From: Paracoccus marinus
GTDB lineage: Bacteria; Pseudomonadota; Alphaproteobacteria; Rhodobacterales; Rhodobacteraceae
NCBI RefSeq assembly: GCF_007018965.1
Contig: NZ_VJYZ01000033.1
Coordinates: forward strand, 434,001-498,000
Reading direction: 5' to 3'
Length of the DNA: 64,000 nt
Below, one piece after another: positions 1-64,000 of this stretch. The first letter of the stretch is position 1. The number at the start of each line of letters is the position of its first letter. Made by a program: the position numbers and the translations under genes. The notes below the pieces were generated by a model that saw only the letters and a list, made by a program, of their open reading frames with translations, was not told the origin of the DNA and did no database searches.

Positions 1-956
1 GGCGGGCGCCGCGACAGCAGGACCGCCAGCCGCCGCCACCCGTCCTGCCCGCGCTGCACCAGGGGCCAGCCGCCCACGATCTGCTCGATCGGCGCCAGCG
101 TCCGGCCCATGAGGACCGAGCTTGCGATCATCGCCCCCGGCGTGACCTCGCCCTTGAGGACGAGCCACGCGCCGGCGGCGAGGAGCGCGCTTTGCAGGAA
201 CAGCCGGAACACGCGGGAAAACACGGTAAAGGCCGACGCGCGGTCGGCGCCGCGCATCGAGGCCACCGCGACAACGTCGCGTTGCCGCTGCCAGCGCGAC
301 AGCGTCGCCCCGCGCATGCCGAGCGCGCCGATCAGCTCACCCTCTTCGCGGTACATGGCGGCGGCGCGGTCGGCCTGCTGCGACGACATGTGCGCCTGCC
401 GCAGCGGATCGCGCGACATCAGCTGGTTCAGAAGCGTCGTGATGACCAGGACGAGCCCGCCCAGACAGGCCATCGCCCCCAAGAGCGGGTGGAAGATGAA
501 GAGCCCGGCAAGAAACATCGGCACCCAAGGCAGGTCGAAGAGCGCCAGCATCACGGGCGACCCCACCAGCCGCTGCACGGCGTCGAGATCGGCCGGCCCC
601 GCGGCGGTCGCCGCCGCCTGTCCGGTCGCCGCGCCGTCCTGCAGCGCGGCGCGGAACACGCGCCCTTCCATCTGCGCATGGAACCGGGCCGCAAGCCGCG
701 CCATCACGCGCGTCCGGGCAAGGTCCAGAAGCCCCATCATCACGAAAAGGAACGTCACCACCGCGAACAGCGCCGCCAGCGTCTCGACCGAGCGGCTGCC
801 GAGGACGCGGTCGTAGACCTGCATCATGAACAGCGGCCCGGTCAGGTTCAGCAGGTTCACCGCGGCGGAAAACGCGCCCACCGACAGAAGCAGATGCAGC
901 CCTGCCGAACGCGCCGCGCGCAGTTCCTTCTGCCCGTCATGTGCCATCTGAGGCAT
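1..956 (-). CDS. Type I secretion system permease/ATPase, PrtD family (N-terminal part only)
   Basis: This gene runs off the left edge, so only about 318 N-terminal residues are visible. They form the membrane part of an ABC exporter that pairs with a membrane-fusion protein and an outer-membrane channel to secrete proteins without a cleaved signal. The frame reads through hydrophobic helices and carries the family phrase LFMMQVYDRVLGSRSVETL near residues 35-55, typical of PrtD/HlyB-like exporters, followed by the arginine-rich loop LDLARTRVMARLAARF. The ATPase domain must lie outside the window. The start is either ATG at 956 (preceded by GGACAGGTGGCG) or ATG at 947 in the same frame. Its usual membrane-fusion partner, if adjacent, would also lie to the left. 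Confidence 0.8.
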   Translation of the reverse strand, partial: MPQMAHDGQKELRAARSAGLHLLLSVGAFSAAVNLLNLTGPLFMMQVYDRVLGSRSVETLAALFAVVTFLFVMMGLLDLARTRVMARLAARFHAQMEGRVFRAALQDGAATGQAAATAAGPADLDAVQRLVGSPVMLALFDLPWVPMFLAGLFIFHPLLGAMACLGGLVLVITTLLNQLMSRDPLRQAHMSSQQADRAAAMYREEGELIGALGMRGATLSRWQRQRDVVAVASMRGADRASAFTVFSRVFRLFLQSALLAAGAWLVLKGEVTPGAMIASSVLMGRTLAPIEQIVGGWPLVQRGQDGWRRLAVLLSRRP

Positions 957-1085
957 TCGCCACCTGTCCGCCGCGCAAAGGAATCCGATTCGTCCCCGAC
1001 TGTCTTACGCCCGTGACAATTAAGAAACCATCGACGCGCGCAGGCGCGGCCCCCACGTCGGGCGCCGATGCGCGGAAAAGCCCCG

Positions 1086-3725
1086 CTAGTTGTCGCCCAT
1101 CGCCGCACCCAGCGCCGCGGCGAGCGCGTCGTCGGCAGGTGCGCCAGCCGTGCCCGCGGTGCCGGCCGCGCTGCTGTCCAGCGCGGCGGGGTCGGGTGCC
1201 TGCGCCTGTGCAGGTTCGGGCTCGACCGGCGCGAGGCCCGCGGCGGATGCGTCGGCGAACGGGTCCGGGCCGCCGTCGGAGCTGACGACCGCGCCCGGCG
1301 TCCGGGGTGCCGTCACGCCGGGCGGGACCGGGTCGGCAACGCCGCCGTCGGGCGCGGGGGCAAGGCTTTCGGCGGCCGCGATCTCGGCCTCGGCCGCTGC
1401 GTCGGCTTCCTGTGCGGATGCCATCGCCTCGGCCAGCGCCGCGTCGAGGTTGCCGTTCGCCGGATCGGGGGCGGGCGCCAGCGCGCCGCCGCCCATCTCG
1501 CCGGGCAGGTTGCGGATCGGCGCCGCGTCCGACACGGCCTGCGCCAGCGCCGCCGCCAGCGGATCGGCGTCGCCCACTGCGACGATCTGCGGCACGATCC
1601 CGCCGCCGCCGCTGGTGGTGTCCAGCGGCTCGTTCGGCAGGCCCTGGTGGATCTCGGTCATGACGGCCGACCAGATTTCGGCCGGAAGGCCGCCGCCGGT
1701 CACGCCTGTCATCTGGCTGTTGTCGTCATAGCCCATCCAGACGCCCGCCACGTATTGCTGCGAGAAGCCCACGAACCACGCATCGCGATAGGACGAGGTG
1801 GTGCCGGTCTTGCCCGCGACGTCGCGCCCGTCGGCCAGCTTCGCGCGGGTGCCGGTGCCGTGCTGCACGACTTCGCGCATCATCCCGATCAGCTCGCCCG
1901 CCGCCTGGGGCGAGATCACGCGCTGCCCCATCCCGCCGACCTGGCCCATGAGCGGCGTCTGCTCACCCTTGATCGCCAGCTCGACCAATCCATAGGGGCG
2001 GACCGCGGTGCCGCCGTTGCGGATGCCCGCATAGGCGCCCGTCATGTCGAGAAGCGTGGTTTCCGACACCCCGAGCCCCAGCGACGGCCCGGCCGCGAGG
2101 TTGTGGCCAAAGCCGAAATCCTCGGCCACGCGGCGCACCGCGTCGCGCCCCACTGCCTCCTGCAGGCGGATGGTCGAGGTGTTGAGCGAGTTCATCAGCG
2201 ACGTGGTCAGCGTGACCTCGCCCCGGTAACGGCGGGTGTAGTTCTTGGGCGACCACGGCCCCGACCCGCGCACGTTGATCGTCAGCGGCGCGTCCAGTAC
2301 CATGCTGTCGGGGGTGTAGCCCATGTCGAGCGCGGCGGCGTAGATGAACGGCTTGAACGCCGATCCGGGCTGGCGCATCGCCTGGGTAGCGCGGTTGAAG
2401 GTGCCGTTCACCTTGGTGTCGCGGCCGCCCACCATGGCGCGCACCGCGCCGTCGGCGGACATGATGACCACCGCCGCCTCGACCTTGGAGCCGTCCTTGA
2501 CCTTTTCGTCGAACACCTTGGCCAGCGCCCGTTCCGCGGCGCGCTGGACCTGCTGGTCGAAGGTCGTCTTGATCGTCACGTCCTCGGTCGTCTCGCTGGT
2601 GAGAAAGCCCGGACCGGATTCCATCACCCAGTCCGCGAAATAGCCGCCCGCGCGCGCCTCGGCCGCGCGGCTGAGCGCGGCGGGCCGGGCCTTGGCGGTC
2701 GCGAACTCGTCGTCCTTCAGGTAGCCCTGCTGGTGCATCAGCCCCAGGATGACGCTGGCCCGTTCGCGCGAGCGTTCGAGGTTCGCGGTCGGCGCGAAGT
2801 AGCTGGGCGCCTTCAGCAGCCCCGCCATCATCGCGGCCTCGGCGGCCGTCACATCGGATGCGGGCTTGCCGAAATAGCGCTGGCTCGCCGCCTCGAACCC
2901 GCGGGCGCCTGCGCCCAGATAGCTGCGGTTCATGTAGATGTTGAGGATGTCGTCCTTGGAGTACTTCGTCTCCATCGCCAGCGCGTAGGGCACTTCCTTG
3001 ACCTTGCGCCACAGCGAGGACTGGCGGCACTCGGCCTCGAAATCGGCTTCGGACTTCCACTTGGTCGGGTCGAACGTGTCGCCCAGGCACAGAAGCTTCG
3101 CGACCTGCTGGGTGATGGTCGAGCCGCCGTTGCCTTCCAGCGGACCGCGCCCCTCGGCCATGTTGATCTTGATGGCGCTGGCCACGCCGCGCGGATCGAC
3201 GCCGAGGTGGGAATAGAACCGCTTGTCCTCGGTCGCGACCACGGCGTTCTTCAGCACCGGCGCGATCTTGTCGGAACTGACGGTGCCGAACGTCTCGCCG
3301 CGCCAGGCGAACACCTTGCCGTCGCGGTCCAGCATCGTGACCGACCCGCGCTGGCGGCCGTCGAACAGCGCCTGCGGTTCGGGCAGGGTCGAATAATAAT
3401 AGGCGGTGGCCGTGAACAGGATCAGCGCGAAGGTCAGCCCCAGCCGCCAGACGCTGCCCCAAATGATTCGCCACACCAGCGCGACCGACCCGGCGATGCC
3501 GCGCGACACGACGTTGCCCCGCCTGCGGGCCTTGGGTGCGGGCGCCGCGGCGGCGCGGCGCCGCGCCTCGCGCGGGGGCAGGCCGCCGCCGTTACCATTG
3601 CCGCCGTTACCGTTGTCGCCGCCGTTGCCGCCGCCGCCCTTCACGGGCTTGCGCGGCGCGGGCGTCGCCTGATCCGCGTAACGCTTGTCGGCGACGATGC
3701 GCCGGTTGCCGGTTGTGTTCTTCAT
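1086..3725 (-). CDS. Class A penicillin-binding protein 1A (transglycosylase/transpeptidase)
   Basis: Bifunctional peptidoglycan synthase of 879 residues, anchored in the inner membrane with its catalytic domains in the periplasm. A cytoplasmic tail rich in Gly and Asn (about residues 30-48) precedes one membrane helix (about 85-112). The GT51 domain shows the catalytic glutamate in EDKRF (about 166) and GGSTITQQ. The transpeptidase domain shows SAFK (455-458, nucleophile serine), SLN (513-515) and KTGTT (639-643). The last 150 residues are an Ala/Pro/Asp-rich tail with no domain I recognise. I chose ATG 3725 because it follows GCAGG at good spacing and starts the basic tail; an upstream in-frame start at 3833 adds unlikely sequence. 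It is divergent from amtB. Confidence 0.93.
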   Translation of the reverse strand: MKNTTGNRRIVADKRYADQATPAPRKPVKGGGGNGGDNGNGGNGNGGGLPPREARRRAAAAPAPKARRRGNVVSRGIAGSVALVWRIIWGSVWRLGLTFALILFTATAYYYSTLPEPQALFDGRQRGSVTMLDRDGKVFAWRGETFGTVSSDKIAPVLKNAVVATEDKRFYSHLGVDPRGVASAIKINMAEGRGPLEGNGGSTITQQVAKLLCLGDTFDPTKWKSEADFEAECRQSSLWRKVKEVPYALAMETKYSKDDILNIYMNRSYLGAGARGFEAASQRYFGKPASDVTAAEAAMMAGLLKAPSYFAPTANLERSRERASVILGLMHQQGYLKDDEFATAKARPAALSRAAEARAGGYFADWVMESGPGFLTSETTEDVTIKTTFDQQVQRAAERALAKVFDEKVKDGSKVEAAVVIMSADGAVRAMVGGRDTKVNGTFNRATQAMRQPGSAFKPFIYAAALDMGYTPDSMVLDAPLTINVRGSGPWSPKNYTRRYRGEVTLTTSLMNSLNTSTIRLQEAVGRDAVRRVAEDFGFGHNLAAGPSLGLGVSETTLLDMTGAYAGIRNGGTAVRPYGLVELAIKGEQTPLMGQVGGMGQRVISPQAAGELIGMMREVVQHGTGTRAKLADGRDVAGKTGTTSSYRDAWFVGFSQQYVAGVWMGYDDNSQMTGVTGGGLPAEIWSAVMTEIHQGLPNEPLDTTSGGGGIVPQIVAVGDADPLAAALAQAVSDAAPIRNLPGEMGGGALAPAPDPANGNLDAALAEAMASAQEADAAAEAEIAAAESLAPAPDGGVADPVPPGVTAPRTPGAVVSSDGGPDPFADASAAGLAPVEPEPAQAQAPDPAALDSSAAGTAGTAGAPADDALAAALGAAMGDN

Positions 3726-4000
3726 GCCTGCAATCCTGCGACCGTTCCCCGGCCTTGTCGCGCATCTGATACAGCAAGACGCCCGGATTGAGAACACGTG
3801 CGGGCGGCGCTGACCCACTCGTGACCTGACCAACTGCGCGGCATTTTGCGCAAAAACTGCCTGAACTCAGGGCACGGCGCAAACCCCATGCTGCAGCGCG
3901 GCATGCGCGCTGGACGCCGCGACCCCGGCCTTGGTCCCCTGAGCGTGAGGCGGGCGCATCCGCGACCCGGTCGCAGCTTGGACGAGATGGACGAGGCAAG
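3726..4000. promoter_or_regulatory. Divergent intergenic region PBP1A/amtB with a 12-bp palindrome
   Basis: This 275-bp gap must hold the promoters of both flanking genes. It contains a perfect 12-bp palindrome, TTTTGCGCAAAA, at 3844-3855. No glnK-like P-II gene fits here, and I do not see a convincing sigma-54 element of the TGGCAC-N5-TTGC type. Whether the palindrome is an operator is an inference. Confidence 0.35.
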
Positions 4001-5464
4001 ATGACATACGAACATTCCCCGGGCACGGGTCGCGGCGCCGTTCGGATCGCCGGCGGGACGATCGCGGCGCTGGCGCTGATGTCGGTCGCCGGCGCGGCAT
4101 TGGCGCAGGCGACCGACGCCGTGACGGCAGCCGTGCCCGCCGCCGTCACGAGCGCGCCGGTGCCCGACAAGGGCGACACGACCTGGGTCATGGTGTCGGC
4201 GATCCTCGTCATGATGATGACGATCCCCGGCCTCGCCCTGTTCTACGGCGGGCTGGTCAGGTCCCGGAACGTCCTGTCGGTGCTGATGCAGGTGCTGGCC
4301 GTGTTTTCGGTCATGGCGATCCTGTGGGTCTGCGTCGGCTATTCGCTGGCCTTCACCGGCGCGGGTGACGCCGCGGCCGCGGGGCCGCTGACGCCGTTCA
4401 TCGGCGGGCTGTCCAAGGCGTTCCTGTCCGGGGTCACCACCTCGTCGGTGGCCGAGACGTTCTCGGCCGGGGTGTTCATTCCCGAGCTGTCCTTCGTCAT
4501 CTTCCAGATGGCCTTCGCCTGCATCGCGCCCGCGCTGATCGTGGGCGCCACGGCCGAACGGATGAAGTTCGTGGCCATTCTCGCCTTTGTCGTGATCTGG
4601 TTCTTCCTGTCCTACCTGCCGATGGCGCACATGGTCTGGTGGTGGGGCGGCCCCAGCGCCTACACGGCGCCCGCGGGGTACCTGTTCTCGCACGGGGCGC
4701 TCGACTTCGCGGGCGGCACCGTCATCCACATCAACGCGGGCGTCGCGGGGCTGGTGGCGGCGCATGTCGCGGGGCCGCGCGTGGGCTACGGCAAGGAACT
4801 GATGGCGCCGCACAACCTGACCTTCACGCTGCTGGGCGGGTGCCTGCTATGGATCGGCTGGTTCGGCTTCAATGCTGGCTCGAACCTCGAGGCGAACGGC
4901 CTGACCGCGCTCGCGATCCTGAACACGACAGTCGCCACCGCCGCCGCCGCGCTGGCGTGGAGCCTGGGCGAATGGATCCTGCGCGGGCACCCGTCGCTGC
5001 TGGGCGGCGTGTCGGGCGCGGTCGCGGGTCTGGTCGGCGTGACGCCCGCCGCGGGCTTCGTCGGGCCGATGGGCGCGATCGCGATCGGCGTCGCCGCGGG
5101 TCTTGCCTGCATGTGGTTCGTGGTGGTCATGAAATCGCGGATGCGGATCGACGACAGCCTCGACGTGTTCGGCATCCACGGCGTGGGCGGCATCGTTGGC
5201 GCGATCCTGACCGGGGTGTTCGCGGCACCCGCGCTGGGCGGATCGGGCGTGTTCGATTATTCGACCGGATCGGTCGCCGTATTCGACATGGGCCGCCAGG
5301 TCGGCGTCCAGGCGCTGGGCGTGGCGACCTGCGTGGTCTGGTCGACGCTGGTGTCCTTCGCGGCGATCTACCTGGTCCGGGCGACGATCGGCCTGCGGGT
5401 CGATACGAACGACGAGCGCCAGGGACTGGACCTGACCAGTCACGGCGAGAACGCCTACAACTGA
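4001..5464 (+). CDS. amtB: Ammonium transporter, AmtB family
   Basis: Inner-membrane ammonium channel of 487 residues, trimeric in the family. An N-terminal signal sequence ends near AALAQA (about residue 36), as in many proteobacterial AmtB proteins. About eleven membrane helices follow. The pore twin histidines sit in FAGGTVIHINAG and FGIHGVGG, the latter preceded by DSLDV. The cytoplasmic tail ends with the P-II docking segment DERQGLDLTSHGE. The start ATG 4001 gives the signal peptide directly and is preceded by GACGAGGCAAG. In many proteobacteria a glnK gene precedes amtB; here there is none, so a P-II protein would have to be encoded elsewhere. Confidence 0.96.
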   Translation: MTYEHSPGTGRGAVRIAGGTIAALALMSVAGAALAQATDAVTAAVPAAVTSAPVPDKGDTTWVMVSAILVMMMTIPGLALFYGGLVRSRNVLSVLMQVLAVFSVMAILWVCVGYSLAFTGAGDAAAAGPLTPFIGGLSKAFLSGVTTSSVAETFSAGVFIPELSFVIFQMAFACIAPALIVGATAERMKFVAILAFVVIWFFLSYLPMAHMVWWWGGPSAYTAPAGYLFSHGALDFAGGTVIHINAGVAGLVAAHVAGPRVGYGKELMAPHNLTFTLLGGCLLWIGWFGFNAGSNLEANGLTALAILNTTVATAAAALAWSLGEWILRGHPSLLGGVSGAVAGLVGVTPAAGFVGPMGAIAIGVAAGLACMWFVVVMKSRMRIDDSLDVFGIHGVGGIVGAILTGVFAAPALGGSGVFDYSTGSVAVFDMGRQVGVQALGVATCVVWSTLVSFAAIYLVRATIGLRVDTNDERQGLDLTSHGENAYN

Positions 5465-5480
5465 TCGCCCGAGAACATGC

Positions 5481-5507
5481 AAGGGGCCCGGTTCGCGCCG
5501 GGCCCTT
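5481..5507. terminator. Bidirectional hairpin between amtB and the prenyl synthase gene
   Basis: AAGGGGCCCGG and CCGGGCCCTT pair around a short TTCGCG loop, 17 bases after the amtB stop and just before the stop of the convergent downstream gene. The stem is very GC-rich and the outer bases give A and T on both sides, so it could serve both strands. Confidence 0.65.
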
Positions 5508-5512
5508 CGGCG

Positions 5513-6511
5513 TCAGGCGACGCGGGCCACCACGAACCCGGCCATCTCGGCCAGCAGGTCGCGCACAGGGTGGTCGGGCAGGGGATCCAGCGCCGCGCGG
5601 GCGCGGTCGGACCACGCCAGCGCATCGGCGCGCGCCGCCTCGATCCCGCCGCGCCGGGCCAGGATCGCCATCGCGCGGTCCAGATCGCCGTCCTGCTGGT
5701 CGCCATCCTGGATCGTGCGCTGCCAGAACGCGCGCTCGTCCGCATCGGCGGCCGCGACCGCCTTGATGACCGGCAGCGTCAGCTTGCGCTCGCGGAAATC
5801 GTCGCCGACGTTCTTGCCGATCGTGTCGGTCGCGCCGCCATAGTCCAGCACGTCGTCGACGATCTGGAACGCAATCCCCAGCGCATCGCCAAAGTCGTAA
5901 AGCGCGCGCACCTGTTCGGCCGGCGCCTCGGCGATCACGCCGCCCACCTCGGCCGCGGCCGAGAACAGCGCCGCGGTCTTGCCGCGCACGACCTGCAGAT
6001 AGACGTCCTCGTCGGTGGCAAGGTTGCGCGCGGCGGTCAGCTGCAGCACCTCGCCCTCGGAAATCGTGGCCGAGGCGTTCGACAGGATCTCCATCACCCG
6101 CAGGTTTTCGGTATCGGTCATCAGCTGGAAGCTGCGCGCGAACAGGTAGTCGCCGACCAGAACACTGGACTTGTTGTCCCACAGCAGGTTCGCGGTCGGC
6201 CGCCCGCGGCGCTGGCGGCTTTCGTCCACCACGTCGTCGTGAAGCAGCGTCGCGGTGTGGATGAACTCGACCGTCGCGGCCAGCAGGTGATGCCGGGTGC
6301 CCTGGTATCCGCACAGCCGCGCCGCCGCGACCGTCAGCAGCGGCCTGAGCCGCTTGCCCCCCGCCTCGACCAGATGGGCCGTGACTTCCGGGATCAGGGG
6401 CGCGTGGCGGCTGACCATGCGTTCGCGGATCAGCGCGTTCACCGCGGCCATGTCGTCCGACAGAAGCCGGGACAGCCGTTCCAGCGGTTCACCGTTGTCT
6501 TTCATGGCCAT
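5513..6511 (-). CDS. All-trans polyprenyl diphosphate synthase (octaprenyl/decaprenyl type)
   Basis: Trans-prenyltransferase of 332 residues that elongates farnesyl diphosphate with isopentenyl diphosphate to make the long side chain of ubiquinone. It has the family's GKRLRP substrate motif (about residues 52-57), the first aspartate-rich motif LLHDDVVDES and the second one FQIVDDVLDY, which bind magnesium and diphosphate. Length and layout match IspB/DdsA enzymes. Chain length (8 or 10 isoprene units) cannot be read from sequence alone; Rhodobacteraceae usually make Q10. ATG 6511 is preceded by AAAGGAT at 7 bases; a second ATG lies 2 codons downstream. It is convergent with amtB and divergent from the DUF2007 gene. 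Confidence 0.92.
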   Translation of the reverse strand: MAMKDNGEPLERLSRLLSDDMAAVNALIRERMVSRHAPLIPEVTAHLVEAGGKRLRPLLTVAAARLCGYQGTRHHLLAATVEFIHTATLLHDDVVDESRQRRGRPTANLLWDNKSSVLVGDYLFARSFQLMTDTENLRVMEILSNASATISEGEVLQLTAARNLATDEDVYLQVVRGKTAALFSAAAEVGGVIAEAPAEQVRALYDFGDALGIAFQIVDDVLDYGGATDTIGKNVGDDFRERKLTLPVIKAVAAADADERAFWQRTIQDGDQQDGDLDRAMAILARRGGIEAARADALAWSDRARAALDPLPDHPVRDLLAEMAGFVVARVA

Positions 6512-6584
6512 GCGCGGATCCTTTCGGCCGAGGGCTTGCCACGCCGTGGACAGTTTCGCAACCGGCCGCTAGCCTTCGCCTGCC

Positions 6585-6791
6585 ATGAAGGAAGTGCTGC
6601 GCGCCACCGATCCCCTGACCCTCGTACGCGCCGCCGATCTGCTGGCGGGCGAGGGGATCGCGGCGTTCCAGCTGGACCAGCACATGAGCGTTCTCGAAGG
6701 CTCGCTGGGGATCCTGCCGCGGCGGCTTATGGTCGCGGACCGCGACCTGTTCATGGCCCGCGCGATCCTGCGCGACCACGACATCACCTGA
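6585..6791 (+). CDS. DUF2007 family small protein
   Basis: A 68-residue protein. The pattern of an N-terminal beta strand, LVRAADLLAGEGI, a conserved middle and LMVADRDLFMARAILRD matches the DUF2007 (putative signal-transducing) family. The function of this family is not known; members are short, ferredoxin-like single domains. The gene lies 10 bases ahead of the methyltransferase gene, so the two are probably co-transcribed. ATG 6585 is the only sensible start. Confidence 0.75.
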   Translation: MKEVLRATDPLTLVRAADLLAGEGIAAFQLDQHMSVLEGSLGILPRRLMVADRDLFMARAILRDHDIT

Positions 6792-6801
6792 CCACCGTCA
6801 C

Positions 6802-7572
6802 GTGACCGCAAGCCCGGTTCCGACCCGCACCGACGATTTCCTGGGCGGACGCCTGCGGCTGACGCAGCCCGCGCACGGCTACCGCGCCGGGGCCGACGCG
6901 GTGATGCTGGCGGCCGCCTGCGCCGCCGCGCCGGGGCAGTCGGTGCTGGAACTTGGCTGCGGCGCGGGGGCCGCGCTGCTTTGCCTGGGCGTGCGGGTGC
7001 CGGGGCTGACGCTCGCGGGCATCGAGCGTGACCCGCTGGCCGCGAACCTCGCCCGCGCCAATGCCGACGCGGCGGGCCTGGCCGCCCATATCGTCACGGG
7101 CGATCTGTCGCGGCTGCCGCCCGGCGTGGCGGCGACCTCGGTGGACCACGTGATCGCGAACCCGCCGTTCTTCGCCACCGGCACCCGCGCCCCCGACGCC
7201 TATCGGGCCGGCGCGCGGCACGAGGAAACGCCGCTTGCCGACTGGATCGACACCGGCCTGCGGCGGCTGCGGCCGCGCGGCTGGCTGACCGTCATCCACC
7301 GGGCCGAGCGGTTGGGCGACCTGCTGGACGCGCTGTCGGGCCGGGCGGGCGACGTGGCGATCCTGCCGGTCGCGCCCCGCGCGGGCGCGGCCGCGGGGCG
7401 GGTCATCGTCGCCGCGCGAAAGGGCGCGCGCGGGCCCCTGCGCCTGCTCGCGCCCTTCGTCATGCACGCGAACGCGCGCCATCTGCACGACGGCGAGGAT
7501 CTGACGCCCGAAGCGCAGGCAGTTCTGCGCGGCGGCGCGGCCCTGGACCTGAAACCGCCGGAAAGGCGGTGA
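6802..7572 (+). CDS. TrmN6-like SAM-dependent methyltransferase
   Basis: 256-residue class I methyltransferase of the tRNA1(Val) adenine-37 N6-methyltransferase type. It shows the SAM-binding loop VLELGCGAGAALL (about residues 49-61), the acidic IERDPLA after strand 2, and the amino-methyltransferase catalytic motif NPPFF (about 115-119), which marks methylation of a planar amino group on adenine or a related base. An early LTQPAHGYRAGADAVML segment is typical of the family. Start is GTG 6802. The exact tRNA target is inferred from family similarity only. Confidence 0.8.
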   Translation: MTASPVPTRTDDFLGGRLRLTQPAHGYRAGADAVMLAAACAAAPGQSVLELGCGAGAALLCLGVRVPGLTLAGIERDPLAANLARANADAAGLAAHIVTGDLSRLPPGVAATSVDHVIANPPFFATGTRAPDAYRAGARHEETPLADWIDTGLRRLRPRGWLTVIHRAERLGDLLDALSGRAGDVAILPVAPRAGAAAGRVIVAARKGARGPLRLLAPFVMHANARHLHDGEDLTPEAQAVLRGGAALDLKPPERR

Positions 7573-7631
7573 CAGAATCGGAAATCTGTGTTCGTTTTGT
7601 GACACTGACCACAGAACAGGAGTGTCTGCCC

Positions 7632-7796
7632 ATGTCCGTCGCCTCGCACGTTCAGGAACTGCGCAAGAAGCACCAGAATCTGTCCGAAGCCGTGGAGCGT
7701 GCCCAGCGTGCGCCAGGCACCGACGACATCTCGCTGTCCGAGATGAAGCGCGAGAAGTTGCGTCTGAAGGAAGAGATCGCCCGGCTCACCCACTAG
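7632..7796 (+). CDS. YdcH family (DUF465) short coiled-coil protein
   Basis: A 54-residue charged helical protein. The core HVQELRKKHQNLSEAVE plus LKEEIARL near the C-terminus matches the DUF465/YdcH family found in most alphaproteobacteria, whose role is unknown. ATG 7632 follows a good AGGAG at 7618-7622. Upstream lies a TCTGTG/CACAGA inverted repeat (7585-7590 and 7610-7615) that may be part of its promoter region. Confidence 0.85.
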   Translation: MSVASHVQELRKKHQNLSEAVERAQRAPGTDDISLSEMKREKLRLKEEIARLTH

Positions 7797-8163
7797 TCCG
7801 CGCCGCGCCTTTCGGGGCGCATCTTTCCTCCCCGGCCGCCCCGGATCCGCCCTGGCCGCCGGCAGTTGTTTTTCCGATCAGGTTTTTTTTGACACCAGGG
7901 CCGGCGCGATCGCGCCGGTCCTGCCGCTTGAGGCGGCACGATGAGGGAAGCTGCGGGTAGGGGAGGTCGCGGTGCAGCGGCTGTCCGGTCGAGCGGTAGA
8001 AGCTAATGGAAAAACGAGGGTGCAGGACACCGCCGCCCACACGCGCCGGCAAAAGGCGGTGCTTGCGAGTGTACTGGGTGTCGTCCGGCACGCTACTTGG
8101 CGGTATAGATCTTAGTACGTTAAGTGTGGCGACACTTGCAGTTATAGGAACCTTTGGCTGTAT
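7797..8163. other. 367-bp gene-free stretch with several hairpins
   Basis: No convincing gene. A small hairpin at 7805-7820 (GCGCC/GGCGC) is a possible terminator for the YdcH gene. Then come T-runs at 7868-7873 and 7883-7890, an 18-bp perfect palindrome at 7901-7918 (CCGGCGCGATCGCGCCGG) and a second hairpin at 7922-7938 (TGCCGC/GCGGCA, loop TTGAG). The composition changes to AT-rich from about 8080 onward. Confidence 0.4.
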
Positions 8164-8481
8164 ATGCGATCTTCATTCCGCAACACGCATGCATTTTATA
8201 TACTTTGTGGATACGTGGTATCCTACATGGTTATTTTTGTCATTACCATCGCTCCGAATTCCAAGTACTTTTTTTCAAAAACGGGCTCCAGTATATTTGA
8301 CGTCGCAGCAGCATTAGCTGTTGTAAATCTTCTGCCTACAATTTTCTTTTTTTTCTGCATATGGGCTCTCATCTTCAACAGAGCTGCTCTACGCAGAGCA
8401 TCTCCGTGGCTTTCACTGGCAGTGGCTGTGGTGCTTGTATTATGGATGATAACCGCAAAATTTTTGTTAGATGGAATGTAA
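8164..8481 (+). CDS. Small hydrophobic protein in an AT-rich islet, unknown function
   Basis: Not recognised. The 105-residue frame predicts three membrane helices, at about residues 10-32, 45-72 and 83-101, with short polar links and a basic stretch RAALRRAS between helices 2 and 3. The region from about 8080 to 8560 is clearly poorer in G and C than everything around it, with runs of T and A and codons rare in the neighbours (TTA, ATA, AAA), so recent transfer is likely. ATG 8164 is the first start after an in-frame TAG at 8113; the ribosome-binding site AGGAA is 13 bases away, which is weak. It may not be translated. Confidence 0.45.
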   Translation: MRSSFRNTHAFYILCGYVVSYMVIFVITIAPNSKYFFSKTGSSIFDVAAALAVVNLLPTIFFFFCIWALIFNRAALRRASPWLSLAVAVVLVLWMITAKFLLDGM

Positions 8482-8659
8482 GTGGCTGACAAAAAACCGC
8501 AATTTGCCAAGCATCAATTTTACACACACGGAGAACCACGCCCGCGAGCCGCGTAATACCGTGCGCCGGCTACCGACTTAGCCTTTCACTCTTGCATGCG
8601 CAGCCGCTCGACCGGTGACAAGCGGTCCTCGCTCCAGCGAACGGCCTTCGCATCTTCGA

Positions 8660-8685
8660 TCCCGCCGGACCATCAACCGGCGGGA
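8660..8685 (-). terminator. Hairpin downstream of phbB
   Basis: TCCCGCCGG (8660-8668) pairs perfectly with CCGGCGGGA (8677-8685) around an 8-base loop, about 70 bases past the phbB stop on the minus strand. No U-run follows, so intrinsic termination is uncertain. Confidence 0.4.
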
Positions 8686-8751
8686 CCGAAACCGAACCCG
8701 GAAAGGTCGGGGCTGGGCTGCACGAACCTTCGCCCTTACCGCACGGCGGGG

Positions 8752-9477
8752 TCAGCCAAAGAACTGCGCCCCGTTCGCGCTGAGCGTCGAGCCGGTGATG
8801 AAGCCGGACTCGTCGGAGGCAAGGAACACGACGCAGCGCGCGATTTCCTCCGGTTCGCCCAGCCGTCCGACAGGAATCTGCGGCAGGATGCGGTCGGTCA
8901 GCACCTTTTCGTCGATGGCGCGGACCATTTCGGTGCCGATATAGCCCGGCGCGATCGCGTTGACGGTGATCCCCGCCCGGGCGCCTTCCTGCGCGAGCGC
9001 GCGGGTGAAGCCGATGTCGCCCGCCTTTGCCGCCGAATAGTTCGCCTGACCGGCCTGGCCCTTTTGCCCGTTCACCGAACTGATGTTGATGACGCGGCCA
9101 AACTTCCGGTCGCGCATGCCCGACCAGACGCAATGCGTCATGTTGAAAAGCCCGGTCAGGTTCGTGTCGATGACCTCCTTCCACTGGGTCGGGGTCATCT
9201 TGTGGAACATGGCGTCGCGGGTGATGCCCGCGTTGTTGACGAGGACCGCCACCGGGCCCAGGTCCTCCTCGACCTGGCGCACACCGGTCTGGCAGGCGTC
9301 GTAGTCGGTGACCGACCACTTGTAGCTGCGGATCCCCGCCTCGCCCGAAAAGGCGCGCGCCGCCTCGTCATTGCCGGCATAGGTCGCGGCGACCTGATAG
9401 CCTTGCGCTTTCAACGCCTTGCTGATCGCCGCGCCGATCCCGCGCGACCCCCCTGTAACCAGCGCAACCTTGTCCAT
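8752..9477 (-). CDS. phbB: Acetoacetyl-CoA reductase (NADPH), PHB synthesis
   Basis: Short-chain dehydrogenase of 241 residues that reduces acetoacetyl-CoA to (R)-3-hydroxybutyryl-CoA, the monomer precursor of polyhydroxybutyrate. It shows the cofactor loop TGGSRGIG (8-15), NNAG (about 87), the catalytic serine in NISSVNGQKGQ, and YSAAK with catalytic Tyr and Lys. The segments NGQKGQAGQANYSAAKAG and PQIPVGRLGEPEE are the PhbB signature rather than the general FabG one. ATG 9477 follows AGGGAGGGGG. The thiolase gene phbA, its usual operon partner, is not adjacent; the upstream neighbour is an EAL-domain gene. Confidence 0.93.
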   Translation of the reverse strand: MDKVALVTGGSRGIGAAISKALKAQGYQVAATYAGNDEAARAFSGEAGIRSYKWSVTDYDACQTGVRQVEEDLGPVAVLVNNAGITRDAMFHKMTPTQWKEVIDTNLTGLFNMTHCVWSGMRDRKFGRVINISSVNGQKGQAGQANYSAAKAGDIGFTRALAQEGARAGITVNAIAPGYIGTEMVRAIDEKVLTDRILPQIPVGRLGEPEEIARCVVFLASDESGFITGSTLSANGAQFFG

Positions 9478-9612
9478 GATTTACCCCCTCCCTGAGGCTT
9501 GTTCATGGCCGGAACGTTAGCGGATGCCTGATTGTTGCCCAACCCCGACGCTTTTTGCCCGCAGCCGGTGCTTGAGAGGCCCGGCAACGGGTGCCGCGCG
9601 CCGCTGGGCCAC

Positions 9613-10467
9613 TCACCGGCGCTGCGCGGTGCTGCCGGGGGATCGCCACGGCGGCACGATGGTCGGGGCGCCGAAATAGTAGCCCTGCAGGCAGTCCAGC
9701 CCCATCTCGATCAGGAATGCCGCGTCCTCGGCCGTTTCGACCGATTCGGCCACGGTGAACATGTCGAAATGGTGGGCGATCGACTGCAGCGCGCGGGTCA
9801 GGACCTGGTTGTCGCGTTCCTCGGCAATGCCGCGGATGAAGCGGCCGTCGATCTTGATCATGTCGAAGCAGAAGTCCTGCAGATAGCGGAACGAGGTGTA
9901 GCCCGCGCCGAAATCGTCCAGCGCGAAGCTGACGCCGCGCCCCTGCAGGTCGTGCATGAACGTCCGCACCTCGTCCGGCAGGTCCATGGCCGAGCTTTCC
10001 GTGACCTCGAGGATCAGCCGCTCGGCGATGCTTTCGCGGTTCCTGAGCCCGTCGGCCAGGGTCCGCGCCCAGTCCTCGTGCCCGATCGAGCGCGCCGACA
10101 TGTTCACCGACAGCCGGACCGCCGGCTCTTGGGTCAGCGTCTGCAGGCCCAGCGACAGCGCGAGGCAGTCGATCTGCCGGCCAAGTTCGGTGGTTTCCAC
10201 ATGCGGCATGAAATCGCGCAGCGGGATCAGCCGGCCGGTCACGTCCACGATCCGGATCAGTCCCTCGTAGAAGGCTGGTCGGTCGGGGCGATAGGACTGC
10301 ACGACCGGCTGGTAGGCCAGAAGGCCGTCGCCCCGCCTGACCGCATCCTCGACGGTGGCGATCGTCAGGGCGGACTGCCGGTCGACCGTGAAGTCGATTG
10401 GCGAGGTGCGCGGCCCGCGCCCGGATGGGGCGCCGCCGCGGGTTGCCGGATCGTCGTTTCGGGACAC
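9613..10467 (-). CDS. EAL-domain protein, probable cyclic-di-GMP phosphodiesterase
   Basis: 284-residue protein that is almost entirely one EAL domain without a visible sensor or membrane segment. The signature EAL is EGL here (residues 68-70). Other residues needed for catalysis are present: Asn 122 (LSVNMS), Glu 154 (LEVTES), the aspartate pair 184-185 (DDFGAG), Lys 205 (KIDGRF), Glu 241 (VAESVET) and Gln 261 (QGYYFG). So activity is plausible, but the altered signature leaves room for a binding-only role. The start is GTG 10467, placed 6 bases after an ideal AAGGAGG. It is divergent from tag with a 90-bp gap. Confidence 0.85.
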   Translation of the reverse strand: MSRNDDPATRGGAPSGRGPRTSPIDFTVDRQSALTIATVEDAVRRGDGLLAYQPVVQSYRPDRPAFYEGLIRIVDVTGRLIPLRDFMPHVETTELGRQIDCLALSLGLQTLTQEPAVRLSVNMSARSIGHEDWARTLADGLRNRESIAERLILEVTESSAMDLPDEVRTFMHDLQGRGVSFALDDFGAGYTSFRYLQDFCFDMIKIDGRFIRGIAEERDNQVLTRALQSIAHHFDMFTVAESVETAEDAAFLIEMGLDCLQGYYFGAPTIVPPWRSPGSTAQRR

Positions 10468-10557
10468 GCTGTCCTCCTTTCATTCGTCACTGATCCCTGA
10501 CCAGAATGCTCTAAGATCAGGTAAATGCGTCCGGAAATGCGAGGATGAGGTTAACGG

Positions 10558-11130
10558 ATGATGACCGACGATGCGCCCGTGCGCTGCCCCTGGTGCGGCA
10601 CCGACCCGCTGTACACCGCGTATCACGACACCGAATGGGGGGTGGCGGAACGCGACCCGCGGGCGCTGTTCGAAAAGCTGGTGCTCGACGGGTTTCAGGC
10701 CGGGCTGAGCTGGATTACAATAATGAGAAAGCGGGATAATTTTCGGCGCGTCTTTGACGGGTTCGACCCCGAAAGGCTGGCCTGCTGGACCGATGCCGAC
10801 GTCGCGCGGGCGCTGGCCGATCCCGGCATCGTGCGCCATCGCGGCAAGATCGAGGCGGCGGTGGGGAATGCGCGCGCGTTCCTCGCCGTGGAAGATCGCG
10901 AAAGTTTTTCCGATTTCCTGTGGCGCTTCACCGGCGGCGAGCCGATCGTGAACCGGTTCGCCACCCAGTCCGACGTGCCGACCGAGACGGTAGAATCGCG
11001 CGCCATGTCCAAGGCGCTGCGGGCCGCGGGGTTCCGCTTTTGCGGCCCCGTCATCACCTATGCGTTCATGGAGGCGACGGGCATTGTCAACGACCACCTG
11101 ACCTCGTGCCACCGGCACGGGCAGGCATGA
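10558..11130 (+). CDS. tag: DNA-3-methyladenine glycosylase I
   Basis: 190-residue base-excision-repair enzyme that removes N3-methyladenine from DNA. It has the conserved start RCPWCGTDPLY, the block YHDTEWG, GFQAGLSW and NHL-like C-terminal zinc ligands in NDHLTSCHRH; the zinc site is formed by an N-terminal Cys and His and the C-terminal His and Cys in this family. Length is standard (about 190). ATG 10558 follows GAGG at 7 bases. It ends 3 bases before the stop of the convergent tlpA-like gene. A short AT-rich patch lies at 10718-10745 inside the gene but the reading frame and motifs are intact. Confidence 0.94.
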   Translation: MMTDDAPVRCPWCGTDPLYTAYHDTEWGVAERDPRALFEKLVLDGFQAGLSWITIMRKRDNFRRVFDGFDPERLACWTDADVARALADPGIVRHRGKIEAAVGNARAFLAVEDRESFSDFLWRFTGGEPIVNRFATQSDVPTETVESRAMSKALRAAGFRFCGPVITYAFMEATGIVNDHLTSCHRHGQA

Positions 11131-11133
11131 GCG

Positions 11134-11694
11134 TCACTTTGCGCGCAGCTGGTCCACCACCGCCAGCGCGGCGGGCGACGCCCAGTCGGCGTCGCCGATC
11201 ATGCGCGCGACCTCGTTGCCTTCGGCGTCGATCAGGATCGTGACGGGCATCGCCAGAACACCCATGCCGCGCGCCAAGGCCATCCGCTCGTCCGTCAGCA
11301 TGGGCAGGTTCTTCACCCCGGTCTCGTCCATGAACTTGCGGATCGCGGGCGGCGGGTTGCGCCCGGCGGCGATGGTCAGGACGGCGAAGTCCTCGCCGCC
11401 GCGCTGCGCCTGAAGCGCGTCGAGCGACGGCATCTCCTCGCGGCAGGGGGCGCACCACGTCGCCCAGAAGTTCACCAGCAGCGCCTTGCCCTTCCAGTCG
11501 GCAAGGCTGACCTGCTTGCCCGCCGCGTCGGTGAACTGCACGTCCGGCACGGGTTGAACGGCGTCGGTCAGCTTGGTCAGCCCGGCGTCGCGGGCCGCCT
11601 GCCAGTCCACCGGACCGGCGGCCGCGGGCAGGGCCCCGGCCACGTTTGCAGCGACAAGGAGCGACGTATAAAGGGCGATGGACCGCAGCAGCAT
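11134..11694 (-). CDS. Periplasmic TlpA/ResA-like thiol-disulfide oxidoreductase
   Basis: 186-residue thioredoxin-fold protein with an N-terminal signal peptide or membrane anchor (about residues 1-25, ending near ALPAAAG). The active site is CAPC at 81-84 within FWATWCAPCREEMP, and the cis-proline motif is VLAMPVT. Such proteins reduce disulfides in the periplasm, for instance in apocytochrome c or copper proteins; the partner is not shown here. ATG 11694 is preceded by GGAGG. It is divergent from argH with only 25 bases between the start codons. Confidence 0.88.
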   Translation of the reverse strand: MLLRSIALYTSLLVAANVAGALPAAAGPVDWQAARDAGLTKLTDAVQPVPDVQFTDAAGKQVSLADWKGKALLVNFWATWCAPCREEMPSLDALQAQRGGEDFAVLTIAAGRNPPPAIRKFMDETGVKNLPMLTDERMALARGMGVLAMPVTILIDAEGNEVARMIGDADWASPAALAVVDQLRAK

Positions 11695-11719
11695 GTGACC
11701 TCCGGCAAAGGACGAACCG

Positions 11720-13141
11720 ATGACCGACGCGCCCAGCACCCCCACGACAGCCGATGCCAACAGCATGTGGGGCGGGCGCTTCGCCTCGGGGCCGGACGCG
11801 ATCATGGAGGCGATAAACGCCTCGATCGGGTTCGACCAACGAATGAGCGCCCAGGATATCCAGGGCAGCCGGGCCCACGCGGCGATGCTGGCCGCGCAAG
11901 GCATCATCAGCCCTACCGATGCCGAGGCGATCGGGAAAGGGCTGCTCACCGTCTTGTCAGAAATCGAGCGCGGAGAGTTCGCGTTCAGGACCTCGCTCGA
12001 GGACATCCACATGAATGTCGAGGCGCGGCTGAAGGAAGTGGTGGGCGAGCCCGCCGGCCGGCTGCACACCGCGCGGTCGAGGAACGACCAAGTGGCGACC
12101 GACTTCCGCCTGTGGGTGCGCGATCAGTGCGATGCGGCGATCGGTGGTTTGCAGGCGCTGGTCGCGGCGCTGGTGGCGCAGGCGGATGCCGGCGCCGACT
12201 GGGTGATGCCGGGCTTCACCCACCTGCAGACCGCGCAGCCGGTGACGTGGGGCCATCACATGATGGCCTATGTCGAGATGTGCGGCCGCGACCTGTCGCG
12301 TTTCCGGGATGCCCGCGCGCGGATGAACGAATCGCCCCTGGGTTCGGCGGCGCTTGCGGGCACGGGCTTCCCGATCGACCGGCATGCCACGGCGGCCGCG
12401 CTGGGGTTCGACCGGCCGACGGCCAATTCGCTCGACGCCGTCAGCGACCGCGACTTCGCGCTGGAGTTCCTTGCCGCCGCCAGCATCTGCGCCATGCACC
12501 TGTCGCGTCTGGCCGAGGAACTGGTGATCTGGTCCTCGGCGCAGTTCCGGTTCGTCGCCATGTCGGATCGCTGGTCCACCGGGTCCAGCATCATGCCGCA
12601 AAAGCGCAACCCCGACGCGGCCGAGCTGATCCGGGCCAAGATCGGCCGCGTTCTGGGGGCGACGGTGGCGCTGTTCACGGTGATGAAGGGCCTGCCGCTC
12701 GCCTATTCAAAGGACATGCAGGAAGACAAGGAGCAGGTGTTCGACGCCGCCGACACGCTGATGCTGGCGCTGGCGGCGATGACCGGGATGATCGGCGACC
12801 TGACCGTCAACCGCGACCGGCTTCAGGCTGCGGCGTCGAGCGGCTTTTCCACCGCGACCGATCTGGCCGACTGGCTGGTGCGCGAGGCGGGGCTGCCGTT
12901 CCGCGACGCCCATCACGCCACCGGTGCGCTGGTCGCGGCGGCCGAGGCGCGGGGCGTGGACCTGCCCGACCTGAGCCTTGCCGAGATGCAGGCGGTTAAC
13001 CCGGCGATAACGGATGCGGTCTATGACGTGCTGGGGGTGCATAACTCGGTTGCGTCGCGGATGTCCTATGGCGGGACCGCGCCCGATCAGGTGCGCGCGC
13101 AGGTGAAGCGGTGGCAGGAAATCATGGGGGAATGGGCATGA
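11720..13141 (+). CDS. argH: Argininosuccinate lyase
   Basis: 473-residue enzyme of the fumarase/aspartase superfamily that splits argininosuccinate into arginine and fumarate, the last step of arginine synthesis. It has MWGGRF near the start, [12 protein letters not shown], the catalytic-histidine region [10 protein letters not shown], and the superfamily signature [12 protein letters not shown]. Length is typical. ATG 11720 follows AAAGGACG. It begins a run of five closely spaced genes (argH, two lipoproteins, a membrane protein, lysA) followed by the DUF4175 gene. Confidence 0.97.
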
Positions 13142-13374
13142 CATTCGGGGCGACGATGCGAAAAGGGGCGGCGCTGGTCGCGGCCGGCGCGCTGGTGGCG
13201 GGCCTCGGCGCCTGTGGCGTCGACGGGCCGCCGCGCGCGCCGGGGCGGATGTCGGGCGCGGCGGCGAACCAGCCCCCGCGCGCACCGGTGACGCCCGGCC
13301 AGACGGTCTCGTCCGAGCCGTTGCCGGTGACGGTTTCGGGCTACGCGACCGTCGGCGCATCCTACGGCGCCTGA
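13138..13374 (+). CDS. Small lipoprotein, LptM-like
   Basis: 78 residues: a signal sequence with lipobox GLGAC (Cys near residue 30), directly followed by [11 protein letters not shown], then a proline-rich tail. The short Cys-Gly-x-x-Gly-Pro-Pro pattern after the lipobox resembles the LptM/YifL family of small outer-membrane lipoproteins that assist LPS-transport assembly; E. coli yifL likewise sits beside lysine-pathway genes. This assignment is by motif only. The start overlaps the argH stop as ATGA (13138); an ATG at 13156 is also possible. It is probably translationally coupled to argH. Confidence 0.65.
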
Positions 13375-13520
13375 CGGTGGGGGGCGTCCCGCAGGGCGCC
13401 TGCCTGGCGGATCACGTTCTCGCTTGGCCGCAACGTGGCGGTTCACAAATCCGCGGGGTCGCGGCAAGATTGTCGCACAAGGTGCGCCACAGAATGCGCC
13501 CGATCGTTGAGGAGAGCAGG

Positions 13521-13769
13521 ATGGACGTGATCGCAACCCGGGGCACCGCAGGGGCCCGCATCAATCGACCCGCGCTCGCGCGGCTGGGCGTCGTCGTCGC
13601 ACTCGGCGCGCTGTCGGCCTGCGGCGGCGGGGGCAGCGGCAAGGGCAGCTCGATGGAGGAGATCCCGGTCGTGTCGGACAAGGTCTATGTCTACAACCCG
13701 AACGCCCGCCACGCGCCGGTGTCGCTGTCAGGTTCCGACCTGATCGGATTGGAGCCGCGTGTTCGCTGA
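13521..13769 (+). CDS. Small putative lipoprotein, unknown function
   Basis: 82 residues, not recognised. A basic start is followed by a hydrophobic helix ending in the lipobox-like LSAC, then a glycine-rich linker GGGGSGKGSS and about 45 polar residues including DKVYVYNPN. ATG 13521 has a strong site (GAGGAGAGCAGG) just upstream. The last 11 bases overlap the start of the next gene. It lies between argH and lysA. Confidence 0.6.
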   Translation: MDVIATRGTAGARINRPALARLGVVVALGALSACGGGGSGKGSSMEEIPVVSDKVYVYNPNARHAPVSLSGSDLIGLEPRVR

Positions 13770-14031
13770 CCCCATCCTTTCGGGGCTCACCCCACTCAGG
13801 CTGGCTTGGCTGGCGCTGGCGCTTATCGGCGCGGGCGTCTCGGTCGCCTATGGCCCGGGGCTGCCGAAAGGGCAGGGCGCGGTTGCGGGCGCCACGCTGG
13901 CGCTGTGGTGCGGGGTGGAAACCACCGTGCGCCGGAACTGGGCGGCGCTTCTGGCGCTGCCCGCGCTGGCGCTGGGGATCGGCTGCGCGCTGCCGTTTTA
14001 TCTGTTCCTGCGCTCGGCCAGGATCGGCTGA
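13759..14031 (+). CDS. Small membrane protein, possibly DUF2834-like
   Basis: 90 residues with about three membrane helices (roughly 12-30, 38-52, 60-84). The C-terminal stretch ALPFYLFLRSARIG after RRNW resembles the DUF2834 family of small membrane proteins, but the similarity is weak and I would not rely on it. The start is GTG 13759, overlapping the previous gene; its stop overlaps the lysA start (TGATG). Tight coupling on both sides argues that it is real. Confidence 0.55.
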   Translation: MFADPILSGLTPLRLAWLALALIGAGVSVAYGPGLPKGQGAVAGATLALWCGVETTVRRNWAALLALPALALGIGCALPFYLFLRSARIG

Positions 14032-15296
14032 TGGACCACTTCAACTATCTCAACGACGAACTTCACGCCGAAGGCGTCCCCCTGTCGCGGATCGCGGCAG
14101 AGGTGGGCACGCCCGTCTACGTCTATTCCGCCGCGACCCTCACCCGGCATTTCCTGATGTTCCGGCAGGCGCTCGACTGGACCGGCCACCTGATCTGCTT
14201 TGCGGTCAAGGCGAACTCGAACCTCGCGGTGCTCAAGCTGCTGGGCGATCTGGGCGCGGGCATGGACGTGGTGTCGGGCGGCGAATACGCGCGGGCGCGG
14301 GCGGCGGGCGTGCCGGGCGAGCGGATCGTCTTCTCCGGCGTGGGCAAGACCCGGGCCGAGATGCGGCAGGTGATCGAGGGCGGGATCCGCCAGGTCAACG
14401 TTGAAAGCGAGCCCGAGCTCGCCGCCCTGTCCGAGGTCGCGACAACCCTTGGCGCCACGGTCCCGATCGCCGTTCGCGTGAACCCCGACGTGGACGCAAG
14501 GACCCACGCCAAGATCGCCACCGGCAAGTCCGAGAACAAGTTCGGCATCCCCATCGCCCGCGCGCGCGAGGTCTATGCGATGGCCGCGCGGCTGCCGGGC
14601 CTGCAGGTCGTCGGCATCGACATGCATATCGGCAGCCAGCTGACCGATCTCGACCCCTACCGGCAGGCCTACGCCAAGATGGCCGAACTGTGCCGGGCGC
14701 TGCGGGGCGACGGGCACGCGATCATGCGGCTGGACATGGGCGGCGGGCTTGGCATCCCCTACCGCCGCGACAACACGGCCCCGCCGCTGCCGTTGGAATA
14801 CGGGCAGGTGATCCGCGACGCCGTGGGCGATCTGGGCTGCGAGATCGAGATCGAGCCGGGCCGCAACATCGTCGGGAACGCCGGCGTCCTTTTGTCCGAG
14901 GTGGTGTTCCTGAAGCATGGCGAGGGCCGGGATTTCCTGATCCTGGACGCGGCCATGAACGACCTGATCCGCCCGGCGATGTATGACGCGCACCACGACA
15001 TCGTGCCCGTCGCCCGGCCCGAGGTCGGGGCGCCGGTCGCGCCCGTGGACGTGGTGGGCCCGGTCTGCGAAACCGGCGACACCTTCGCGCGCGGGGTCGA
15101 TCTGCCCCGGCTCGGCGCGGGCGATCTGGTGGCGTTCCGGTCGGCCGGGGCCTACGGCGCGGTGATGGCGTCCGAATACAACTCCCGCCCGCTGGTGCCC
15201 GAGGTGCTGGTCGCGGGCGACCGCTACGCCGTGATCCGTCCGCGCCCCACCATTGACGAGATGCTGGCGCGCGACGCGATACCGCCATGGCTCTGA
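14031..15296 (+). CDS. lysA: Diaminopimelate decarboxylase
   Basis: 421-residue PLP enzyme (fold type III, alanine-racemase-like barrel) that decarboxylates meso-diaminopimelate to lysine. The PLP lysine is in FAVKANSN; the histidine/serine region HIGSQL and the glycine-rich MGGGLGIPY bind the phosphate; the second-domain catalytic segment GPVCETGDTFA contains the conserved Cys and Glu. ATG 14031 shares its A with the upstream stop codon. The gene ends 7 bases inside the next gene. Confidence 0.96.
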   Translation: MDHFNYLNDELHAEGVPLSRIAAEVGTPVYVYSAATLTRHFLMFRQALDWTGHLICFAVKANSNLAVLKLLGDLGAGMDVVSGGEYARARAAGVPGERIVFSGVGKTRAEMRQVIEGGIRQVNVESEPELAALSEVATTLGATVPIAVRVNPDVDARTHAKIATGKSENKFGIPIARAREVYAMAARLPGLQVVGIDMHIGSQLTDLDPYRQAYAKMAELCRALRGDGHAIMRLDMGGGLGIPYRRDNTAPPLPLEYGQVIRDAVGDLGCEIEIEPGRNIVGNAGVLLSEVVFLKHGEGRDFLILDAAMNDLIRPAMYDAHHDIVPVARPEVGAPVAPVDVVGPVCETGDTFARGVDLPRLGAGDLVAFRSAGAYGAVMASEYNSRPLVPEVLVAGDRYAVIRPRPTIDEMLARDAIPPWL

Positions 15297-17950
15297 CCCC
15301 GCGCGCGCCCTTGTCGTCGGAACCGGGACGCGCGCGCCGGGCGGTTGGCCTGACGCTCGCCGGGCTGTGGTGGGAAGGGGCGCTGCGCGCGTTCTGGCCC
15401 GCGCTCACGGTGCTGTCGCTGGGCCTGGCACCGCTGGCGCTGGGGGTGCTGGGACTGCTGCCGCCGCGGGTGGCGGTGGGCGTCGCGGCGGTGTGGGCGC
15501 TTGCGCTTTGCGCCGCCGCCGCATGGGGCATCGCGCGGTTTCGCCGCCCGCAGCGCGCATCCGCCCGCGCGCGGGTCGATGCGACCCTGCCGGGCGCGCC
15601 GTTGTCGGCGCTGGCCGACCGCATGGCGTTGGGCACGGACGACGAGGGCGCGCAGGCGCTGTGGCGCGCGCATCTGGCGCGCATGCACGCGGCCGCATCC
15701 GCCGCCTGCGCGGTCCCGCCCGACGCGGGCCTGACCCGGCGCGACCCTTTCGCGCTGCGGCTCATCGGGATGACCGCGCTGGCGATGGCGATCCTGTTTG
15801 GCGGCACCGCGCAGATGGGGCAGGGCTGGGCCGCGCTCGCCTCGACCTGGCGCCCGGCGCAGGTGACGCCGCAGCCCCCGCCCGAAGCCGGCCCGGGGTG
15901 GGAGGGGTGGGCCACGCCCCCCGCCTATACCCGCCGCCCGACCGTCTATCTGAACGCCGTCCCCCAGGGCGGCACGGTCGAACTGCCCGAGGGGTCGAAG
16001 GTCAGCCTGCGGCTTTACGGCAGCGGCGCGGTTGTGGCGCAGGACATCGGCGCGGCGGTGGCGGGTCCCGAAGCCGACCCCGACGCACCCGAGTTCATGG
16101 CCGAGCGTGACGGCACGCTGACCGTCGCCGGCCGGTCGCTGGATATCCGCGTGCTGCCCGACGATGCGCCGCAGGTGGCGGCGGGCCGCACGCCCGAACG
16201 CCGGGCCGACGGCAAACTGGTGCAGGACTTCACCGCCAGTGACGACAACGGGATCGAAAGCGGGCAGGCGGTGGTCACGCTCGACCTCGCCGCGACCGAC
16301 CGCCGCTTTGGTCTAGCCGTCAATCCCGAGCCGCGCGACCCGGTCACGCTGGACCTGCCGCTGCCGGGCGCGGGCCAGCGCCGCGACGTGCGCGGGCGGC
16401 TCAACACCGATCTTTCGCGCCACCCCTGGGCCAACCTGCCCGTGACGATCGTTTACCGCGTGACAGACGGCATCGGCCAGACCGCCGAGACCGCGCCGCA
16501 GCGCCTCGCCCTGCCCGGGCGCCGCTTCTTCGACCCGACCGCCGCCGCGCTGATCGAGCTGCGCCGCGACCTTTTGTGGTCGCGCGAGAACGCGGCCAAC
16601 ACGGCGCGGCTGCTTCGCACGATCGTCTGGCAGCCCGCCGGGGCCGAACCCGACATCGCGCCCGAAACCGCGGCGGTGCTTGCCGCGACGGTCGCCTCGC
16701 TCGAGGCGGGGACGCCCGATCCCGCCACCCGCGACAAGCAGGCCGAGGCGCTGTGGACGCTGGCCGTGCAGCTTGAGGATGGCGGGCTCGACGACGCGCT
16801 GCGCCAGATGCAGCAGGCGCAGGAGCGCCTGTCCGAGGCGATCCGCAACGGCGCGAGCCGGGACGAGATCCAGAAGCTGATGGACGAGCTGAAGGCCGCG
16901 ACCGACGCCTATACCGACATGCTGGCCGAGCGTGGCGAGGACCCGGCGCAGCGCTTCGACCGTTCGCCGCAGGAAGGGCGCACGATTACCGGCGACCAGA
17001 TCCAGCAGATGATGGACGAGATCCAGCGCCTGATGAACGAGGGCCGGATGGCCGAGGCCCAGGAGCTGCTGGAGCAGTTCAACCGGATGATGGAAAGCCT
17101 GCAGGTCACCCAGTCGGAAGGCGAGGGGGGCGGCCCGGGATCGCGGCCGATGGAGCGGCTGGGCGAGGCGCTGCGCGAGCAGCAGGACCTTGCCGACGAG
17201 GCGATGCGGCAGGCGCAGGACAATCCGTTCGGCGGTGTGGGCGATCACGGCGGCGAGGGTCAGCAGGGCGGCGAGGGCGAACAGGGCGGGTCGGACGAGG
17301 GCGCGCCTTCTGACGGGCAAGGGGCCGGGCAACCGTCGGGCGGCGACGGCGCGACCCCGGGCGAACCCCGCGGCGGGGCGGCGCAGGGTGGCGGGCAGGG
17401 ATCGCTTGCCGACCGCCAGCGGGCGCTGCGCGACGAGATCGCGCGCCAGCGCGGGCTGCTGCCGGGGCGGGGCACGCCCGAGGGCGGGGCGGCGGGCGAT
17501 CGGCTCGACGATGCCGCGCGGGCGATGGATGAGGCCGAGGAGGCCTTGCGACAGGGCGACCCCGCCGCCTCGCTCGACAGCCAGGCCGATGCGATCGAGG
17601 CGATGCGTGAGGGGATGCGGGCGCTGGCCGACCTGCAGCGTTCGCAGGGGCGCGGCCTTCAGGGCGAGCCGGGCGAGAACGCAGAAGCGCAGGGCGAAGG
17701 CGACACCGGCCGCCCCGGCGAGGGCCGGGGCGACGGCACGGCGCAACTCGCCCCGCCGGGCACCGACCCCTTGGGCCGCGACATGGCCGGAAACGGCGGA
17801 TCAATCACCACCGGCGATCCGCTGGCTGACGGCGGCGACCCGAACCGCCACGCCCGCGACCTGCAAGACGAGATCCGCCGCCGCAGCGGTGAACAGGACC
17901 GCCCCCGCGACGAGCGCGACTATCTGGGGCGGCTGCTGGATCGGTTCTGA
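15287..17950 (+). CDS. DUF4175 (TIGR02302) family large membrane protein
   Basis: 887 residues. Two N-terminal hydrophobic regions (about 40-80 and 158-180) anchor the protein; the following part is likely periplasmic. A beta-rich segment is followed by long helical, glutamine- and glutamate-rich sequence with repeated blocks such as IQQMMDEIQRLMNEGRM, then a linker very rich in Gly, Gln, Glu and Asp (about residues 648-710). The C-terminal end has RDYLGRLLDRF, which closes this family. It follows lysA in many alphaproteobacteria and its role is unknown. ATG 15287 overlaps the end of lysA. Confidence 0.85.
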   Translation: MALTPRAPLSSEPGRARRAVGLTLAGLWWEGALRAFWPALTVLSLGLAPLALGVLGLLPPRVAVGVAAVWALALCAAAAWGIARFRRPQRASARARVDATLPGAPLSALADRMALGTDDEGAQALWRAHLARMHAAASAACAVPPDAGLTRRDPFALRLIGMTALAMAILFGGTAQMGQGWAALASTWRPAQVTPQPPPEAGPGWEGWATPPAYTRRPTVYLNAVPQGGTVELPEGSKVSLRLYGSGAVVAQDIGAAVAGPEADPDAPEFMAERDGTLTVAGRSLDIRVLPDDAPQVAAGRTPERRADGKLVQDFTASDDNGIESGQAVVTLDLAATDRRFGLAVNPEPRDPVTLDLPLPGAGQRRDVRGRLNTDLSRHPWANLPVTIVYRVTDGIGQTAETAPQRLALPGRRFFDPTAAALIELRRDLLWSRENAANTARLLRTIVWQPAGAEPDIAPETAAVLAATVASLEAGTPDPATRDKQAEALWTLAVQLEDGGLDDALRQMQQAQERLSEAIRNGASRDEIQKLMDELKAATDAYTDMLAERGEDPAQRFDRSPQEGRTITGDQIQQMMDEIQRLMNEGRMAEAQELLEQFNRMMESLQVTQSEGEGGGPGSRPMERLGEALREQQDLADEAMRQAQDNPFGGVGDHGGEGQQGGEGEQGGSDEGAPSDGQGAGQPSGGDGATPGEPRGGAAQGGGQGSLADRQRALRDEIARQRGLLPGRGTPEGGAAGDRLDDAARAMDEAEEALRQGDPAASLDSQADAIEAMREGMRALADLQRSQGRGLQGEPGENAEAQGEGDTGRPGEGRGDGTAQLAPPGTDPLGRDMAGNGGSITTGDPLADGGDPNRHARDLQDEIRRRSGEQDRPRDERDYLGRLLDRF

Positions 17951-18355
17951 GGGTGCTGCCGGTCGATACAGCGGCAAAGCGAACGCTGCGGCCTCAACGG
18001 GTCTTGCGCGGCGCGGACTGGAACCTGCGGACGGTGGGCCCATTGATCCCCTCCCGCGACCGACCATTCGGCAGGCCGCCGCAAACCAGCAGAGTGTTCC
18101 TGCTTCGCCATCCGATGCGGGCCCGCGCCACCGGCAGGCCGGTCCGAAGGTTCAGCCGTGAGATAACGGAAGCTGTGGCGTCCCTGCGGACACCTTTGCA
18201 TCGACCGTCAGCCGCAACAAACGGCTGCAGCATGTGCCTGCGTGACCCCGTCGCTCATTGCCGGACCTAATGCGCTGACCATCGACGCATCACTTCTGCC
18301 GTGGCGTTCCAGCGGCAGGCGCCCGATCCGCGACACGCGCATCAACCGCCGTGCC
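17951..18355. other. 405-bp stretch without a convincing gene
   Basis: This lies between the convergent DUF4175 and zinc-ribbon genes. An open minus-strand frame (17994-18233, 79 codons) has no good ribosome-binding site and no family likeness that I recognise. Base composition is slightly lower in GC than the flanks. I see no clear terminator hairpin with a U-run and no tRNA. It might be decayed coding sequence. Confidence 0.4.
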
Positions 18356-19519
18356 TCAGCGCCGCAGTCCGTCGATCAGGCCGTCGGCGCGCGATTGCAG
18401 CCACGCGCGGCCCTCGTCCGCCTGTTCGCGCAGGTCCATCAGCGTCGCGCCGAACGCGCCCTGATCCGCCATTCGCGGCGCCAGCGCATAAAACGCAAGC
18501 GCCAGCAGCGCGACCATCAACGCCAGAGCGAAGCCGCTGTCGTAGGCCCCGCGCCGGTCGCCGCGGCGCCGGGCACGCGCTTCCGGCGGGACCGCATAGG
18601 GGATCGCGGCAGTCCGGGCGGGTGCAGGAGCGAGCGGCGCGGGGTGCTGGTTCGGCGGCGTGATGAGGGCTGACTCATCGTGGAAGGTCCCCTCGCGGAA
18701 CAAGTGCGCCGCAGCGATGCCGGGCACGACAGGGGCGGGGTCGTCGCGATCCAGCGGGTCGGACTGGGGGTCGTTCCGTCCCGGTTCCCGCTCGTGATGG
18801 CCGCTGTGGTCACCCGCAAGCGTCTCGTGGTCGTGCAGCAGCACGTCGTCGGCTGACGCGTCGGTGTCGGTCAGCGCGGGCGGTGCCACGGCATCGTTCC
18901 GGCGCGCGTCGACTGCCGGGTGTCCGATAGGGTCCTCGGCCCCAGGCCGGTCGGCGGGGAGGGCGTCGGGCCGGTCCGGGGTGGGGTGGGTCAGAGTGGT
19001 GGCGGGCCACAGCGCGTCGTCCTCGTCACCGAACAGGTCGGGGCCGGACCGGGGCAGGATGCGGGTCGCCGCGTCCGTCGCCAGGTCGGCGCCGGGGGCG
19101 GGCAGGGGCGGCGGGGAATAGTCGGGGTCGTCGCCCGCACCGGCATCTTCGCCGCCGGTGCCATCCTCAAGCTCCTCACCCGCGCCCAGGTCGCGGCGGC
19201 GGGCCGAGATTTCGCGCCCCGCTTCCTCGCGCAGGATCGACAGGATCGATTCGCTGAGCGGCCGGTTCAACGGCGGTCGGTCGGTCGCGTCGAACGGCTG
19301 CGGGACATCCTCGCCATCACCCTGCCCGCCAGCAGCCCCCGCGTTCGGGAACGTCCCGCCCGGGGGCGTGGGGACCAGCCGCAGCGGCTCCGCCTCGGCC
19401 TCGGGCGCCTGCCGCCAGCTTTCGCCGCAGGCGGAACATTCCACGACGCGTCCGGCGGCGGGGATCTGGGATCCGTCGATCTCGTATTGCGCGCCGCAGC
19501 GCGGGCAGGTCAGCCGCAT
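18356..19519 (-). CDS. Zinc-ribbon (MJ0042-type) membrane protein
   Basis: 387 residues. The N-terminus is a small zinc ribbon, LTCPRCGAQYEI followed by VVECSACGESW, of the zinc_ribbon_5/MJ0042 type. A long, acidic, low-complexity region (about 40-315, rich in Asp, Pro and Ala) follows, then one membrane helix near residues 335-357 (FALALMVALLALAFYALAP) and a short helical tail. Function is unknown, though the gene is commonly placed divergently from ftsE in Rhodobacteraceae. I chose ATG 19519 because the ribbon starts there and GAGGG precedes it; an upstream ATG at 19588 adds residues not expected in the family. Confidence 0.75.
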   Translation of the reverse strand: MRLTCPRCGAQYEIDGSQIPAAGRVVECSACGESWRQAPEAEAEPLRLVPTPPGGTFPNAGAAGGQGDGEDVPQPFDATDRPPLNRPLSESILSILREEAGREISARRRDLGAGEELEDGTGGEDAGAGDDPDYSPPPLPAPGADLATDAATRILPRSGPDLFGDEDDALWPATTLTHPTPDRPDALPADRPGAEDPIGHPAVDARRNDAVAPPALTDTDASADDVLLHDHETLAGDHSGHHEREPGRNDPQSDPLDRDDPAPVVPGIAAAHLFREGTFHDESALITPPNQHPAPLAPAPARTAAIPYAVPPEARARRRGDRRGAYDSGFALALMVALLALAFYALAPRMADQGAFGATLMDLREQADEGRAWLQSRADGLIDGLRR

Positions 19520-19725
19520 CCGTCCCTCGTCCCTTGGGGCCAGAACCGCCCGGCCCAGCCTCCGCAAGGCAACCATAAACCCGGCCATGCCGACGACAAC
19601 GGCCCGGCCGCGCTTTCTGGCATTCGCCGCCGGGACGTTCTATCAACGCCCGGTCCGGTCGCCAAGAAGCCGCACCCGCAAGGGTATCGCCAAGGCCCGC
19701 GGACCGCGGCGCAAAGGAGAAACGC

Positions 19726-20400
19726 GTGATCGACATGCAGGACGTGAGCTTCGGCTATGGCGGCGGGGCAGAGCTGTTCCGCGGCCTGTCGCTGAACCTT
19801 CCGCCGGGCTCGTTCCACTTCCTGACCGGGCCGTCGGGGTCGGGCAAGACCACGGTCCTGCGGATGGCCTATGCCGATCTTCTGCCCCGGGGCGGCACCG
19901 TGACCGCGTTCGGTCAGAACGTCGCCGCGCTGGACCGCGACGGGATCGCCGCGCTGCGCCGCCGGGTGGGGGTCGTCCACCAGGACACGCAGTTCCTCAA
20001 CCATCTGCCGGTGGCCGAAAACGTCGCCCTGCCGCTGACCGTGTCGGGGCAGCCGATCGACCTGCCGGCGATCCGCGACCTTCTGTCGTGGGTCCAGCTT
20101 GCGCCCCAGGCGCGCGCCCTGCCGCCGTCCCTGTCGGGCGGCGAACGCCAGCGCGCGGCGCTGGCGCGCGCGGTGATCCTGTCGCCCGACGTGATCCTTG
20201 CCGACGAACCCACCGGCAACCTCGACTGGGAGATGTCGATGCGGCTTCTGCAATTGCTGGTCGAGCTGAACCGCTCGGGCAAGACGGTTCTGCTGGCGAC
20301 CCACGATCTGAACCTGATCCGGGCGGCGAAAAGTCACGTCCAGGCGCGGGTGCTGCGGATCGCGGGCAAGCGGCTTCAAGCGGCGGGGGCGGACCTGTGA
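19726..20400 (+). CDS. ftsE: Cell division ATP-binding protein FtsE
   Basis: 224-residue ABC ATPase that works with FtsX at the division septum to activate peptidoglycan hydrolases. It has the Walker A loop GPSGSGKTT (about 36-44), a Q-loop in VVHQDTQFL, signature LSGGERQR, Walker B VILADEPTGNLD and the switch histidine in LATHDLN. The start is GTG 19726, following AAAGGAG. The gene overlaps ftsX by four bases (GTGA). Confidence 0.93.
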   Translation: MIDMQDVSFGYGGGAELFRGLSLNLPPGSFHFLTGPSGSGKTTVLRMAYADLLPRGGTVTAFGQNVAALDRDGIAALRRRVGVVHQDTQFLNHLPVAENVALPLTVSGQPIDLPAIRDLLSWVQLAPQARALPPSLSGGERQRAALARAVILSPDVILADEPTGNLDWEMSMRLLQLLVELNRSGKTVLLATHDLNLIRAAKSHVQARVLRIAGKRLQAAGADL

Positions 20401-21359
20401 AGATGCCGTTCCGCAAGATGTCGGCGCGACTGCCGATCGGACCGGTGCGCGGGCTGACGCTCGCCACCCTGTGGCGCGGCCTGACCAGCCGCGAGGGGGG
20501 GATGGCCGACCGGATCGTGCCGCCCACCGGCCACACCGCGACGCTGACGCTGTTCAGCGCGGGCGTCATGGCGTTTCTTGCCGTGTTCGCGCTGGCGCTG
20601 GCGCTGGCGACCGGCCGTCTGGCCGACCGCTGGGCCGAGGGGCTGGCGCAGACCGCGACGGTGCGCGTGACCGCCCCGGCCGAGGCGCTGGAGGCGCGGA
20701 CCGCCGCCGCGCTTCAGGTCCTGACCACGACGCCCGGCGTCGGCTCGGCCCGCTCGCTGGCCCCCGAAGAGGTCGAGGCGCTACTCGCCCCCTGGTTCGG
20801 CCCCGACATGCCGGTGGACGCCCTGCCGATCCCGCGCCTGATCGAGGTGGCGATGGACAGCGGCGGCATCGACCACGAGGCGCTGCAACTGCGGCTCGAG
20901 GCCGAGGCGCCCGGCGCCGTGCTGGACGATCACACCGCCTGGCGCCGCCCGCTGGTGACGGCGGCAAGCCGGCTGCGGACGCTCGGTTGGCTGTCGCTGA
21001 TCCTGATCGGGGCCGTTTCCACCGCCATGATCACGCTCGCCGCGACGGCGGCGCTGGCCGCGAACGGGCAGGTGATCCAGGTGCTGCGGCTGATCGGCGC
21101 GCGCGACATCACCATCGCCACCGCCTTCGTGCGCCGCTTCACCCGCCGCGCGGCGCTGGGCGCGGCGGCCGGCACCGTCGCGGGTATGCTCGCGATCGCG
21201 GCGCTGCCCGACATGAGCGCCGCCGGCGGGTTCCTGACCGGGCTCGGGTTCCAGGGCTGGGGCTGGCTCTGGCCGCTGCTGATCCCGCCGGTCGCGGGCG
21301 CGGTCGGGTTCTTCGCCACCCGCCGCGCCGCGCTGCGGATGCTGCGCGAGGTGCGCTGA
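20397..21359 (+). CDS. ftsX: Cell division protein FtsX
   Basis: 320-residue permease-like partner of FtsE. A first membrane helix (about 55-78) is followed by an extracytoplasmic domain of about 100 residues, then three C-terminal helices (about 195-225, 250-275, 288-310) with the conserved loop VIQVLRLIGARDITIATAFVR on the cytoplasmic side. The GTG start overlaps the ftsE stop; ATG 20403 two codons later is the alternative. The stop overlaps the plsC start (TGATG), so ftsE, ftsX and plsC form one operon. Confidence 0.92.
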   Translation: MKMPFRKMSARLPIGPVRGLTLATLWRGLTSREGGMADRIVPPTGHTATLTLFSAGVMAFLAVFALALALATGRLADRWAEGLAQTATVRVTAPAEALEARTAAALQVLTTTPGVGSARSLAPEEVEALLAPWFGPDMPVDALPIPRLIEVAMDSGGIDHEALQLRLEAEAPGAVLDDHTAWRRPLVTAASRLRTLGWLSLILIGAVSTAMITLAATAALAANGQVIQVLRLIGARDITIATAFVRRFTRRAALGAAAGTVAGMLAIAALPDMSAAGGFLTGLGFQGWGWLWPLLIPPVAGAVGFFATRRAALRMLREVR

Positions 21360-22207
21360 TGGCCGGATACGCACCCGAGGATCGGCGTTTCGACACACGC
21401 GAGGCACCCGGCGGCACCGCGCCCGTCATGCGCGACGTGGCTGACCCCGCCTATCGCCCCGGAACGCTGCCGGGTCTTTGGTGGCTGCGGACCGCCGCCT
21501 ACTACCTGCACGTGTCGCTCGCGACGCTGCTGATCGGCATCTGGGGATTGCCCAAGGCCATGCGGCGCGGGCGGACCGGCGCGCTCGAGGTGTCGCAGGT
21601 CTGGATCGACTACATGCTGCGCGCGGCGCGCCTGCATTTCGGGGTCCGGGTCGAGGTGCGGGGCACGCCGCCCGACTTCGACTGCATCGTGGCGGCCAAG
21701 CATCAAAGCTTCCTCGACATCCTCGCGATCGCCCAGGCCTGCCCGCAACGCGCCTTCATCATGAAGCGCGAGATCATGCGGGTGCCGATCATGGGCTGGT
21801 TCGCGCGCGAGGTCGGATCGGTCCCGATCGACCGCGCCCGTGGCCCCGCGGCGCGCGCCGCGATGGTCGCGGCCGTGCAGGAGGCGATGAAGCGCGGGCT
21901 CGGCCAGCTCATCATCTATCCCGAGGGGACGCGCACGGTCCCGGGCGAGCGGCGGCCGTGGAAGGGGGGCGTGGTCACGCTGTACGCGGCATCCGACCTG
22001 CCGTGCCAGCCCGTCGCCACCAACGCGGGCATGTTCTGGCCCAAGGGCGGGATGCGCGTCCGGCCCGGCGTCGCGGTGATCGAGTTCCTGGACCCGGTGC
22101 CCCCTGGCCTGCCCGCATCGGCGCTGCTGCCGCGCGTCGAGCCCACGGTCGAGAACGCATCCGACCGCCTGATGTCGGCCGCGGGTCTCGCCATTCCGCC
22201 GCGCTGA
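21359..22207 (+). CDS. 1-acyl-sn-glycerol-3-phosphate acyltransferase (PlsC family)
   Basis: 282-residue membrane-bound acyltransferase that adds the second acyl chain to lysophosphatidate in phospholipid synthesis. It has the catalytic HX4D motif as HQSFLD (about 116-121), and the substrate-binding motif PEGTRT (about 183-188), with a hydrophobic helix near residues 45-62. The N-terminal 35 residues are polar and variable. ATG 21359 overlaps the ftsX stop. Placement after ftsEX suggests shared expression with envelope growth. Confidence 0.9.
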
Positions 22208-22220
22208 GCGCGGGCGGCGG

Positions 22221-22760
22221 TCAGTTCCGGCAGATGCGGACGGCGGGGTCGAGGCGCTTGTACTCGGCGGCCGAGATCTTGGTCATCGACAGCGAATGGC
22301 GCCATTCGTCCTGCCACTTCCGCAGGATGCCGGCGCGGTAGTACTGCGCCATCATTTCGTCCACGATCGGCGGCACGATCTGGGTGCCGGGGATGCGCGG
22401 GGCGTGGAACCCGACGGTCGCGCCGGGGCCAAGGCAGGCGTTCGGCAGCGTGATGTAGATCGTGCAGGCCGACCGGCAATATCCGCGCACCTCGACCGGC
22501 CGGCCGGACGCGGCAAGTTTGTCGCGGCGCGAGATCGCCTGCATGACGTTGCCGCCCTTGTTGTTCATGATGACGATCGGCTCGGCGGCGACCGCCGTCG
22601 GCATGAACTGGTTCGGCACCGGCGAATGCGGGATATGCGGCGGGATCGGCCCCGGATTGCCCGAAGGCGCGGGCATCGTTTCTGGCGACATGTCAGGCGC
22701 CGGGGCGCAGGCCGCAAGTGCCAGCATCGCCGCAATGATCAGGGACAGGGTGCGCTTCAT
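22221..22760 (-). CDS. Lipoprotein with a ClpP/crotonase-like domain (COG3904-type), unknown role
   Basis: 179 residues. The signal sequence ends in lipobox ALAAC (Cys about 18), followed by a Pro-rich linker to about residue 55. The rest resembles periplasmic ClpP-like proteins: [14 protein letters not shown], then [17 protein letters not shown], in which the serine before Ala-Cys is the usual nucleophile position, then VGFHAPR with a histidine. So a serine-peptidase-like fold is likely, but no substrate is known for these proteins. ATG 22760 was chosen because it begins the signal sequence. It is convergent with plsC and divergent from rimO. Confidence 0.65.
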
Positions 22761-22862
22761 CCCCGCAGTCTGCCGCAGCCGCGCCACGATGCAACCCCGC
22801 ACCGACCACGATCAAGCGAGCGGCGCTTTGCGTCCGGCCCGCCGCGCGCTATATCCGCCCCC

Positions 22863-24257
22863 ATGACCCAGACCCTGGCCCAGAATCCCCCGCTTTTGCG
22901 TCCCGATCTTGCGCGCGCGGCCGTTCCCGCCGACGCGCGCCGCGACGGCCAACCGACCATCGGCATGGTCAGCCTTGGCTGCCCCAAGGCGCTGGTGGAC
23001 AGCGAGCGCATCCTGACGCGGCTGCGGGCCGAAGGCTATGCGATCAGCCCCGACTATCAGGGCGCGGATGCGGTGATCGTGAACACCTGCGGCTTTCTCG
23101 ACAGCGCCAAGGCCGAAAGCCTCGACGCGATCGGCGAGGCGCTGGTTGAAAACGGGCGCGTGATCGTGACCGGCTGCCTGGGGGCGGAACCCGACTACAT
23201 CACCGGCGCGCATCCCAAGGTGCTGGCCGTAACCGGGCCGCACCAGTACGAGCAGGTGCTGGACGCGGTTCACGCCGCCGTGCCGCCCGCGCCCGATCCA
23301 TTCGTGGACCTGCTGCCCGCGTCCTCGGTGCAGCTGACCCCGCGCCACTACGCCTATCTCAAGATTTCCGAGGGCTGCAATCACCGCTGCAAGTTCTGCA
23401 TCATCCCCGACATGCGCGGCCGCCTCGTCAGCCGCCCGGCCCATGCGGTCGTGCGCGAGGCGGAAAAGCTGGTGCAGGCCGGCGTGCGCGAGCTGCTGGT
23501 GATCTCGCAGGACACCTCGGCTTACGGGCTGGACCGCCGGCACGAGACCGAACGCGGCCACCGCGCCCACATTACCGACCTCGCCCGCGACCTCGGCTCG
23601 CTTGGGGCGTGGGTGCGGCTGCACTATGTCTATCCCTATCCGCATGTCCGCGACCTGATCCCGCTGATGGCTGACACGGCGGCGGCGGGCGCGGGGGTGC
23701 TGCCCTATCTCGACATTCCGTTCCAGCACGCGCACCCCGACGTGCTGAAGCGCATGGCCCGCCCCGCCGCGTCTGCCCGGACGCTCGACGAGATCGCGGC
23801 ATGGCGCGCGGCCTGCCCGGACATCACCCTTCGCTCGACCTTCATCGTCGGCTACCCCGGCGAGACTGAGGCGGAGTTCCAATACCTCCTCGACTGGCTC
23901 GACGAGGCGCAGCTGGATCGCGTCGGCTGCTTCAAGTACGAAAACGTCAGGGGCGCGCGCGCCAACGACCTGCCGGACCATGTGCCCGACGAGGTGAAGC
24001 AGGACCGCTGGGACCGCTTCATGGAAAAGTCGCAGGTGATCTCGGCGGCGAAGCTCGCGGCCAAGGTCGGGACGCGCCAGCAGGTGATCGTGGACAGCGT
24101 GGACGCGGACGGCGCGACCTGCCGCACCATGGCCGACGCGCCCGAGATCGACGGCAACCTGTTCATCGACAAAGGGTTCGAGGCGATGAAGCCGGGTGAC
24201 CTGGTGACGGTGACGGTGGATGAGGCGTCGGATTACGATCTGTGGGGGACCGCTTGA
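22863..24257 (+). CDS. rimO: Ribosomal protein S12 (Asp88) methylthiotransferase
   Basis: 464-residue radical SAM enzyme that puts a methylthio group on an aspartate of ribosomal protein S12. The N-terminal methylthiotransferase domain carries the three cluster cysteines 40, 76 and 105 (SLGCPK, NTCGF, TGCLG). The radical SAM cluster is C172-x3-C176-x2-C179 in [14 protein letters not shown]-terminal TRAM domain ends with [10 protein letters not shown], which separates RimO from MiaB. ATG 22863 is followed by a 30-residue extension before the domain starts, common in alphaproteobacteria. Confidence 0.95.
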
Positions 24258-25117
24258 CGGCAGGCTGGAACCCCGACGGCCGCCCCCGCAAGCCCGAGTT
24301 GATCGGCATCGGCGCGCAGAAGGCGGGAACCACCTGGCTCAGCCAGATGCTGGCGCAGCACCCGCAGGTCTGGTCGCCGCCGTTCAAGGAAGTCCAGTTC
24401 TTCAATCACCGCTTCGTCCCCGAGCATCGCGCGTGGCTGCCCTGGCATTTCCGCCGCGGCCGGCAGAACATCGCGAAACGCTACGAGGCGAAGGGGCAGG
24501 ACGTGCCCCCCGACCTCGCCGCCTATCTCGACCGCGTGACGCGGGGCGAGATGTTCACCAACCACTGGTACAAGCAGGTCTTTGCGCCCGCTCCCGCCGG
24601 CACCAAGGCGCTGGACGTGACGCCCGAATATTCGACCCTGCCCGACGAGGGCGTCGATTTCGTGGCCAAGTTCCTGCCGCGTGCGAAGTTCGTCTATATC
24701 GTCCGCCACCCCGTGGACCGGGCGATCAGCCAGTTGAAGATGAACCTGTCGCGCAAGAACCGCAGGCCCGCGTCGGTCGATGACTGGCTTGCCGAGGCGG
24801 CGGACCCCGTGCTGTTGGACCGGGGCGACTACGCGACCTACGTGCCGCGCTGGAACGCGCGCTTCGGGGCCGACCGGCTGCTCTACCTGCCCTTCGGGCG
24901 GATCGCGTCCGATCCCTTGGGCCTGATGCGGCAGGTCGAGCTGTTCTTCGGCCTTGCCCCCCACGACTACCGCAACCTCGGCAGCCGCGTCTTCGCCTCG
25001 ACCTCGACGCTGTCGGTCCCGGACGAGGCGCGGGCGGCGCTGCGCGCCCGGATGGAACACCAGTTCGCGTTCCTGGACACCCAGTTCGGCCGCGACTTCA
25101 CCGCCCGCATCCGCTGA
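24242..25117 (+). CDS. PAPS-dependent sulfotransferase family protein
   Basis: 291 residues of the sulfotransferase fold, which moves sulfate from PAPS to an acceptor. The 5'-phosphosulfate loop is QKAGTTWL (26-33) and the 3'-phosphate loop is RHPVDRAIS (155-163), with IVRHP before it. The acceptor cannot be read from sequence; relatives act on carbohydrates, lipids or small molecules. The GTG start at 24242 overlaps the end of rimO by 16 bases; a TTG at 24254 overlapping the rimO stop, with GGGGGA just upstream, is an equally good start. It is therefore likely to be translated from the rimO message. Confidence 0.8.
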
Positions 25118-25154
25118 CCGACCCGTTAGCGGGACGGCCGCCTGCGCGCACCGG

Positions 25155-25199
25155 ACGCCGCGATCCCTTGCGTCGCGGCGCTTCAACTCAGCGCCGCGA
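25155..25199 (+). promoter_or_regulatory. Leader upstream of ettA with mutually exclusive hairpins
   Basis: Three segments can pair in two ways: CGCCGCGA (25156-25163) with TCGCGGCG (25173-25180), 8 bp with a 9-base loop; or TCGCGGCGC (25173-25181) with GCGCCGCGA (25191-25199), 9 bp with a 9-base loop. The middle segment is shared, so only one hairpin can form at a time. No U-run follows either. The ettA ribosome-binding site is about 30 bases downstream. The pairing is seen in the sequence; regulation is an inference. Confidence 0.4.
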
Positions 25200-25238
25200 T
25201 CGCCTAGACAGGCCGCAACCAGCGGACAGGAGCGGATC

Positions 25239-26891
25239 ATGGCCCAACAGTTTGTCTATCACATGGAAGGCGTGTCCAAGGCCTATGGCTCCGGCAAGAA
25301 GACCTTCGAGAACATCCACCTGAACTTCCTTCCGGGCGTCAAGATCGGCGTCGTGGGCGTCAACGGCGCGGGGAAATCAACGCTGCTGCGGATCATGGCC
25401 GGGATCGACAAGGACTTTTCCGGCGAGGCCTGGGCCGCCAAGGGCGCGACCGTCGGCTACCTGCCGCAGGAACCGCATCTTGACCCCGCGCTGAACGTGC
25501 GCGGCAACGTCATGGAGGGCGTGCGCGCCAAGCAGGCCAAGCTCGACCGCTACAACGAGCTGGCGATGAACTACTCGGACGAGACCGCCGACGAGATGGC
25601 GCAGCTGCAGGACGAGATCGACGCCTCGAACCTGTGGGACCTCGACACGCAGGTCGACATCGCGATGGACGCGCTGCGCTGCCCGCCCGATGACGCCGAC
25701 GTGGAAAGCCTGTCTGGCGGCGAGCGTCGCCGCGTCGCGCTGTGCAAGCTGCTGCTGGAACAGCCCGACATGCTGCTGCTGGACGAGCCGACCAACCACC
25801 TTGACGCCGAGACGATCGCCTGGCTGCAAAAGCACCTGATTGAATATCCCGGCACGATCCTGACCGTCACCCACGACCGCTATTTCCTCGACGACATCAC
25901 CAGCTGGATCCTGGAACTGGACCGCGGCCGCGGCGTGCCGTGGGAAGGCAACTATTCCTCGTGGCTGGAACAAAAGGCCAAGCGGCTGGAGCAGGAGGCG
26001 CGCGAGGACAAGGCCAAGCAGAAGTCGATGGAACGCGAGCTGAACTGGATCCGCGCCGGCGCCAAGGCGCGGCAGGCCAAGCAGAAGGCCCGGATCAACG
26101 CCTATAACGAGATGGCGTCGAAATCCGAGCGCGAGAAGATCGCCAACGCCCAGATCGTCATCCCGAACGGCGAGCGGCTGGGCGGCAAGGTGTTCGACGT
26201 GACCGGCCTGAAAAAGGCGATGGGCGACAAGCTGCTGATCGAGGATTTGTCGTTCTCGATCCCGCCGGGCGCGATCGTGGGCGTAATCGGCCCGAACGGC
26301 GCCGGCAAGTCCACGCTGTTCCGCATGCTGACCGGCGGCGAGCAGCCCGACGAGGGCCAGATCGTGGTCGGCGAGACGGTGCAGCTGTCCTACGTGGACC
26401 AGTCGCGCGACGCGCTGAACCCCGAAGCGACCGTGTGGGAGGAAATCTCGGGCGGGGCGGAGATCATCGCGCTGGGCGACGCGACCATTGCGAGCCGCGC
26501 CTATTGCGGCGCGTTCAACTTCAAGGGCACCGACCAGCAGAAGAAGGTGGGGCTGTTGTCGGGCGGTGAACGCAACCGCGTCCACATGGCGAAGCTGCTG
26601 AAATCGGGCGGCAACGTCCTGCTGCTGGACGAGCCGACCAACGACCTTGACGTGGAGACCCTGCAGGCGCTGGAAGCGGCGCTGGAGGACTTCGCCGGCT
26701 GCGCCGTCATCATCTCGCACGACCGCTTCTTCCTGGACCGCCTGTGCACGCACATCCTCGCGTTCGAGGGCGACGCGCATGTGGAGTGGTTCGAGGGAAA
26801 CTTCGAAGCGTATGAGGCTGACAAGGTGCGGCGGCTGGGGCCGGACTCGATCGAGCCGAAGCGGGTGAAGTATAAGAAGTTTACGAGATAA
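25239..26891 (+). CDS. ettA: Energy-dependent translational throttle protein EttA (ABC-F)
   Basis: 550-residue soluble ABC-F ATPase that binds the ribosomal E site and gates the first translation steps according to the ATP/ADP ratio. It has two ABC domains. The first shows GVNGAGKST (40-48), LSGGERRR and LLDEPTNHLD; the second shows GPNGAGKST, LSGGERNR and LLDEPTNDLD. Between them is a long charged linker including EQEAREDKAKQKSMERELNW. Length equals the E. coli protein (about 555). ATG 25239 follows GACAGGAG. Downstream the base composition drops sharply. Confidence 0.94.
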   Translation: MAQQFVYHMEGVSKAYGSGKKTFENIHLNFLPGVKIGVVGVNGAGKSTLLRIMAGIDKDFSGEAWAAKGATVGYLPQEPHLDPALNVRGNVMEGVRAKQAKLDRYNELAMNYSDETADEMAQLQDEIDASNLWDLDTQVDIAMDALRCPPDDADVESLSGGERRRVALCKLLLEQPDMLLLDEPTNHLDAETIAWLQKHLIEYPGTILTVTHDRYFLDDITSWILELDRGRGVPWEGNYSSWLEQKAKRLEQEAREDKAKQKSMERELNWIRAGAKARQAKQKARINAYNEMASKSEREKIANAQIVIPNGERLGGKVFDVTGLKKAMGDKLLIEDLSFSIPPGAIVGVIGPNGAGKSTLFRMLTGGEQPDEGQIVVGETVQLSYVDQSRDALNPEATVWEEISGGAEIIALGDATIASRAYCGAFNFKGTDQQKKVGLLSGGERNRVHMAKLLKSGGNVLLLDEPTNDLDVETLQALEAALEDFAGCAVIISHDRFFLDRLCTHILAFEGDAHVEWFEGNFEAYEADKVRRLGPDSIEPKRVKYKKFTR

Positions 26892-26928
26892 ATAACTTGC
26901 GCGCCTTTTCGTTTGGAAGGATAAAATT

Positions 26929-27660
26929 TTGACACCTGGCTTCAGCGAACGTGCGTTTGAGTTCTGCTATAATCATACATACGTGCAACGAAACGCCGCA
27001 ATCATAGCCACATACCCACATATTCCCTCACAGAGACAGGAGAAAACCCTTGGTTACGACGTTGAGTTTCGCATAACGCAAGGCAATTTCTCCTATATGA
27101 TTTTCATTCAGCACAAGGTTTCACATTACGCAGAGCGGCGAGCAGGTAAAAATGCGGCATTTTACAACCGGTACAACGCACCATACTACCGGTTCCGAGT
27201 TGATAACGATCAGCATCAAAGATTGCAGGAGCTCAGTCGCGCGCGGGGAAATACGTTCTACTGCGCTCCCCTATTTTACTCGCGCAACGATCTGCACGAA
27301 AATTTCCAGAACGACTCCATCATCGATAGCGTTGTTCTTCTTGACCCACTAGACGTCGGACCTGCGGTTGGTCCAAACCACAATATTACTTATGATGCCG
27401 CAGGCGGAAATGCGACAATGCACTCCCAACCACAGAGATTTGAGAGATCCTTCACTGGAGATGTGCTTAAAATTCCCTCGCTGCGAAAGGCTGCGGTCAC
27501 GAGTGAGGAGGTAAGGGCGCAGGCCGACCTTATCTTTGACATATCGGCGAATGTCGACGAGGCGAGAGAGGTGCGGCGCGAGTACGGCGACCTTCCGCGA
27601 GTGCAGCAGGCGCAAATTTTGCTTGGTCAAGTTTATGGCGTGACTTGGCTTATCATCTAA
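26929..27660 (+). CDS. Orphan protein with PD-(D/E)XK-nuclease-like residues, unknown function
   Basis: 243 residues, no family recognised with confidence. The N-terminal half carries a helix with Glu 11, Glu 38 in RQEKTLGYD, Asp 44, and then IQHK with Gln 61 and Lys 63 on the next hydrophobic strand. Spacing and order (E, GYD, then Q-x-K) fit a PD-(D/E)XK core of the kind seen in DUF4365-like and Mrr-like proteins. A Tyr- and Arg-rich segment (NAPYYRFRVDND) follows. Composition is far lower in GC than the neighbours, a sign of transfer. The start is TTG 26929 with GGAAGGAT 5 bases upstream. It is convergent with the HNH gene. Confidence 0.6.
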   Translation: MTPGFSERAFEFCYNHTYVQRNAAIIATYPHIPSQRQEKTLGYDVEFRITQGNFSYMIFIQHKVSHYAERRAGKNAAFYNRYNAPYYRFRVDNDQHQRLQELSRARGNTFYCAPLFYSRNDLHENFQNDSIIDSVVLLDPLDVGPAVGPNHNITYDAAGGNATMHSQPQRFERSFTGDVLKIPSLRKAAVTSEEVRAQADLIFDISANVDEAREVRREYGDLPRVQQAQILLGQVYGVTWLII

Positions 27661-27679
27661 GCATTCAAACCTTATTTAG

Positions 27680-27709
27680 GGTGCGAGCATGAGAAATCCT
27701 CACCGCACC
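27680..27709. terminator. Possible hairpin between the orphan gene and the HNH gene
   Basis: GGTGCG (27680-27685) can pair with CGCACC (27704-27709), and an inner GAG/CTC can add to the stem. It lies just after the stop of the plus-strand gene and covers the stop of the convergent minus-strand gene. No clear U-run; a weak call. Confidence 0.3.
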
Positions 27710-27981
27710 TTCCCCCGCCACCCCGCCGGCCGCTTCCCCACCCAGTCGAAGAACCGCCGCAGCCCCTCGTGTGCCCGTAGCGCCTCCACCGACGCGTAGT
27801 TCCGCGCCAGTTCCGTCTCGCTCAGCGTCTTGTGGATCGTGCGGTGGCAGACGTGGTGCAGCAGCACCGTCTCGCCGCCCTTGCCGCCGCGCAGCTTGGG
27901 GATCAGGTGGTGGCGGCTTTGCGGGACGCCCGGCGGAATCGGGCGCAGGCATAGCGGGCAGGTGGGGTGGTCGTCGGTCAT
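27700..27981 (-). CDS. HNH endonuclease-like small protein
   Basis: 93 residues. CPLC (8-11) is followed by HHLIPKLRGGK (24-34) and LHHVCHRTIH (41-50), the zinc-finger type of HNH/treble-clef nuclease. Small proteins of this form are common in Rhodobacteraceae as single genes; most are annotated only as HNH endonucleases and have no demonstrated role. ATG 27981 starts just before the first CxxC; an upstream start at 28095 would add basic low-complexity sequence. GC content is normal for the genome, unlike the gene it faces. Confidence 0.75.
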   Translation of the reverse strand: MTDDHPTCPLCLRPIPPGVPQSRHHLIPKLRGGKGGETVLLHHVCHRTIHKTLSETELARNYASVEALRAHEGLRRFFDWVGKRPAGWRGKVR

Positions 27982-28101
27982 GGCCGGGACCAACGCCCGG
28001 GCCACCCGCCGGGTGCCATCGCGCTGCTCGGTGATAACGCGCGCGCCTGCGGCCCGCCGTTCAGGACCCTGCCCAGGTCGGGCGGCCCGGGCCAAGCCGC
28101 C

Positions 28102-28314
28102 CTACGAAGTCAGCTGCTTCGCCTTCCCGCAGCCCGACCCGCGTGCAGGGCGGATCACCGGCGTTGCGGGTTCGGTCGCCGGTGCCGCCGCCGGGGCGGG
28201 GGAGGCGGTCGTGGTGGTGGGCGGCGTTGTCGCAGTCGGGGCCTGCTGCGCCAGGGCAGGCGCGGCGGCCAGCAGTGCGGCGATCGTCGCGGCGGCGCAT
28301 TTACGGAAAGTCAT
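28102..28314 (-). CDS. Small secreted Ala/Thr/Pro-rich protein, unknown function
   Basis: 70 residues: a signal peptide (about 1-22, cleavage after PALAQ) and a mature part made of a Thr/Pro/Ala tract followed by RPARGSGCGKAKQLTS, with a single cysteine. ATG 28314 has a strong AGGAGAG 6 bases upstream, the main reason to accept it as a gene. It lies between the acyl-CoA synthetase and the HNH gene on the same strand. I do not recognise a family. Confidence 0.6.
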   Translation of the reverse strand: MTFRKCAAATIAALLAAAPALAQQAPTATTPPTTTTASPAPAAAPATEPATPVIRPARGSGCGKAKQLTS

Positions 28315-28404
28315 GGCTCTCTCCTGTCAGGCGGTGAGGGTCCGAGCATGCGCCCGAATCACCCCCCGCCCAAGGGAAAACGCCAGCCGCCTATGTGTCC
28401 GGTC

Positions 28405-30282
28405 CTACGACCAGTCCCACGGCCGCGTAAAGCTGCCCAGCCGCTGCTTCACGGCTGCCTCGTCGCAGCCGGGATCGCGGGACAGTTTCGCGACCAGCCC
28501 GCGCTTCTTGTCGTCCGCCACCTCGACCACGTGGCTGCCGCTGCCCTCCAGCGCCGCGTCGTAGACGCGCTTGATTGCCATCTTGCGCAGCTCGGGCTTG
28601 AAGACCTTGCCGACGGCGGTCTTGGGCAGCTCGGACATGATCTCGATGTGCTTGGGCACCGCCGCGCGTTCCGCGATATGGGCGCGCGCGTGTTCCAGCA
28701 GGTCGTCCTGCGACACGGTGGCGCCGCCCACTAGTTCGACATAGGCGCAGGGCAGTTCGCCCGCGAAGGCGTCGGGCTGGCCGATCGCGCCGGCGAACGC
28801 CACCGCCGGGTGGGACGCCAGCGCCTCCTCGATGACGGCGGGGTCGATGTTGTGGCCGCCGCGGATGATCAGGTCCTTGGCCCGACCCGTGATCCAAAGG
28901 TAGCCGTCGGGATCGAGCCGGCCCAGGTCGCCCGTGCGCAGGAACCGTCCGTCCGCGAACAGGTCGCGGTTCTGGTCCGTCTCGGTGTAGGTCGAGCCCT
29001 CGAAAACGCCGGGGTTCGACACGCAGATCTCGCCGATCTCGTCGGTGGCGCACTGGTGGAAGCCGTCGGGCGTGCGGCGCAGGATGCGGACCTCGGTGTA
29101 GGGCAGGGGGATGCCGACCGAGCCGACCTTCTTCAGCCCGTCCACCGGGTTGCAGCTGACAAGGCAGGTCGCCTCGGTCAGGCCGTAGCCTTCGGCGATC
29201 TCGACGCCGGTCGCGGCCTTGAAGCGGTTGTAAAGCTCGATCGGCAGCGGCGCCGACCCGGAAATCGCCGAGCGCAGCGACGACACGTCGGCATCGACGG
29301 GCCGCTGCATCAGCGCGGCGATCGCGGTGGGAACGGTGATCAGGAAGGTGCCGCGCCAGCGTTCGATCAGTTTCCAGAAGTTGTCGAACACGCCGTCTCC
29401 GCGATAGCCCGCGGGCGTCGGCATGACCAGGTGCCCGCCGGAATGGACGCAACTCATCAGGATCGGGTAGGCCGCGAACACGTGGAACATCGGCAGCGGG
29501 CACATCAGCACGTCGGTCTCGTCAAACAGCAGCGTGCCGCCGAGAAAGCCGTTGTAGATCATGCCCGACGCCTTGTGCTGCGCGAGCTTGGGCGTGCCGG
29601 TGGTGCCGCCGGTGTGGAAATAGGCGGCGACCCGGTCCTCGGGCCGGTCCTCGAACGACAGCGCGTCGTGGCGATGGCGCGCGACCGCGCCCTCGAAGTC
29701 CATGACGCGGGCCTTGTGCGCGGCCTTGATGCGCGGGCGCAGCAGCGGGACCAGCCACCTCTTCGGCGGCGCCAGATAGCGGTTCAGGTCGACCTGCAGG
29801 ATCGTCTTGACGTTCGGGGCCAGGGCCACGGCGTCGGCGGCCTTTTGCGCCACGTCGGTCTTGGGGAATGCTTTCAGCGTCACCAGCACCTTGGCCCGCG
29901 TCTCGCGCAGGATGCCCGCGATGTGCTCGGCCTCGAGCAGCGGGTTGATCGGGTTGACGATCCCCGCCGTCGCCCCGCCAAGCAGCGTGATGACCGCCTC
30001 GGGGCAGTTCGGCAGAAGATAGGCGACGCAGTCGCCCGGCCCGACGCCCAGGTCGCGGAACAGGTTCGCGGCCTCGGTCACGCGCTCGTGCAGCTCGGTC
30101 CAGGTCAGGGTGCAGCTGCGCGAATGCGGATCGGACAGCAGCTGGAAGCTGACCGCCGGGCGCGACCCGAACCGTTCCTGCGTGCGCGTCACCGCCTGGT
30201 AGATCGTCGCGGGTACGTCGCGCGCCGCATAGGGCTCGCTTTCCACACGCGCGCGATCCTCGATGCTGCTGAACAAGGCCAT
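28405..30282 (-). CDS. AMP-forming acyl-CoA synthetase
   Basis: 625-residue ANL-superfamily enzyme that activates a carboxylic acid to the acyl-AMP and then to the CoA thioester. The P-loop-like motif is HTGGTTGTPK (about 220), the aromatic/adenine region is EGYGLTEATC, the hinge region is GRAKDLIIRGGHNIDP, and the C-terminal catalytic lysine is in LPKTAVGKVFKP. Length is above the usual 540-580 because of an N-terminal stretch and a C-terminal extension. The substrate (probably a fatty acid) is not determined. ATG 30282 follows AGGGAGGGG; an open extension further upstream is antisense to the CAP gene and is not coding. Confidence 0.87.
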   Translation of the reverse strand: MALFSSIEDRARVESEPYAARDVPATIYQAVTRTQERFGSRPAVSFQLLSDPHSRSCTLTWTELHERVTEAANLFRDLGVGPGDCVAYLLPNCPEAVITLLGGATAGIVNPINPLLEAEHIAGILRETRAKVLVTLKAFPKTDVAQKAADAVALAPNVKTILQVDLNRYLAPPKRWLVPLLRPRIKAAHKARVMDFEGAVARHRHDALSFEDRPEDRVAAYFHTGGTTGTPKLAQHKASGMIYNGFLGGTLLFDETDVLMCPLPMFHVFAAYPILMSCVHSGGHLVMPTPAGYRGDGVFDNFWKLIERWRGTFLITVPTAIAALMQRPVDADVSSLRSAISGSAPLPIELYNRFKAATGVEIAEGYGLTEATCLVSCNPVDGLKKVGSVGIPLPYTEVRILRRTPDGFHQCATDEIGEICVSNPGVFEGSTYTETDQNRDLFADGRFLRTGDLGRLDPDGYLWITGRAKDLIIRGGHNIDPAVIEEALASHPAVAFAGAIGQPDAFAGELPCAYVELVGGATVSQDDLLEHARAHIAERAAVPKHIEIMSELPKTAVGKVFKPELRKMAIKRVYDAALEGSGSHVVEVADDKKRGLVAKLSRDPGCDEAAVKQRLGSFTRPWDWS

Positions 30283-30484
30283 CTGTCCCCTCCCTGCCGG
30301 TCCGGCTCGACCATGGTCCGAAAGCGGGACCGTCATCAAGCTTTCGCGTCCGAAACCTGCGCGCGAGGCCGCCGGGGACGCAGCGTCAGCAAGACGCATC
30401 AAAAGCCCGACAACCAGAGATTGAGTAGCGGGTTCCGTCCGCGGTAGAACACCGGTAGAAGCCGACGGTCGAAAAACGGGACAG

Positions 30485-31021
30485 ATGATGAAGCTTTCAG
30501 GAATGCTGGGCGCATGCGTCCTTGGCGCGGTTGCGCTGACGGGCTGCACGCCCGCGCCGTCCGCGCACGGCGACGATCCCCACGCGATGCAGCTGCTCGC
30601 GCCCGGCAAGGCGACCTGCCTTGCCACGACGCCGGGCCAGAACGCCGCGGCGGTCGAGTCCACGAACCGGATGCGGTCGGCGTCCGGCCTTGCGCCCGTG
30701 GCGGCCGACAGCCGCCTGGCCGAGGCCGCGGCGCGCCACGCCTGCGACATGGCGCAGCGCGGGCGGATGACGCATATCGGCAGCGCGACGCCCGGGCCCG
30801 CGCCCCGCGTGAAGGCGCTGGGATATGCGCCGACGATCACGGCGGAAAACATCGCGGCGGGGCATTTCGACCTGACCCGCGTGCTGGCGGAATGGAACGC
30901 CTCGTCCGGGCATCTGGCCAACATCGTGATCCCGCAGGTCCGTCACGTGGGCATCGGTCAGGCGATCGGCGCGGACGGCAAGACGAGGTTCTGGGCCGCG
31001 GTCTACGCCGCGCCGCGCTGA
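30485..31021 (+). CDS. CAP-domain (SCP/PR1) lipoprotein
   Basis: 178 residues with a lipobox LTGC (Cys 21) and one CAP domain. Conserved features are NRMRSASGL, HACDMAQRGRMTHIG, ENIAAG, and the closing SSGHLANI. Bacterial proteins of this type are secreted and bind lipids or act on the envelope in some cases; the function here is unknown. ATG 30485 or 30488 (adjacent methionines) is preceded by GGGACAG. It is divergent from the acyl-CoA synthetase gene with about 200 bases between them, which must contain both promoters. Confidence 0.85.
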   Translation: MMKLSGMLGACVLGAVALTGCTPAPSAHGDDPHAMQLLAPGKATCLATTPGQNAAAVESTNRMRSASGLAPVAADSRLAEAAARHACDMAQRGRMTHIGSATPGPAPRVKALGYAPTITAENIAAGHFDLTRVLAEWNASSGHLANIVIPQVRHVGIGQAIGADGKTRFWAAVYAAPR

Positions 31022-31051
31022 GCGACGCGGCTGATAAACCGCAGCCGCCGC

Positions 31052-31126
31052 CGACGGACATGTTTCCGCCGCCTGTCCGTCGCATTCCTGTCAGCCATCG
31101 CCGGTAGCACCGGCGACGATGACAGG
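31052..31126. promoter_or_regulatory. Two inverted repeats between the CAP gene and the phytase-like gene
   Basis: CGACGGACA (31052-31060) pairs with TGTCCGTCG (31074-31082), 9 bp, loop 13. Right after it, CCTGTCA..TCGCCGG (31087-31104) pairs with CCGGCGA..TGACAGG (31110-31126), 14 paired bases with a small internal bulge. The first may terminate the CAP gene; the second sits 17 bases before the next start codon. Confidence 0.45.
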
Positions 31127-31142
31127 TATCAAAGGCCGCCCC

Positions 31143-32615
31143 ATGCGTTTCACCCTTTCCCGCACATCCGCGATCGCGATCCTCGCCAGCTGCGCCCTGG
31201 CGCATGCGGTGGGCGCGCAAACCGCAGCTCCGGTTCCCGCGCCCGCGCCGGCGGCACCCGCCGCACCCGCGCCACAATCTGCCCCGCAATCCGCCGCATC
31301 GGCCGGCACCGCCGCCCCGACCGATACAAGGGTTTTCCCGGCGACCCTCGCGGGCCACGCGAAGCTTCCCGCCTTGTCCCTTATCGCGCCGCCGGCGGAC
31401 GCGCCGCGCGATCTGTGGGTCTCGGGCAAGTTCACCGGCAAGGCCCGCAACGACAAGCCGATGTCGGTCGAAGGCGACGTGGGCCCCGCCTACGGCGCCC
31501 ACAAGACCGGCGTCTCGCTGCCCTTCATCGGCCAGCCGGTGCAGGGGATGTCGGGCCTCGCCATGAACCGGGCCGGGGACGGCAGCTGGTACGCGCTGAC
31601 CGACAACGGCTTCGGGTCGAAGATCAACAGCCCCGACGCGATGCTGTTCTTCCACCGCATGAAACCCGACTTCGACGCGGGCACCGTCGCGCGCGAGGAA
31701 ACGGTGTTCCTGCGCGACCCCGACCACAAGGTCCCGTTCCGCATCGCGAACGAGGGGACGGACGCCCGCTACCTGACCGGCGCCGACTTCGATCCCGAAA
31801 GCATCCAGTTCCTGGATGGCGAGATCTGGATCGGGGAAGAGTTCGGGCCCTCGATCCTCAGGATCGCGCTGGACGGCCGGGTGCTGTCGGTCCACCAGAC
31901 GATGGCGGACGGCAAGCCGCTGACCGGCCCCGACACCCCCGGCACCGTCGTGCCCGCGCAGCCCGGCAAGGACTTCACCGTCCAGCGTTCCGGCGGGTAC
32001 GAGGGGATGGCGCTTCAGCCCGGCACGAACCTTCTGTGGGCGATGCTGGAAAAGCCGCTGCTGGGCCCCGACGGGCAGCCCGGCGCGGACGGACTTCAGG
32101 TGATGACCTTCGACACCGCGCGGGCCGACTGGACCGGAGATGTCCACCGCTTCCGCCTGTCCGACGGCGCGACCGCGATCGGTGACTTCAACTTCATCGA
32201 CGACACGCGCGCGCTGGTGATCGAGCGTGACAACGGCGAGGGCGATGCCGCCCGCGCCTGTGCCGAGGGGGCCGCCGACAAGTCGGCCTGCTATCCGCAG
32301 CCCGCGCGGGTCAAGAACATCGTCCTGATCGACACCGCCCAGACCGATGCGGACGGCACCCTGCGCCGGATCGGCCAGATCGACCTGCTGGCCATCGCCG
32401 ATCCCGAAGGCCGCGCGCTGCCCGGCACCGCGCGCGAGGATGGGACGCTCGCCTTCCCGTTCTTCACCATCGAGGACGTGGCGCGCGTGGACGACACCCA
32501 CATCCTTGTCGCCAACGACAACAACCTGCCCTATTCGGGCGGGCGCGAGATCGGGCGCGCGGCCGACAATGAGTTCATCCTGCTGTCCGTGCCCGAGCTT
32601 CTGTCGGCGCGCTGA
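31143..32615 (+). CDS. Secreted esterase-like activity of phytase family protein
   Basis: 490 residues with a signal peptide (about 1-26, cleavage after VGAQ), then an Ala/Pro-rich linker to about residue 60. The rest is a beta-propeller-like domain of the esterase-like phytase family (PF13449), seen in blocks such as GMSGLAMN, WYALTDNGFGSK, DFDPESIQFLDGEIWIGEEFGPSI and YEGMALQPG. Such proteins act in the periplasm or outside the cell, presumably on phosphate esters; no substrate is established. ATG 31143 starts the signal peptide; ATG 31119 in the same frame lies inside a hairpin and is less likely. Confidence 0.85.
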   Translation: MRFTLSRTSAIAILASCALAHAVGAQTAAPVPAPAPAAPAAPAPQSAPQSAASAGTAAPTDTRVFPATLAGHAKLPALSLIAPPADAPRDLWVSGKFTGKARNDKPMSVEGDVGPAYGAHKTGVSLPFIGQPVQGMSGLAMNRAGDGSWYALTDNGFGSKINSPDAMLFFHRMKPDFDAGTVAREETVFLRDPDHKVPFRIANEGTDARYLTGADFDPESIQFLDGEIWIGEEFGPSILRIALDGRVLSVHQTMADGKPLTGPDTPGTVVPAQPGKDFTVQRSGGYEGMALQPGTNLLWAMLEKPLLGPDGQPGADGLQVMTFDTARADWTGDVHRFRLSDGATAIGDFNFIDDTRALVIERDNGEGDAARACAEGAADKSACYPQPARVKNIVLIDTAQTDADGTLRRIGQIDLLAIADPEGRALPGTAREDGTLAFPFFTIEDVARVDDTHILVANDNNLPYSGGREIGRAADNEFILLSVPELLSAR

Positions 32616-32676
32616 CGGGAAACGCGGCTTGGGGCCGGGGCGCGTCGCGCGCGCCCCGGCCCCCTTTGCTGGCAAT

Positions 32677-33732
32677 TCAGACGTCGGCCAGATCGACCGT
32701 TCGCAGAACGTCGTCCGGATCGACCCGGAACCGCTCGCGCCCGCCCTCGGCCACGACGAAACCGTAACGGATCCCCAGCGCGTCGGTGAAATCCTTGAGC
32801 ACGTGGTTGAAGCGGTAGGGCGGCTGGATCGTGATCAGCGCGCCCGACCCGCTCATCGCCAGAATCGCGTGCGCCAGCGCGCTGCCCTCGACCGACACCA
32901 CCACGCCCGCGCCCGACAGCCGCGTCGCGATCTCGGTGGCGGTCGCGGCCATGGGGTCCACGATCGTGAAGCCGCGCGCGGCCAGCGTCTCGGCAATCTC
33001 GGCCTCGTTATCAAGCAACCGCAGCGCCTGGCCCGAGGTGCCGCGAAGCAGGAATACCCCGTGCCTTTCTTCGGACGCGGGGGTGGCCAGCGAACGCGCA
33101 AGCCTGTGCCGCACGTCCTGCAGCCGCCGGCGGCGGTCGGCGTTCATGCCGTGATCCTCGAACACCCAGGCGGTCCCCAGCCGCGTGTCCCCCAGCGCCG
33201 GCATCGTCAGGCCCGTCATCCGGCGATAGTCGTGGGCGTGGGGCCAGCCGGCGCGGTGCCGGCTTTCGACCTCGTGCGCGGGGGCGAAGTCCCGCGCCAT
33301 CAAGGAAGTGGCGGCATCGTCCAGGACGTAATGGCCGAAGAAGATGTCGCTGACCGGCGTGCCGACCAGCGCCGCGACCTCGGTCCGGGCCCGCACCGCG
33401 CGCGGCAGGCGCGGCGGGCGGTCCATCGTCATTTGGTACCGGGTGCCGCCCGCATAGAGGCTGCCCCCCGCCAGCACCGCATCGTCGAACCGGAACGCGT
33501 GGGTCGCCGCGTGCAGGACCTCGCCCGCGGTGATCCGACGCAGTTCCGCGGCCGGATCGCTCATCGAGTGGTACCCGCGGACGCGGTCGATCTGGCCGGG
33601 CAGGTGGAACGCGGCCGGCCGCTCGGCCGTCTCGGCCGGGCAGACGACCACGACCTCGGCGGCCGCGTCGGGCAGTTCGCGAGCACGGCCAAACGCCTTG
33701 CGGACGAGATGCGACGGGGCGGCAAAGTTCAT
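32677..33732 (-). CDS. Glycosyltransferase family 61 protein (DUF563)
   Basis: 351 residues. The C-terminal half matches the GT61/DUF563 pattern: an RGTSGQALRLLDNEAEI segment followed by VVSVEGSALAHAILAMSGSGALITI, the loop that binds the sugar nucleotide in these enzymes. Its target is unknown; in other bacteria such enzymes build exopolysaccharide or capsule, but no other polysaccharide genes lie here. Start is ATG 33732; a GTG at 33762 in frame is an alternative, and neither has a good ribosome-binding site. Confidence 0.7.
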   Translation of the reverse strand: MNFAAPSHLVRKAFGRARELPDAAAEVVVVCPAETAERPAAFHLPGQIDRVRGYHSMSDPAAELRRITAGEVLHAATHAFRFDDAVLAGGSLYAGGTRYQMTMDRPPRLPRAVRARTEVAALVGTPVSDIFFGHYVLDDAATSLMARDFAPAHEVESRHRAGWPHAHDYRRMTGLTMPALGDTRLGTAWVFEDHGMNADRRRRLQDVRHRLARSLATPASEERHGVFLLRGTSGQALRLLDNEAEIAETLAARGFTIVDPMAATATEIATRLSGAGVVVSVEGSALAHAILAMSGSGALITIQPPYRFNHVLKDFTDALGIRYGFVVAEGGRERFRVDPDDVLRTVDLADV

Positions 33733-33883
33733 CGTGGTTCCGTGATGCGCCGAAGGTTGCACGCGCGCCGCCGGTGCTTAGCACGACCTCGGCCCGCTTG
33801 TCGCCGGGATCGTGCGGCGAAGATGCCCCGAATGCAACCGATCCGCCCGGCAGCCGTTCTGTTTCCAGCAACGGAGAACCGAC

Positions 33884-34363
33884 ATGACCGACACCGCCGA
33901 AATCGAAACGAAGTTCTGGAACGCGCTCAAGGACCACGGCATCGTCATGCTGGGTCTCGACGGCCTGGAAGACGGCTTTGCCCGCCCCATGGCCGCCGTC
34001 GTGGACGAGGAGCGCAGCCCGATCTGGTTCTTCGCATCCTCCGACAGCGCCATCGTGGACGCGGCCGCGGGCGGCGGGCGGGCGAGCGCGACGCTGTCGG
34101 CCAAGGGGCAGCTTTACGCCTCGATCCAGGGGCGGCTCAGCGTGACGGATGACCGCCAGACGATCGAGCGGCTGTGGAACCCCGGTGCCGCCGCCTGGTT
34201 CGAGGGCGGTATGGACGACCCCAAGGTGCGGCTTCTGCGGCTGGACGCCGAGAACGCCGAGATCTGGCTGGACGGCAGCAGCATCGCCGCGGGCGTGAAG
34301 TCGCTGCTGGGGATCGACCCCAAAGAGGACTACAACGACAAGCAGGCCCGCGTGCAGCTGTGA
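33884..34363 (+). CDS. Pyridoxamine 5'-phosphate oxidase family / general stress protein 26-like
   Basis: 159 residues of the flavin-binding split-barrel fold. The order is EIETKFWNALKDHGIVML, RPMAAVVDEERSPIWFFASSDSAIV, QGRLSVTDDR and LWNPGAAAWFEGGMDDP, typical of the GsiB-like group 26 stress proteins that bind FMN or F420-like cofactors. The substrate is unknown. ATG 33884 follows CGGAG. Its stop overlaps the GTG start of the next gene. Confidence 0.82.
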   Translation: MTDTAEIETKFWNALKDHGIVMLGLDGLEDGFARPMAAVVDEERSPIWFFASSDSAIVDAAAGGGRASATLSAKGQLYASIQGRLSVTDDRQTIERLWNPGAAAWFEGGMDDPKVRLLRLDAENAEIWLDGSSIAAGVKSLLGIDPKEDYNDKQARVQL

Positions 34364-35115
34364 CCGCGAAGCACGAACGCGCCGGGCTGGACCAGGGCGC
34401 GCGCGTGGGTGCCTTGCCCATCCTGATCCTGCTGCTGGCCATCGCCTTCGCCCTGTCGCCGCTGGCGAGCGACGGTTTCAACGGTTTCACCCGCGAGCAG
34501 TTTCCGGTCGTGAACGCCTTCTGGCCGGTGCAGCCGGTCGGGTGGGCCTTCTCGATCTGGGGGGTCATCTATCTGTGGCTGATCGCGGGCAGCGCCTTTG
34601 GCGCGGTTCGCGCGGCGCGGTCGCCCGACTGGCGGCCGATGCGGGGGCCGCTGGCGCTGAGCCTTGGCGTCGGCGTTTTCTGGATCGCCGCCGCCAACTG
34701 GTCGCCGCCGGTTGCGACGGGGATGATCGTCGTGATGGCCTCGGCCGCGATCGCGGCGATGCTGCGGTCCGGCAGCACGGACCGGCTGTGGCAGTCGCTT
34801 CCGGTCGGTCTTTACGCGGGCTGGTTGACCGCCGCCACCGGCGTCGCGATCGGGGTCGTGCTGAGCGGCCATGACGTGCTGTCACCGCAGGCGGCGGCGC
34901 TGGTCATGCTGCCGGTGCTGCTGGTCGTCGCGCTGCTGGTTCAGATGCGACGCTCGGACGTCTGGTCTTATCCGCTGGCGGTCGGCTGGGCGCTGATCGG
35001 CGTCATCGCGGCGAACTGGCCGGCGCGGAACTGGCCCGTGATCGGCATCGCCGTCATCGGGATCGTGGTGCTTGCGGCGGTCGCCTTGCGCGGCAGGCGG
35101 TCCGGTCGCCGCTGA
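34360..35115 (+). CDS. Tryptophan-rich multi-pass membrane protein, TspO-like
   Basis: 251 residues with about seven membrane helices. The segment NAFWPVQPVGWAFSIWGVIYLWL is tryptophan-rich and resembles the TspO/MBR-like 'tryptophan-rich sensory' proteins, although length exceeds classical TspO (about 160). Function is unknown. The start is GTG 34360, overlapping the stop of the PPOX gene (GTGA), so both are coupled. The ending RGRRSGRR is basic and cytoplasmic. Confidence 0.55.
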   Translation: MTAKHERAGLDQGARVGALPILILLLAIAFALSPLASDGFNGFTREQFPVVNAFWPVQPVGWAFSIWGVIYLWLIAGSAFGAVRAARSPDWRPMRGPLALSLGVGVFWIAAANWSPPVATGMIVVMASAAIAAMLRSGSTDRLWQSLPVGLYAGWLTAATGVAIGVVLSGHDVLSPQAAALVMLPVLLVVALLVQMRRSDVWSYPLAVGWALIGVIAANWPARNWPVIGIAVIGIVVLAAVALRGRRSGRR

Positions 35116-35119
35116 TAGC

Positions 35120-35166
35120 CTCAGACCGCCGGCGGCGGACACCTCCGCCAGTCCGGCGGATCTGAG
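35120..35166 (+). terminator. Hairpin after the TspO-like gene
   Basis: CTCAGA-CCGCCGG (35120-35132) pairs with CCGGCGGATCTGAG (35153-35166) with one bulged base; the loop contains a further small GGCGG/CCGCC stem. It lies 5 bases past the stop and before the tRNA gene on the opposite strand. No long U-run. Confidence 0.5.
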
Positions 35167-35213
35167 ACGACCGCCTCAGCAGTCGGCTAACGACAGTCGC
35201 ATTTTCAGGATTG

Positions 35214-35289
35214 TGGTGCCGCAGAAGGGACTCGAACCCCCGACCCCATCATTACGAATGATGTGCTCTACCAGCTGAGCTACTGCGGC
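35214..35289 (-). tRNA. tRNA-Thr (anticodon CGT)
   Basis: 76 bases including the encoded CCA. The acceptor stem GCCGCAG pairs with CTGCGGC, followed by ACCA. The D-arm is AGCTCAGCTGGTAGAGC; the anticodon arm is CATCA-TTCGTAA-TGATG, giving anticodon CGT, which reads ACG for threonine. The T-arm is GGGGGTTCGAGTCCC. All stems close. It lies 42 bases upstream of the hemY-like gene's stop, on the same strand, and is probably transcribed on its own. Confidence 0.97.
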
Positions 35290-35331
35290 GTGCGGCGGGG
35301 CTTAGCAGCTAACCCCGGCCAAGAAAAGGGG

Positions 35332-37152
35332 TCAGTCGCGTCTGACCGCCTCGGATTGATCGAACGGTTCGACGTCGGGCCGAACGAAAGGTTCGACCTG
35401 CCGGATTTCGACGACGACCGGGTCGCGGTCATTGACGTCGCGCGCGGCCGGTGCCGCCTGATGTTCGTGCAGCGGCGCGGTCTGGGCGATTTCCGGGGCG
35501 ATCCGCGGCTCGCTGGCGGGCGGCGCGACGAGTTCGGGATCGGTCACCGTGATCGACGGCTCGTAGTCGCTTTCGCGCGGCACGATGCCGGGCGCGGTGT
35601 GCGCGACGGGCGTGGTCAGGGTGATCGGCGCGTGCAGGGCGGGCGCGGGCGCGGCCTCGCGCAGACGCGGGCGCGGGTCGGGTTCGTCGCCGACCATGCC
35701 GGGGATGTCATGCGCATGGTCGTGGTCATGGTCATGCGCGTGGCGCGCCGCCGTGTCGCCGCGCGCCGGTTCGTGCCCGACCAGCAGCGGCAGCAGCGTC
35801 GCCGCCGTGCCTGTCGAGGCCATGCGCAGGTCGGCCGGCGGCTCGCGCCAGCTGAGCGTGTCGAAGCCGCCGCAGCTGTCGCAGACCGGCGACCAGTCCG
35901 CCATCACGTTCTGGCACCTGTCGCAGACCCATTGCGGGCCGCGGCTCGCGGTCAGCGCGCGGGCGAGCCAGGCGCGGACCACGCTGTCCTCGGCCCCTTC
36001 GCCGCGCTCGATCGCGGCCATGATCGACAGCGACCGCACCGTCGGGTGCGTCTGCGCCAGATCGCCGAGCGCGCGGCGCGCGCCCGGGAAATCCTCGGCC
36101 GAAAGCATCAGCTCGGCCTGCAGCAGGCGCGATTCCTCGTGCCCGGGGGCCTGCCGGATCAGGTCCTCGAACCGGCGCAGGCGCTGTGCGGGCGTCTCGT
36201 CCGGGACGATCTCGGCATAGGCGGCTGCGATCGAGGGGTGCGGCTGCACCGACCAGGTCTTTTGCAGCACGCGGGTCGCGTTGCGGGTGTCGCGCCGGGC
36301 GATATAGCTGCGCGCCGCCAGCACCGAGGCGGGCACCAGGTCGGGCGAGGCGCGGTTCGCGCTGATCGCCGCCTCGCGCGCGCTGATCGAATTGCCTTCG
36401 GCCAGCACCTCGCGCGCTTCCTGCAGCGCCAGAACCGCGTCGCGGCGCATGTGGACGTCCTGCGGCAGCGCGCCCTGCTTGCGCTTGTCCTTGAGGACGG
36501 CGCGCGCGCCCTTCCAGTCATGCTCGCGGGTTTGCAGCGTCAGCAGCGTGTCCTGCACTTCCGTATGTCCGGGGCGCAGCGCATAGGCCTTTTGCGCCAG
36601 CGCCAGCGCGGTCGCCGTATCCCCCAGCGCCAGCCGCTGCTGCATCAGGCCGCGCACGGCCGGGAACCGGGTGCGGTCGTCGGCCAGCATCGTGCGATAG
36701 GCGTCCTCGGCCGCCCGCGCGTCGCCCGCGACCTCGGCCGCCTGCGCCGACAGAAGGTTGGTGATGTGGGGCTGGTGCAGGTATTTCGCGGCCTTGCGCG
36801 CCTGTTCCTGCGCCAGCCTGCCTTCGCCCGACGCCACGGCCAGCATCCCCTCGGCCAAGGCGTGATAGCCCTTGCGCTCGCGGCGGCGCGCGAAATAGCG
36901 GTCGATCGCGGTCTCGTCGCCCGCCACGAAGCGCACGAAGGCGATGGCAAAGCGCAGCAGCTGCACGATGATCCAGCCCGCGATCACGACAAGCAGCGCC
37001 AGCGCCAGCGCCTGCAACGGGCGCAGCGTGTATTCGACGCCGTCAAAGACGATCCGCAGGACCCGGTCGGTCTCGGCCAGGTGCATCGCCCCCAGCGCCG
37101 CCGCCAGCACGACGCTGAAGAAGAACAGGATCTTCAGAAGCGATAGCAGCAT
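35332..37152 (-). CDS. HemY-like TPR protein with C-terminal zinc ribbon and His-rich tail
   Basis: 606 residues. The HemY N-terminal part has two membrane helices (about 2-22 and 45-66) and then TPR-like helical repeats (about 95-400) with AQKAYALRPGHTEVQ. A zinc ribbon follows: C410-x2-C413 and C424-x2-C427 in WVCDRC and VCDSCGG. The tail (about 435-606) is disordered and contains a histidine/aspartate run at 471-482. HemY of this kind is not the oxygen-dependent protoporphyrinogen oxidase; its function in heme synthesis is unclear. ATG 37152 follows GAGGAA. It sits 11 bases after mic60. Confidence 0.85.
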   Translation of the reverse strand: MLLSLLKILFFFSVVLAAALGAMHLAETDRVLRIVFDGVEYTLRPLQALALALLVVIAGWIIVQLLRFAIAFVRFVAGDETAIDRYFARRRERKGYHALAEGMLAVASGEGRLAQEQARKAAKYLHQPHITNLLSAQAAEVAGDARAAEDAYRTMLADDRTRFPAVRGLMQQRLALGDTATALALAQKAYALRPGHTEVQDTLLTLQTREHDWKGARAVLKDKRKQGALPQDVHMRRDAVLALQEAREVLAEGNSISAREAAISANRASPDLVPASVLAARSYIARRDTRNATRVLQKTWSVQPHPSIAAAYAEIVPDETPAQRLRRFEDLIRQAPGHEESRLLQAELMLSAEDFPGARRALGDLAQTHPTVRSLSIMAAIERGEGAEDSVVRAWLARALTASRGPQWVCDRCQNVMADWSPVCDSCGGFDTLSWREPPADLRMASTGTAATLLPLLVGHEPARGDTAARHAHDHDHDHAHDIPGMVGDEPDPRPRLREAAPAPALHAPITLTTPVAHTAPGIVPRESDYEPSITVTDPELVAPPASEPRIAPEIAQTAPLHEHQAAPAARDVNDRDPVVVEIRQVEPFVRPDVEPFDQSEAVRRD

Positions 37153-37163
37153 GTCGGCGTTCC

Positions 37164-39062
37164 TCAGTTCGAGACGGGCGCGGGCGCCGGTGCGGATGCA
37201 GGCGCGGGCGGGGTGGTTTGCGGCGCGGCGGGGGAAGTCGGGCTCGCCGCCGTTGCGGCGGGGGCGGTCAGCCCGGCGACCGCGCCGCTCGCTGCCTGCC
37301 ACGCACGGGCCTGGTCGGTCCAGCCCTTCATCGCCGCCCGGCCGGGTTCGGGCAGGCCGTCGATCTCGGTCAGGGCGGCGGCGATGTCGCCGCGCGCGAC
37401 CGCCGCATCGGCCCGCGACAGGATCGCGTCGGGGTCGCCGCCCTCGCGCGGCTCGACCGAGCGGGCGCCGGTTTGCGCGCGAAGGAAGTTGCCAAGGGCG
37501 CTGCCGCCGGTGTCGCCCGCGCCAAGCGAGGCGCCAAGCCCGGCCCGCGCCGCGTCCGCGAAGCTGGCCTGCAACTGGTCCAGGGGCACGATCTCTGCCG
37601 TCAGCGCCTGCGGCACGGCGACGCCCGCCTGTTCCAGCTGCGCCACCGCCGCGTCGCGGCCACCCGTCGCGCCCGGCTGTCCGGTCGTCAGGGCCGACGA
37701 CAGCGTCGCGGCGGCGGCGGCCGTGCGGGCGCGGCGCGCCGCTTCGGCGGATGCGTCCTTCAGCGCCGCGGCCTCGGCCCGGACGCGGGCCAGTTCCGCC
37801 GTCGCGGCTTCGGTCGCCTGCCGCAGTTGCGCCTGCGCCTGGGCCACGCTGTCTGCGACCTGCTGCACGCGCTGCGCGGTTTCAGGGTCGATGGTGGGGC
37901 GCGCCGACAGCTCGTCCAGCGCGGCTTTCTGGCTGTCCAGACGCTGCGCCAGATCAGCGGGCAGGGCGGCGCGCAGGTCGTCCACGGCTTGCCCCAGCGC
38001 GGCGATCTGCGACGCCTGCGCCGAGAGCGTCGCATTCAGGTTCGCGGGCGTGTCCGACGCGGGCGATTCCGCGATGATGCGGCGCGCGGCCTCGGCACCG
38101 GCCTCGGCACCTGCTGCGGCGGCGGCCTGCGACAGCGACTGCACGGTTTCCTGCCCCAACTCGGGCGTGGGCATCGCGGCCAGGGCCGAGCGGACGGCGG
38201 GGTCGGCGGCGGCGGTCGCGGCTTCGGCCGCGCGCGCGGCGATCCCTTCGGCCTGGGCGGAAAGTTCGCCCTGCGCGGCGGCGATGGCCGCGGCGGCGGC
38301 ATCGGTGCGGACGTTCGCGAGCGCGGCGTCCACCGTGGCCTGCGTCCGGGCCTGCAGGTCGGCGCTGAGCGCGGCGGCGTCCACGACCGGCGCAGGCGGT
38401 CCGGGCTGCCACGCGGCGGGCAGGCGCGGCAGCGCCCACCAGGCCGCGCCGGCGCCCAGCGCGGCGGCGATCACCCCGCCGAGGACCAGACCGCCGAACC
38501 CGCCAGAGCGTCGCGCCTTGGGCGCGGGCCGCACGGCGGCGGGCATGGGGGAGACGGGCATGGGGGAGGCGGGCAGGGAAGAAACGGTCGCAGGCTCGAA
38601 CGCCCGGGCAGGCTCGGCACGCCCAGCGTCGGACGGGGGGGCGGAGGGTTCGTCCAGCCGCCCGGCCGCGTCGGCGCGGAACCTGTCGTCGCGCTCACCC
38701 TCGAACGCGTCCGCCATCTCGGCATCGCTCAGCCGCGCGCTGTCGGGATCGGAGGGTCCGCTTGCCGCGAGGCCGGCATCCGTCTTGCGCGCAGCCGGAG
38801 GCAAGCCGTCGTCGCCGTCACCGACCAGGCTCGATCCGATCGGGGGCAGGGCGGGCGCATCCGCGTCCGCGCCGCCCGGGGCATGGCGGGCGCCGGCTGC
38901 GTCCAGGTCACGCAGCGTCAGGACCGGCGGCGATGCCGCCTGCCGCCCCGAGCGGGCGGGGTCCCCATCACCCTTGATGTCCATGTTCCCGCCTTCGGCG
39001 ATCCGGGTCTCGTCGCGGCCATCGGCGTCGCGGTCGGGGCTGTCAGGGGTCTCAGGGGTCAT
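37164..39062 (-). CDS. Mic60/mitofilin-like membrane protein (COG4223)
   Basis: 632 residues. A long acidic low-complexity N-terminus (about 1-180) leads to one membrane helix (about 188-211), then a helical, Ala-rich coiled-coil region (about 225-480) and a C-terminal domain with SRADAAVARGDIAAALTEIDGLPEPGRAAMKGW, the mitofilin signature. Alphaproteobacterial Mic60 shapes intracytoplasmic membranes and is the relative of mitochondrial cristae protein Mic60; the gene sits between hemD and hemY as here. Start at 39062 has a weak ribosome-binding site; ATG 38984 follows AAGGCGGGAAC and is an alternative. Confidence 0.8.
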   Translation of the reverse strand: MTPETPDSPDRDADGRDETRIAEGGNMDIKGDGDPARSGRQAASPPVLTLRDLDAAGARHAPGGADADAPALPPIGSSLVGDGDDGLPPAARKTDAGLAASGPSDPDSARLSDAEMADAFEGERDDRFRADAAGRLDEPSAPPSDAGRAEPARAFEPATVSSLPASPMPVSPMPAAVRPAPKARRSGGFGGLVLGGVIAAALGAGAAWWALPRLPAAWQPGPPAPVVDAAALSADLQARTQATVDAALANVRTDAAAAAIAAAQGELSAQAEGIAARAAEAATAAADPAVRSALAAMPTPELGQETVQSLSQAAAAAGAEAGAEAARRIIAESPASDTPANLNATLSAQASQIAALGQAVDDLRAALPADLAQRLDSQKAALDELSARPTIDPETAQRVQQVADSVAQAQAQLRQATEAATAELARVRAEAAALKDASAEAARRARTAAAAATLSSALTTGQPGATGGRDAAVAQLEQAGVAVPQALTAEIVPLDQLQASFADAARAGLGASLGAGDTGGSALGNFLRAQTGARSVEPREGGDPDAILSRADAAVARGDIAAALTEIDGLPEPGRAAMKGWTDQARAWQAASGAVAGLTAPAATAASPTSPAAPQTTPPAPASAPAPAPVSN

Positions 39063-39219
39063 CGTGGTCGTCCCAAGGCTTCAAGGATGGCGGAGCGGCG
39101 GCGCCGGTCCGGTCAGGCATGGTCGCGGCCGGTGTCGGGCTTGCGCTGTGGCCTGTCGTTTCGGACCCGAACCTATGACGGCCAGCACCGACGCTCAACC
39201 CACGGCGATCGCGGAAGTT

Positions 39220-39903
39220 TCAGCCCGCAAGCGACAGGATCGCCGCCGTGACGCCGGGTTCATCGGGGGTCGCGGCGATGGCGCGGGCGGCGGCCCCGGT
39301 GGTCCAAGCGTCCGCCGCCGCGCGGCTGATCGCGGCGATCATCAAGGGGGCGCGGGCGCTTCGGGTCGCGTCGGCGGCGATCCGCGCCGACCGGGGCGAC
39401 ATCACGGGCACGATCACCGGCCCGGCGAGGTCCAGCAGCGCGCGCGCCGCATCGCCAAGCGGCTGCGCCTGCTGGTCGTAGACCACGATCCCGGGCACCG
39501 GCAGCTCGGCCGCGACATGGACGCCGCGCGGATGCAGCCAGCCGCCGCCAAGGCCGCGCAGCAGCGGCATCAGCCCGGCCGCGTCGCCCGGCCCCGATGT
39601 CACGTCGAACCCGGCGCGGCGCGCGGCCTCGGCCGTCGCCGGTCCCACGCAGATGGCGGGTCGCCCCAAGCCGGGCCCGGCGGCGGCGATCGCGTGGGCC
39701 GAGGTGAAGACGAGCCCCCTTGCGGCCGCCAGCGCGGCCTCGTCGTGCGCGACCGCGACCACCCGCATCAGCGGAGCGACCAGCACTTGAAGCCCGTGCC
39801 CCCGCAGCACGGCGGCGAGCCTGTCCGCGCCCGGCTGCGGGCGGGTGACGAGGACGGCGGGGCGGTCGCCCGGTTGCGGGAACGTGGCGGGGGTGTCGGG
39901 CAT
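39220..39903 (-). CDS. hemD: Uroporphyrinogen-III synthase
   Basis: 227-residue enzyme that closes and inverts the last ring of hydroxymethylbilane to uroporphyrinogen III. The family has low sequence identity; visible marks are VLVTRPQPGADRLAAVLRG at the start, FTSAHAIAAAG in the first half and VMSPRSARI and AISRAAADAW in the second. ATG 39903 was chosen as the start. hemC is not adjacent; the divergent neighbour is tsaD, 65 bases away, and the downstream neighbour is mic60. It is likely transcribed with mic60 and the HemY-like gene. Confidence 0.82.
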   Translation of the reverse strand: MPDTPATFPQPGDRPAVLVTRPQPGADRLAAVLRGHGLQVLVAPLMRVVAVAHDEAALAAARGLVFTSAHAIAAAGPGLGRPAICVGPATAEAARRAGFDVTSGPGDAAGLMPLLRGLGGGWLHPRGVHVAAELPVPGIVVYDQQAQPLGDAARALLDLAGPVIVPVMSPRSARIAADATRSARAPLMIAAISRAAADAWTTGAAARAIAATPDEPGVTAAILSLAG

Positions 39904-39968
39904 GGTGCGCGGGCGCTTCCGGTGATAACCCACGCCTGCCTTAGGCCCCTTCCCGTGACGGCACAAGA

Positions 39969-41042
39969 ATGACGCTGACCTTTCTGGGCATCGAAAGCAG
40001 TTGCGACGACAGCGCCGCCGCCATCGTGCGCGCGGGCGACGGCGCGGCCCTGATCCTGTCGTCGGTCGTCGCGGGCCAGTCGGCGCTGCATGCGGATTTC
40101 GGCGGCGTGGTGCCGGAAATCGCCGCCCGCGCCCATGCCGAGCGTCTGGACCTGTGCGTCGAACAGGCGCTGGCAGAGGCGGGCGTGGCGCTGCCCGACC
40201 TTGACGGGATTGCGGTCACGGCGGGGCCGGGGCTGATCGGCGGGGTCATGGCGGGGGTGATGCTGGCCAAGGGGATCGCCGCCGGGACCGGGCTGCCGCT
40301 GGTGGGCGTGAACCACCTTGCCGGGCACGCGCTGACGCCCCGGCTGACCGACGGGGTCGCGTTTCCGTACCTCATGCTGCTGGTATCCGGCGGCCACTGC
40401 CAGTTCCTGCGGGTGGACGGGCCCGACGATTTCACCCGGCTTGGCGGCACCATCGACGACGCGCCCGGCGAGGCGTTCGACAAGGTCGCGAAGATCCTGG
40501 GCCTCGGCCAGCCCGGCGGGCCCGCGGTCGAGGTCGAGGCGGCGTCGGGCGACCCCTCGCGCGTGCCGCTGCCGCGTCCGTTGCTGGATCGCCCCGGCTT
40601 CGACATGAGCTTTTCCGGCCTGAAGACGGCAGTGCTGCGCGCCCGCGACGCGGCGGTGGCGGCGCATGGCGGCCTGCGCCGGGCCGACCGCGCCGACATC
40701 TGCGCGGCGTTCCAGCGGGCGGTTGCGGACGTGCTGTCCGAAAAGACCCGGCGCGCGCTCGCCGCCCACCCCGTGCCGACGCTCGCCGTCGCGGGCGGGG
40801 TCGCGGCCAACGCCACGATCCGCGCGGCGCTGGATGCGGTCGCGCGCGCGGCGGGGGTCGCCTTTGTCGCCCCGCCGCTGGCGCTTTGCACAGACAACGG
40901 CGCGATGATCGCCTGGGCGGGGATCGAGCGGTTCCGCCTTGGCCACCGCGACGGCATGGACCTTGCCGCCCGCCCGCGCTGGCCGCTGGACAGACGCGCC
41001 GCGCCGATGCTGGGCGCGGGCAAGCGCGGGGCGAAGGCATGA
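39969..41042 (+). CDS. tsaD: tRNA N6-adenosine threonylcarbamoyltransferase TsaD
   Basis: 357-residue enzyme that places threonylcarbamoyl on A37 of ANN-reading tRNAs, together with TsaB and TsaE. It has the start [12 protein letters not shown], the metal-binding histidines in [15 protein letters not shown], and the C-terminal [11 protein letters not shown]. The length is usual. ATG 39969 is preceded by CACAAGA. It begins an operon with gpsA, yciI and the EVE gene. Confidence 0.96.
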
Positions 41043-41055
41043 GCGGGGCCGGGGC

Positions 41056-41997
41056 ATGAGCGGGATAGCTGTCCTTGGCGCGGGCGCGTTCGGCACCGCG
41101 CTTGCGGTCGCGCTGTCGGCGAACGGGCCGGTCGCGCTGTGGGGCCGCGACGTGGGCTTCGGGCGCGAGAACCCGCGCCTGCCGGGCGTGACGCTGCCCG
41201 ATGCGGTGACGGCGACCGACGATCTGGACGCCGCGCTCGCCCCCGTCGTCCTTCTGGCGATCCCGGCGCAGGCGCTGGCGGCGTTCGTAGCGGAACACGC
41301 GGCCGCGCTGGACGGCCGCGCCGTCGTCAGCTGCGCCAAGGGCATCGACCTTGCCACCGGCCGCTCGCCCGTCGGGCTGATCGCGCAGGCCTGTCCCGCC
41401 GCCACCCCGGCCGTCCTGACCGGCCCCAGCTTCGCCGCCGACATCGCCCGCGGCCTGCCCACGGCGCTGACGCTCGCCTGCGCCGACGCCGCGACCGGCC
41501 GTCGCCTGCAGCACGCGCTTTCCACCCCCGCCCTGCGGCTTTACCGGACCGAGGACGTGGCAGGGGCCGAGCTTGGCGGGGCGCTGAAGAACGTCATCGC
41601 CATCGCCGCCGGCGCCGCGATCGGCGCAGGCTTCGGCGACAGCGCCCGCGCGGCGATCGTGACGCGCGGCTTTGCCGAGATGACCCGCCTTGCTGTCAGC
41701 ATGGGCGCGCAGGCCGACACGCTCGCGGGCCTCTCCGGCCTCGGCGACCTGATCCTGACAACCACCTCGGACCTGTCGCGCAACTTCCGCTTCGGCCTGT
41801 CCTTGGGCCGGGGCGAGCCGTTCGGCGCGGGGATCACGGTCGAGGGGGCGGCCACCGCCCGCGCGGTCGTGGCACTCGCGGCGCGAAAGGGCATCGAGAT
41901 GCCGATCTCGACCCAGGTCGCGGCGCTTGCCGAAGGGCGGCGCGGCGTGGAAGAAGCCATGGAAGCCCTGCTCGCCCGCCCCTTGAAGGAGGAATGA
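41056..41997 (+). CDS. gpsA: Glycerol-3-phosphate dehydrogenase [NAD(P)+]
   Basis: 313-residue enzyme that makes sn-glycerol 3-phosphate from dihydroxyacetone phosphate for phospholipid synthesis. The cofactor loop is [10 protein letters not shown] (7-16), [17 protein letters not shown], and the catalytic-lysine segment is [17 protein letters not shown] binds the substrate side. ATG 41056 lies 14 bases after tsaD. An AAGGAGG just before its stop serves the next gene. Confidence 0.95.
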
Positions 41998-42266
41998 TGC
42001 CCCTGTTCGCCGTGATCTGCCGGGACAATCCCGGCGCGCTTCAGACCCGCCTGGACACCCGCCCGGCCCATGTCGATTGGCTCAAGGCGGGCCCGGTGCG
42101 ACTGGCCGGTCCGCTGGTCGAGGACGGCGAGATGCGCGGCTCGCTTCTGGTGATCGAGGCGGACGACATCGAGGCCGCGAACGCCTGGGTCGCGACCGAT
42201 CCCTACACGGCGGCGGGGCTGTTCGCATCGGTCGAGGTGATCGAATGGCGGAAGGTCATCGGATGA
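41997..42266 (+). CDS. YciI family protein
   Basis: 89 residues of the YciI-like ferredoxin fold: LFAVICRDNPGALQTRLDTR, then HVDWLKAG, and a C-terminal ADDIEAANAWVATDPYTAAGLF. These proteins resemble small dehydrogenase-like or muconolactone-isomerase-like enzymes, with no set function. Two start codons stand together (ATGATG, 41994 and 41997) right after AAGGAGG; the second has better spacing. Its stop overlaps the EVE gene start. Confidence 0.85.
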   Translation: MPLFAVICRDNPGALQTRLDTRPAHVDWLKAGPVRLAGPLVEDGEMRGSLLVIEADDIEAANAWVATDPYTAAGLFASVEVIEWRKVIG

Positions 42267-42688
42267 AACGCTGGCTTTTCAAGTCGGAACCCGACGTGTT
42301 CGGCTGGGACGACCTCGTCGCCAAGGGCGCGAAGGGCGAGGAATGGAACGGCGTGCGCTCGTTTCAGGCCCGCAACATCATGCGCGAGATGAAGATCGGC
42401 GACCGCGGCTTCTTCTACCATTCCAACATCGGGAAAGAGGTCGTGGGCATCGTCGAGGTGATCGCCGAGGCGCACCCGGATTCGACCGCCGATGACCCGA
42501 AATGGGAATGCGTGGACCTGAAGGCGGTCGAGCCGCTGCCCGCCCCCGTCACGCTGGCGCGGATCAAGGAGGACCCAAGGCTGGCCGAGATGGTGCTGGT
42601 CAAGAACTCCCGCCTGTCGGTGCAGCCGGTGACGGCCGGGGAATGGGACATCGTTCTGAAGCTCGCGAGGGATGAAGGCAAGGACTGA
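42263..42688 (+). CDS. EVE domain protein
   Basis: 141 residues, a single EVE (PUA/YTH-like) domain: WLFKSEPDVFGWDDL, EWNGVRSFQARNIMREM and GDRGFFYHSN are its conserved pieces. EVE domains bind modified bases in DNA or RNA; a tRNA-linked role is plausible because it follows tsaD in an operon, but that is an inference. ATG 42263 overlaps the yciI stop by four bases. Confidence 0.9.
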   Translation: MKRWLFKSEPDVFGWDDLVAKGAKGEEWNGVRSFQARNIMREMKIGDRGFFYHSNIGKEVVGIVEVIAEAHPDSTADDPKWECVDLKAVEPLPAPVTLARIKEDPRLAEMVLVKNSRLSVQPVTAGEWDIVLKLARDEGKD

Positions 42689-42708
42689 CGCGGCCGCCGC
42701 GCCCGGCG

Positions 42709-42760
42709 CCACGATCACGCGCCACGGTCACGCGTCACGATCACGCGCCACGATGACGCA
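42709..42760. repeat. Four tandem copies of a 13-bp unit
   Basis: Units are CCACGATCACGCG (42709), CCACGGTCACGCG (42722), TCACGATCACGCG (42735) and CCACGATGACGCA (42748). Every copy is exactly 13 bases with no spacer; each differs by zero to two bases from the consensus CCACGATCACGCG. It lies 20 bases past the EVE stop and 63 bases before the ABC exporter start. Confidence 0.85.
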
Positions 42761-42823
42761 GCGCGCGCGGGTTGCCGTGGCCCCGCCCGGGCACTAGATG
42801 CCGCGCAGCACGAGGGAGAAGAC

Positions 42824-44671
42824 ATGGCGCAGGGCCCCACCTCAACCCCGACCCGCCGGGCGGCCGATCGTGGCGCGGGCGGATCGGTCGGGCCTGCCGT
42901 CCGCGTCGGCGCCGACCGCCCCGCGACGAAGCGAGTCGGCGCCTTGTCGGCGCTGTGGCCGTTCCTGAAACCCTACCGCGCGCTGATGGCGGCGGCGCTG
43001 GTGGCGCTGGTCGTCACCGCGTCGATCAGCCTGGTCCTGCCGGTCGCGGTGCGCCGGATCGTGGACGGCTTCGATCAGGGGGCGCAGCTTCTCGACAAGT
43101 ATTTCCTGGCCGCGATCGGGATCACCCTGCTGCTCGCAGTGGGCACGGCGCTGCGCTACGCGCTGGTGACGCGGCTGGGCGAGCGGGTGGTGGCCGACAT
43201 CCGCAAGGCGGTGTTCGACCGCGTGATCGGGCTGTCGCCGGGCTTTTTCGAAAAGGTGATGACGGGCGAGATCATCAGCCGCATCACCACCGACACCACG
43301 TTGATCCTGTCGGTGATCGGCTCGTCGGTGTCGCTGGCGCTGCGGCAGGTGCTGGTCGCGCTGGGTGGGCTGGTGATGCTGCTTCTGACCTCGGCCAAGC
43401 TGACGGGGTTGCTGCTGCTGCTGGTTCCCGTGGTCGTCGCGCCGATCTTCCTGCTGGGCCGCCGCCTGCGGGTGCTGGCGCGCGAGAACCAGGACTGGAT
43501 CGCCAGCTCGTCCGGCACCGCGTCCGAAAGCCTGCTGGCCGCGCAGACCGTGCAGGCCTTTACCCACGAGACGCTGACGCGGGCCGGGTTCGCGGACGTG
43601 ACCGAGCGGTCGTTCAGCTCTGCCCGCACCCGGATCAACACCCGCGCGGTGATGACGGCGCTGGTGATCTTTCTGATCTTCGCGGGCGTGACCGGGGTCC
43701 TGTGGATCGGCGCCCGCGATGTCCGGGCGGGGCTGATGACGGTGGGCGAGCTGGTCCAGTTCGTCATCTACTCGATCATGGTCGCGGGTTCCGTCGGCGC
43801 CCTGTCCGAGGTGTGGGGCGAATTGCAGCGCGCCGCCGGCGCGACCGAGCGGCTGGGCGAGCTGCTGGCGACCGAGGACACGATCCGCGACCCCGCCGAC
43901 CCCGTGCCGCTGCCGCAGCCGGTCGCGGGCCGGATCGAGTTCCGGGGCGTGTCCTTCCGCTATCCCTCGCGCCCGGACGCGGCCGCGCTTGACGACATTG
44001 ACCTGGTGATCGAGCCGGGCGAGACGGTGGCGCTGGTCGGCCCGTCGGGCGCGGGCAAGACGACCGTGATCCAGCTGGTCCAGCGTTTCCGCGATCCCGA
44101 CGCGGGCGCGATCGCCATCGACGGCGTGGACCTGCGCCGGATGGCGCGGGGCGATTTCCGCCGCGCCATCGCCCTGGTCCCACAGGACCCGGTGATCTTC
44201 GGCACCACCGCGCGCGACAACATCCGCTTCGGCCGTCCCGACGCCACGGACGAGGAAATCGTGGCCGCCGCCAAGGCTGCGCGCGCCGACGATTTCCTGC
44301 GCGCGCTGCCCGACGGCTACGACAGCGACCTGGGCGAGCGCGGGGTCCTTCTGTCTGGCGGGCAGCGCCAGCGCATCGCCATCGCCCGCGCAATTCTGCG
44401 CGACGCGCCGATCCTGCTGCTGGACGAGGCGACCAGCGCACTCGATTCCGAATCCGAGCATCTGGTGCAGGAAGCGGTCGAGCGGCTTGCGCGCGGGCGC
44501 ACCACCATCGTCATCGCGCACCGGCTTTCGACGGTGAAGAACGCCGACCGGATCGTGGTCATGGACCACGGCCGCATCGTGCAGCAGGGCACGCATGACG
44601 CGCTGATCGAACAGGGCGGGCTGTATGCCCGGCTGGCGCGGCTTCAGTTCTCGCAAGGGATTGCGGCCTGA
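42824..44671 (+). CDS. MsbA-like ABC transporter, fused permease and ATPase
   Basis: 615-residue half-transporter with six membrane helices (about 45-330) and an ABC ATPase (about 360-600). Walker A is GPSGAGKTT (about 406), Q-loop ALVPQDPVIF, signature LSGGQRQR, Walker B ILLLDEATSALD, and switch His in VIAHRLS. It belongs to the exporter group related to MsbA (TIGR02204-like); lipid or drug export is possible but the substrate is unknown. A 35-residue polar N-terminus precedes the first helix. ATG 42824 follows GAGGGAGAA. Confidence 0.9.
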   Translation: MAQGPTSTPTRRAADRGAGGSVGPAVRVGADRPATKRVGALSALWPFLKPYRALMAAALVALVVTASISLVLPVAVRRIVDGFDQGAQLLDKYFLAAIGITLLLAVGTALRYALVTRLGERVVADIRKAVFDRVIGLSPGFFEKVMTGEIISRITTDTTLILSVIGSSVSLALRQVLVALGGLVMLLLTSAKLTGLLLLLVPVVVAPIFLLGRRLRVLARENQDWIASSSGTASESLLAAQTVQAFTHETLTRAGFADVTERSFSSARTRINTRAVMTALVIFLIFAGVTGVLWIGARDVRAGLMTVGELVQFVIYSIMVAGSVGALSEVWGELQRAAGATERLGELLATEDTIRDPADPVPLPQPVAGRIEFRGVSFRYPSRPDAAALDDIDLVIEPGETVALVGPSGAGKTTVIQLVQRFRDPDAGAIAIDGVDLRRMARGDFRRAIALVPQDPVIFGTTARDNIRFGRPDATDEEIVAAAKAARADDFLRALPDGYDSDLGERGVLLSGGQRQRIAIARAILRDAPILLLDEATSALDSESEHLVQEAVERLARGRTTIVIAHRLSTVKNADRIVVMDHGRIVQQGTHDALIEQGGLYARLARLQFSQGIAA

Positions 44672-44721
44672 CGCTGCGCACCCCCTTGCCCCGCACGCCC
44701 GCTTTTGGCACGGGATCGGTC

Positions 44722-45858
44722 ATGTCAGTCAAAGCACCCGTCACCGCCCTTTACGACGCCGGCGTCCGCGACGGGCGCGTCCGGGACGACGCTGCGCAGC
44801 GCCGCGTCCTGCCCGCACTCGACGCGATCGTGCGGGGTCTGGCGCAAACCCCCGCGCCGCGCGCGCAAGGCGGCGGGGGCTGGTTCGGCCGGATGTTCGG
44901 CGCGCAGGCCGCCCCCGCGCCGCAGGGTCCGCGCGGGCTGTACCTGTGGGGCGGGGTCGGGCGCGGCAAGTCGATGCTGATGGACCTGACCGTGCAGGCG
45001 GCCCCCATCGCCGCCAAGCGCCGGGTCCATTTCCACGAGTTCATGCAGGACGTGCAGGCGGGGCTGGCGGCCGCGCGCAAGACCGGCGCGCAGGACGTGG
45101 TGCGGCCGGTGGCCGAACGGATCGCGGCGGAAACGCGGCTTTTCTGCTTTGACGAGATGCAGATCACCGACATCGCCGACGCGATGATCGTGGGGCGGCT
45201 GTTCCAGCTGCTGTTCGATGCGGGCGTGACGGTCGTCACGACCTCGAACCGGGTGCCCGAGGACCTCTACAAGGACGGGCTGAACCGGCAGCTGTTCCTG
45301 CCCTTCATCGCCCTGATCCGGCAGCGGCTGGACGTGGTCAAGCTCGACAGCGACCGCGACTTCCGGCAGGGGCGCGCGGGGGGCGAACAGGTGTGGTTCG
45401 CGCCGCTGGACGCGCTGGCCACGCGCGCGATGGACGCGGCCTGGGACGACCTGACCGACTGCGCCGCGCCGGTGCCGCTGCGGCTGGGCGTCAACGGGCG
45501 CACGGTGGAACTGCCGCAGTCCTGCGGGCGGGTCGCGCGGGCGTCGTTCGACGATCTCTGCGGCAGGCCGCTCGGACCGGCGGACTACCTTGCGGTGGCC
45601 GAGGCGGTGGACGTGCTGATGATCGACGGGGTGCCGCGTCTGGGGGCGCAGAACTTTGACCGGGCCAAGCGGTTCGTCACGCTGGTCGATGCGCTTTACG
45701 AGGCGAAGGTGCGCCTGTTCGCCAGCGCCGCCGACGAGCCCGAGCGGCTGTACCCGGCCGGGACCGGCAGCTTCGAGTTCGAGCGCACGGCGAGCCGCCT
45801 GCGCGAGATGCGCGCGGCGACATGGGGCAGGACCGAGGCTGCGGAAGCCACCGCCTGA
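44722..45858 (+). CDS. zapE: Cell division protein ZapE (AFG1-like ATPase)
   Basis: 378-residue AAA-type ATPase, the bacterial relative of mitochondrial AFG1/Lace1, that affects Z-ring stability. Walker A is WGGVGRGKS (about 84-92), Walker B is LFCFDEMQITD, and NRVPEDLYKDGLNRQLFLPFI and RAKRFVTLVDALYEA are family blocks. ATG 44722 was taken; an earlier TTG at 44686 is in frame. In many Rhodobacteraceae mdh follows zapE; here the next gene (folC) is convergent. Confidence 0.92.
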   Translation: MSVKAPVTALYDAGVRDGRVRDDAAQRRVLPALDAIVRGLAQTPAPRAQGGGGWFGRMFGAQAAPAPQGPRGLYLWGGVGRGKSMLMDLTVQAAPIAAKRRVHFHEFMQDVQAGLAAARKTGAQDVVRPVAERIAAETRLFCFDEMQITDIADAMIVGRLFQLLFDAGVTVVTTSNRVPEDLYKDGLNRQLFLPFIALIRQRLDVVKLDSDRDFRQGRAGGEQVWFAPLDALATRAMDAAWDDLTDCAAPVPLRLGVNGRTVELPQSCGRVARASFDDLCGRPLGPADYLAVAEAVDVLMIDGVPRLGAQNFDRAKRFVTLVDALYEAKVRLFASAADEPERLYPAGTGSFEFERTASRLREMRAATWGRTEAAEATA

Positions 45859-45874
45859 ACGCAGGCCCGAACCC

Positions 45875-47152
45875 TCAGCCGTTGTCCCGCAGCACCCGCC
45901 CGGCAAGATACAGCGACCCGCAGATCAGGATCCGCGCGCCGGGATCGGCGGCCGCGATGCCGGCGACGGCCGCCGCCACGTCGTCGGCGGTGCTGGCCGG
46001 CAGGCCCGCGCTTGCCGCGGCCATCGCGGTCTCGCTTGCGGGCAGGGTGTTCCGTTCCCCCGGGATCGACACCGCCGTCAGGCTGGTTGCGACGTAGGCC
46101 AGCGGGCGCATGTAGCCCACCACGTCCTTGGTGTTCAGCATCCCGCAGACGAGATGCGTGGGCTTCGGTCCCATCGCGGCCAGTGTCGCGGCCACCGCCT
46201 CGCCCCCCGCCGGGTTGTGGCCGCCGTCCAGCCACAGCTCGCAGCCATGCGCCGCTGCCGCATCGACCAGCGGCCCGCGCGCCAGCCGCTGCATCCGCGC
46301 GGGCCAGACCGCGCGGGTCGTGGCCGCCGCCGCCTCGGCCTGGCCGAAGCCAAGCTCGCGCAGCGCGGCGATGGCGGTGCCGGCGTTGTCGATCTGGTGC
46401 GGGCCGGGCAACACGGGCAGGGGCACGTCCACCAGCCCGCGTTCGTCCTGAAACACCAGCGCCTCCCCTTCGCGCGCGGCGGTCCAGTGCTGGCCCTCCG
46501 CCGACAGGCGGGCGCCGAGCCGGGCGGCGGCAAGTTCGATCACCTGCATCGCGTCATCCCGCTGGCGCGCGACCACGCAGGGCACGCCGCGCTTCAGGAT
46601 CCCGGCCTTTTCGGCGGCGATCTTCGCCAGCGTGTCGCCGAGATACTGGGTGTGGTCGATGCTGACCGGGGTGATGACCGTCAGGCGCGGCGCGTCGATC
46701 ACGTTGGTTGCGTCCAGCCGCCCGCCCAGGCCCACCTCCAGCAGCGTGAAATCCGCCTGGACGCGGGAAAATGCCAGAAAGGCGGCGGCGGTCGTGACCT
46801 CGAAGAAGGTGATGGGGCGGTCCGCGTTCACCCGCTCGACCTCGGCCAGCGCGGCGGCGAGGTCGGCGTCGGAAATGTCGCCGTCCGGCAGGCGGATGCG
46901 TTCGTTGAACCGCGCCAGATGCGGCGAGGTATAGGCGTTCACGCGCAGCCCCGCCGCTTCCAGCCCGGCCCGGATCATCGCCTGGGTGGACCCCTTGCCG
47001 TTCGTGCCGGCGATGTGGATCACCGGCGCAATGCTGCGTTCGGGGTTGCCGAGATCGGCCAGCAGCACCCGCAGCCGGTCCAGCGACAGGTCGATGACCT
47101 TGGGATGCAGCCGCGTCAGCCGGTCGAGCAGGGCGTCGGACGCGTCGGCCAC
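45875..47152 (-). CDS. folC: Bifunctional folylpolyglutamate synthase / dihydrofolate synthase
   Basis: 425-residue Mur-ligase-fold enzyme that adds glutamate to dihydropteroate and then to folates. The P-loop is GTNGKGS (about 47-53); YTSPHL, FFEVTTAAAF, EVGLGGRLDATN and DGGHNPAGG are family motifs, the last near the C-terminal domain. The start is GTG 47152, 15 bases after the accD stop, and it follows the usual alphaproteobacterial order accD-folC. Confidence 0.93.
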   Translation of the reverse strand: MADASDALLDRLTRLHPKVIDLSLDRLRVLLADLGNPERSIAPVIHIAGTNGKGSTQAMIRAGLEAAGLRVNAYTSPHLARFNERIRLPDGDISDADLAAALAEVERVNADRPITFFEVTTAAAFLAFSRVQADFTLLEVGLGGRLDATNVIDAPRLTVITPVSIDHTQYLGDTLAKIAAEKAGILKRGVPCVVARQRDDAMQVIELAAARLGARLSAEGQHWTAAREGEALVFQDERGLVDVPLPVLPGPHQIDNAGTAIAALRELGFGQAEAAAATTRAVWPARMQRLARGPLVDAAAAHGCELWLDGGHNPAGGEAVAATLAAMGPKPTHLVCGMLNTKDVVGYMRPLAYVATSLTAVSIPGERNTLPASETAMAAASAGLPASTADDVAAAVAGIAAADPGARILICGSLYLAGRVLRDNG

Positions 47153-47166
47153 GGCGGGTGGCCCGC

Positions 47167-48120
47167 TCAGGTCGTCTGCGGCAGGGCGGGGGTGACGGCG
47201 GGCTGTTCCTCGCCCATCTCGAGCGCTGAGGGGATCACGCCGGGCGCGGGCAGGTCGGCCACGACGGGGGCGGATTGCCGGGTCAGCATCCGCAGGATCG
47301 ACACCAGTTCCTCGCGCAGCTTCTTGCGGTGGGTCACGCGGTCCAGCATCCCGTGTTCCAGCAGGTATTCGGCGCGCTGGAACCCTTCGGGCAGCTTCTC
47401 GCGGATCGTCTGCTCGATTACGCGGGGCCCGGCGAAACAGATCAGCGCATTGGGTTCGGCGATCTGCACATCGCCCAGCATGGCATAGCTGGCCGTCACG
47501 CCGCCGGTCGTCGGATGGGTCAGGACAACGACGTAAGGAAGGCGCGCTTCCTTGAGCATCTGCACCGCGACGGTCGAACGCGGCATCTGCATCAGCGACA
47601 GGATCCCTTCCTGCATGCGCGCGCCGCCGGCGGCCGAAAACAGGACCAGCGGCCGCTTCAGTTCGACCGCGCGCTGGGCCGCGGCGATGATGGCGTTGCC
47701 GACATGCATCCCCATCGACCCGCCCATGAAGCTGAAGTCCTGCGCGGCCGCGACGATGGGCGTGCGCCCCATCTCGCCCTCGGCCACAAGCATCGCTTCC
47801 TTCTCGCCGGTGGCCTTTTGCGCGGCCTTCATCCGGTCGGGGTATTTCTTCTGGTCCTTGAACCCCAGCGGGTCGATCACCGGCTCGGGGACCCGCACCT
47901 CGTTGAAGACGCCGCCGTCGAACAGCGCGGTAAAGCGCGCGCGCGGGCTGATCGCCAGGTGGTGGTCGCAGTTGGTGCAGACGTTCAGGTTGTCGGCCAG
48001 TTCGCGGTGAAACAGCATGGTCCCGCATTCGGGGCACTTGGTCCACAGGTTCTCGGGAACCTCGCGGCGCGAGAACAGCGAGTTGATGCGCGGGCGAACA
48101 TAGTTCGAGATCCAGTTCAT
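47167..48120 (-). CDS. accD: Acetyl-CoA carboxylase carboxyltransferase subunit beta
   Basis: 317-residue subunit that, with AccA, moves the carboxyl group from biotin to acetyl-CoA at the first step of fatty acid synthesis. The N-terminal zinc ribbon is KCPECG and VCTNCD. The crotonase-fold part has SAAGGARMQEGI, PTTGGVTASY and GPRVIEQTI. ATG 48120 was chosen because AAAGGTG precedes it; GTG 48129 is also in frame. A short proline- and alanine-rich tail follows the catalytic part. Confidence 0.95.
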   Translation of the reverse strand: MNWISNYVRPRINSLFSRREVPENLWTKCPECGTMLFHRELADNLNVCTNCDHHLAISPRARFTALFDGGVFNEVRVPEPVIDPLGFKDQKKYPDRMKAAQKATGEKEAMLVAEGEMGRTPIVAAAQDFSFMGGSMGMHVGNAIIAAAQRAVELKRPLVLFSAAGGARMQEGILSLMQMPRSTVAVQMLKEARLPYVVVLTHPTTGGVTASYAMLGDVQIAEPNALICFAGPRVIEQTIREKLPEGFQRAEYLLEHGMLDRVTHRKKLREELVSILRMLTRQSAPVVADLPAPGVIPSALEMGEEQPAVTPALPQTT

Positions 48121-48219
48121 CCAGGGCACCTTTCAAGCGGTCGGCAGATCGGGTCTGGCGTGAGATAGGCCGGGCGGCGGCAGATTGCAATTCCGCCCCC
48201 GCAGCCGTTACCTGCCGGG

Positions 48220-49671
48220 ATGGCCGCGACCCTGCAGATCATCGCCTACAACGCCGTCATGCTGTCGCTGTGCGCGCGCGTGCTGATGCAGCCCCGGCTC
48301 GAGCCGTCGGCGCGGCTTGCCTGGGTGCTGGTGATCGCGGTGATCCCGTTCGCGGGCATCCTCGCCTATGTCATGTTCGGCGAGATCCGGGTCGGCCGGG
48401 CCGAGATGCGGGCGCGCAGGGGGGCGCGGCTGCACGTCTCGCGCATCTACGACCATTCGGCCCCGCCGTGGCCGGACCTGCCGCCCTGGGCCGAGCCGGT
48501 CGCGCGGTCGGGGCAGGCGGTGGGCGGACTGCCGATCGCGGGCGGCAACCGGCTGATGCTGCTGCCCGAGGATGACAGCGCCTTCGATCCGATCATCCGC
48601 GCGATCGACGGGGCCACGCACCACGTCCACCTGATGTTCTACATCTGGCTGGCCGACGTGTCGGGCGGCCGGGTCGCCGCCGCGGCGATCCGCGCGGCCG
48701 GGCGCGGCGTCGCGGTGCGGGTGATCGTGGACGAGGTCGGATCGCGCCCCTTCATGCGCTCGCCCTGGTGGGCGCGGATGGTCGAGGCGGGGGTGGAATG
48801 CCGCGCCGCGCTGCCCGTGGGGTTTCCGCTGCTGCGGGCGCTGGAACAGCGGCTGGACCTTCGCAATCACCGCAAGATCGTGCTGATCGACGGCCGCATC
48901 GCCTTTACCGGCAGCCGCAACTGCTCGGACCTCGCGTTCCGCCACAAGCCGCGTTTCGCGCCCTGGATCGACATCCTGATCGAGTGCGAGGGTCCGGTCG
49001 TCCGGCAGATGCAGACGGCTTTCGTCGTGGACTGGGTGGACGCGGGCGGGGATTACCTGCCCGACCTGCTCGCGCCACAGGGAACCGGCGGCGATGCCCC
49101 CGGCGACGCGGCCTGCGACGGCAACGTGCCCGCGCAGATGATCCCCACCGGCCCCGACCGCAGTTATGGGTCGATGTCCGAGACATTCGCGACGCTGGTC
49201 CACGGCTCGCGCGAGCGGGTGGTGATCTGCACGCCCTACTACGTCCCGGACGAGCCGCTGGATTCCGCCATCCGCTCGGCCGCGCGGCGCGGGGTCGAGG
49301 TCCACCTGATCCTGCCCGAGCGCAACGATTCGATGATCGTCGCCGCGACCAGCCAGGGGTTCTGGAACGGCCTCATGCGCGCGGGCGTCAACCTGCACCT
49401 GTTCCGGGGCGGGCTGCTGCACGCCAAGGTCGTGACCGTGGACAGCCGGATGGCGATCATCGGCAGCGCCAACCTCGACCGCCGCAGCTTCGAACTGAAC
49501 TATGAGCTGAACATGTTCCTTGCCGATCCGATCACGGTCGCGGCGCTGGACATCAGGCTGCGCAGCTATCTCGACCGCTCGCGCAAGGTCGATATTGACG
49601 AGGTGCGGGGCTGGCCTTGGTACCAGCGGCTGCGAAACAACATCCTCGCGCTGGCGTCGCCGCTGTTGTGA
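48220..49671 (+). CDS. cls: Cardiolipin synthase, phospholipase-D type
   Basis: 483-residue membrane enzyme that joins two phosphatidyl groups. Two N-terminal membrane helices (about 5-22 and 33-53) are followed by two HKD motifs: NHRKIVLIDGRIAFTGSRN (His about 209) and HAKVVTVDSRMAIIGSAN (His about 400), each with a downstream asparagine. Length and spacing match bacterial ClsA/ClsB. ATG 48220 gives the first helix directly. It is divergent from accD. Confidence 0.93.
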   Translation: MAATLQIIAYNAVMLSLCARVLMQPRLEPSARLAWVLVIAVIPFAGILAYVMFGEIRVGRAEMRARRGARLHVSRIYDHSAPPWPDLPPWAEPVARSGQAVGGLPIAGGNRLMLLPEDDSAFDPIIRAIDGATHHVHLMFYIWLADVSGGRVAAAAIRAAGRGVAVRVIVDEVGSRPFMRSPWWARMVEAGVECRAALPVGFPLLRALEQRLDLRNHRKIVLIDGRIAFTGSRNCSDLAFRHKPRFAPWIDILIECEGPVVRQMQTAFVVDWVDAGGDYLPDLLAPQGTGGDAPGDAACDGNVPAQMIPTGPDRSYGSMSETFATLVHGSRERVVICTPYYVPDEPLDSAIRSAARRGVEVHLILPERNDSMIVAATSQGFWNGLMRAGVNLHLFRGGLLHAKVVTVDSRMAIIGSANLDRRSFELNYELNMFLADPITVAALDIRLRSYLDRSRKVDIDEVRGWPWYQRLRNNILALASPLL

Positions 49672-49685
49672 AGGGGCCGGGGCCG

Positions 49686-50021
49686 TTGACGAACCTTGCC
49701 AGCCAGACCTGCGTTCCCTGCACCGCCGGCACCCCGCCGATGAACGCGGACGCGGTCCGCGCCGCACTGGCCGGGCTGCCCCTCTGGACCTTGTCGTACG
49801 ACGGCCGCGCGATCCTGCGCCGGGTCGAGGTCAAGGGGTTCGCCCGCGCCGCGCAGCTTGCCAACGTCGCAGCCTGGCTGGGCGAGTAACAGGGCCACCA
49901 CCCCGACGTGCGCTTCGGCTGGGGCTATTGCGAGGTCGCGTTCACCACCCACGCCGCGGGCGGGATCACCCGCAACGACCTGATCTGCGCGGCCCGGCTG
50001 GACGCGCTGCTGGCCATGTGA
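49686..50021 (+). pseudogene. Pterin-4a-carbinolamine dehydratase gene with in-frame stop
   Basis: The frame from TTG 49686 to TGA 50021 would encode 111 residues of the family (N-terminal CVPC-like element before GTPPMNADA, then LPLWTL, FARAAQLAN), but codon 68 is TAA at 49887-49889. The reading frame on both sides of the stop is in register and family-like; after it comes GHHPD, the catalytic histidine pair, then GYCEVAFTTHAAGGIT and DLICAARLDALLAM. One base change from a sense codon (such as AAA or CAA) explains it. So it is probably a recent nonsense mutation, a sequencing error, or suppressible. The enzyme recycles tetrahydrobiopterin. Confidence 0.8.
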
Positions 50022-50109
50022 GCCGCCGCGTTTTCTCGCCCGCCCCCATGCGCGGCTTGCCCCGCCCTGCACGCGGCACTATTCCCGAATGCAGCCAAGG
50101 GGACGCGCC

Positions 50110-51843
50110 ATGAAGAATACCCGCTTCGACAAGTCGAAACTGCCCAGCCGCCACGTGACCGAGGGTCCGGCGCGCGCCGCGCATCGCAGCTACCTCTACG
50201 CAATGGGGATCACCGAGGAGGAGATCCACCAGCCGCTCGTCGGCGTGGCGACCTGCTGGAACGAGGCCGCGCCCTGCAACATCTCGCTGAACCGCCAGGC
50301 GCAGTCCGCGAAGATGGGCGTGAAGAAGGCGGGCGGCACCCCGCGCGAGTTCACGACCATCACCGTGACCGACGGGATCGCCATGGGGCACGAGGGGATG
50401 CGCTCGTCCCTCGCCTCGCGCGATGCGATCGCGGACACGGTTGAGCTGACCATGCGCGGGCATTGCTATGACGCGCTGGTGGGCCTTGCGGGCTGCGACA
50501 AGAGCTTGCCGGGGATGATGATGGCGATGGTGCGGCTGAACGTACCGTCGGTGTTCGTCTATGGCGGATCGATCCTCCCGGGCAGGTACAAGGGCCGCGA
50601 CATCGTCGTGCAGGACATGTTCGAGGCGGCGGGCCAGCACGCGGCGGGCCTGATCTCGGACGCCGAGCTTGCGATCATGGAACGGATCGCCTGCCCGTCG
50701 GCCGGGGCCTGCGGCGGGCAGTACACCGCCAACACCATGGCCTGCGTGAGCGAGGCGATCGGGCTGGCGCTGCTCAACTCCTCGGGCGCGCCCGCGCCCT
50801 ACGAATCGCGCGACGCGTTCTGCGACGCCTCGGGCGTGGCGGTGATGAACCTGCTGGAGCGCAACATCCGCGCCCGCGACATCGTCACCCGCAAGAGCCT
50901 TGAAAACGCGGCCCGCGTCGTCGCCTGCACCGGCGGGTCCACGAACGCGGGGCTGCACCTGCCTGCCATCGCGCACGAGGCGGGGATCGACTTCGACCTG
51001 TTCGACGTCTGCGACATCTTCCACGACACGCCCTATTTCGTGAACCTGCGGCCCGGCGGCGACTATGTCGCCAAGGACCTGTTCGAGGCGGGCGGCATCC
51101 CCGTCGTGATGAAGGAGCTCGCGCGCGAGGGGTTGCTGCATCTCGACTGCATGACCGTGTCGGGGCGCACGCTGGGCGAGGAACTGGACACCATCACCGG
51201 CGAGCCGGACGGCAAGGTGATCTACCCCATCGCGGCGCCGATCACCAAGACCGGCGGCGTCGTCGGCCTGCGCGGCAACCTCGCCCCGGACGGCGCGATC
51301 GTGAAAGTCGCGGGTATGTCCGAGGCCGATCAGGTCTTCACCGGCCCCGCGCTGGTCTTTGAATGCGAGGAGGACGCGTTCGAGGCCGTGCAGGCGCGCA
51401 ACTATCAGGAAGGCTGCGTCTTCGTGATCCGCAACGAGGGTCCTGCGGGCGGGCCGGGGATGCGCGAGATGCTGGCCACGACCGCCGCGCTGTCGGGGCA
51501 GGGCATGGGCAAGAAGGTTGCGCTCATCACAGACGGGCGCTTCTCAGGGGCGACGCGCGGGTTCTGCGTGGGCCATGTCGGGCCGGAAACGGCGCATGGC
51601 GGGCCGATCGCGCTGCTCAGGAACGGCGACGTTATCACGATCAACGCGATCACGGGCGACATCTCGGTGGCCCTGGACGATGCCGAGCTTGCCGCGCGCA
51701 AGGCCGCGTGGACAGGGGCGCGCAAGACCGACTATGCCAGCGGCGCGCTGTGGAAATACGCGCAGCTGGTGGGCGGCGCCCGTCACGGTGCCGTCACGCA
51801 TCCCGGTGCAAAGGTCGAGACGCATGTCTACATGGACCAGTAA
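50110..51843 (+). CDS. ilvD: Dihydroxy-acid dehydratase
   Basis: 577-residue iron-sulfur enzyme of valine, leucine and isoleucine synthesis. The cluster cysteines lie in ATCWNEAAPCN, GLAGCDKSLPG and CPSAGACGGQYTANTM, and the C-terminal ITDGRFSGATRGFCVGHVGPE is characteristic of the ilvD group. ATG 50110 is preceded by AAGGGGA; an upstream in-frame start at 50089 is possible but adds nothing recognisable. The length is standard. Confidence 0.96.
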   Translation: MKNTRFDKSKLPSRHVTEGPARAAHRSYLYAMGITEEEIHQPLVGVATCWNEAAPCNISLNRQAQSAKMGVKKAGGTPREFTTITVTDGIAMGHEGMRSSLASRDAIADTVELTMRGHCYDALVGLAGCDKSLPGMMMAMVRLNVPSVFVYGGSILPGRYKGRDIVVQDMFEAAGQHAAGLISDAELAIMERIACPSAGACGGQYTANTMACVSEAIGLALLNSSGAPAPYESRDAFCDASGVAVMNLLERNIRARDIVTRKSLENAARVVACTGGSTNAGLHLPAIAHEAGIDFDLFDVCDIFHDTPYFVNLRPGGDYVAKDLFEAGGIPVVMKELAREGLLHLDCMTVSGRTLGEELDTITGEPDGKVIYPIAAPITKTGGVVGLRGNLAPDGAIVKVAGMSEADQVFTGPALVFECEEDAFEAVQARNYQEGCVFVIRNEGPAGGPGMREMLATTAALSGQGMGKKVALITDGRFSGATRGFCVGHVGPETAHGGPIALLRNGDVITINAITGDISVALDDAELAARKAAWTGARKTDYASGALWKYAQLVGGARHGAVTHPGAKVETHVYMDQ

Positions 51844-51852
51844 GGGCACTGA

Positions 51853-52638
51853 ATGCCGCGTCTGACCCGTCGCCTGCTTCGCGATTTCATGCGCGCCCGC
51901 GCCGTCCAGCGCTGGGAACGGCTGGCGCGCGAGGTGGACCGCATGCCGCTGTCCAGCCTGCGCGGGCTGGACGACGAGGCGCGGACCCTGCGCCGCAGCC
52001 TGAACCGGATCGTCGCGCGCTCGAACGCGCGGCTCGACATCCAGCGCCCCGGGGCCGAGCCGCTGGACCTGCCCGCGGGCACCACCTGGCGCTGGCGGCC
52101 GCAGCTGATGGCGGCGCGAACCTCGCCCCGCGGGATCGCCGCGCCGGAAAACGGCACCCGCCTGGCCGAAGAGGCGGCGATCTGGCACGACTGCCCCGAC
52201 CGGGCGCTGATCCTGCGCCAGATGCGCAACAGCCGGTCGGCCGAGCTGTCGCCCTATGGCCTGCTGCTTGAAATCCTGGGCTTTTCCGGCAACTTCCTGT
52301 CGATCTCGATCGACCTGCCCGACGCTGCGCTGAAGGGACTGACGCGCAGCCGGATCGTGCGCCTCGCCTCGGTCATCTCGGTCGAGCGGCCGATGAACAT
52401 CTATGCGCGGCTGAACGTCGGCCACGGCCCCAACACCGACCAGCTTCTGCGCCACCTGGGCGATCTGCAGCCCGGCCAGACGACCTCGTTCGTGACCGAG
52501 TTCGACATGTACAAGATCGAGATGAACGAGAAGCGGCTGGAAAAGATCTGGCTCGACCTCATCTTCGAATCGCCGCACATGAACGCAGTGCGGATCGGCG
52601 ATCTGTTCCTGTCCCACCATCAGCGCGCCGAGGTCTGA
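51853..52638 (+). CDS. DUF6478 family protein
   Basis: 261 residues, likely soluble. I recognise it as the DUF6478 group found in Rhodobacteraceae, mainly by the blocks RRSLNRIVARSNARLDIQRP, TTWRWRPQLM and VTEFDMYKIEMNEKRLEKIW. Its function is unknown. ATG 51853 lies 9 bases past ilvD. It is followed after 2 bases by another uncharacterised gene, and both may share transcription with ilvD. Confidence 0.65.
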   Translation: MPRLTRRLLRDFMRARAVQRWERLAREVDRMPLSSLRGLDDEARTLRRSLNRIVARSNARLDIQRPGAEPLDLPAGTTWRWRPQLMAARTSPRGIAAPENGTRLAEEAAIWHDCPDRALILRQMRNSRSAELSPYGLLLEILGFSGNFLSISIDLPDAALKGLTRSRIVRLASVISVERPMNIYARLNVGHGPNTDQLLRHLGDLQPGQTTSFVTEFDMYKIEMNEKRLEKIWLDLIFESPHMNAVRIGDLFLSHHQRAEV

Positions 52639-52640
52639 CG

Positions 52641-53051
52641 ATGCGGACAACCTTTACCCATGGCGGCCTGCGGGGCGGCGTCTGGCAGGGTATCCTGCAT
52701 GCCGACAAGGCGCCGGGGCGGCTGCTTCTGGTGCAGAACGGCGTGACGGCGGGCGTGGCCACGGTCACGCCGGCGGGGAACGACAGTTTCCACGTGTCGG
52801 TGCCGCTGCCAGCCGATCGGCTGTCGGACGGGGTCCACACCTTCATCCTGATCGCCGATGACGGGCAGGGCGACGACGCCCAAGGCGATGGGCAGGGCGG
52901 CGACGGGCCGATGCCCGGGGCCGAGCGGCTGGGCGTGCTGCCCATCGTCGCGGGCTATGTGCTGGAAGAGGACCTGCGCGCACAACTCGAGCTGCTGCGG
53001 GCGGAAGTGGACCTGCTCAAGCGCGAACTGCGCCGTCTGGCGCAGCGCTAG
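52641..53051 (+). CDS. Uncharacterised protein with C-terminal coiled coil
   Basis: 136 residues, not recognised. The first two thirds look like a beta-rich domain (SFHVSVPLPADRLSDGVHTF), then an acidic loop rich in Gly, Asp and Gln (about 85-102), then a coiled-coil-like helix LEEDLRAQLELLRAEVDLLKRELRRLAQ. ATG 52641 lies 2 bases after DUF6478. Its stop codon shares the four bases CTAG with the stop of the convergent GNAT gene. Confidence 0.55.
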   Translation: MRTTFTHGGLRGGVWQGILHADKAPGRLLLVQNGVTAGVATVTPAGNDSFHVSVPLPADRLSDGVHTFILIADDGQGDDAQGDGQGGDGPMPGAERLGVLPIVAGYVLEEDLRAQLELLRAEVDLLKRELRRLAQR

Positions 53052-53782
53052 GTCGCGGTTTCCGCCACCGCCGGTGCGTCGGTGAAATAGCGGTATCCCC
53101 CGACCTCGACGAAGCCGAGCCGGTCGTAAAGGGCAAGCGCGCCCGCGTTTGCGCGCGTGACGGCCAACGCGACCCGTGGGGCGCCGTGGCCTGTGGCGAA
53201 ATGGCCTGCCCGCCGCATCAGCCATGCGGCAACCCCCTGGCGGCGGAATTCGGGCGGGACGACCAGCGCGTGGACCATTGCGACCGGGCCGTGGACCGCC
53301 ACGAACCCCACGCCTGCGGCGCGGTCGCGGATCCGGCCCAGCAGCGCGGTCTTGGGACCGGGCGCGCGGTCCATCGCCGCCCGCCGCGCCGGGCCGATGC
53401 CGTTTTCGGCCCACAGGTCGGTCTGGATCGCCAGCGGCGGCCAGATCGTCAGCGCCGTCACCGGCGGGATCGGAAGCTCCATGAGCCGCGTGGCCGGCGC
53501 TTCCAGGATCGCGGTCGCGTCGCGCCCGACCATGCCCCGGCCGTCCAGCGCGCGGGCAAGCGCCGCGTCGCCATCCTCGACCATGAAGCGCGGGCCGTCG
53601 CCGCGGCCGCGTTGCAGCGCCGCGACCCGTTCAATGTCGTCGGCTGTCCAGGCATCGATCACGCGGGCCGAGTTCAGCCGGCCGCCGCCGTCGGGGGCGC
53701 GGGTGACGCGGAACCCGCCCACCGTCTCGAAATCCGGCGCGGGCCAGGTCGCGTCGAATGCGGCCCTGAGTGCCCTGTCCAT
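53048..53782 (-). CDS. GNAT family N-acetyltransferase
   Basis: 244 residues. The C-terminal half is a GNAT domain with the acetyl-CoA loop VVPPEFRRQGVAAWLMRRA (R/Q-x-x-G-x-A form) and ANAGALALYDRLGFVEV, which ends the fold. The N-terminal half is a divergent GNAT-like or linker domain with no clear loop. Acceptor unknown. Start is ATG 53782, 11 bases after the CinA-like gene's stop, so the two are likely co-transcribed. Its stop overlaps the convergent gene's stop. Confidence 0.8.
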   Translation of the reverse strand: MDRALRAAFDATWPAPDFETVGGFRVTRAPDGGGRLNSARVIDAWTADDIERVAALQRGRGDGPRFMVEDGDAALARALDGRGMVGRDATAILEAPATRLMELPIPPVTALTIWPPLAIQTDLWAENGIGPARRAAMDRAPGPKTALLGRIRDRAAGVGFVAVHGPVAMVHALVVPPEFRRQGVAAWLMRRAGHFATGHGAPRVALAVTRANAGALALYDRLGFVEVGGYRYFTDAPAVAETAT

Positions 53783-53793
53783 CGGGGCGGCCG

Positions 53794-54540
53794 TCAAGCG
53801 GGCATCCCCAGCGCGCGCCTGAGGTCGGCGGCGGCGCGCGCGACCTCGTCCCCGTCGAGCCCGCGCACGACAAGGTTCGTGCCCAGCCCCTGCGAGCCGC
53901 TGAACGGGTAGCTGCCGAGCGACAGCGCCGGATAGGCGTCCGCGACCCGCGTCAGGTCGTCGGCCACGTCGGATTCGGGGCGCAGCACCTCGATCGTTTC
54001 GCTGACCGGCGCGCGGCCCGACGGCAGGTGCGGCACCAGCCATTCGACCATGGCGCGGAACACCGACGGCACCCCCGCCATCACGTGGGTGCGCCCGATG
54101 ACGAAGCCCGGCGCCGCCGAGACCGAGTTCAGGATAAGCGTCGCCCCCACCGGCACCCGCGCCATCCGCAACCGGCTGGGGGTGACCTCGACCCCCAGCG
54201 CGCCCCAGCGGCTGGTCATGGCGGCCCGCGCGTCCTCGTCGATCCGCAGCTCGACGCCGAAGGCTGCGGCCACCGCGTCGGCGGTGATGTCGTCGTGGGT
54301 CGGGCCGATCCCGCCCGAGGTGAACACCAGGTCCCACGCGCCCCCCAGCGTCCGGTCCAGCGCCCTCAGCGCCGCGACGATGGCGTCGTGGTCGTCCGCG
54401 ACCACCCGCACCTCGCGCAGGTCGATGCCCACCGAGGTCAGCACGCCCGCCAGATGGTGCGAATTGCTGTCCTGCGTGCGGCCCGACAGGATCTCGTCGC
54501 CGATGACCAGGATTGCGGCCGTGGGGTTGTCGGACTGCAT
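53794..54540 (-). CDS. CinA N-terminal (MoaB/MogA-fold) domain protein
   Basis: 248 residues corresponding to the CinA N-terminal molybdopterin-binding-like domain, with ILVIGDEILSGRTQDSN near the start and FTSGGIGPTHDDITADA in the middle, followed by VMAGVPSVFRAMV. The C-terminal nicotinamide-nucleotide amidase domain of full-length CinA (about 400 residues) is absent, which is common in alphaproteobacteria. ADP-ribose pyrophosphatase activity was reported for this domain in some CinA proteins. ATG 54540 follows AAAGGAG. Confidence 0.85.
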   Translation of the reverse strand: MQSDNPTAAILVIGDEILSGRTQDSNSHHLAGVLTSVGIDLREVRVVADDHDAIVAALRALDRTLGGAWDLVFTSGGIGPTHDDITADAVAAAFGVELRIDEDARAAMTSRWGALGVEVTPSRLRMARVPVGATLILNSVSAAPGFVIGRTHVMAGVPSVFRAMVEWLVPHLPSGRAPVSETIEVLRPESDVADDLTRVADAYPALSLGSYPFSGSQGLGTNLVVRGLDGDEVARAAADLRRALGMPA

Positions 54541-54632
54541 CGTACGCTCCTTTTCCGGCCATAATGCGCGGGCGCGGGTCTGGAACAAGGGGCGGGCGGA
54601 CGCTATCTGGGATGAAATCGAAAGGACGACCG

Positions 54633-55433
54633 ATGAACGAAGCGCGCGTCACCCGCGAGGGCATCCGCATTCACGGCCCCGAGGATTTCGCGGGCATGCA
54701 CGCCGCTGGCCGCGTCGCGGCGACGATCCTGGACGAGGTGGGCGCGCTGGTGCAGCCGGGCGTCACCACGGGCGAGCTGGACGATTTCATCCGCGCGCGG
54801 GTCGAGGCGTCCGGTTCGACCAGCGCCACCATCGGCTATCGCGGCTACCAGCACGCAAGCTGCATCAGCGTGAACCACGTCGTCTGCCACGGGATTCCGG
54901 GCGACAAGGTGCTGGCCGACGGCGATATCCTGAACATTGACGTGACGGTGATCGTGGACGGCTGGTATGGCGACAGTTCGCGCATGTACGTCGCGGGCAC
55001 CCCCGGCGTAAAGGCGCGCCGCCTGATCGAGGTGACGCACGACAGCCTGATGAAGGGGATCGACGCGGTGCGCCCCGGCGCCACCTTCGGCGACATCGGC
55101 CACGCGATCCAGTCCTACGCCGAAGGCCACCGCATGTCGGTCGTGCGCGACTTCTGCGGCCACGGCCTGGGCCGCGTGTTCCACGCGCCGCCGAACGTCC
55201 TGCACTACGGCCGGCCCGGCAAGGGCCCGGTGCTGGAGGAGGGGATGTTCTTTACCATCGAGCCGATGATCAACCTTGGCGGTGCGGACACCAAGATCCT
55301 CGCCGACGACTGGACGGCCGTCACCCGCGACAAGTCGCTGTCGGCGCAGTTCGAACATTCCATCGGCGTGACCTCGGACGGGTGCGAGATCTTCACCCTG
55401 TCGCCGGGCGGGGTGTTCGTCCCCGCCATGTAG
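54633..55433 (+). CDS. map: Methionine aminopeptidase, type I
   Basis: 266-residue metallopeptidase that removes the initiator methionine. The metal ligands can be placed by context: Asp in NIDVTVIVDGWYGDSS (two Asp), His in GHGLGRVFH, Glu in FTIEPMIN and Glu in QFEHSIGVT. CISVNHVVCHGIPG is the family start of the fold. ATG 54633 follows AAAGGA at 7 bases; ATG 54612 in frame is less likely. It is divergent from the CinA-like gene. Confidence 0.95.
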   Translation: MNEARVTREGIRIHGPEDFAGMHAAGRVAATILDEVGALVQPGVTTGELDDFIRARVEASGSTSATIGYRGYQHASCISVNHVVCHGIPGDKVLADGDILNIDVTVIVDGWYGDSSRMYVAGTPGVKARRLIEVTHDSLMKGIDAVRPGATFGDIGHAIQSYAEGHRMSVVRDFCGHGLGRVFHAPPNVLHYGRPGKGPVLEEGMFFTIEPMINLGGADTKILADDWTAVTRDKSLSAQFEHSIGVTSDGCEIFTLSPGGVFVPAM

Positions 55434-55569
55434 GCGCTGTACGCAGGACCCGACGAGCGTTTTCGTGACGCAAGGTCACGCGCTGGCTGCGCCCTCGATC
55501 CCGCTGGACAGGCCCGCCGAACGGGCGTGCAATCGCGTGACGCAAGGGGATGCGGCGCGGGGGGGTGGC

Positions 55570-57216
55570 ATGTCAGGGGCGACGTTCGACTATGTGATCG
55601 CGGGTGGCGGGTCGGCGGGCGCGACGCTCGCCTCGCGGCTCAGCGAGGATCCGGCGGTGCGGGTCTGCCTGCTCGAAGCGGGGGGCGGGGGCGACCATAT
55701 CCTGATCCGCGCGCCAATGGGCGCGGTCGGGATGGTGCCGGGGCGCGGCAAGCTGTGCAACTGGGCCTATCGCACCGTTCCGCAGCCGGAGCTGAACGGG
55801 CGACGCGGTTTTCAGCCGCGCGGCAAGGCGCTGGGCGGGTCCAGCGCCATCAACGCAATGCTGTATGTGCGCGGGCACCGCAGCGACTATGACGGCTGGG
55901 CCGATCTTGGCTGCGACGGCTGGTCGTGGGACGATTGCCTGCCCTACTTCCTGCGGTCCGAGGGCAACGAGAACGGGGCCGACAGCTTTCACGGCGGCGA
56001 CGGCCCGTTGCAGGTGTCGAACCAGAAGCACGCGCGCCCGATCACCCGCGCCTTCATCGAGGCGGCGACGACCTGCCAGCACCGCGAGGTCGCCGACTTC
56101 AACACCGGCGAGAACGAGGGGGCCGGCCTTTACCAGGTCACGCAGTTCCACAGCGGCCCGCGCCGGGGCGAACGCTGCTCGGCCGCCGCCGCCTATCTGT
56201 TTCCGGTCCGCGCGGCGCGGCCGAACCTGACCATCGTGACCGGCGCCCATGCCAACCGCATCCTGATGGACGGCAAGCGCGCGGTCGGGGTCGAATACCG
56301 CAAGGGCCGCGCCACGATGACCGCGCGGGCGCGGCGCGAGGTGATCGTGGCGGCGGGGGCGTTCAACTCCCCCCAGCTGCTGCTGCTGTCGGGGATCGGC
56401 CCGGCGGAGGAGCTGGCCCGGCACGGGATCGCCGTCGTCCACGATCTGCCCGGCGTGGGCAAGAACCTGCAGGACCACCTTGATTTCATCATGGCCTACA
56501 CGTCCAGGGACACCGACAACTTCGGGATCGGCTTCCGGGCGGCGCTGAACATGCTGGGCCACGTCCGCCAGTGGCGGAAGGACCGCGCCGGGATGGTGTC
56601 CACCTGCTTCGCCGAAGGGGCGGCGTTCCTGAAAACCGACCCGGCGCTCGACAGGCCCGATATCCAGCTGCACTTCGTCATCGGGATCGTGGACGATCAC
56701 GCGCGCAAGCTGCACTACGGCCACGGCTTCAGCTGCCACGTCTGCGCGCTGCGGCCCTACAGCCGGGGCGAGGTGTTCCTGCAAAGCGCCGATCCGCGCG
56801 CGGCGCCGGGCATCGACCCGCGCTACCTGTCGGACCCGCGCGACCTTCGGACCACGATCAAGGGCGCGAAGATGATGCGCCAGATCCTGCAGGCGCCGGC
56901 GATGGCGAAATACCGGCACAAGGAACTGTTCGGGCTGCGCGACGGCATGTCGGACGCGGACTGGGAACGCCATATCCGCGCGCGGGCCGACACGATCTAT
57001 CACCCGGTCGGCACCTGCAAGATGGGGATCGACGACATGGCGGTGGTCGATCCGTCGCTGCAGGTGCGCGGGGTCGAGGGGCTGCGGGTGGTCGATGCGT
57101 CCGTCATGCCGACGCTGATCGGCGGCAACACCAACGCGCCGACGATCATGATCGCGGAGCGCGCCGCCGACCTGATCCGCGGGTTCGAGGCGCCCGCGCG
57201 GATCGCCGCCGAATGA
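55570..57216 (+). CDS. GMC family oxidoreductase (choline dehydrogenase-like)
   Basis: 548-residue FAD enzyme. The FAD-binding loop is VIAGGGSAGA (residues 8-17). GMC signature blocks are KALGGSSAINAMLYVRGHRSDYD, NSPQLLLLSGIG and, at the end, HPVGTCKMG with the catalytic His and NTNAPTIMIAERAADLI. It resembles choline dehydrogenase and alcohol dehydrogenases of this fold; no betB is adjacent, so the substrate is unsettled. ATG 55570 was chosen at the start of the FAD loop; an in-frame start at 55465 adds 35 unlikely residues. Confidence 0.88.
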   Translation: MSGATFDYVIAGGGSAGATLASRLSEDPAVRVCLLEAGGGGDHILIRAPMGAVGMVPGRGKLCNWAYRTVPQPELNGRRGFQPRGKALGGSSAINAMLYVRGHRSDYDGWADLGCDGWSWDDCLPYFLRSEGNENGADSFHGGDGPLQVSNQKHARPITRAFIEAATTCQHREVADFNTGENEGAGLYQVTQFHSGPRRGERCSAAAAYLFPVRAARPNLTIVTGAHANRILMDGKRAVGVEYRKGRATMTARARREVIVAAGAFNSPQLLLLSGIGPAEELARHGIAVVHDLPGVGKNLQDHLDFIMAYTSRDTDNFGIGFRAALNMLGHVRQWRKDRAGMVSTCFAEGAAFLKTDPALDRPDIQLHFVIGIVDDHARKLHYGHGFSCHVCALRPYSRGEVFLQSADPRAAPGIDPRYLSDPRDLRTTIKGAKMMRQILQAPAMAKYRHKELFGLRDGMSDADWERHIRARADTIYHPVGTCKMGIDDMAVVDPSLQVRGVEGLRVVDASVMPTLIGGNTNAPTIMIAERAADLIRGFEAPARIAAE

Positions 57217-57252
57217 AAAAGGGGCGGAGCCGTTGCCGGTTCCGCCCCTTTT
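57217..57252. terminator. Bidirectional terminator between GMC and ADH genes
   Basis: AAAAGGGGCGGA (57217-57228) pairs perfectly with TCCGCCCCTTTT (57241-57252), 12 bp with a loop that itself has a small GCCG/CGG stem. The terminal A4 and T4 make it work on both strands. It starts inside the GMC stop codon. Confidence 0.8.
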
Positions 57253-57273
57253 CAGACCGGGTTCAGCCCCGCC

Positions 57274-58443
57274 TCAGGGCGTCATGACGCACTTGAAACA
57301 GTCCGAGCGGTTGTCGCGGAACGTCTCGTAGAAGCCGGGGCCGTCGTCCAGTGTGCCGCGATGGGTGATGATGTGGCTGGGGTCGATCTCGCCCGCCTCG
57401 ATCCGCTTGAGCAGGCGGTCCATGTAGGCGCGGGTGTTGGTCTGCCCGCCGCGCAGCATCAGCCCCTTGCCGAACGCGGCCCCGATCGGGAACTTGTCGG
57501 CGACGCCCGCGTAAACGCCGGGGATCGACACCGCGCCGCCCTTGCGGCAGCACATGATCGCGTCCCGCAGCGCGTTCGGACGGTCGGTTTCCAGACCCAC
57601 CTTGGCCTTGGTCTTGTCGTAAAGATCGCCGATCACCGACGTGCCGTGCGCTTCCAGCCCCACCGCGTCCACGCAGCGGTTGGGAAGCTTGCCGCCCGTC
57701 AGCTCCATCAGTGTCTTGTAGCTGTCCTGCCTGGACAGGTCGATCGTCTCGGCCCCCGCCTTGCGCGCAAGTGCGAGCCGGCCTTCCTCGAAGTCGAGCG
57801 CGAACACCCGTTCCGCGCCCAGCATGAAGGCCGAGTGGATTGCGAACTGCCCGACCGGGCCGCAGCCCCAGACCGCGACGATGTCGCCGGGACCGGTGCC
57901 GATCTGCTCGACCGCCTGGTAGCCGGTCGGGAATATGTCGGTCAGGAACAGCACCTTTTCGTCGGGCAGGCTTTCGGGGACGGCAAGCAGCCCCACGTCG
58001 GCGTGGGGCACCCGCGCCAGTTCCGCCTGACCGCCCGCATAGCCGCCGAACAGGTGCGAATAGCCGAACATGCCGCCGCCCGACTGGCCGTAGACCGCCT
58101 CGACCTTTTCATGGTCGGGGTTGGTGTTGTCGCACAGCGAGAACGCGTCCACGCGGCAGAAGTCGCAATGCCCGCAGGCGATGTTGAAGGGCACCAGAAC
58201 CCGGTCGCCGACCTTGTGCTTCGTGACGCCTTTGCCTGTCGCCACGATCTCGCCCATGAACTCATGGCCCAGGATGTCGCCCTTGCGCATTTCGGGGATG
58301 AAGCCGTCATACAGGTGCAGGTCGGATCCGCAGATCGCGGTCGAGGTGACGCGGATGACGACGTCGCCATCTTCCTCGATGGTGGGGTCGTCCACGTTGT
58401 CGACCTGGACCTTGCCCTTGCCCTGAAAAGTGATCGCGCGCAT
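57274..58443 (-). CDS. Zinc-dependent alcohol dehydrogenase (formaldehyde-dehydrogenase-like subgroup)
   Basis: 389-residue medium-chain dehydrogenase. The catalytic zinc ligands are in CGSDLHLYDG (Cys) and GHEFMGEI (His, Glu). The structural zinc motif is CGHCDFCRVDAFSLC. The cofactor loop is VWGCGPVGQFAI. The inserted segment with DKTKAKVGLETDRPNALRDAIMCCRKGG fits the glutathione-independent formaldehyde dehydrogenase-like group, where this family usually shows aldehyde or polyol activity; the real substrate is unknown. ATG 58443 is the only strong start. Confidence 0.88.
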   Translation of the reverse strand: MRAITFQGKGKVQVDNVDDPTIEEDGDVVIRVTSTAICGSDLHLYDGFIPEMRKGDILGHEFMGEIVATGKGVTKHKVGDRVLVPFNIACGHCDFCRVDAFSLCDNTNPDHEKVEAVYGQSGGGMFGYSHLFGGYAGGQAELARVPHADVGLLAVPESLPDEKVLFLTDIFPTGYQAVEQIGTGPGDIVAVWGCGPVGQFAIHSAFMLGAERVFALDFEEGRLALARKAGAETIDLSRQDSYKTLMELTGGKLPNRCVDAVGLEAHGTSVIGDLYDKTKAKVGLETDRPNALRDAIMCCRKGGAVSIPGVYAGVADKFPIGAAFGKGLMLRGGQTNTRAYMDRLLKRIEAGEIDPSHIITHRGTLDDGPGFYETFRDNRSDCFKCVMTP

Positions 58444-58491
58444 GGATGCTTCCCTTGTGCCTGTTCGCGGGGGGAAGGTTGCGGCGGGGCG

Positions 58492-58683
58492 TCAGGTTCC
58501 GCTGACATTTGTTGGAACGTCCGCCAGCGACAGCCGCGCGGCGACCGCGGCGCGTTCCGCGTCAGACATCGACGACCACCGCGCGATCTCGTCCAGCGTG
58601 CGCCCGCAGCCGGTGCAGATGCGGGTCGCGGGGTCGAGCGCGCAGAGCTTGCGGCAGGGGGACGGGACAGCCGTCGCGGTCAT
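58492..58683 (-). CDS. DUF1289 family protein
   Basis: 63 residues. PCRKLCALDPATRICTGCGRT matches DUF1289, with four cysteines likely to hold an iron-sulfur cluster or zinc, and EIARWSSMSDAER follows. Small members of this family commonly lie next to ruvX/ccmI in Rhodobacteraceae. Function unknown. It starts 22 bases after the ruvX stop. Confidence 0.88.
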   Translation of the reverse strand: MTATAVPSPCRKLCALDPATRICTGCGRTLDEIARWSSMSDAERAAVAARLSLADVPTNVSGT

Positions 58684-58705
58684 GCCGATCCGCCGGTCGC
58701 GCGGT

Positions 58706-59179
58706 TCATGCGGCGCCGAGATGGCGCAGGCGGTCCAGCGCGCCTTGCAGGATGTAGCCCGCCGCCACGTGGTCGATCACCTGCGCGCGGCGCGCGCGCG
58801 ACGTGTCCGCCTCAAGCAGCGCGCGTTCGGCGGCGACGGTGGACAGACGCTCGTCCCAGTACCCGATCGGCAGATCGGTGAGGTTGCGAAGGTTGCGGGC
58901 GAAGGCGCGGGTGGACTGGGCGCGCGGCCCCTCGGTCCCGTCCATGTTGCGCGGCAGGCCGAGGATCAGCCCGGCCAGCCCCCGGTCCGCGACGATCGCC
59001 AGCAGCGCCGCCGCGTCGGTGGTGAACTTGACCCGGCGGATGGTGGACAGGGGCGAGGCGACCTGCCGCAGCCCGTCGCTGACCGCGACGCCGATGGTCT
59101 TGGTGCCAAGGTCCAGCCCGGCAAGGCCGCCGGTGCGCGGCAGGGCGGCGGCGAAGTCGGCCATGTCCTCGAAGATCAT
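58706..59179 (-). CDS. ruvX: Holliday junction resolvase-like protein RuvX (YqgF)
   Basis: 157 residues of the RNase H-like fold. Marks are GLDLGTKTIGVAVSDG (first Asp), LILGLPRNMDGTEG, DERLSTVAAERAL (Glu) and IDHVAAGYILQ (last acidic residue). Bacterial YqgF/RuvX has roles in 16S rRNA processing and maybe recombination. Its ATG overlaps the ccmI stop (ATGA), so it is coupled to ccmI. Confidence 0.93.
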   Translation of the reverse strand: MIFEDMADFAAALPRTGGLAGLDLGTKTIGVAVSDGLRQVASPLSTIRRVKFTTDAAALLAIVADRGLAGLILGLPRNMDGTEGPRAQSTRAFARNLRNLTDLPIGYWDERLSTVAAERALLEADTSRARRAQVIDHVAAGYILQGALDRLRHLGAA

Positions 59180-60645
59180 CGCAGCCCCGCCTGTGCCGCC
59201 GCCGCATCCAGCGCTTGAAGCCCGACCGCATCGCCCGCCAGCGCCGCGCGGCCCTGTGCCAGCGCCTCGCGCGCGCCGTTCGCGTCACCCTGGACGGTCA
59301 GCGCCACGACCAGCCGTCCCCACTCGGCCCCGCTGCCGCCCTGCGCGGTCAGGCGGTCGCGCAGGGACTGGACCATGCCCGCGATCATATCGGCCCGGTC
59401 GGCGTCGGTCATCGCACCGGCGGCGTCCACGTCGGCGGCGGTGGGACCGGGAAGAGCGGGGGAGGAATTGCCCGCAAGCCCGGCTTTCGACGCGGCGTCC
59501 GTGACAGTGGCCAGCGCCACCGGATCGGCGGCGAAGCGGGTCCGCGCCTCGGTCCATATCTCTGCCGCATGGGCGCTGTCGCCGGTGCCTGCGAGGGCCG
59601 AGATCAGCTGCGCCCATTCGGCCGCCGTGCCGCCCTGCAAGGCAAGCTGGCCTTCCAGCCGCGCCGCCATCTCGGCCAATTCATCCGGGGTGGACGGCGC
59701 ACCGGCTTGGGTCGCAGCCGCATCCGGCGGCACATAGTCGGGCTGGCCCGCGAGCCAGGCGAGGTCGGCGATGGTCGAGCGGACGATCCCCATCCACGGA
59801 AGGTCAGCCGGCGCGGTCGCCAGCAGGTCGGCCCAGATCGGAAAGGTGCGGTCGGGGCGGCCGTTTTGCGCCAGCAGCAGCCCGCGCAGGAACCGCGCGT
59901 CGGGGCTGTTCGGGTCGGCCTTCAGCGCGCGGTCGATCTGCGCCTCGGCCTCGGGCGTGATGATCCCGCCCGCCGCCTGCGCCATCAGCCCGGCGAGCCC
60001 GGCAAGGTCGGTTGCCGTGGCATCGGCGCCGCGCAGCGCCAGCAGCTGTTCCTGCGCGGCACGGGCGGCGGGCAGGTTCCCCAGCGCGGCCTCGTGCTGG
60101 ACCAGCAGGGTCAGCCCCTCGGCATCGGGGCGGCTTGCGACGGCCGCGCGCAGGTCGGCCACGAGTTTCTCGTATTCGGGGTCGGCGGGCCGGGGGGGCG
60201 GCTTCGGTGCCCGCGCCTCTGCCTCGGCCTGCGAGGGGCGGGCGTCGTAGCGCGCCTTTGCCGCCGCCACCCGCGCACCCAGCGGATCGTCGGCCCGGCC
60301 CGGCGCGCCAAGGTCGAGCGTGTAAAGCGCCGCCGATCCACACAGCGCCAGCGCCAGCAGCGCCAGCGGCAGCGCCGCGCCGCGGGGGTCGGCGCGCGAG
60401 CCCGCAGCCGACGCGGCGCGGTCGGCGTCCAGCACCTTGCGCCCGATCTCGGTCCGCAGCCGCGCGGCATCCTCTTCGCCCAGCACGCCCCGCGCGCGGT
60501 CGCGACCCACCTCGCGGAGCTGGTCGCGATAGACCTGCAGGTCGTAGGCGGCGGCGGGGCGGCGCTCGCCCCGGCCGCGCAGCAGCGGCAGCGCGATCGC
60601 CCCGCCCACCACCGCAATCATTGCCGCCACGACGATCCAGAACAT
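59176..60645 (-). CDS. ccmI: Cytochrome c biogenesis protein CcmI
   Basis: 489 residues. Two membrane helices near the N-terminus (about 2-22 and 92-112) flank a cytoplasmic loop DLQVYRDQLREVGRDRARG that is typical of CcmI (CycH). The periplasmic part has TPR-like repeats such as EAQIDRALKADPNSPDARFLRGLLL. It delivers reduced apocytochrome c to the heme ligation step. ATG 60645 follows GGAGGGCGCGG. Other ccm genes are not in the window. Confidence 0.9.
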   Translation of the reverse strand: MFWIVVAAMIAVVGGAIALPLLRGRGERRPAAAYDLQVYRDQLREVGRDRARGVLGEEDAARLRTEIGRKVLDADRAASAAGSRADPRGAALPLALLALALCGSAALYTLDLGAPGRADDPLGARVAAAKARYDARPSQAEAEARAPKPPPRPADPEYEKLVADLRAAVASRPDAEGLTLLVQHEAALGNLPAARAAQEQLLALRGADATATDLAGLAGLMAQAAGGIITPEAEAQIDRALKADPNSPDARFLRGLLLAQNGRPDRTFPIWADLLATAPADLPWMGIVRSTIADLAWLAGQPDYVPPDAAATQAGAPSTPDELAEMAARLEGQLALQGGTAAEWAQLISALAGTGDSAHAAEIWTEARTRFAADPVALATVTDAASKAGLAGNSSPALPGPTAADVDAAGAMTDADRADMIAGMVQSLRDRLTAQGGSGAEWGRLVVALTVQGDANGAREALAQGRAALAGDAVGLQALDAAAAQAGLR

Positions 60646-60785
60646 CCGCGCCCTCCGAGGTCGGGGGGACAGATAGGCGCTTTGGCGATCGAACGAAAGC
60701 GGGCGGGGCCATGTGTCGCGCCCATGGCCAGCGGCGCCGCGACGCGGCAAGCTGACCCTGCACCCACAGCCGAAGGACATGCCCG

Positions 60786-61193
60786 ATGAGCCGCGATCCC
60801 GACCTGGAAGGCTGGATGCTGGGCGAACTGACCGGCGTGCCGGGGATCAGCACCCGGCCCATGTTCGGGGGCTTGGGCATCATGCGCGGCGGCAACCTGA
60901 TCGCCGGGGTTCGCGCGGGCCGGTTGATGCTGCGGCTGGGGCCCGAGGGCGCGGACGAGGCGCTGGCGCTGCCGGGCGTCACGCCGATGGTCCACGGCGG
61001 CCGCCGGATGCGCGGCTACGTGTTCGTCGAACTGGACGCGGCGGACGACGAGACGCGGGACCGGCTGGTCGCGCGGGCGATCATGTTCAGCGAGACGCTG
61101 CCCGACAAGGTGGACAAGCCCACCGGCGCGGGACCACGCGCGGGCGGAAAGCCCCGCAAGGCCGGGCCGCGCGCAAGCAGGACGGGCGGCTGA
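60786..61193 (+). CDS. TfoX/Sxy N-terminal domain protein
   Basis: 135 residues. STRPMFGGLGIMRGGNLIAGVRAGRLMLRLG and MRGYVFVELDAADDET mark the TfoX N-terminal domain, without the C-terminal helix-hairpin-helix domain of full-length Sxy. The basic tail KPTGAGPRAGGKPRKAG is not part of the family. Many short versions have no known role in competence. ATG 60786 is in a 140-bp gap from the divergent ccmI. Confidence 0.82.
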   Translation: MSRDPDLEGWMLGELTGVPGISTRPMFGGLGIMRGGNLIAGVRAGRLMLRLGPEGADEALALPGVTPMVHGGRRMRGYVFVELDAADDETRDRLVARAIMFSETLPDKVDKPTGAGPRAGGKPRKAGPRASRTGG

Positions 61194-61198
61194 GCGCC

Positions 61199-61966
61199 TC
61201 AGCCCTGGGTCGCGGCCCGCACCTCTTGCACCACCGACGCCAGCCCCTGGGGCGGCGCGCCGCGCAGCATCTCGCCGCCGATGATGAAGGTCGGCGTGCC
61301 CATGACCCGCATCCGCTCGGCCAGCTGCGCGTTCGACCGGATCTCGGCGCTGACATCCTCGGTGTTCATGCGGTTGATCAGCGGCTCGGGCTCAAGCCCC
61401 ATGTCGCGGGCGAGCGTGGAGAGCGATTCGATCGTGACCGCGCCGCGCATCGCGATCAGGCGGTCGTGCGCGTCCTTGTAAACCTCGCCGCCCTGCGTCT
61501 GCTTGACCGCGATCGCAAAGCGCGAGGCGAGGTCGCTTTCCTGCCCGAGGATCGGAAACTCTTTCAGGATCAGGCGAATGTTGCCGTCGTCGTTGACGGT
61601 CTTTTCCATGTCGTCCGACACCCGGCGGCAGACGCCGCAGCGATAGTCCACGAACTCGACCATGGTCAGGTCGCCGTCGGGGTTGCCGCCGACCCAGCTG
61701 TGCCCGTCGTCAAAGATCGCGGCCTCGTTGGCCTGGACCAGCAGGCGGTCGTTCTTGACCTCGTCGGCCATGCGCTTGGCTTCCAGCCCGTTCACCGCCT
61801 CGATCAGGACCTCGGGGTTGGCCATGATATAGTCGCGCACCGCGTCGCCGAACGCGGCCTTTTCGGCATCCGACATCGCGGCCGGATCGAACGCCGCGGC
61901 GGGCAGGGCGGTCAGCGGCAGGGCGGTTGCGGCCAGCAGCGCGGCCGCCTTGAGCAGTCGGGTCAT
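61199..61966 (-). CDS. DsbA family periplasmic thiol-disulfide oxidoreductase
   Basis: 255 residues with a signal peptide (about 1-25, ending at ALPAAAF). The active site is CGVC within FVDYRCGVCRR and the cis-proline loop is GTPTF near the end, which together define the DsbA/DsbG-like group. The N-terminal region has an extra helical part with PEVLIEAVNGLEAKRM, as in the Com1-like DsbA proteins. ATG 61966 begins the signal sequence. It is convergent with the TfoX gene, 5 bases from its stop. Confidence 0.9.
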   Translation of the reverse strand: MTRLLKAAALLAATALPLTALPAAAFDPAAMSDAEKAAFGDAVRDYIMANPEVLIEAVNGLEAKRMADEVKNDRLLVQANEAAIFDDGHSWVGGNPDGDLTMVEFVDYRCGVCRRVSDDMEKTVNDDGNIRLILKEFPILGQESDLASRFAIAVKQTQGGEVYKDAHDRLIAMRGAVTIESLSTLARDMGLEPEPLINRMNTEDVSAEIRSNAQLAERMRVMGTPTFIIGGEMLRGAPPQGLASVVQEVRAATQG

Positions 61967-62129
61967 GGTCGGTCCTTTCACGAGCTTGTGCAGATTTGGC
62001 GCGGGACCGCCCCGCACGCAACCCAACGCTTGCGTGAACTTGACCCGCGCGGGCGGGACGGTCCACAAGCGGGACCGCAAGGGCGGCGGTCGGGTTCGAG
62101 AGTCGGGACCGAGGGCAGGGGGGCAGTCG

Positions 62130-63266
62130 ATGCGCAACTCCGTCAGGGGACAGGTCGATGCGTTCATCGTGATGGACGTGATGGAGGCCGCGCGGGCGGC
62201 CGAAGCCGCGGGCCGCCACATCATCCACATGGAAGTGGGCCAGCCATCGGTCGGGGCGCCGGCGGGCGCGCGCGCGGCGCTGGCGGCGGCGCTGTCGTCA
62301 CCCCTGGGCTACACCGTCGCATTGGGGTTGCCCGAACTGCGTCAGGGGATCGCGGCGCTGTACCGGCGCTGGTACGGCGTGGATCTTGATCCCGCCCGGG
62401 TGGTGGTCACGGCGGGGTCGTCGGGGGCGTTCATCCTTGCGTTCTCGGCGCTCTTCGACGCGGGCGACCGGGTCGCGCTGGGTGAGCCGGGGTATCCGAG
62501 CTATCGCCAGATCCTCAGGGCCATGTCGGTCCAGCCGGTGGGGATGCCCACGCTGGCCGAAAACCGCTTCCAGCCGGTGCCGGCCGACATTCCCGAGGGC
62601 GTGCGCGGCGTGATCCTCGCCTCGCCCGGGAACCCGTCGGGGACGATGCTGGGGCAGGCCGAGCTTGCCGCGCTCGCGCGCGCCACGGCCGCGCGGGGCG
62701 CGGCGCTGGTTTCGGACGAGATCTACCACGGGCTCAGCTACGGCGACCGCGCGGTCAGCGCGCTCGAGGTCACGGACGATGTGGTGGTGGTCAACAGCTT
62801 CTCGAAGTACTTCGGCATGACCGGCTGGCGGATCGGCTGGATGGTGGTGCCGCCCGACATGGTCCGCACCGTCGAGCGGCTGGCGCAGAACCTGTTCATC
62901 TGCCCCTCGCACGCGAGCCAGGTCGCCGCGCTGGCGGCGCTCGACTGCATCGACGAGGCCGAGGCGAACCTGGCCGTCTATGCCCGCAACCGGGCGATGA
63001 TGCTGGACCGGCTGCCCGCGATCGGTTTCGACCGCATCGCGCCGCCCGACGGGGCCTTTTACGTCTATGCCGACGTGAGCCACCTGACAGGCGACAGCCG
63101 CGCGCTGGCGGCCGAGATCCTCGACCGTGCGGGCGTCGCGGTCACGCCGGGGCTGGACTTCGACCCGGTGCGCGGGGGGCGGACGCTGCGGTTTTCATAC
63201 GCGCGGGGCAGCACCGACATCGCCGAGGGGCTGGACCGGCTGGCGCGCTTCATGGCGACGCGATGA
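62130..63266 (+). CDS. Class I/II pyridoxal-phosphate aminotransferase
   Basis: 378-residue fold-type I enzyme. The PLP-binding lysine is in SFSKYFGMTGWRIGW; LSSPLGYTVALGLPELR, ILASPGNPSGTM and SDEIYHGLSYGD are the family's substrate and phosphate-binding blocks. It falls in the aspartate/aromatic aminotransferase-like group; the amino donor is not known. ATG 62130 was taken as start. Its stop overlaps the amidase start, so the two are coupled. Confidence 0.87.
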   Translation: MRNSVRGQVDAFIVMDVMEAARAAEAAGRHIIHMEVGQPSVGAPAGARAALAAALSSPLGYTVALGLPELRQGIAALYRRWYGVDLDPARVVVTAGSSGAFILAFSALFDAGDRVALGEPGYPSYRQILRAMSVQPVGMPTLAENRFQPVPADIPEGVRGVILASPGNPSGTMLGQAELAALARATAARGAALVSDEIYHGLSYGDRAVSALEVTDDVVVVNSFSKYFGMTGWRIGWMVVPPDMVRTVERLAQNLFICPSHASQVAALAALDCIDEAEANLAVYARNRAMMLDRLPAIGFDRIAPPDGAFYVYADVSHLTGDSRALAAEILDRAGVAVTPGLDFDPVRGGRTLRFSYARGSTDIAEGLDRLARFMATR

Positions 63267-64000
63267 CGGGGTTCCGCCTGATCGCTGTGGTCGCCGCCCT
63301 GTGCTGCGCGGCCGTGCCGGCGGGCGCGCAGACCGGCGCGGATTCCGCGCCGCCCGCGCAAATCGCGGCTGCGCGCGAGACCCGGTTCGACCCCGCCGCC
63401 TCGTCCATCACCGCCCAAGGGCGGGACCGGGGCGATCCCCGCCCGCTGCAACTGTCACTCGCGGTCGGGAACCGCGCCCCGTTCCGCGTCTATCTGCTGG
63501 ATGCGCCGCCCCGGATGGTGGTCGAGATGAAGGGGCTGTCGCTGCCTACCGGCCCGTCGCCCGTGACGGGGGCCGAGCTGCTGGCGGGCCTGCGCTGGGG
63601 GCCCGGCCTGCCCGGATGGGGCCGGATCATCGCCGAACTGCCCGCGCCCTACGCGGTCGAGCGGGCCACGATCCTGGGCCCGGATGCGGGCGCGGGCGCG
63701 GCCATCTTCCTTTCGCTGGTCCCAGTGGACGGCAAGGAGTTCGCCCCCCGCACCGACGTGATGACCGCGCTGAAGGGCTTGCCCGAGCCCGCCGCGCATA
63801 CCACCCCGTCGGCAACCGGGGCCTCTGCCGGGCCCGGTGACGGGCGGCTGCGGGTGATCGTGGACCCGGGTCATGGCGGCATCGACCCCGGCGCGCAGGT
63901 GGACGGCGTGTCCGAGGCGGCCTTGATGCTTCAGTTCGCGACCGAGCTTGCGGCGGCGTTGCAGCACGCGGGCATCGACGCGCGGCTGACGCGGGGCGAC
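63263..64000 (+). CDS. N-acetylmuramoyl-L-alanine amidase with AMIN domain (C-terminus beyond window)
   Basis: 246 residues are visible before the window ends. A signal peptide (about 1-22, ending GAQ) is followed by an AMIN-like domain (about 60-165, RVYLLDAPPRMVVEM) that targets the septum, then the start of the amidase_3 domain with the zinc-binding VDPGHGGIDPGA. It cleaves peptide side chains from glycan strands during division. ATG 63263 overlaps the aminotransferase stop. Related organisms often have a PBP1A gene downstream. Confidence 0.9.
   Translation, partial: MTGFRLIAVVAALCCAAVPAGAQTGADSAPPAQIAAARETRFDPAASSITAQGRDRGDPRPLQLSLAVGNRAPFRVYLLDAPPRMVVEMKGLSLPTGPSPVTGAELLAGLRWGPGLPGWGRIIAELPAPYAVERATILGPDAGAGAAIFLSLVPVDGKEFAPRTDVMTALKGLPEPAAHTTPSATGASAGPGDGRLRVIVDPGHGGIDPGAQVDGVSEAALMLQFATELAAALQHAGIDARLTRGD

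Follow-up and report, generated by a model that had tools for sequence, protein, structure and literature searches.

A patchily distributed candidate PD-(D/E)XK nuclease family, found in a variable chromosomal slot of Paracoccus marinus and in a subset of Hma operons

The DNA analysed here (the window) is a 64,000-nt stretch of a Paracoccus marinus contig, in which a 243-amino acid open reading frame, intact and free of internal stops, lies between a gene that we take from its sequence to encode an ABC-F (EttA-type) ATPase and a gene for a small HNH-type protein (Table 1). The TTG start is preceded, 6 nt upstream, by the Shine-Dalgarno-like GGAAGGAT, and sets the conserved residue E7 as far into the protein as it is in most relatives, bearing out an earlier note that had described a well-seated, TTG-started gene. 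A search for promoter- or terminator-like sites around the gene found none, nor were inverted repeats found there; the single short two-copy direct repeat detected nearby is located inside the HNH gene.

Table 1. Features of the nuclease-like gene and its flanks, in window coordinates.
Feature	Position	Strand	Basis or remark
243-aa PD-(D/E)XK nuclease-like gene	26929..27660	+	TTG start; family absent from libraries searched
Likely ribosome-binding site GGAAGGAT	26915..26922	+	6 nt 5' of TTG; Shine-Dalgarno-like, from sequence
Invariant E7 codon	26947..26949	+	first helix of model; 83/83 rows
Invariant E38 codon	27040..27042	+	short helix 35-41 of model; 83/83 rows
Invariant D44 codon, predicted metal ligand	27058..27060	+	model and alignment; analogue of DREN D41
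Q61-H62-K63 codons, predicted catalytic QxK	27109..27117	+	model and alignment; analogue of DREN Q60/K62
Variable slot, low-GC islet with nuclease gene	26892..27699	.	ABC-F stop ends at 26891; HNH gene on other side
Left flank, presumed ABC-F (EttA-type) ATPase gene	25239..26891	+	conserved in genus; ORF listed as 24954-26891, from an earlier TTG
Right flank, small HNH-type protein gene	27700..28095	-	Pfam HNH E 0.0016, below curated cut-off

The lower GC content and different codon use for which the gene had been singled out are confirmed: its GC content is 0.503, the window as a whole having 0.704, and 5 of 1266 sliding 732-bp windows reach a value as low; its GC3 of 0.54 compares with 0.89-0.93 for eight flanking genes. 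A third of its codons (82 of 243, 34%) are ones that make up 4% of the codons in the flanking genes. The window holds a second low-GC islet, at 7960-8510, in which positions 8164-8481 (+) may encode a membrane protein of 105 aa.

The region surrounding the gene matched 120 of 121 genomes of the genus (its own included), nearly always through the ABC-F flank, and 40 stretches from other species were compared, 27 of them chosen because both flanks had been seen and 13 others in which the left one had. An HNH flank could be located in 30 of the 40, at a distance of 29 to 2871 bp from the ABC-F gene; six of these 30 slots are shorter than 400 bp, and six others have a GC content of 0.48-0.52, like the islet in the window. 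None of the 40 slots holds the nuclease (tblastn, E 1e-5). In the closest relative (L148, ABC-F flank 95% identical) the slot is occupied by a nucleotidyltransferase and an Rv2179c-like exonuclease according to Pfam, which also recognizes TIR_2 (L150), Fic (L152) and methyltransferase (L160) cargo and has no match for that of L157 and L177. Many longer, high-GC slots carry genes with no recognizable link to defence, a recurring one among them presumably encoding, to judge from its sequence, an outer-membrane-like protein. Part of the slot cargo belongs to protein types familiar from defence and toxin systems and, since slot contents vary between species, the nuclease gene sits where the genus exchanges cargo. 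The two genes in the slot of L148 (L148:1504-2166 (-) with L148:579-1586 (-)) are low in GC, as is a pair resembling them in L175; the exonuclease and nucleotidyltransferase are possibly a defence or toxin pair.

At E <= 10, no model in Pfam, NCBIfam, PADLOC or PHROGs matches the window protein, and 59 members of its family searched against the same libraries at E <= 1 gave isolated matches in one or two members (strongest E 0.0017), so that within these four libraries the family is as unfamiliar as it had first appeared. Among the matches rated as chance were those to PtuA (E 0.014), FANCL_d2 (E 0.009), Teneurin TTR-like (E 0.002), phrog_10585 (E 0.004) and TIGR04094 (E 0.0017), and a sequence search of the PDB gave nothing beyond weak matches to antibodies and other unrelated chains. 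Word searches of open-access papers found no description of either the family or the cargo slot.

Relatives of the window protein are patchily distributed yet widespread. Nine of 390 genomes of the same order carry one, counting its own, after a tenth match (L010), located inside a long unrelated frame, was removed as due to chance; in samples of the phylum and the class, the matching genomes numbered 5 of 398 (own included) and 1 of 385 (its own). A scan of 84,980 species genomes with patterns derived from seven relatives yielded 93 confirmed relatives (80 retained), an undercount because a member could be detected only if it fitted one of two patterns. These belong to the Alpha-, Beta- and Gammaproteobacteria, Myxococcota, Acidobacteriota, Planctomycetota, Verrucomicrobiota, Chloroflexota, Ignavibacteriota and Actinomycetota. 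Plasmid records gave six matches with the window protein as query and eight with each of two relatives, including one from the haloarchaeon Halolamina; phage records gave none, and viral contigs yielded one relative (L025, an IMG/VR contig), with none in further viral-contig scans. The designation of the gene as an orphan holds within the genus, no other genome of which is among the ten matching genomes of the order, but not beyond it. Identity to the window protein is 18-26% for 58 aligned members (full-length and not near-identical, drawn from the 81 loci L025-L105) and 34% for its nearest relative, from Cupriavidus (L011). Of the 67 loci in which protein and flanks were long enough to compare, 58 have a family gene that is lower in GC content than its flanks.

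Eight residues (E7, P30, E38, G42, D44, Q61, K63 and Q95) are invariant in all 83 aligned members, although E7, P30 and E38 were partly selected for, as each search pattern contains either E7 or P30 together with E38. E7 is nevertheless kept in 16 of 16 rows unmatched by the pattern containing it, and E38 in 39 of 39 rows unmatched by the other, while G42, D44, Q61, K63 and Q95 occur in neither genome-scan pattern. (Six broken, cut or odd members, L094, L102, L101, L095, L045 and L037, were omitted from this alignment and from the tree.) An AlphaFold2 model of the window protein, built from a 59-row alignment, has a mean pLDDT of 82 and a pTM of 0.71, with ten-residue means above 90 at residues 1-70 and 91-140 but less confidence in the C-terminal part; that of a relative from Sphingomonas hankookensis (L080) reaches 91 and 0.79. 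The former comprises a helix (7-21), a short helix (35-41), two strands (45-51 and 54-62), a further strand (86-91), a helix (93-106) and a last strand (109-114), with D44 just before strand 45-51 and Q61 and K63 at the end of strand 54-62; D44, Q57 and K59 are arranged in the same way in the L080 model. To judge from the strand limits, D44 would face Q61 across a two-residue strand turn (D44 and Q57 in L080), and the window protein is thereby predicted to present an acidic residue and a (D/E/Q)xK motif on adjacent strands, the arrangement expected of PD-(D/E)XK enzymes. The earlier note had placed E38, D44, Q61 and K63 on adjacent strands; their positions were correct and all four are invariant, but E38 falls on the short helix, and E7 is a further invariant acid that was missing from the list.

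Structural comparison points in the same direction. Foldseek, proposed earlier as a check on such a model, brought PD-(D/E)XK enzymes to prominence in its lists, yet returned no PDB match at E <= 0.001 for either model; nor did any viral model match that of the window protein at this threshold, the best being a DUF4365 protein of Leptospira phage LE1 (E 1.4e-3). VIA-align, in which Z values below 8 may reflect a common arrangement, aligned the window model best with archaeal Hjc (Z 11.1 over 118 aa at 3.9 A, 1gef; Z 11.0 over 119 aa at 2.9 A, 2wcz), followed by I-Ssp6803I (9.2), RecU (8.2-8.8), SPARDA DREN (7.5), DpnI (6.2) and EcoRV (5.1-5.8); the corresponding values for L080 were 10.5 for Hjc (123 aa, 2.9 A; 4tkd), 9.6 for I-Ssp6803I, 7.8-8.7 for RecU and 6.8 for SPARDA. 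The non-nuclease Rep15 (8a4a, Z 8.1 with the window model), standing amid rows of nucleases, was rejected as a lead. The invariant E7, E38, D44, Q61 and K63, the strand order predicted by both models and the VIA-align matches together support the original assignment to the PD-(D/E)XK nucleases, and we consider it very likely that the window protein has both the fold and the active site of such an enzyme.

Among solved structures, Hjc is the best match of the window protein and L080 (Z 9-11 over 117-130 residues). Hjc has an ExK motif, replaced by QxK in 83 of 83 family rows; the window protein is also about twice as long (243 aa, against about 115-130 for Hjc chains), possesses extra C-terminal helices and is the product of an accessory gene in bacteria. 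Mrr and Vsr belong to the same superfamily, but neither their Pfam profiles nor that of DUF4365, also named in the earlier note for comparison, match the window protein at E <= 10 or any of the 59 members at E <= 1. In its catalytic residues the window protein resembles DREN, the nuclease of SPARDA, which is also named a DUF4365 domain and whose catalytic residues D41, Q60 and K62 correspond to D44, Q61 and K63 on the same fold. D41 and Q60 of DREN bind Mg, D41A abolishes both collateral cleavage and defence, Q60A abolishes cleavage and K62A impairs it (PMC12205087). Because no family member matches DUF4365 in Pfam, this is a likeness and not membership; at 243 aa the window protein is, moreover, too short to hold both DREN and APAZ (SPARDA chains have 387-414 aa), and its family has a conserved pattern of its own (P30, Q95, H151, S166). 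What emerges is a new family inside a known superfamily and with a known kind of function.

The surroundings of the relatives were surveyed for defence genes, as the earlier note had suggested. Six loci (L027, L042, L043, L046, L069, L081) have a neighbour similar to the L027 protein, which we take from its sequence to be a type I HsdM; a type IIG enzyme is among the neighbours in L057 and also in L063, a type III methylase in L066, with a UvrD-like helicase downstream, a PifA-like P-loop protein in L072 and L073, and presumably, again judging by sequence, TIR-like proteins in L026, L032 and L036. In L011, the stop codon of an AriA/OLD-like ATPase gene lies 15 nt 5' of the nuclease start codon. 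Many members, however, show no partner: a co-directional ORF of at least 100 aa is found within 60 bp in only 38 of 89 loci. Thirteen defence-type queries matched in 21 of 81 family loci (weakly or partially in L082, L098 and L099), the eight loci that supplied queries having been excluded, and in none of 40 control stretches of 20 kb, taken arbitrarily from related genomes (Fisher p 8e-5), which demonstrates an enrichment but not its size, because the queries were taken from the family's own loci, several matches represent a single lineage (Hma) and the controls, drawn from a smaller number of mostly related genomes, are less diverse than the family loci. None of the 13 partner proteins was found in the other 60 of the 81 loci. 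On plasmid pR132503 of Rhizobium leguminosarum (L024), a relative is located near genes annotated as a reverse transcriptase, an AAA ATPase/UvrD helicase pair and a caspase-family protein, surroundings that are likely a defence island.

One recurrent operon came to light when the neighbouring ORFs were clustered. In L080, the genes on either side of the nuclease encode HmaA (E 0) and HmaB (E 0), with HmaC (3.6e-291) also present, as identified by the PADLOC Hma models, and the nuclease gene has a four-base overlap (ATGA) with each of these two neighbours. Eight of 89 loci place the nuclease between HmaA and HmaB: four have near-full-length matches to all three Hma proteins (L067, L076, L077, L080), two belong to stretches that start inside HmaA (L075, L088), one has a TmtA-like gene between HmaA and the nuclease, with HmaA and HmaC cut by contig ends (L093), and in one HmaB is visible as a short piece only (L068). 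Three further loci (L079, L085, L102) have Hma genes on one side. The Hma rows cluster in the family tree, requiring 4 changes, compared with an average of 9.7 after shuffling. The window copy groups with L011 only (SH-aLRT 99, on a long branch), a search for further members of its clade having added none, and it lies far from the Hma clade, so that a role in Hma cannot be transferred to it; it has no Hma genes alongside, is located outside any Hma locus and does not count as an Hma component, and HmaB has no match in its genome at E 1e-50. The idea that the nuclease is a fixed part of Hma was likewise rejected, the family HMM having found a member in none of six Hma loci among 292 genomes of the order. 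Hma was introduced as a system of three proteins, a helicase, a methylase and an ATPase, in PMC8565338. A later study (PMC12839542) renames it Type-1 BR, centred on DUF499, and describes a helicase with a C-terminal REase in 79% of taxa and, in the remainder, other nucleases near or within the locus, including PD-(D/E)XK nucleases, among which the present family could be found.

Given that some relatives lie beside or inside anti-virus systems, the window gene is probably a small, transferable piece of immunity. Our preferred reading, to which we assign a probability of about 0.65, is that it is a horizontally acquired, modular defence nuclease. The protein would be a metal-dependent PD-(D/E)XK nuclease, from a family outside the libraries searched, in which D44 and Q61 are predicted to hold the metal and K63 to serve as the catalytic lysine, E7 and E38 lying nearby. 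Taken as a whole, the family probably supplies bacterial defence with a portable nuclease module. Some members are embedded in larger systems, either between the Hma helicase and methylase genes or next to genes of the restriction-modification, OLD/AriA-like or PifA-like kinds, and others, the window copy included, stand alone as what is probably horizontally acquired cargo in a chromosomal slot. The target is most likely invading phage or plasmid DNA. We regard a role in defence as probable for the family; whether the lone window copy provides defence autonomously is evenly balanced.

An alternative that we consider unlikely, though it deserves weight, is that the protein is a suicide effector of the DREN type, which a sensor would activate to degrade nucleic acids indiscriminately and so stop the cell, the window copy being either a stray or able to sense for itself, perhaps through its C-terminal helices 192-236. 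The ATPase gene immediately upstream of the nuclease in L011 speaks for it, but the window gene adjoins no sensor; nothing in the window's genome matches the L011 ATPase at E 1e-5 either, although an empty answer from such a search is uninformative. The alignments with SPARDA chains speak for this alternative, but Hjc and I-Ssp6803I match better than DREN, and neither is known to act collaterally. The D-Q-x-K triad is nonetheless common to the window protein and DREN, for which PMC12205087 reports collateral activity, and stand-alone endoDNases have been proposed in PMC12839542 as back-up suicidal effectors.

The earlier note had left open whether the gene encodes a defence effector or a repair nuclease. 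The neighbourhoods and the variable cargo slot favour defence at the level of the family, and a repair or recombination enzyme, acting in the manner of Hjc on branched DNA during host replication or repair, now seems improbable: Hjc is indeed the best match among solved structures, with RecU not far behind, but the sparse occurrence within the order, the low GC content, the variable slot, the defence-type neighbours in part of the family and the Q in place of the E of the Hjc ExK motif all speak against such a role. A selfish, free-standing endonuclease that spreads itself into intergenic slots in the manner of a homing enzyme would account for a single gene in such a position and for the I-Ssp6803I alignments of both models, but is scarcely credible given that none of the 40 other slots of the genus holds the nuclease, that some relatives are integrated in defence operons and that a search of its surroundings found no inverted repeats.

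The preferred reading, a modular defence nuclease acquired by horizontal transfer, can be extended to an undescribed plug-in enzyme of immunity that would serve as a fourth Hma subunit, would partner restriction systems as well as OLD- and PifA-like ATPases, and would form a one-gene system, traded through the slot beside the ABC-F gene; we offer this extended version tentatively, as somewhat less likely than not. The family draws its interest from its wide distribution, its presence inside some Hma operons and the chromosomal slot in which it is found. The likely defence repertoire gains a nuclease family that is widespread and has a fixed signature in its active site, a subset of Hma systems gains a fourth protein that is open to deletion and testing, and the cargo slot of one genus becomes a place in which to seek other defence-type genes.

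The gap between HmaA and HmaB holds other small proteins as well. In another species of the genus, a 265-aa protein encoded there (L115:7058-7852 (+)) has a similar order of motifs (SE..FE, QE...G.D, FQFK, FY..P) and aligns weakly with the family (hhalign E 0.0053, probability 6.9), of which it is possibly a distant cousin. In a genome of the same taxonomic family, the corresponding position is occupied by a small protein with a VQAK motif (L117:4285-4884 (-)), and the gap may be a general socket for nucleases.
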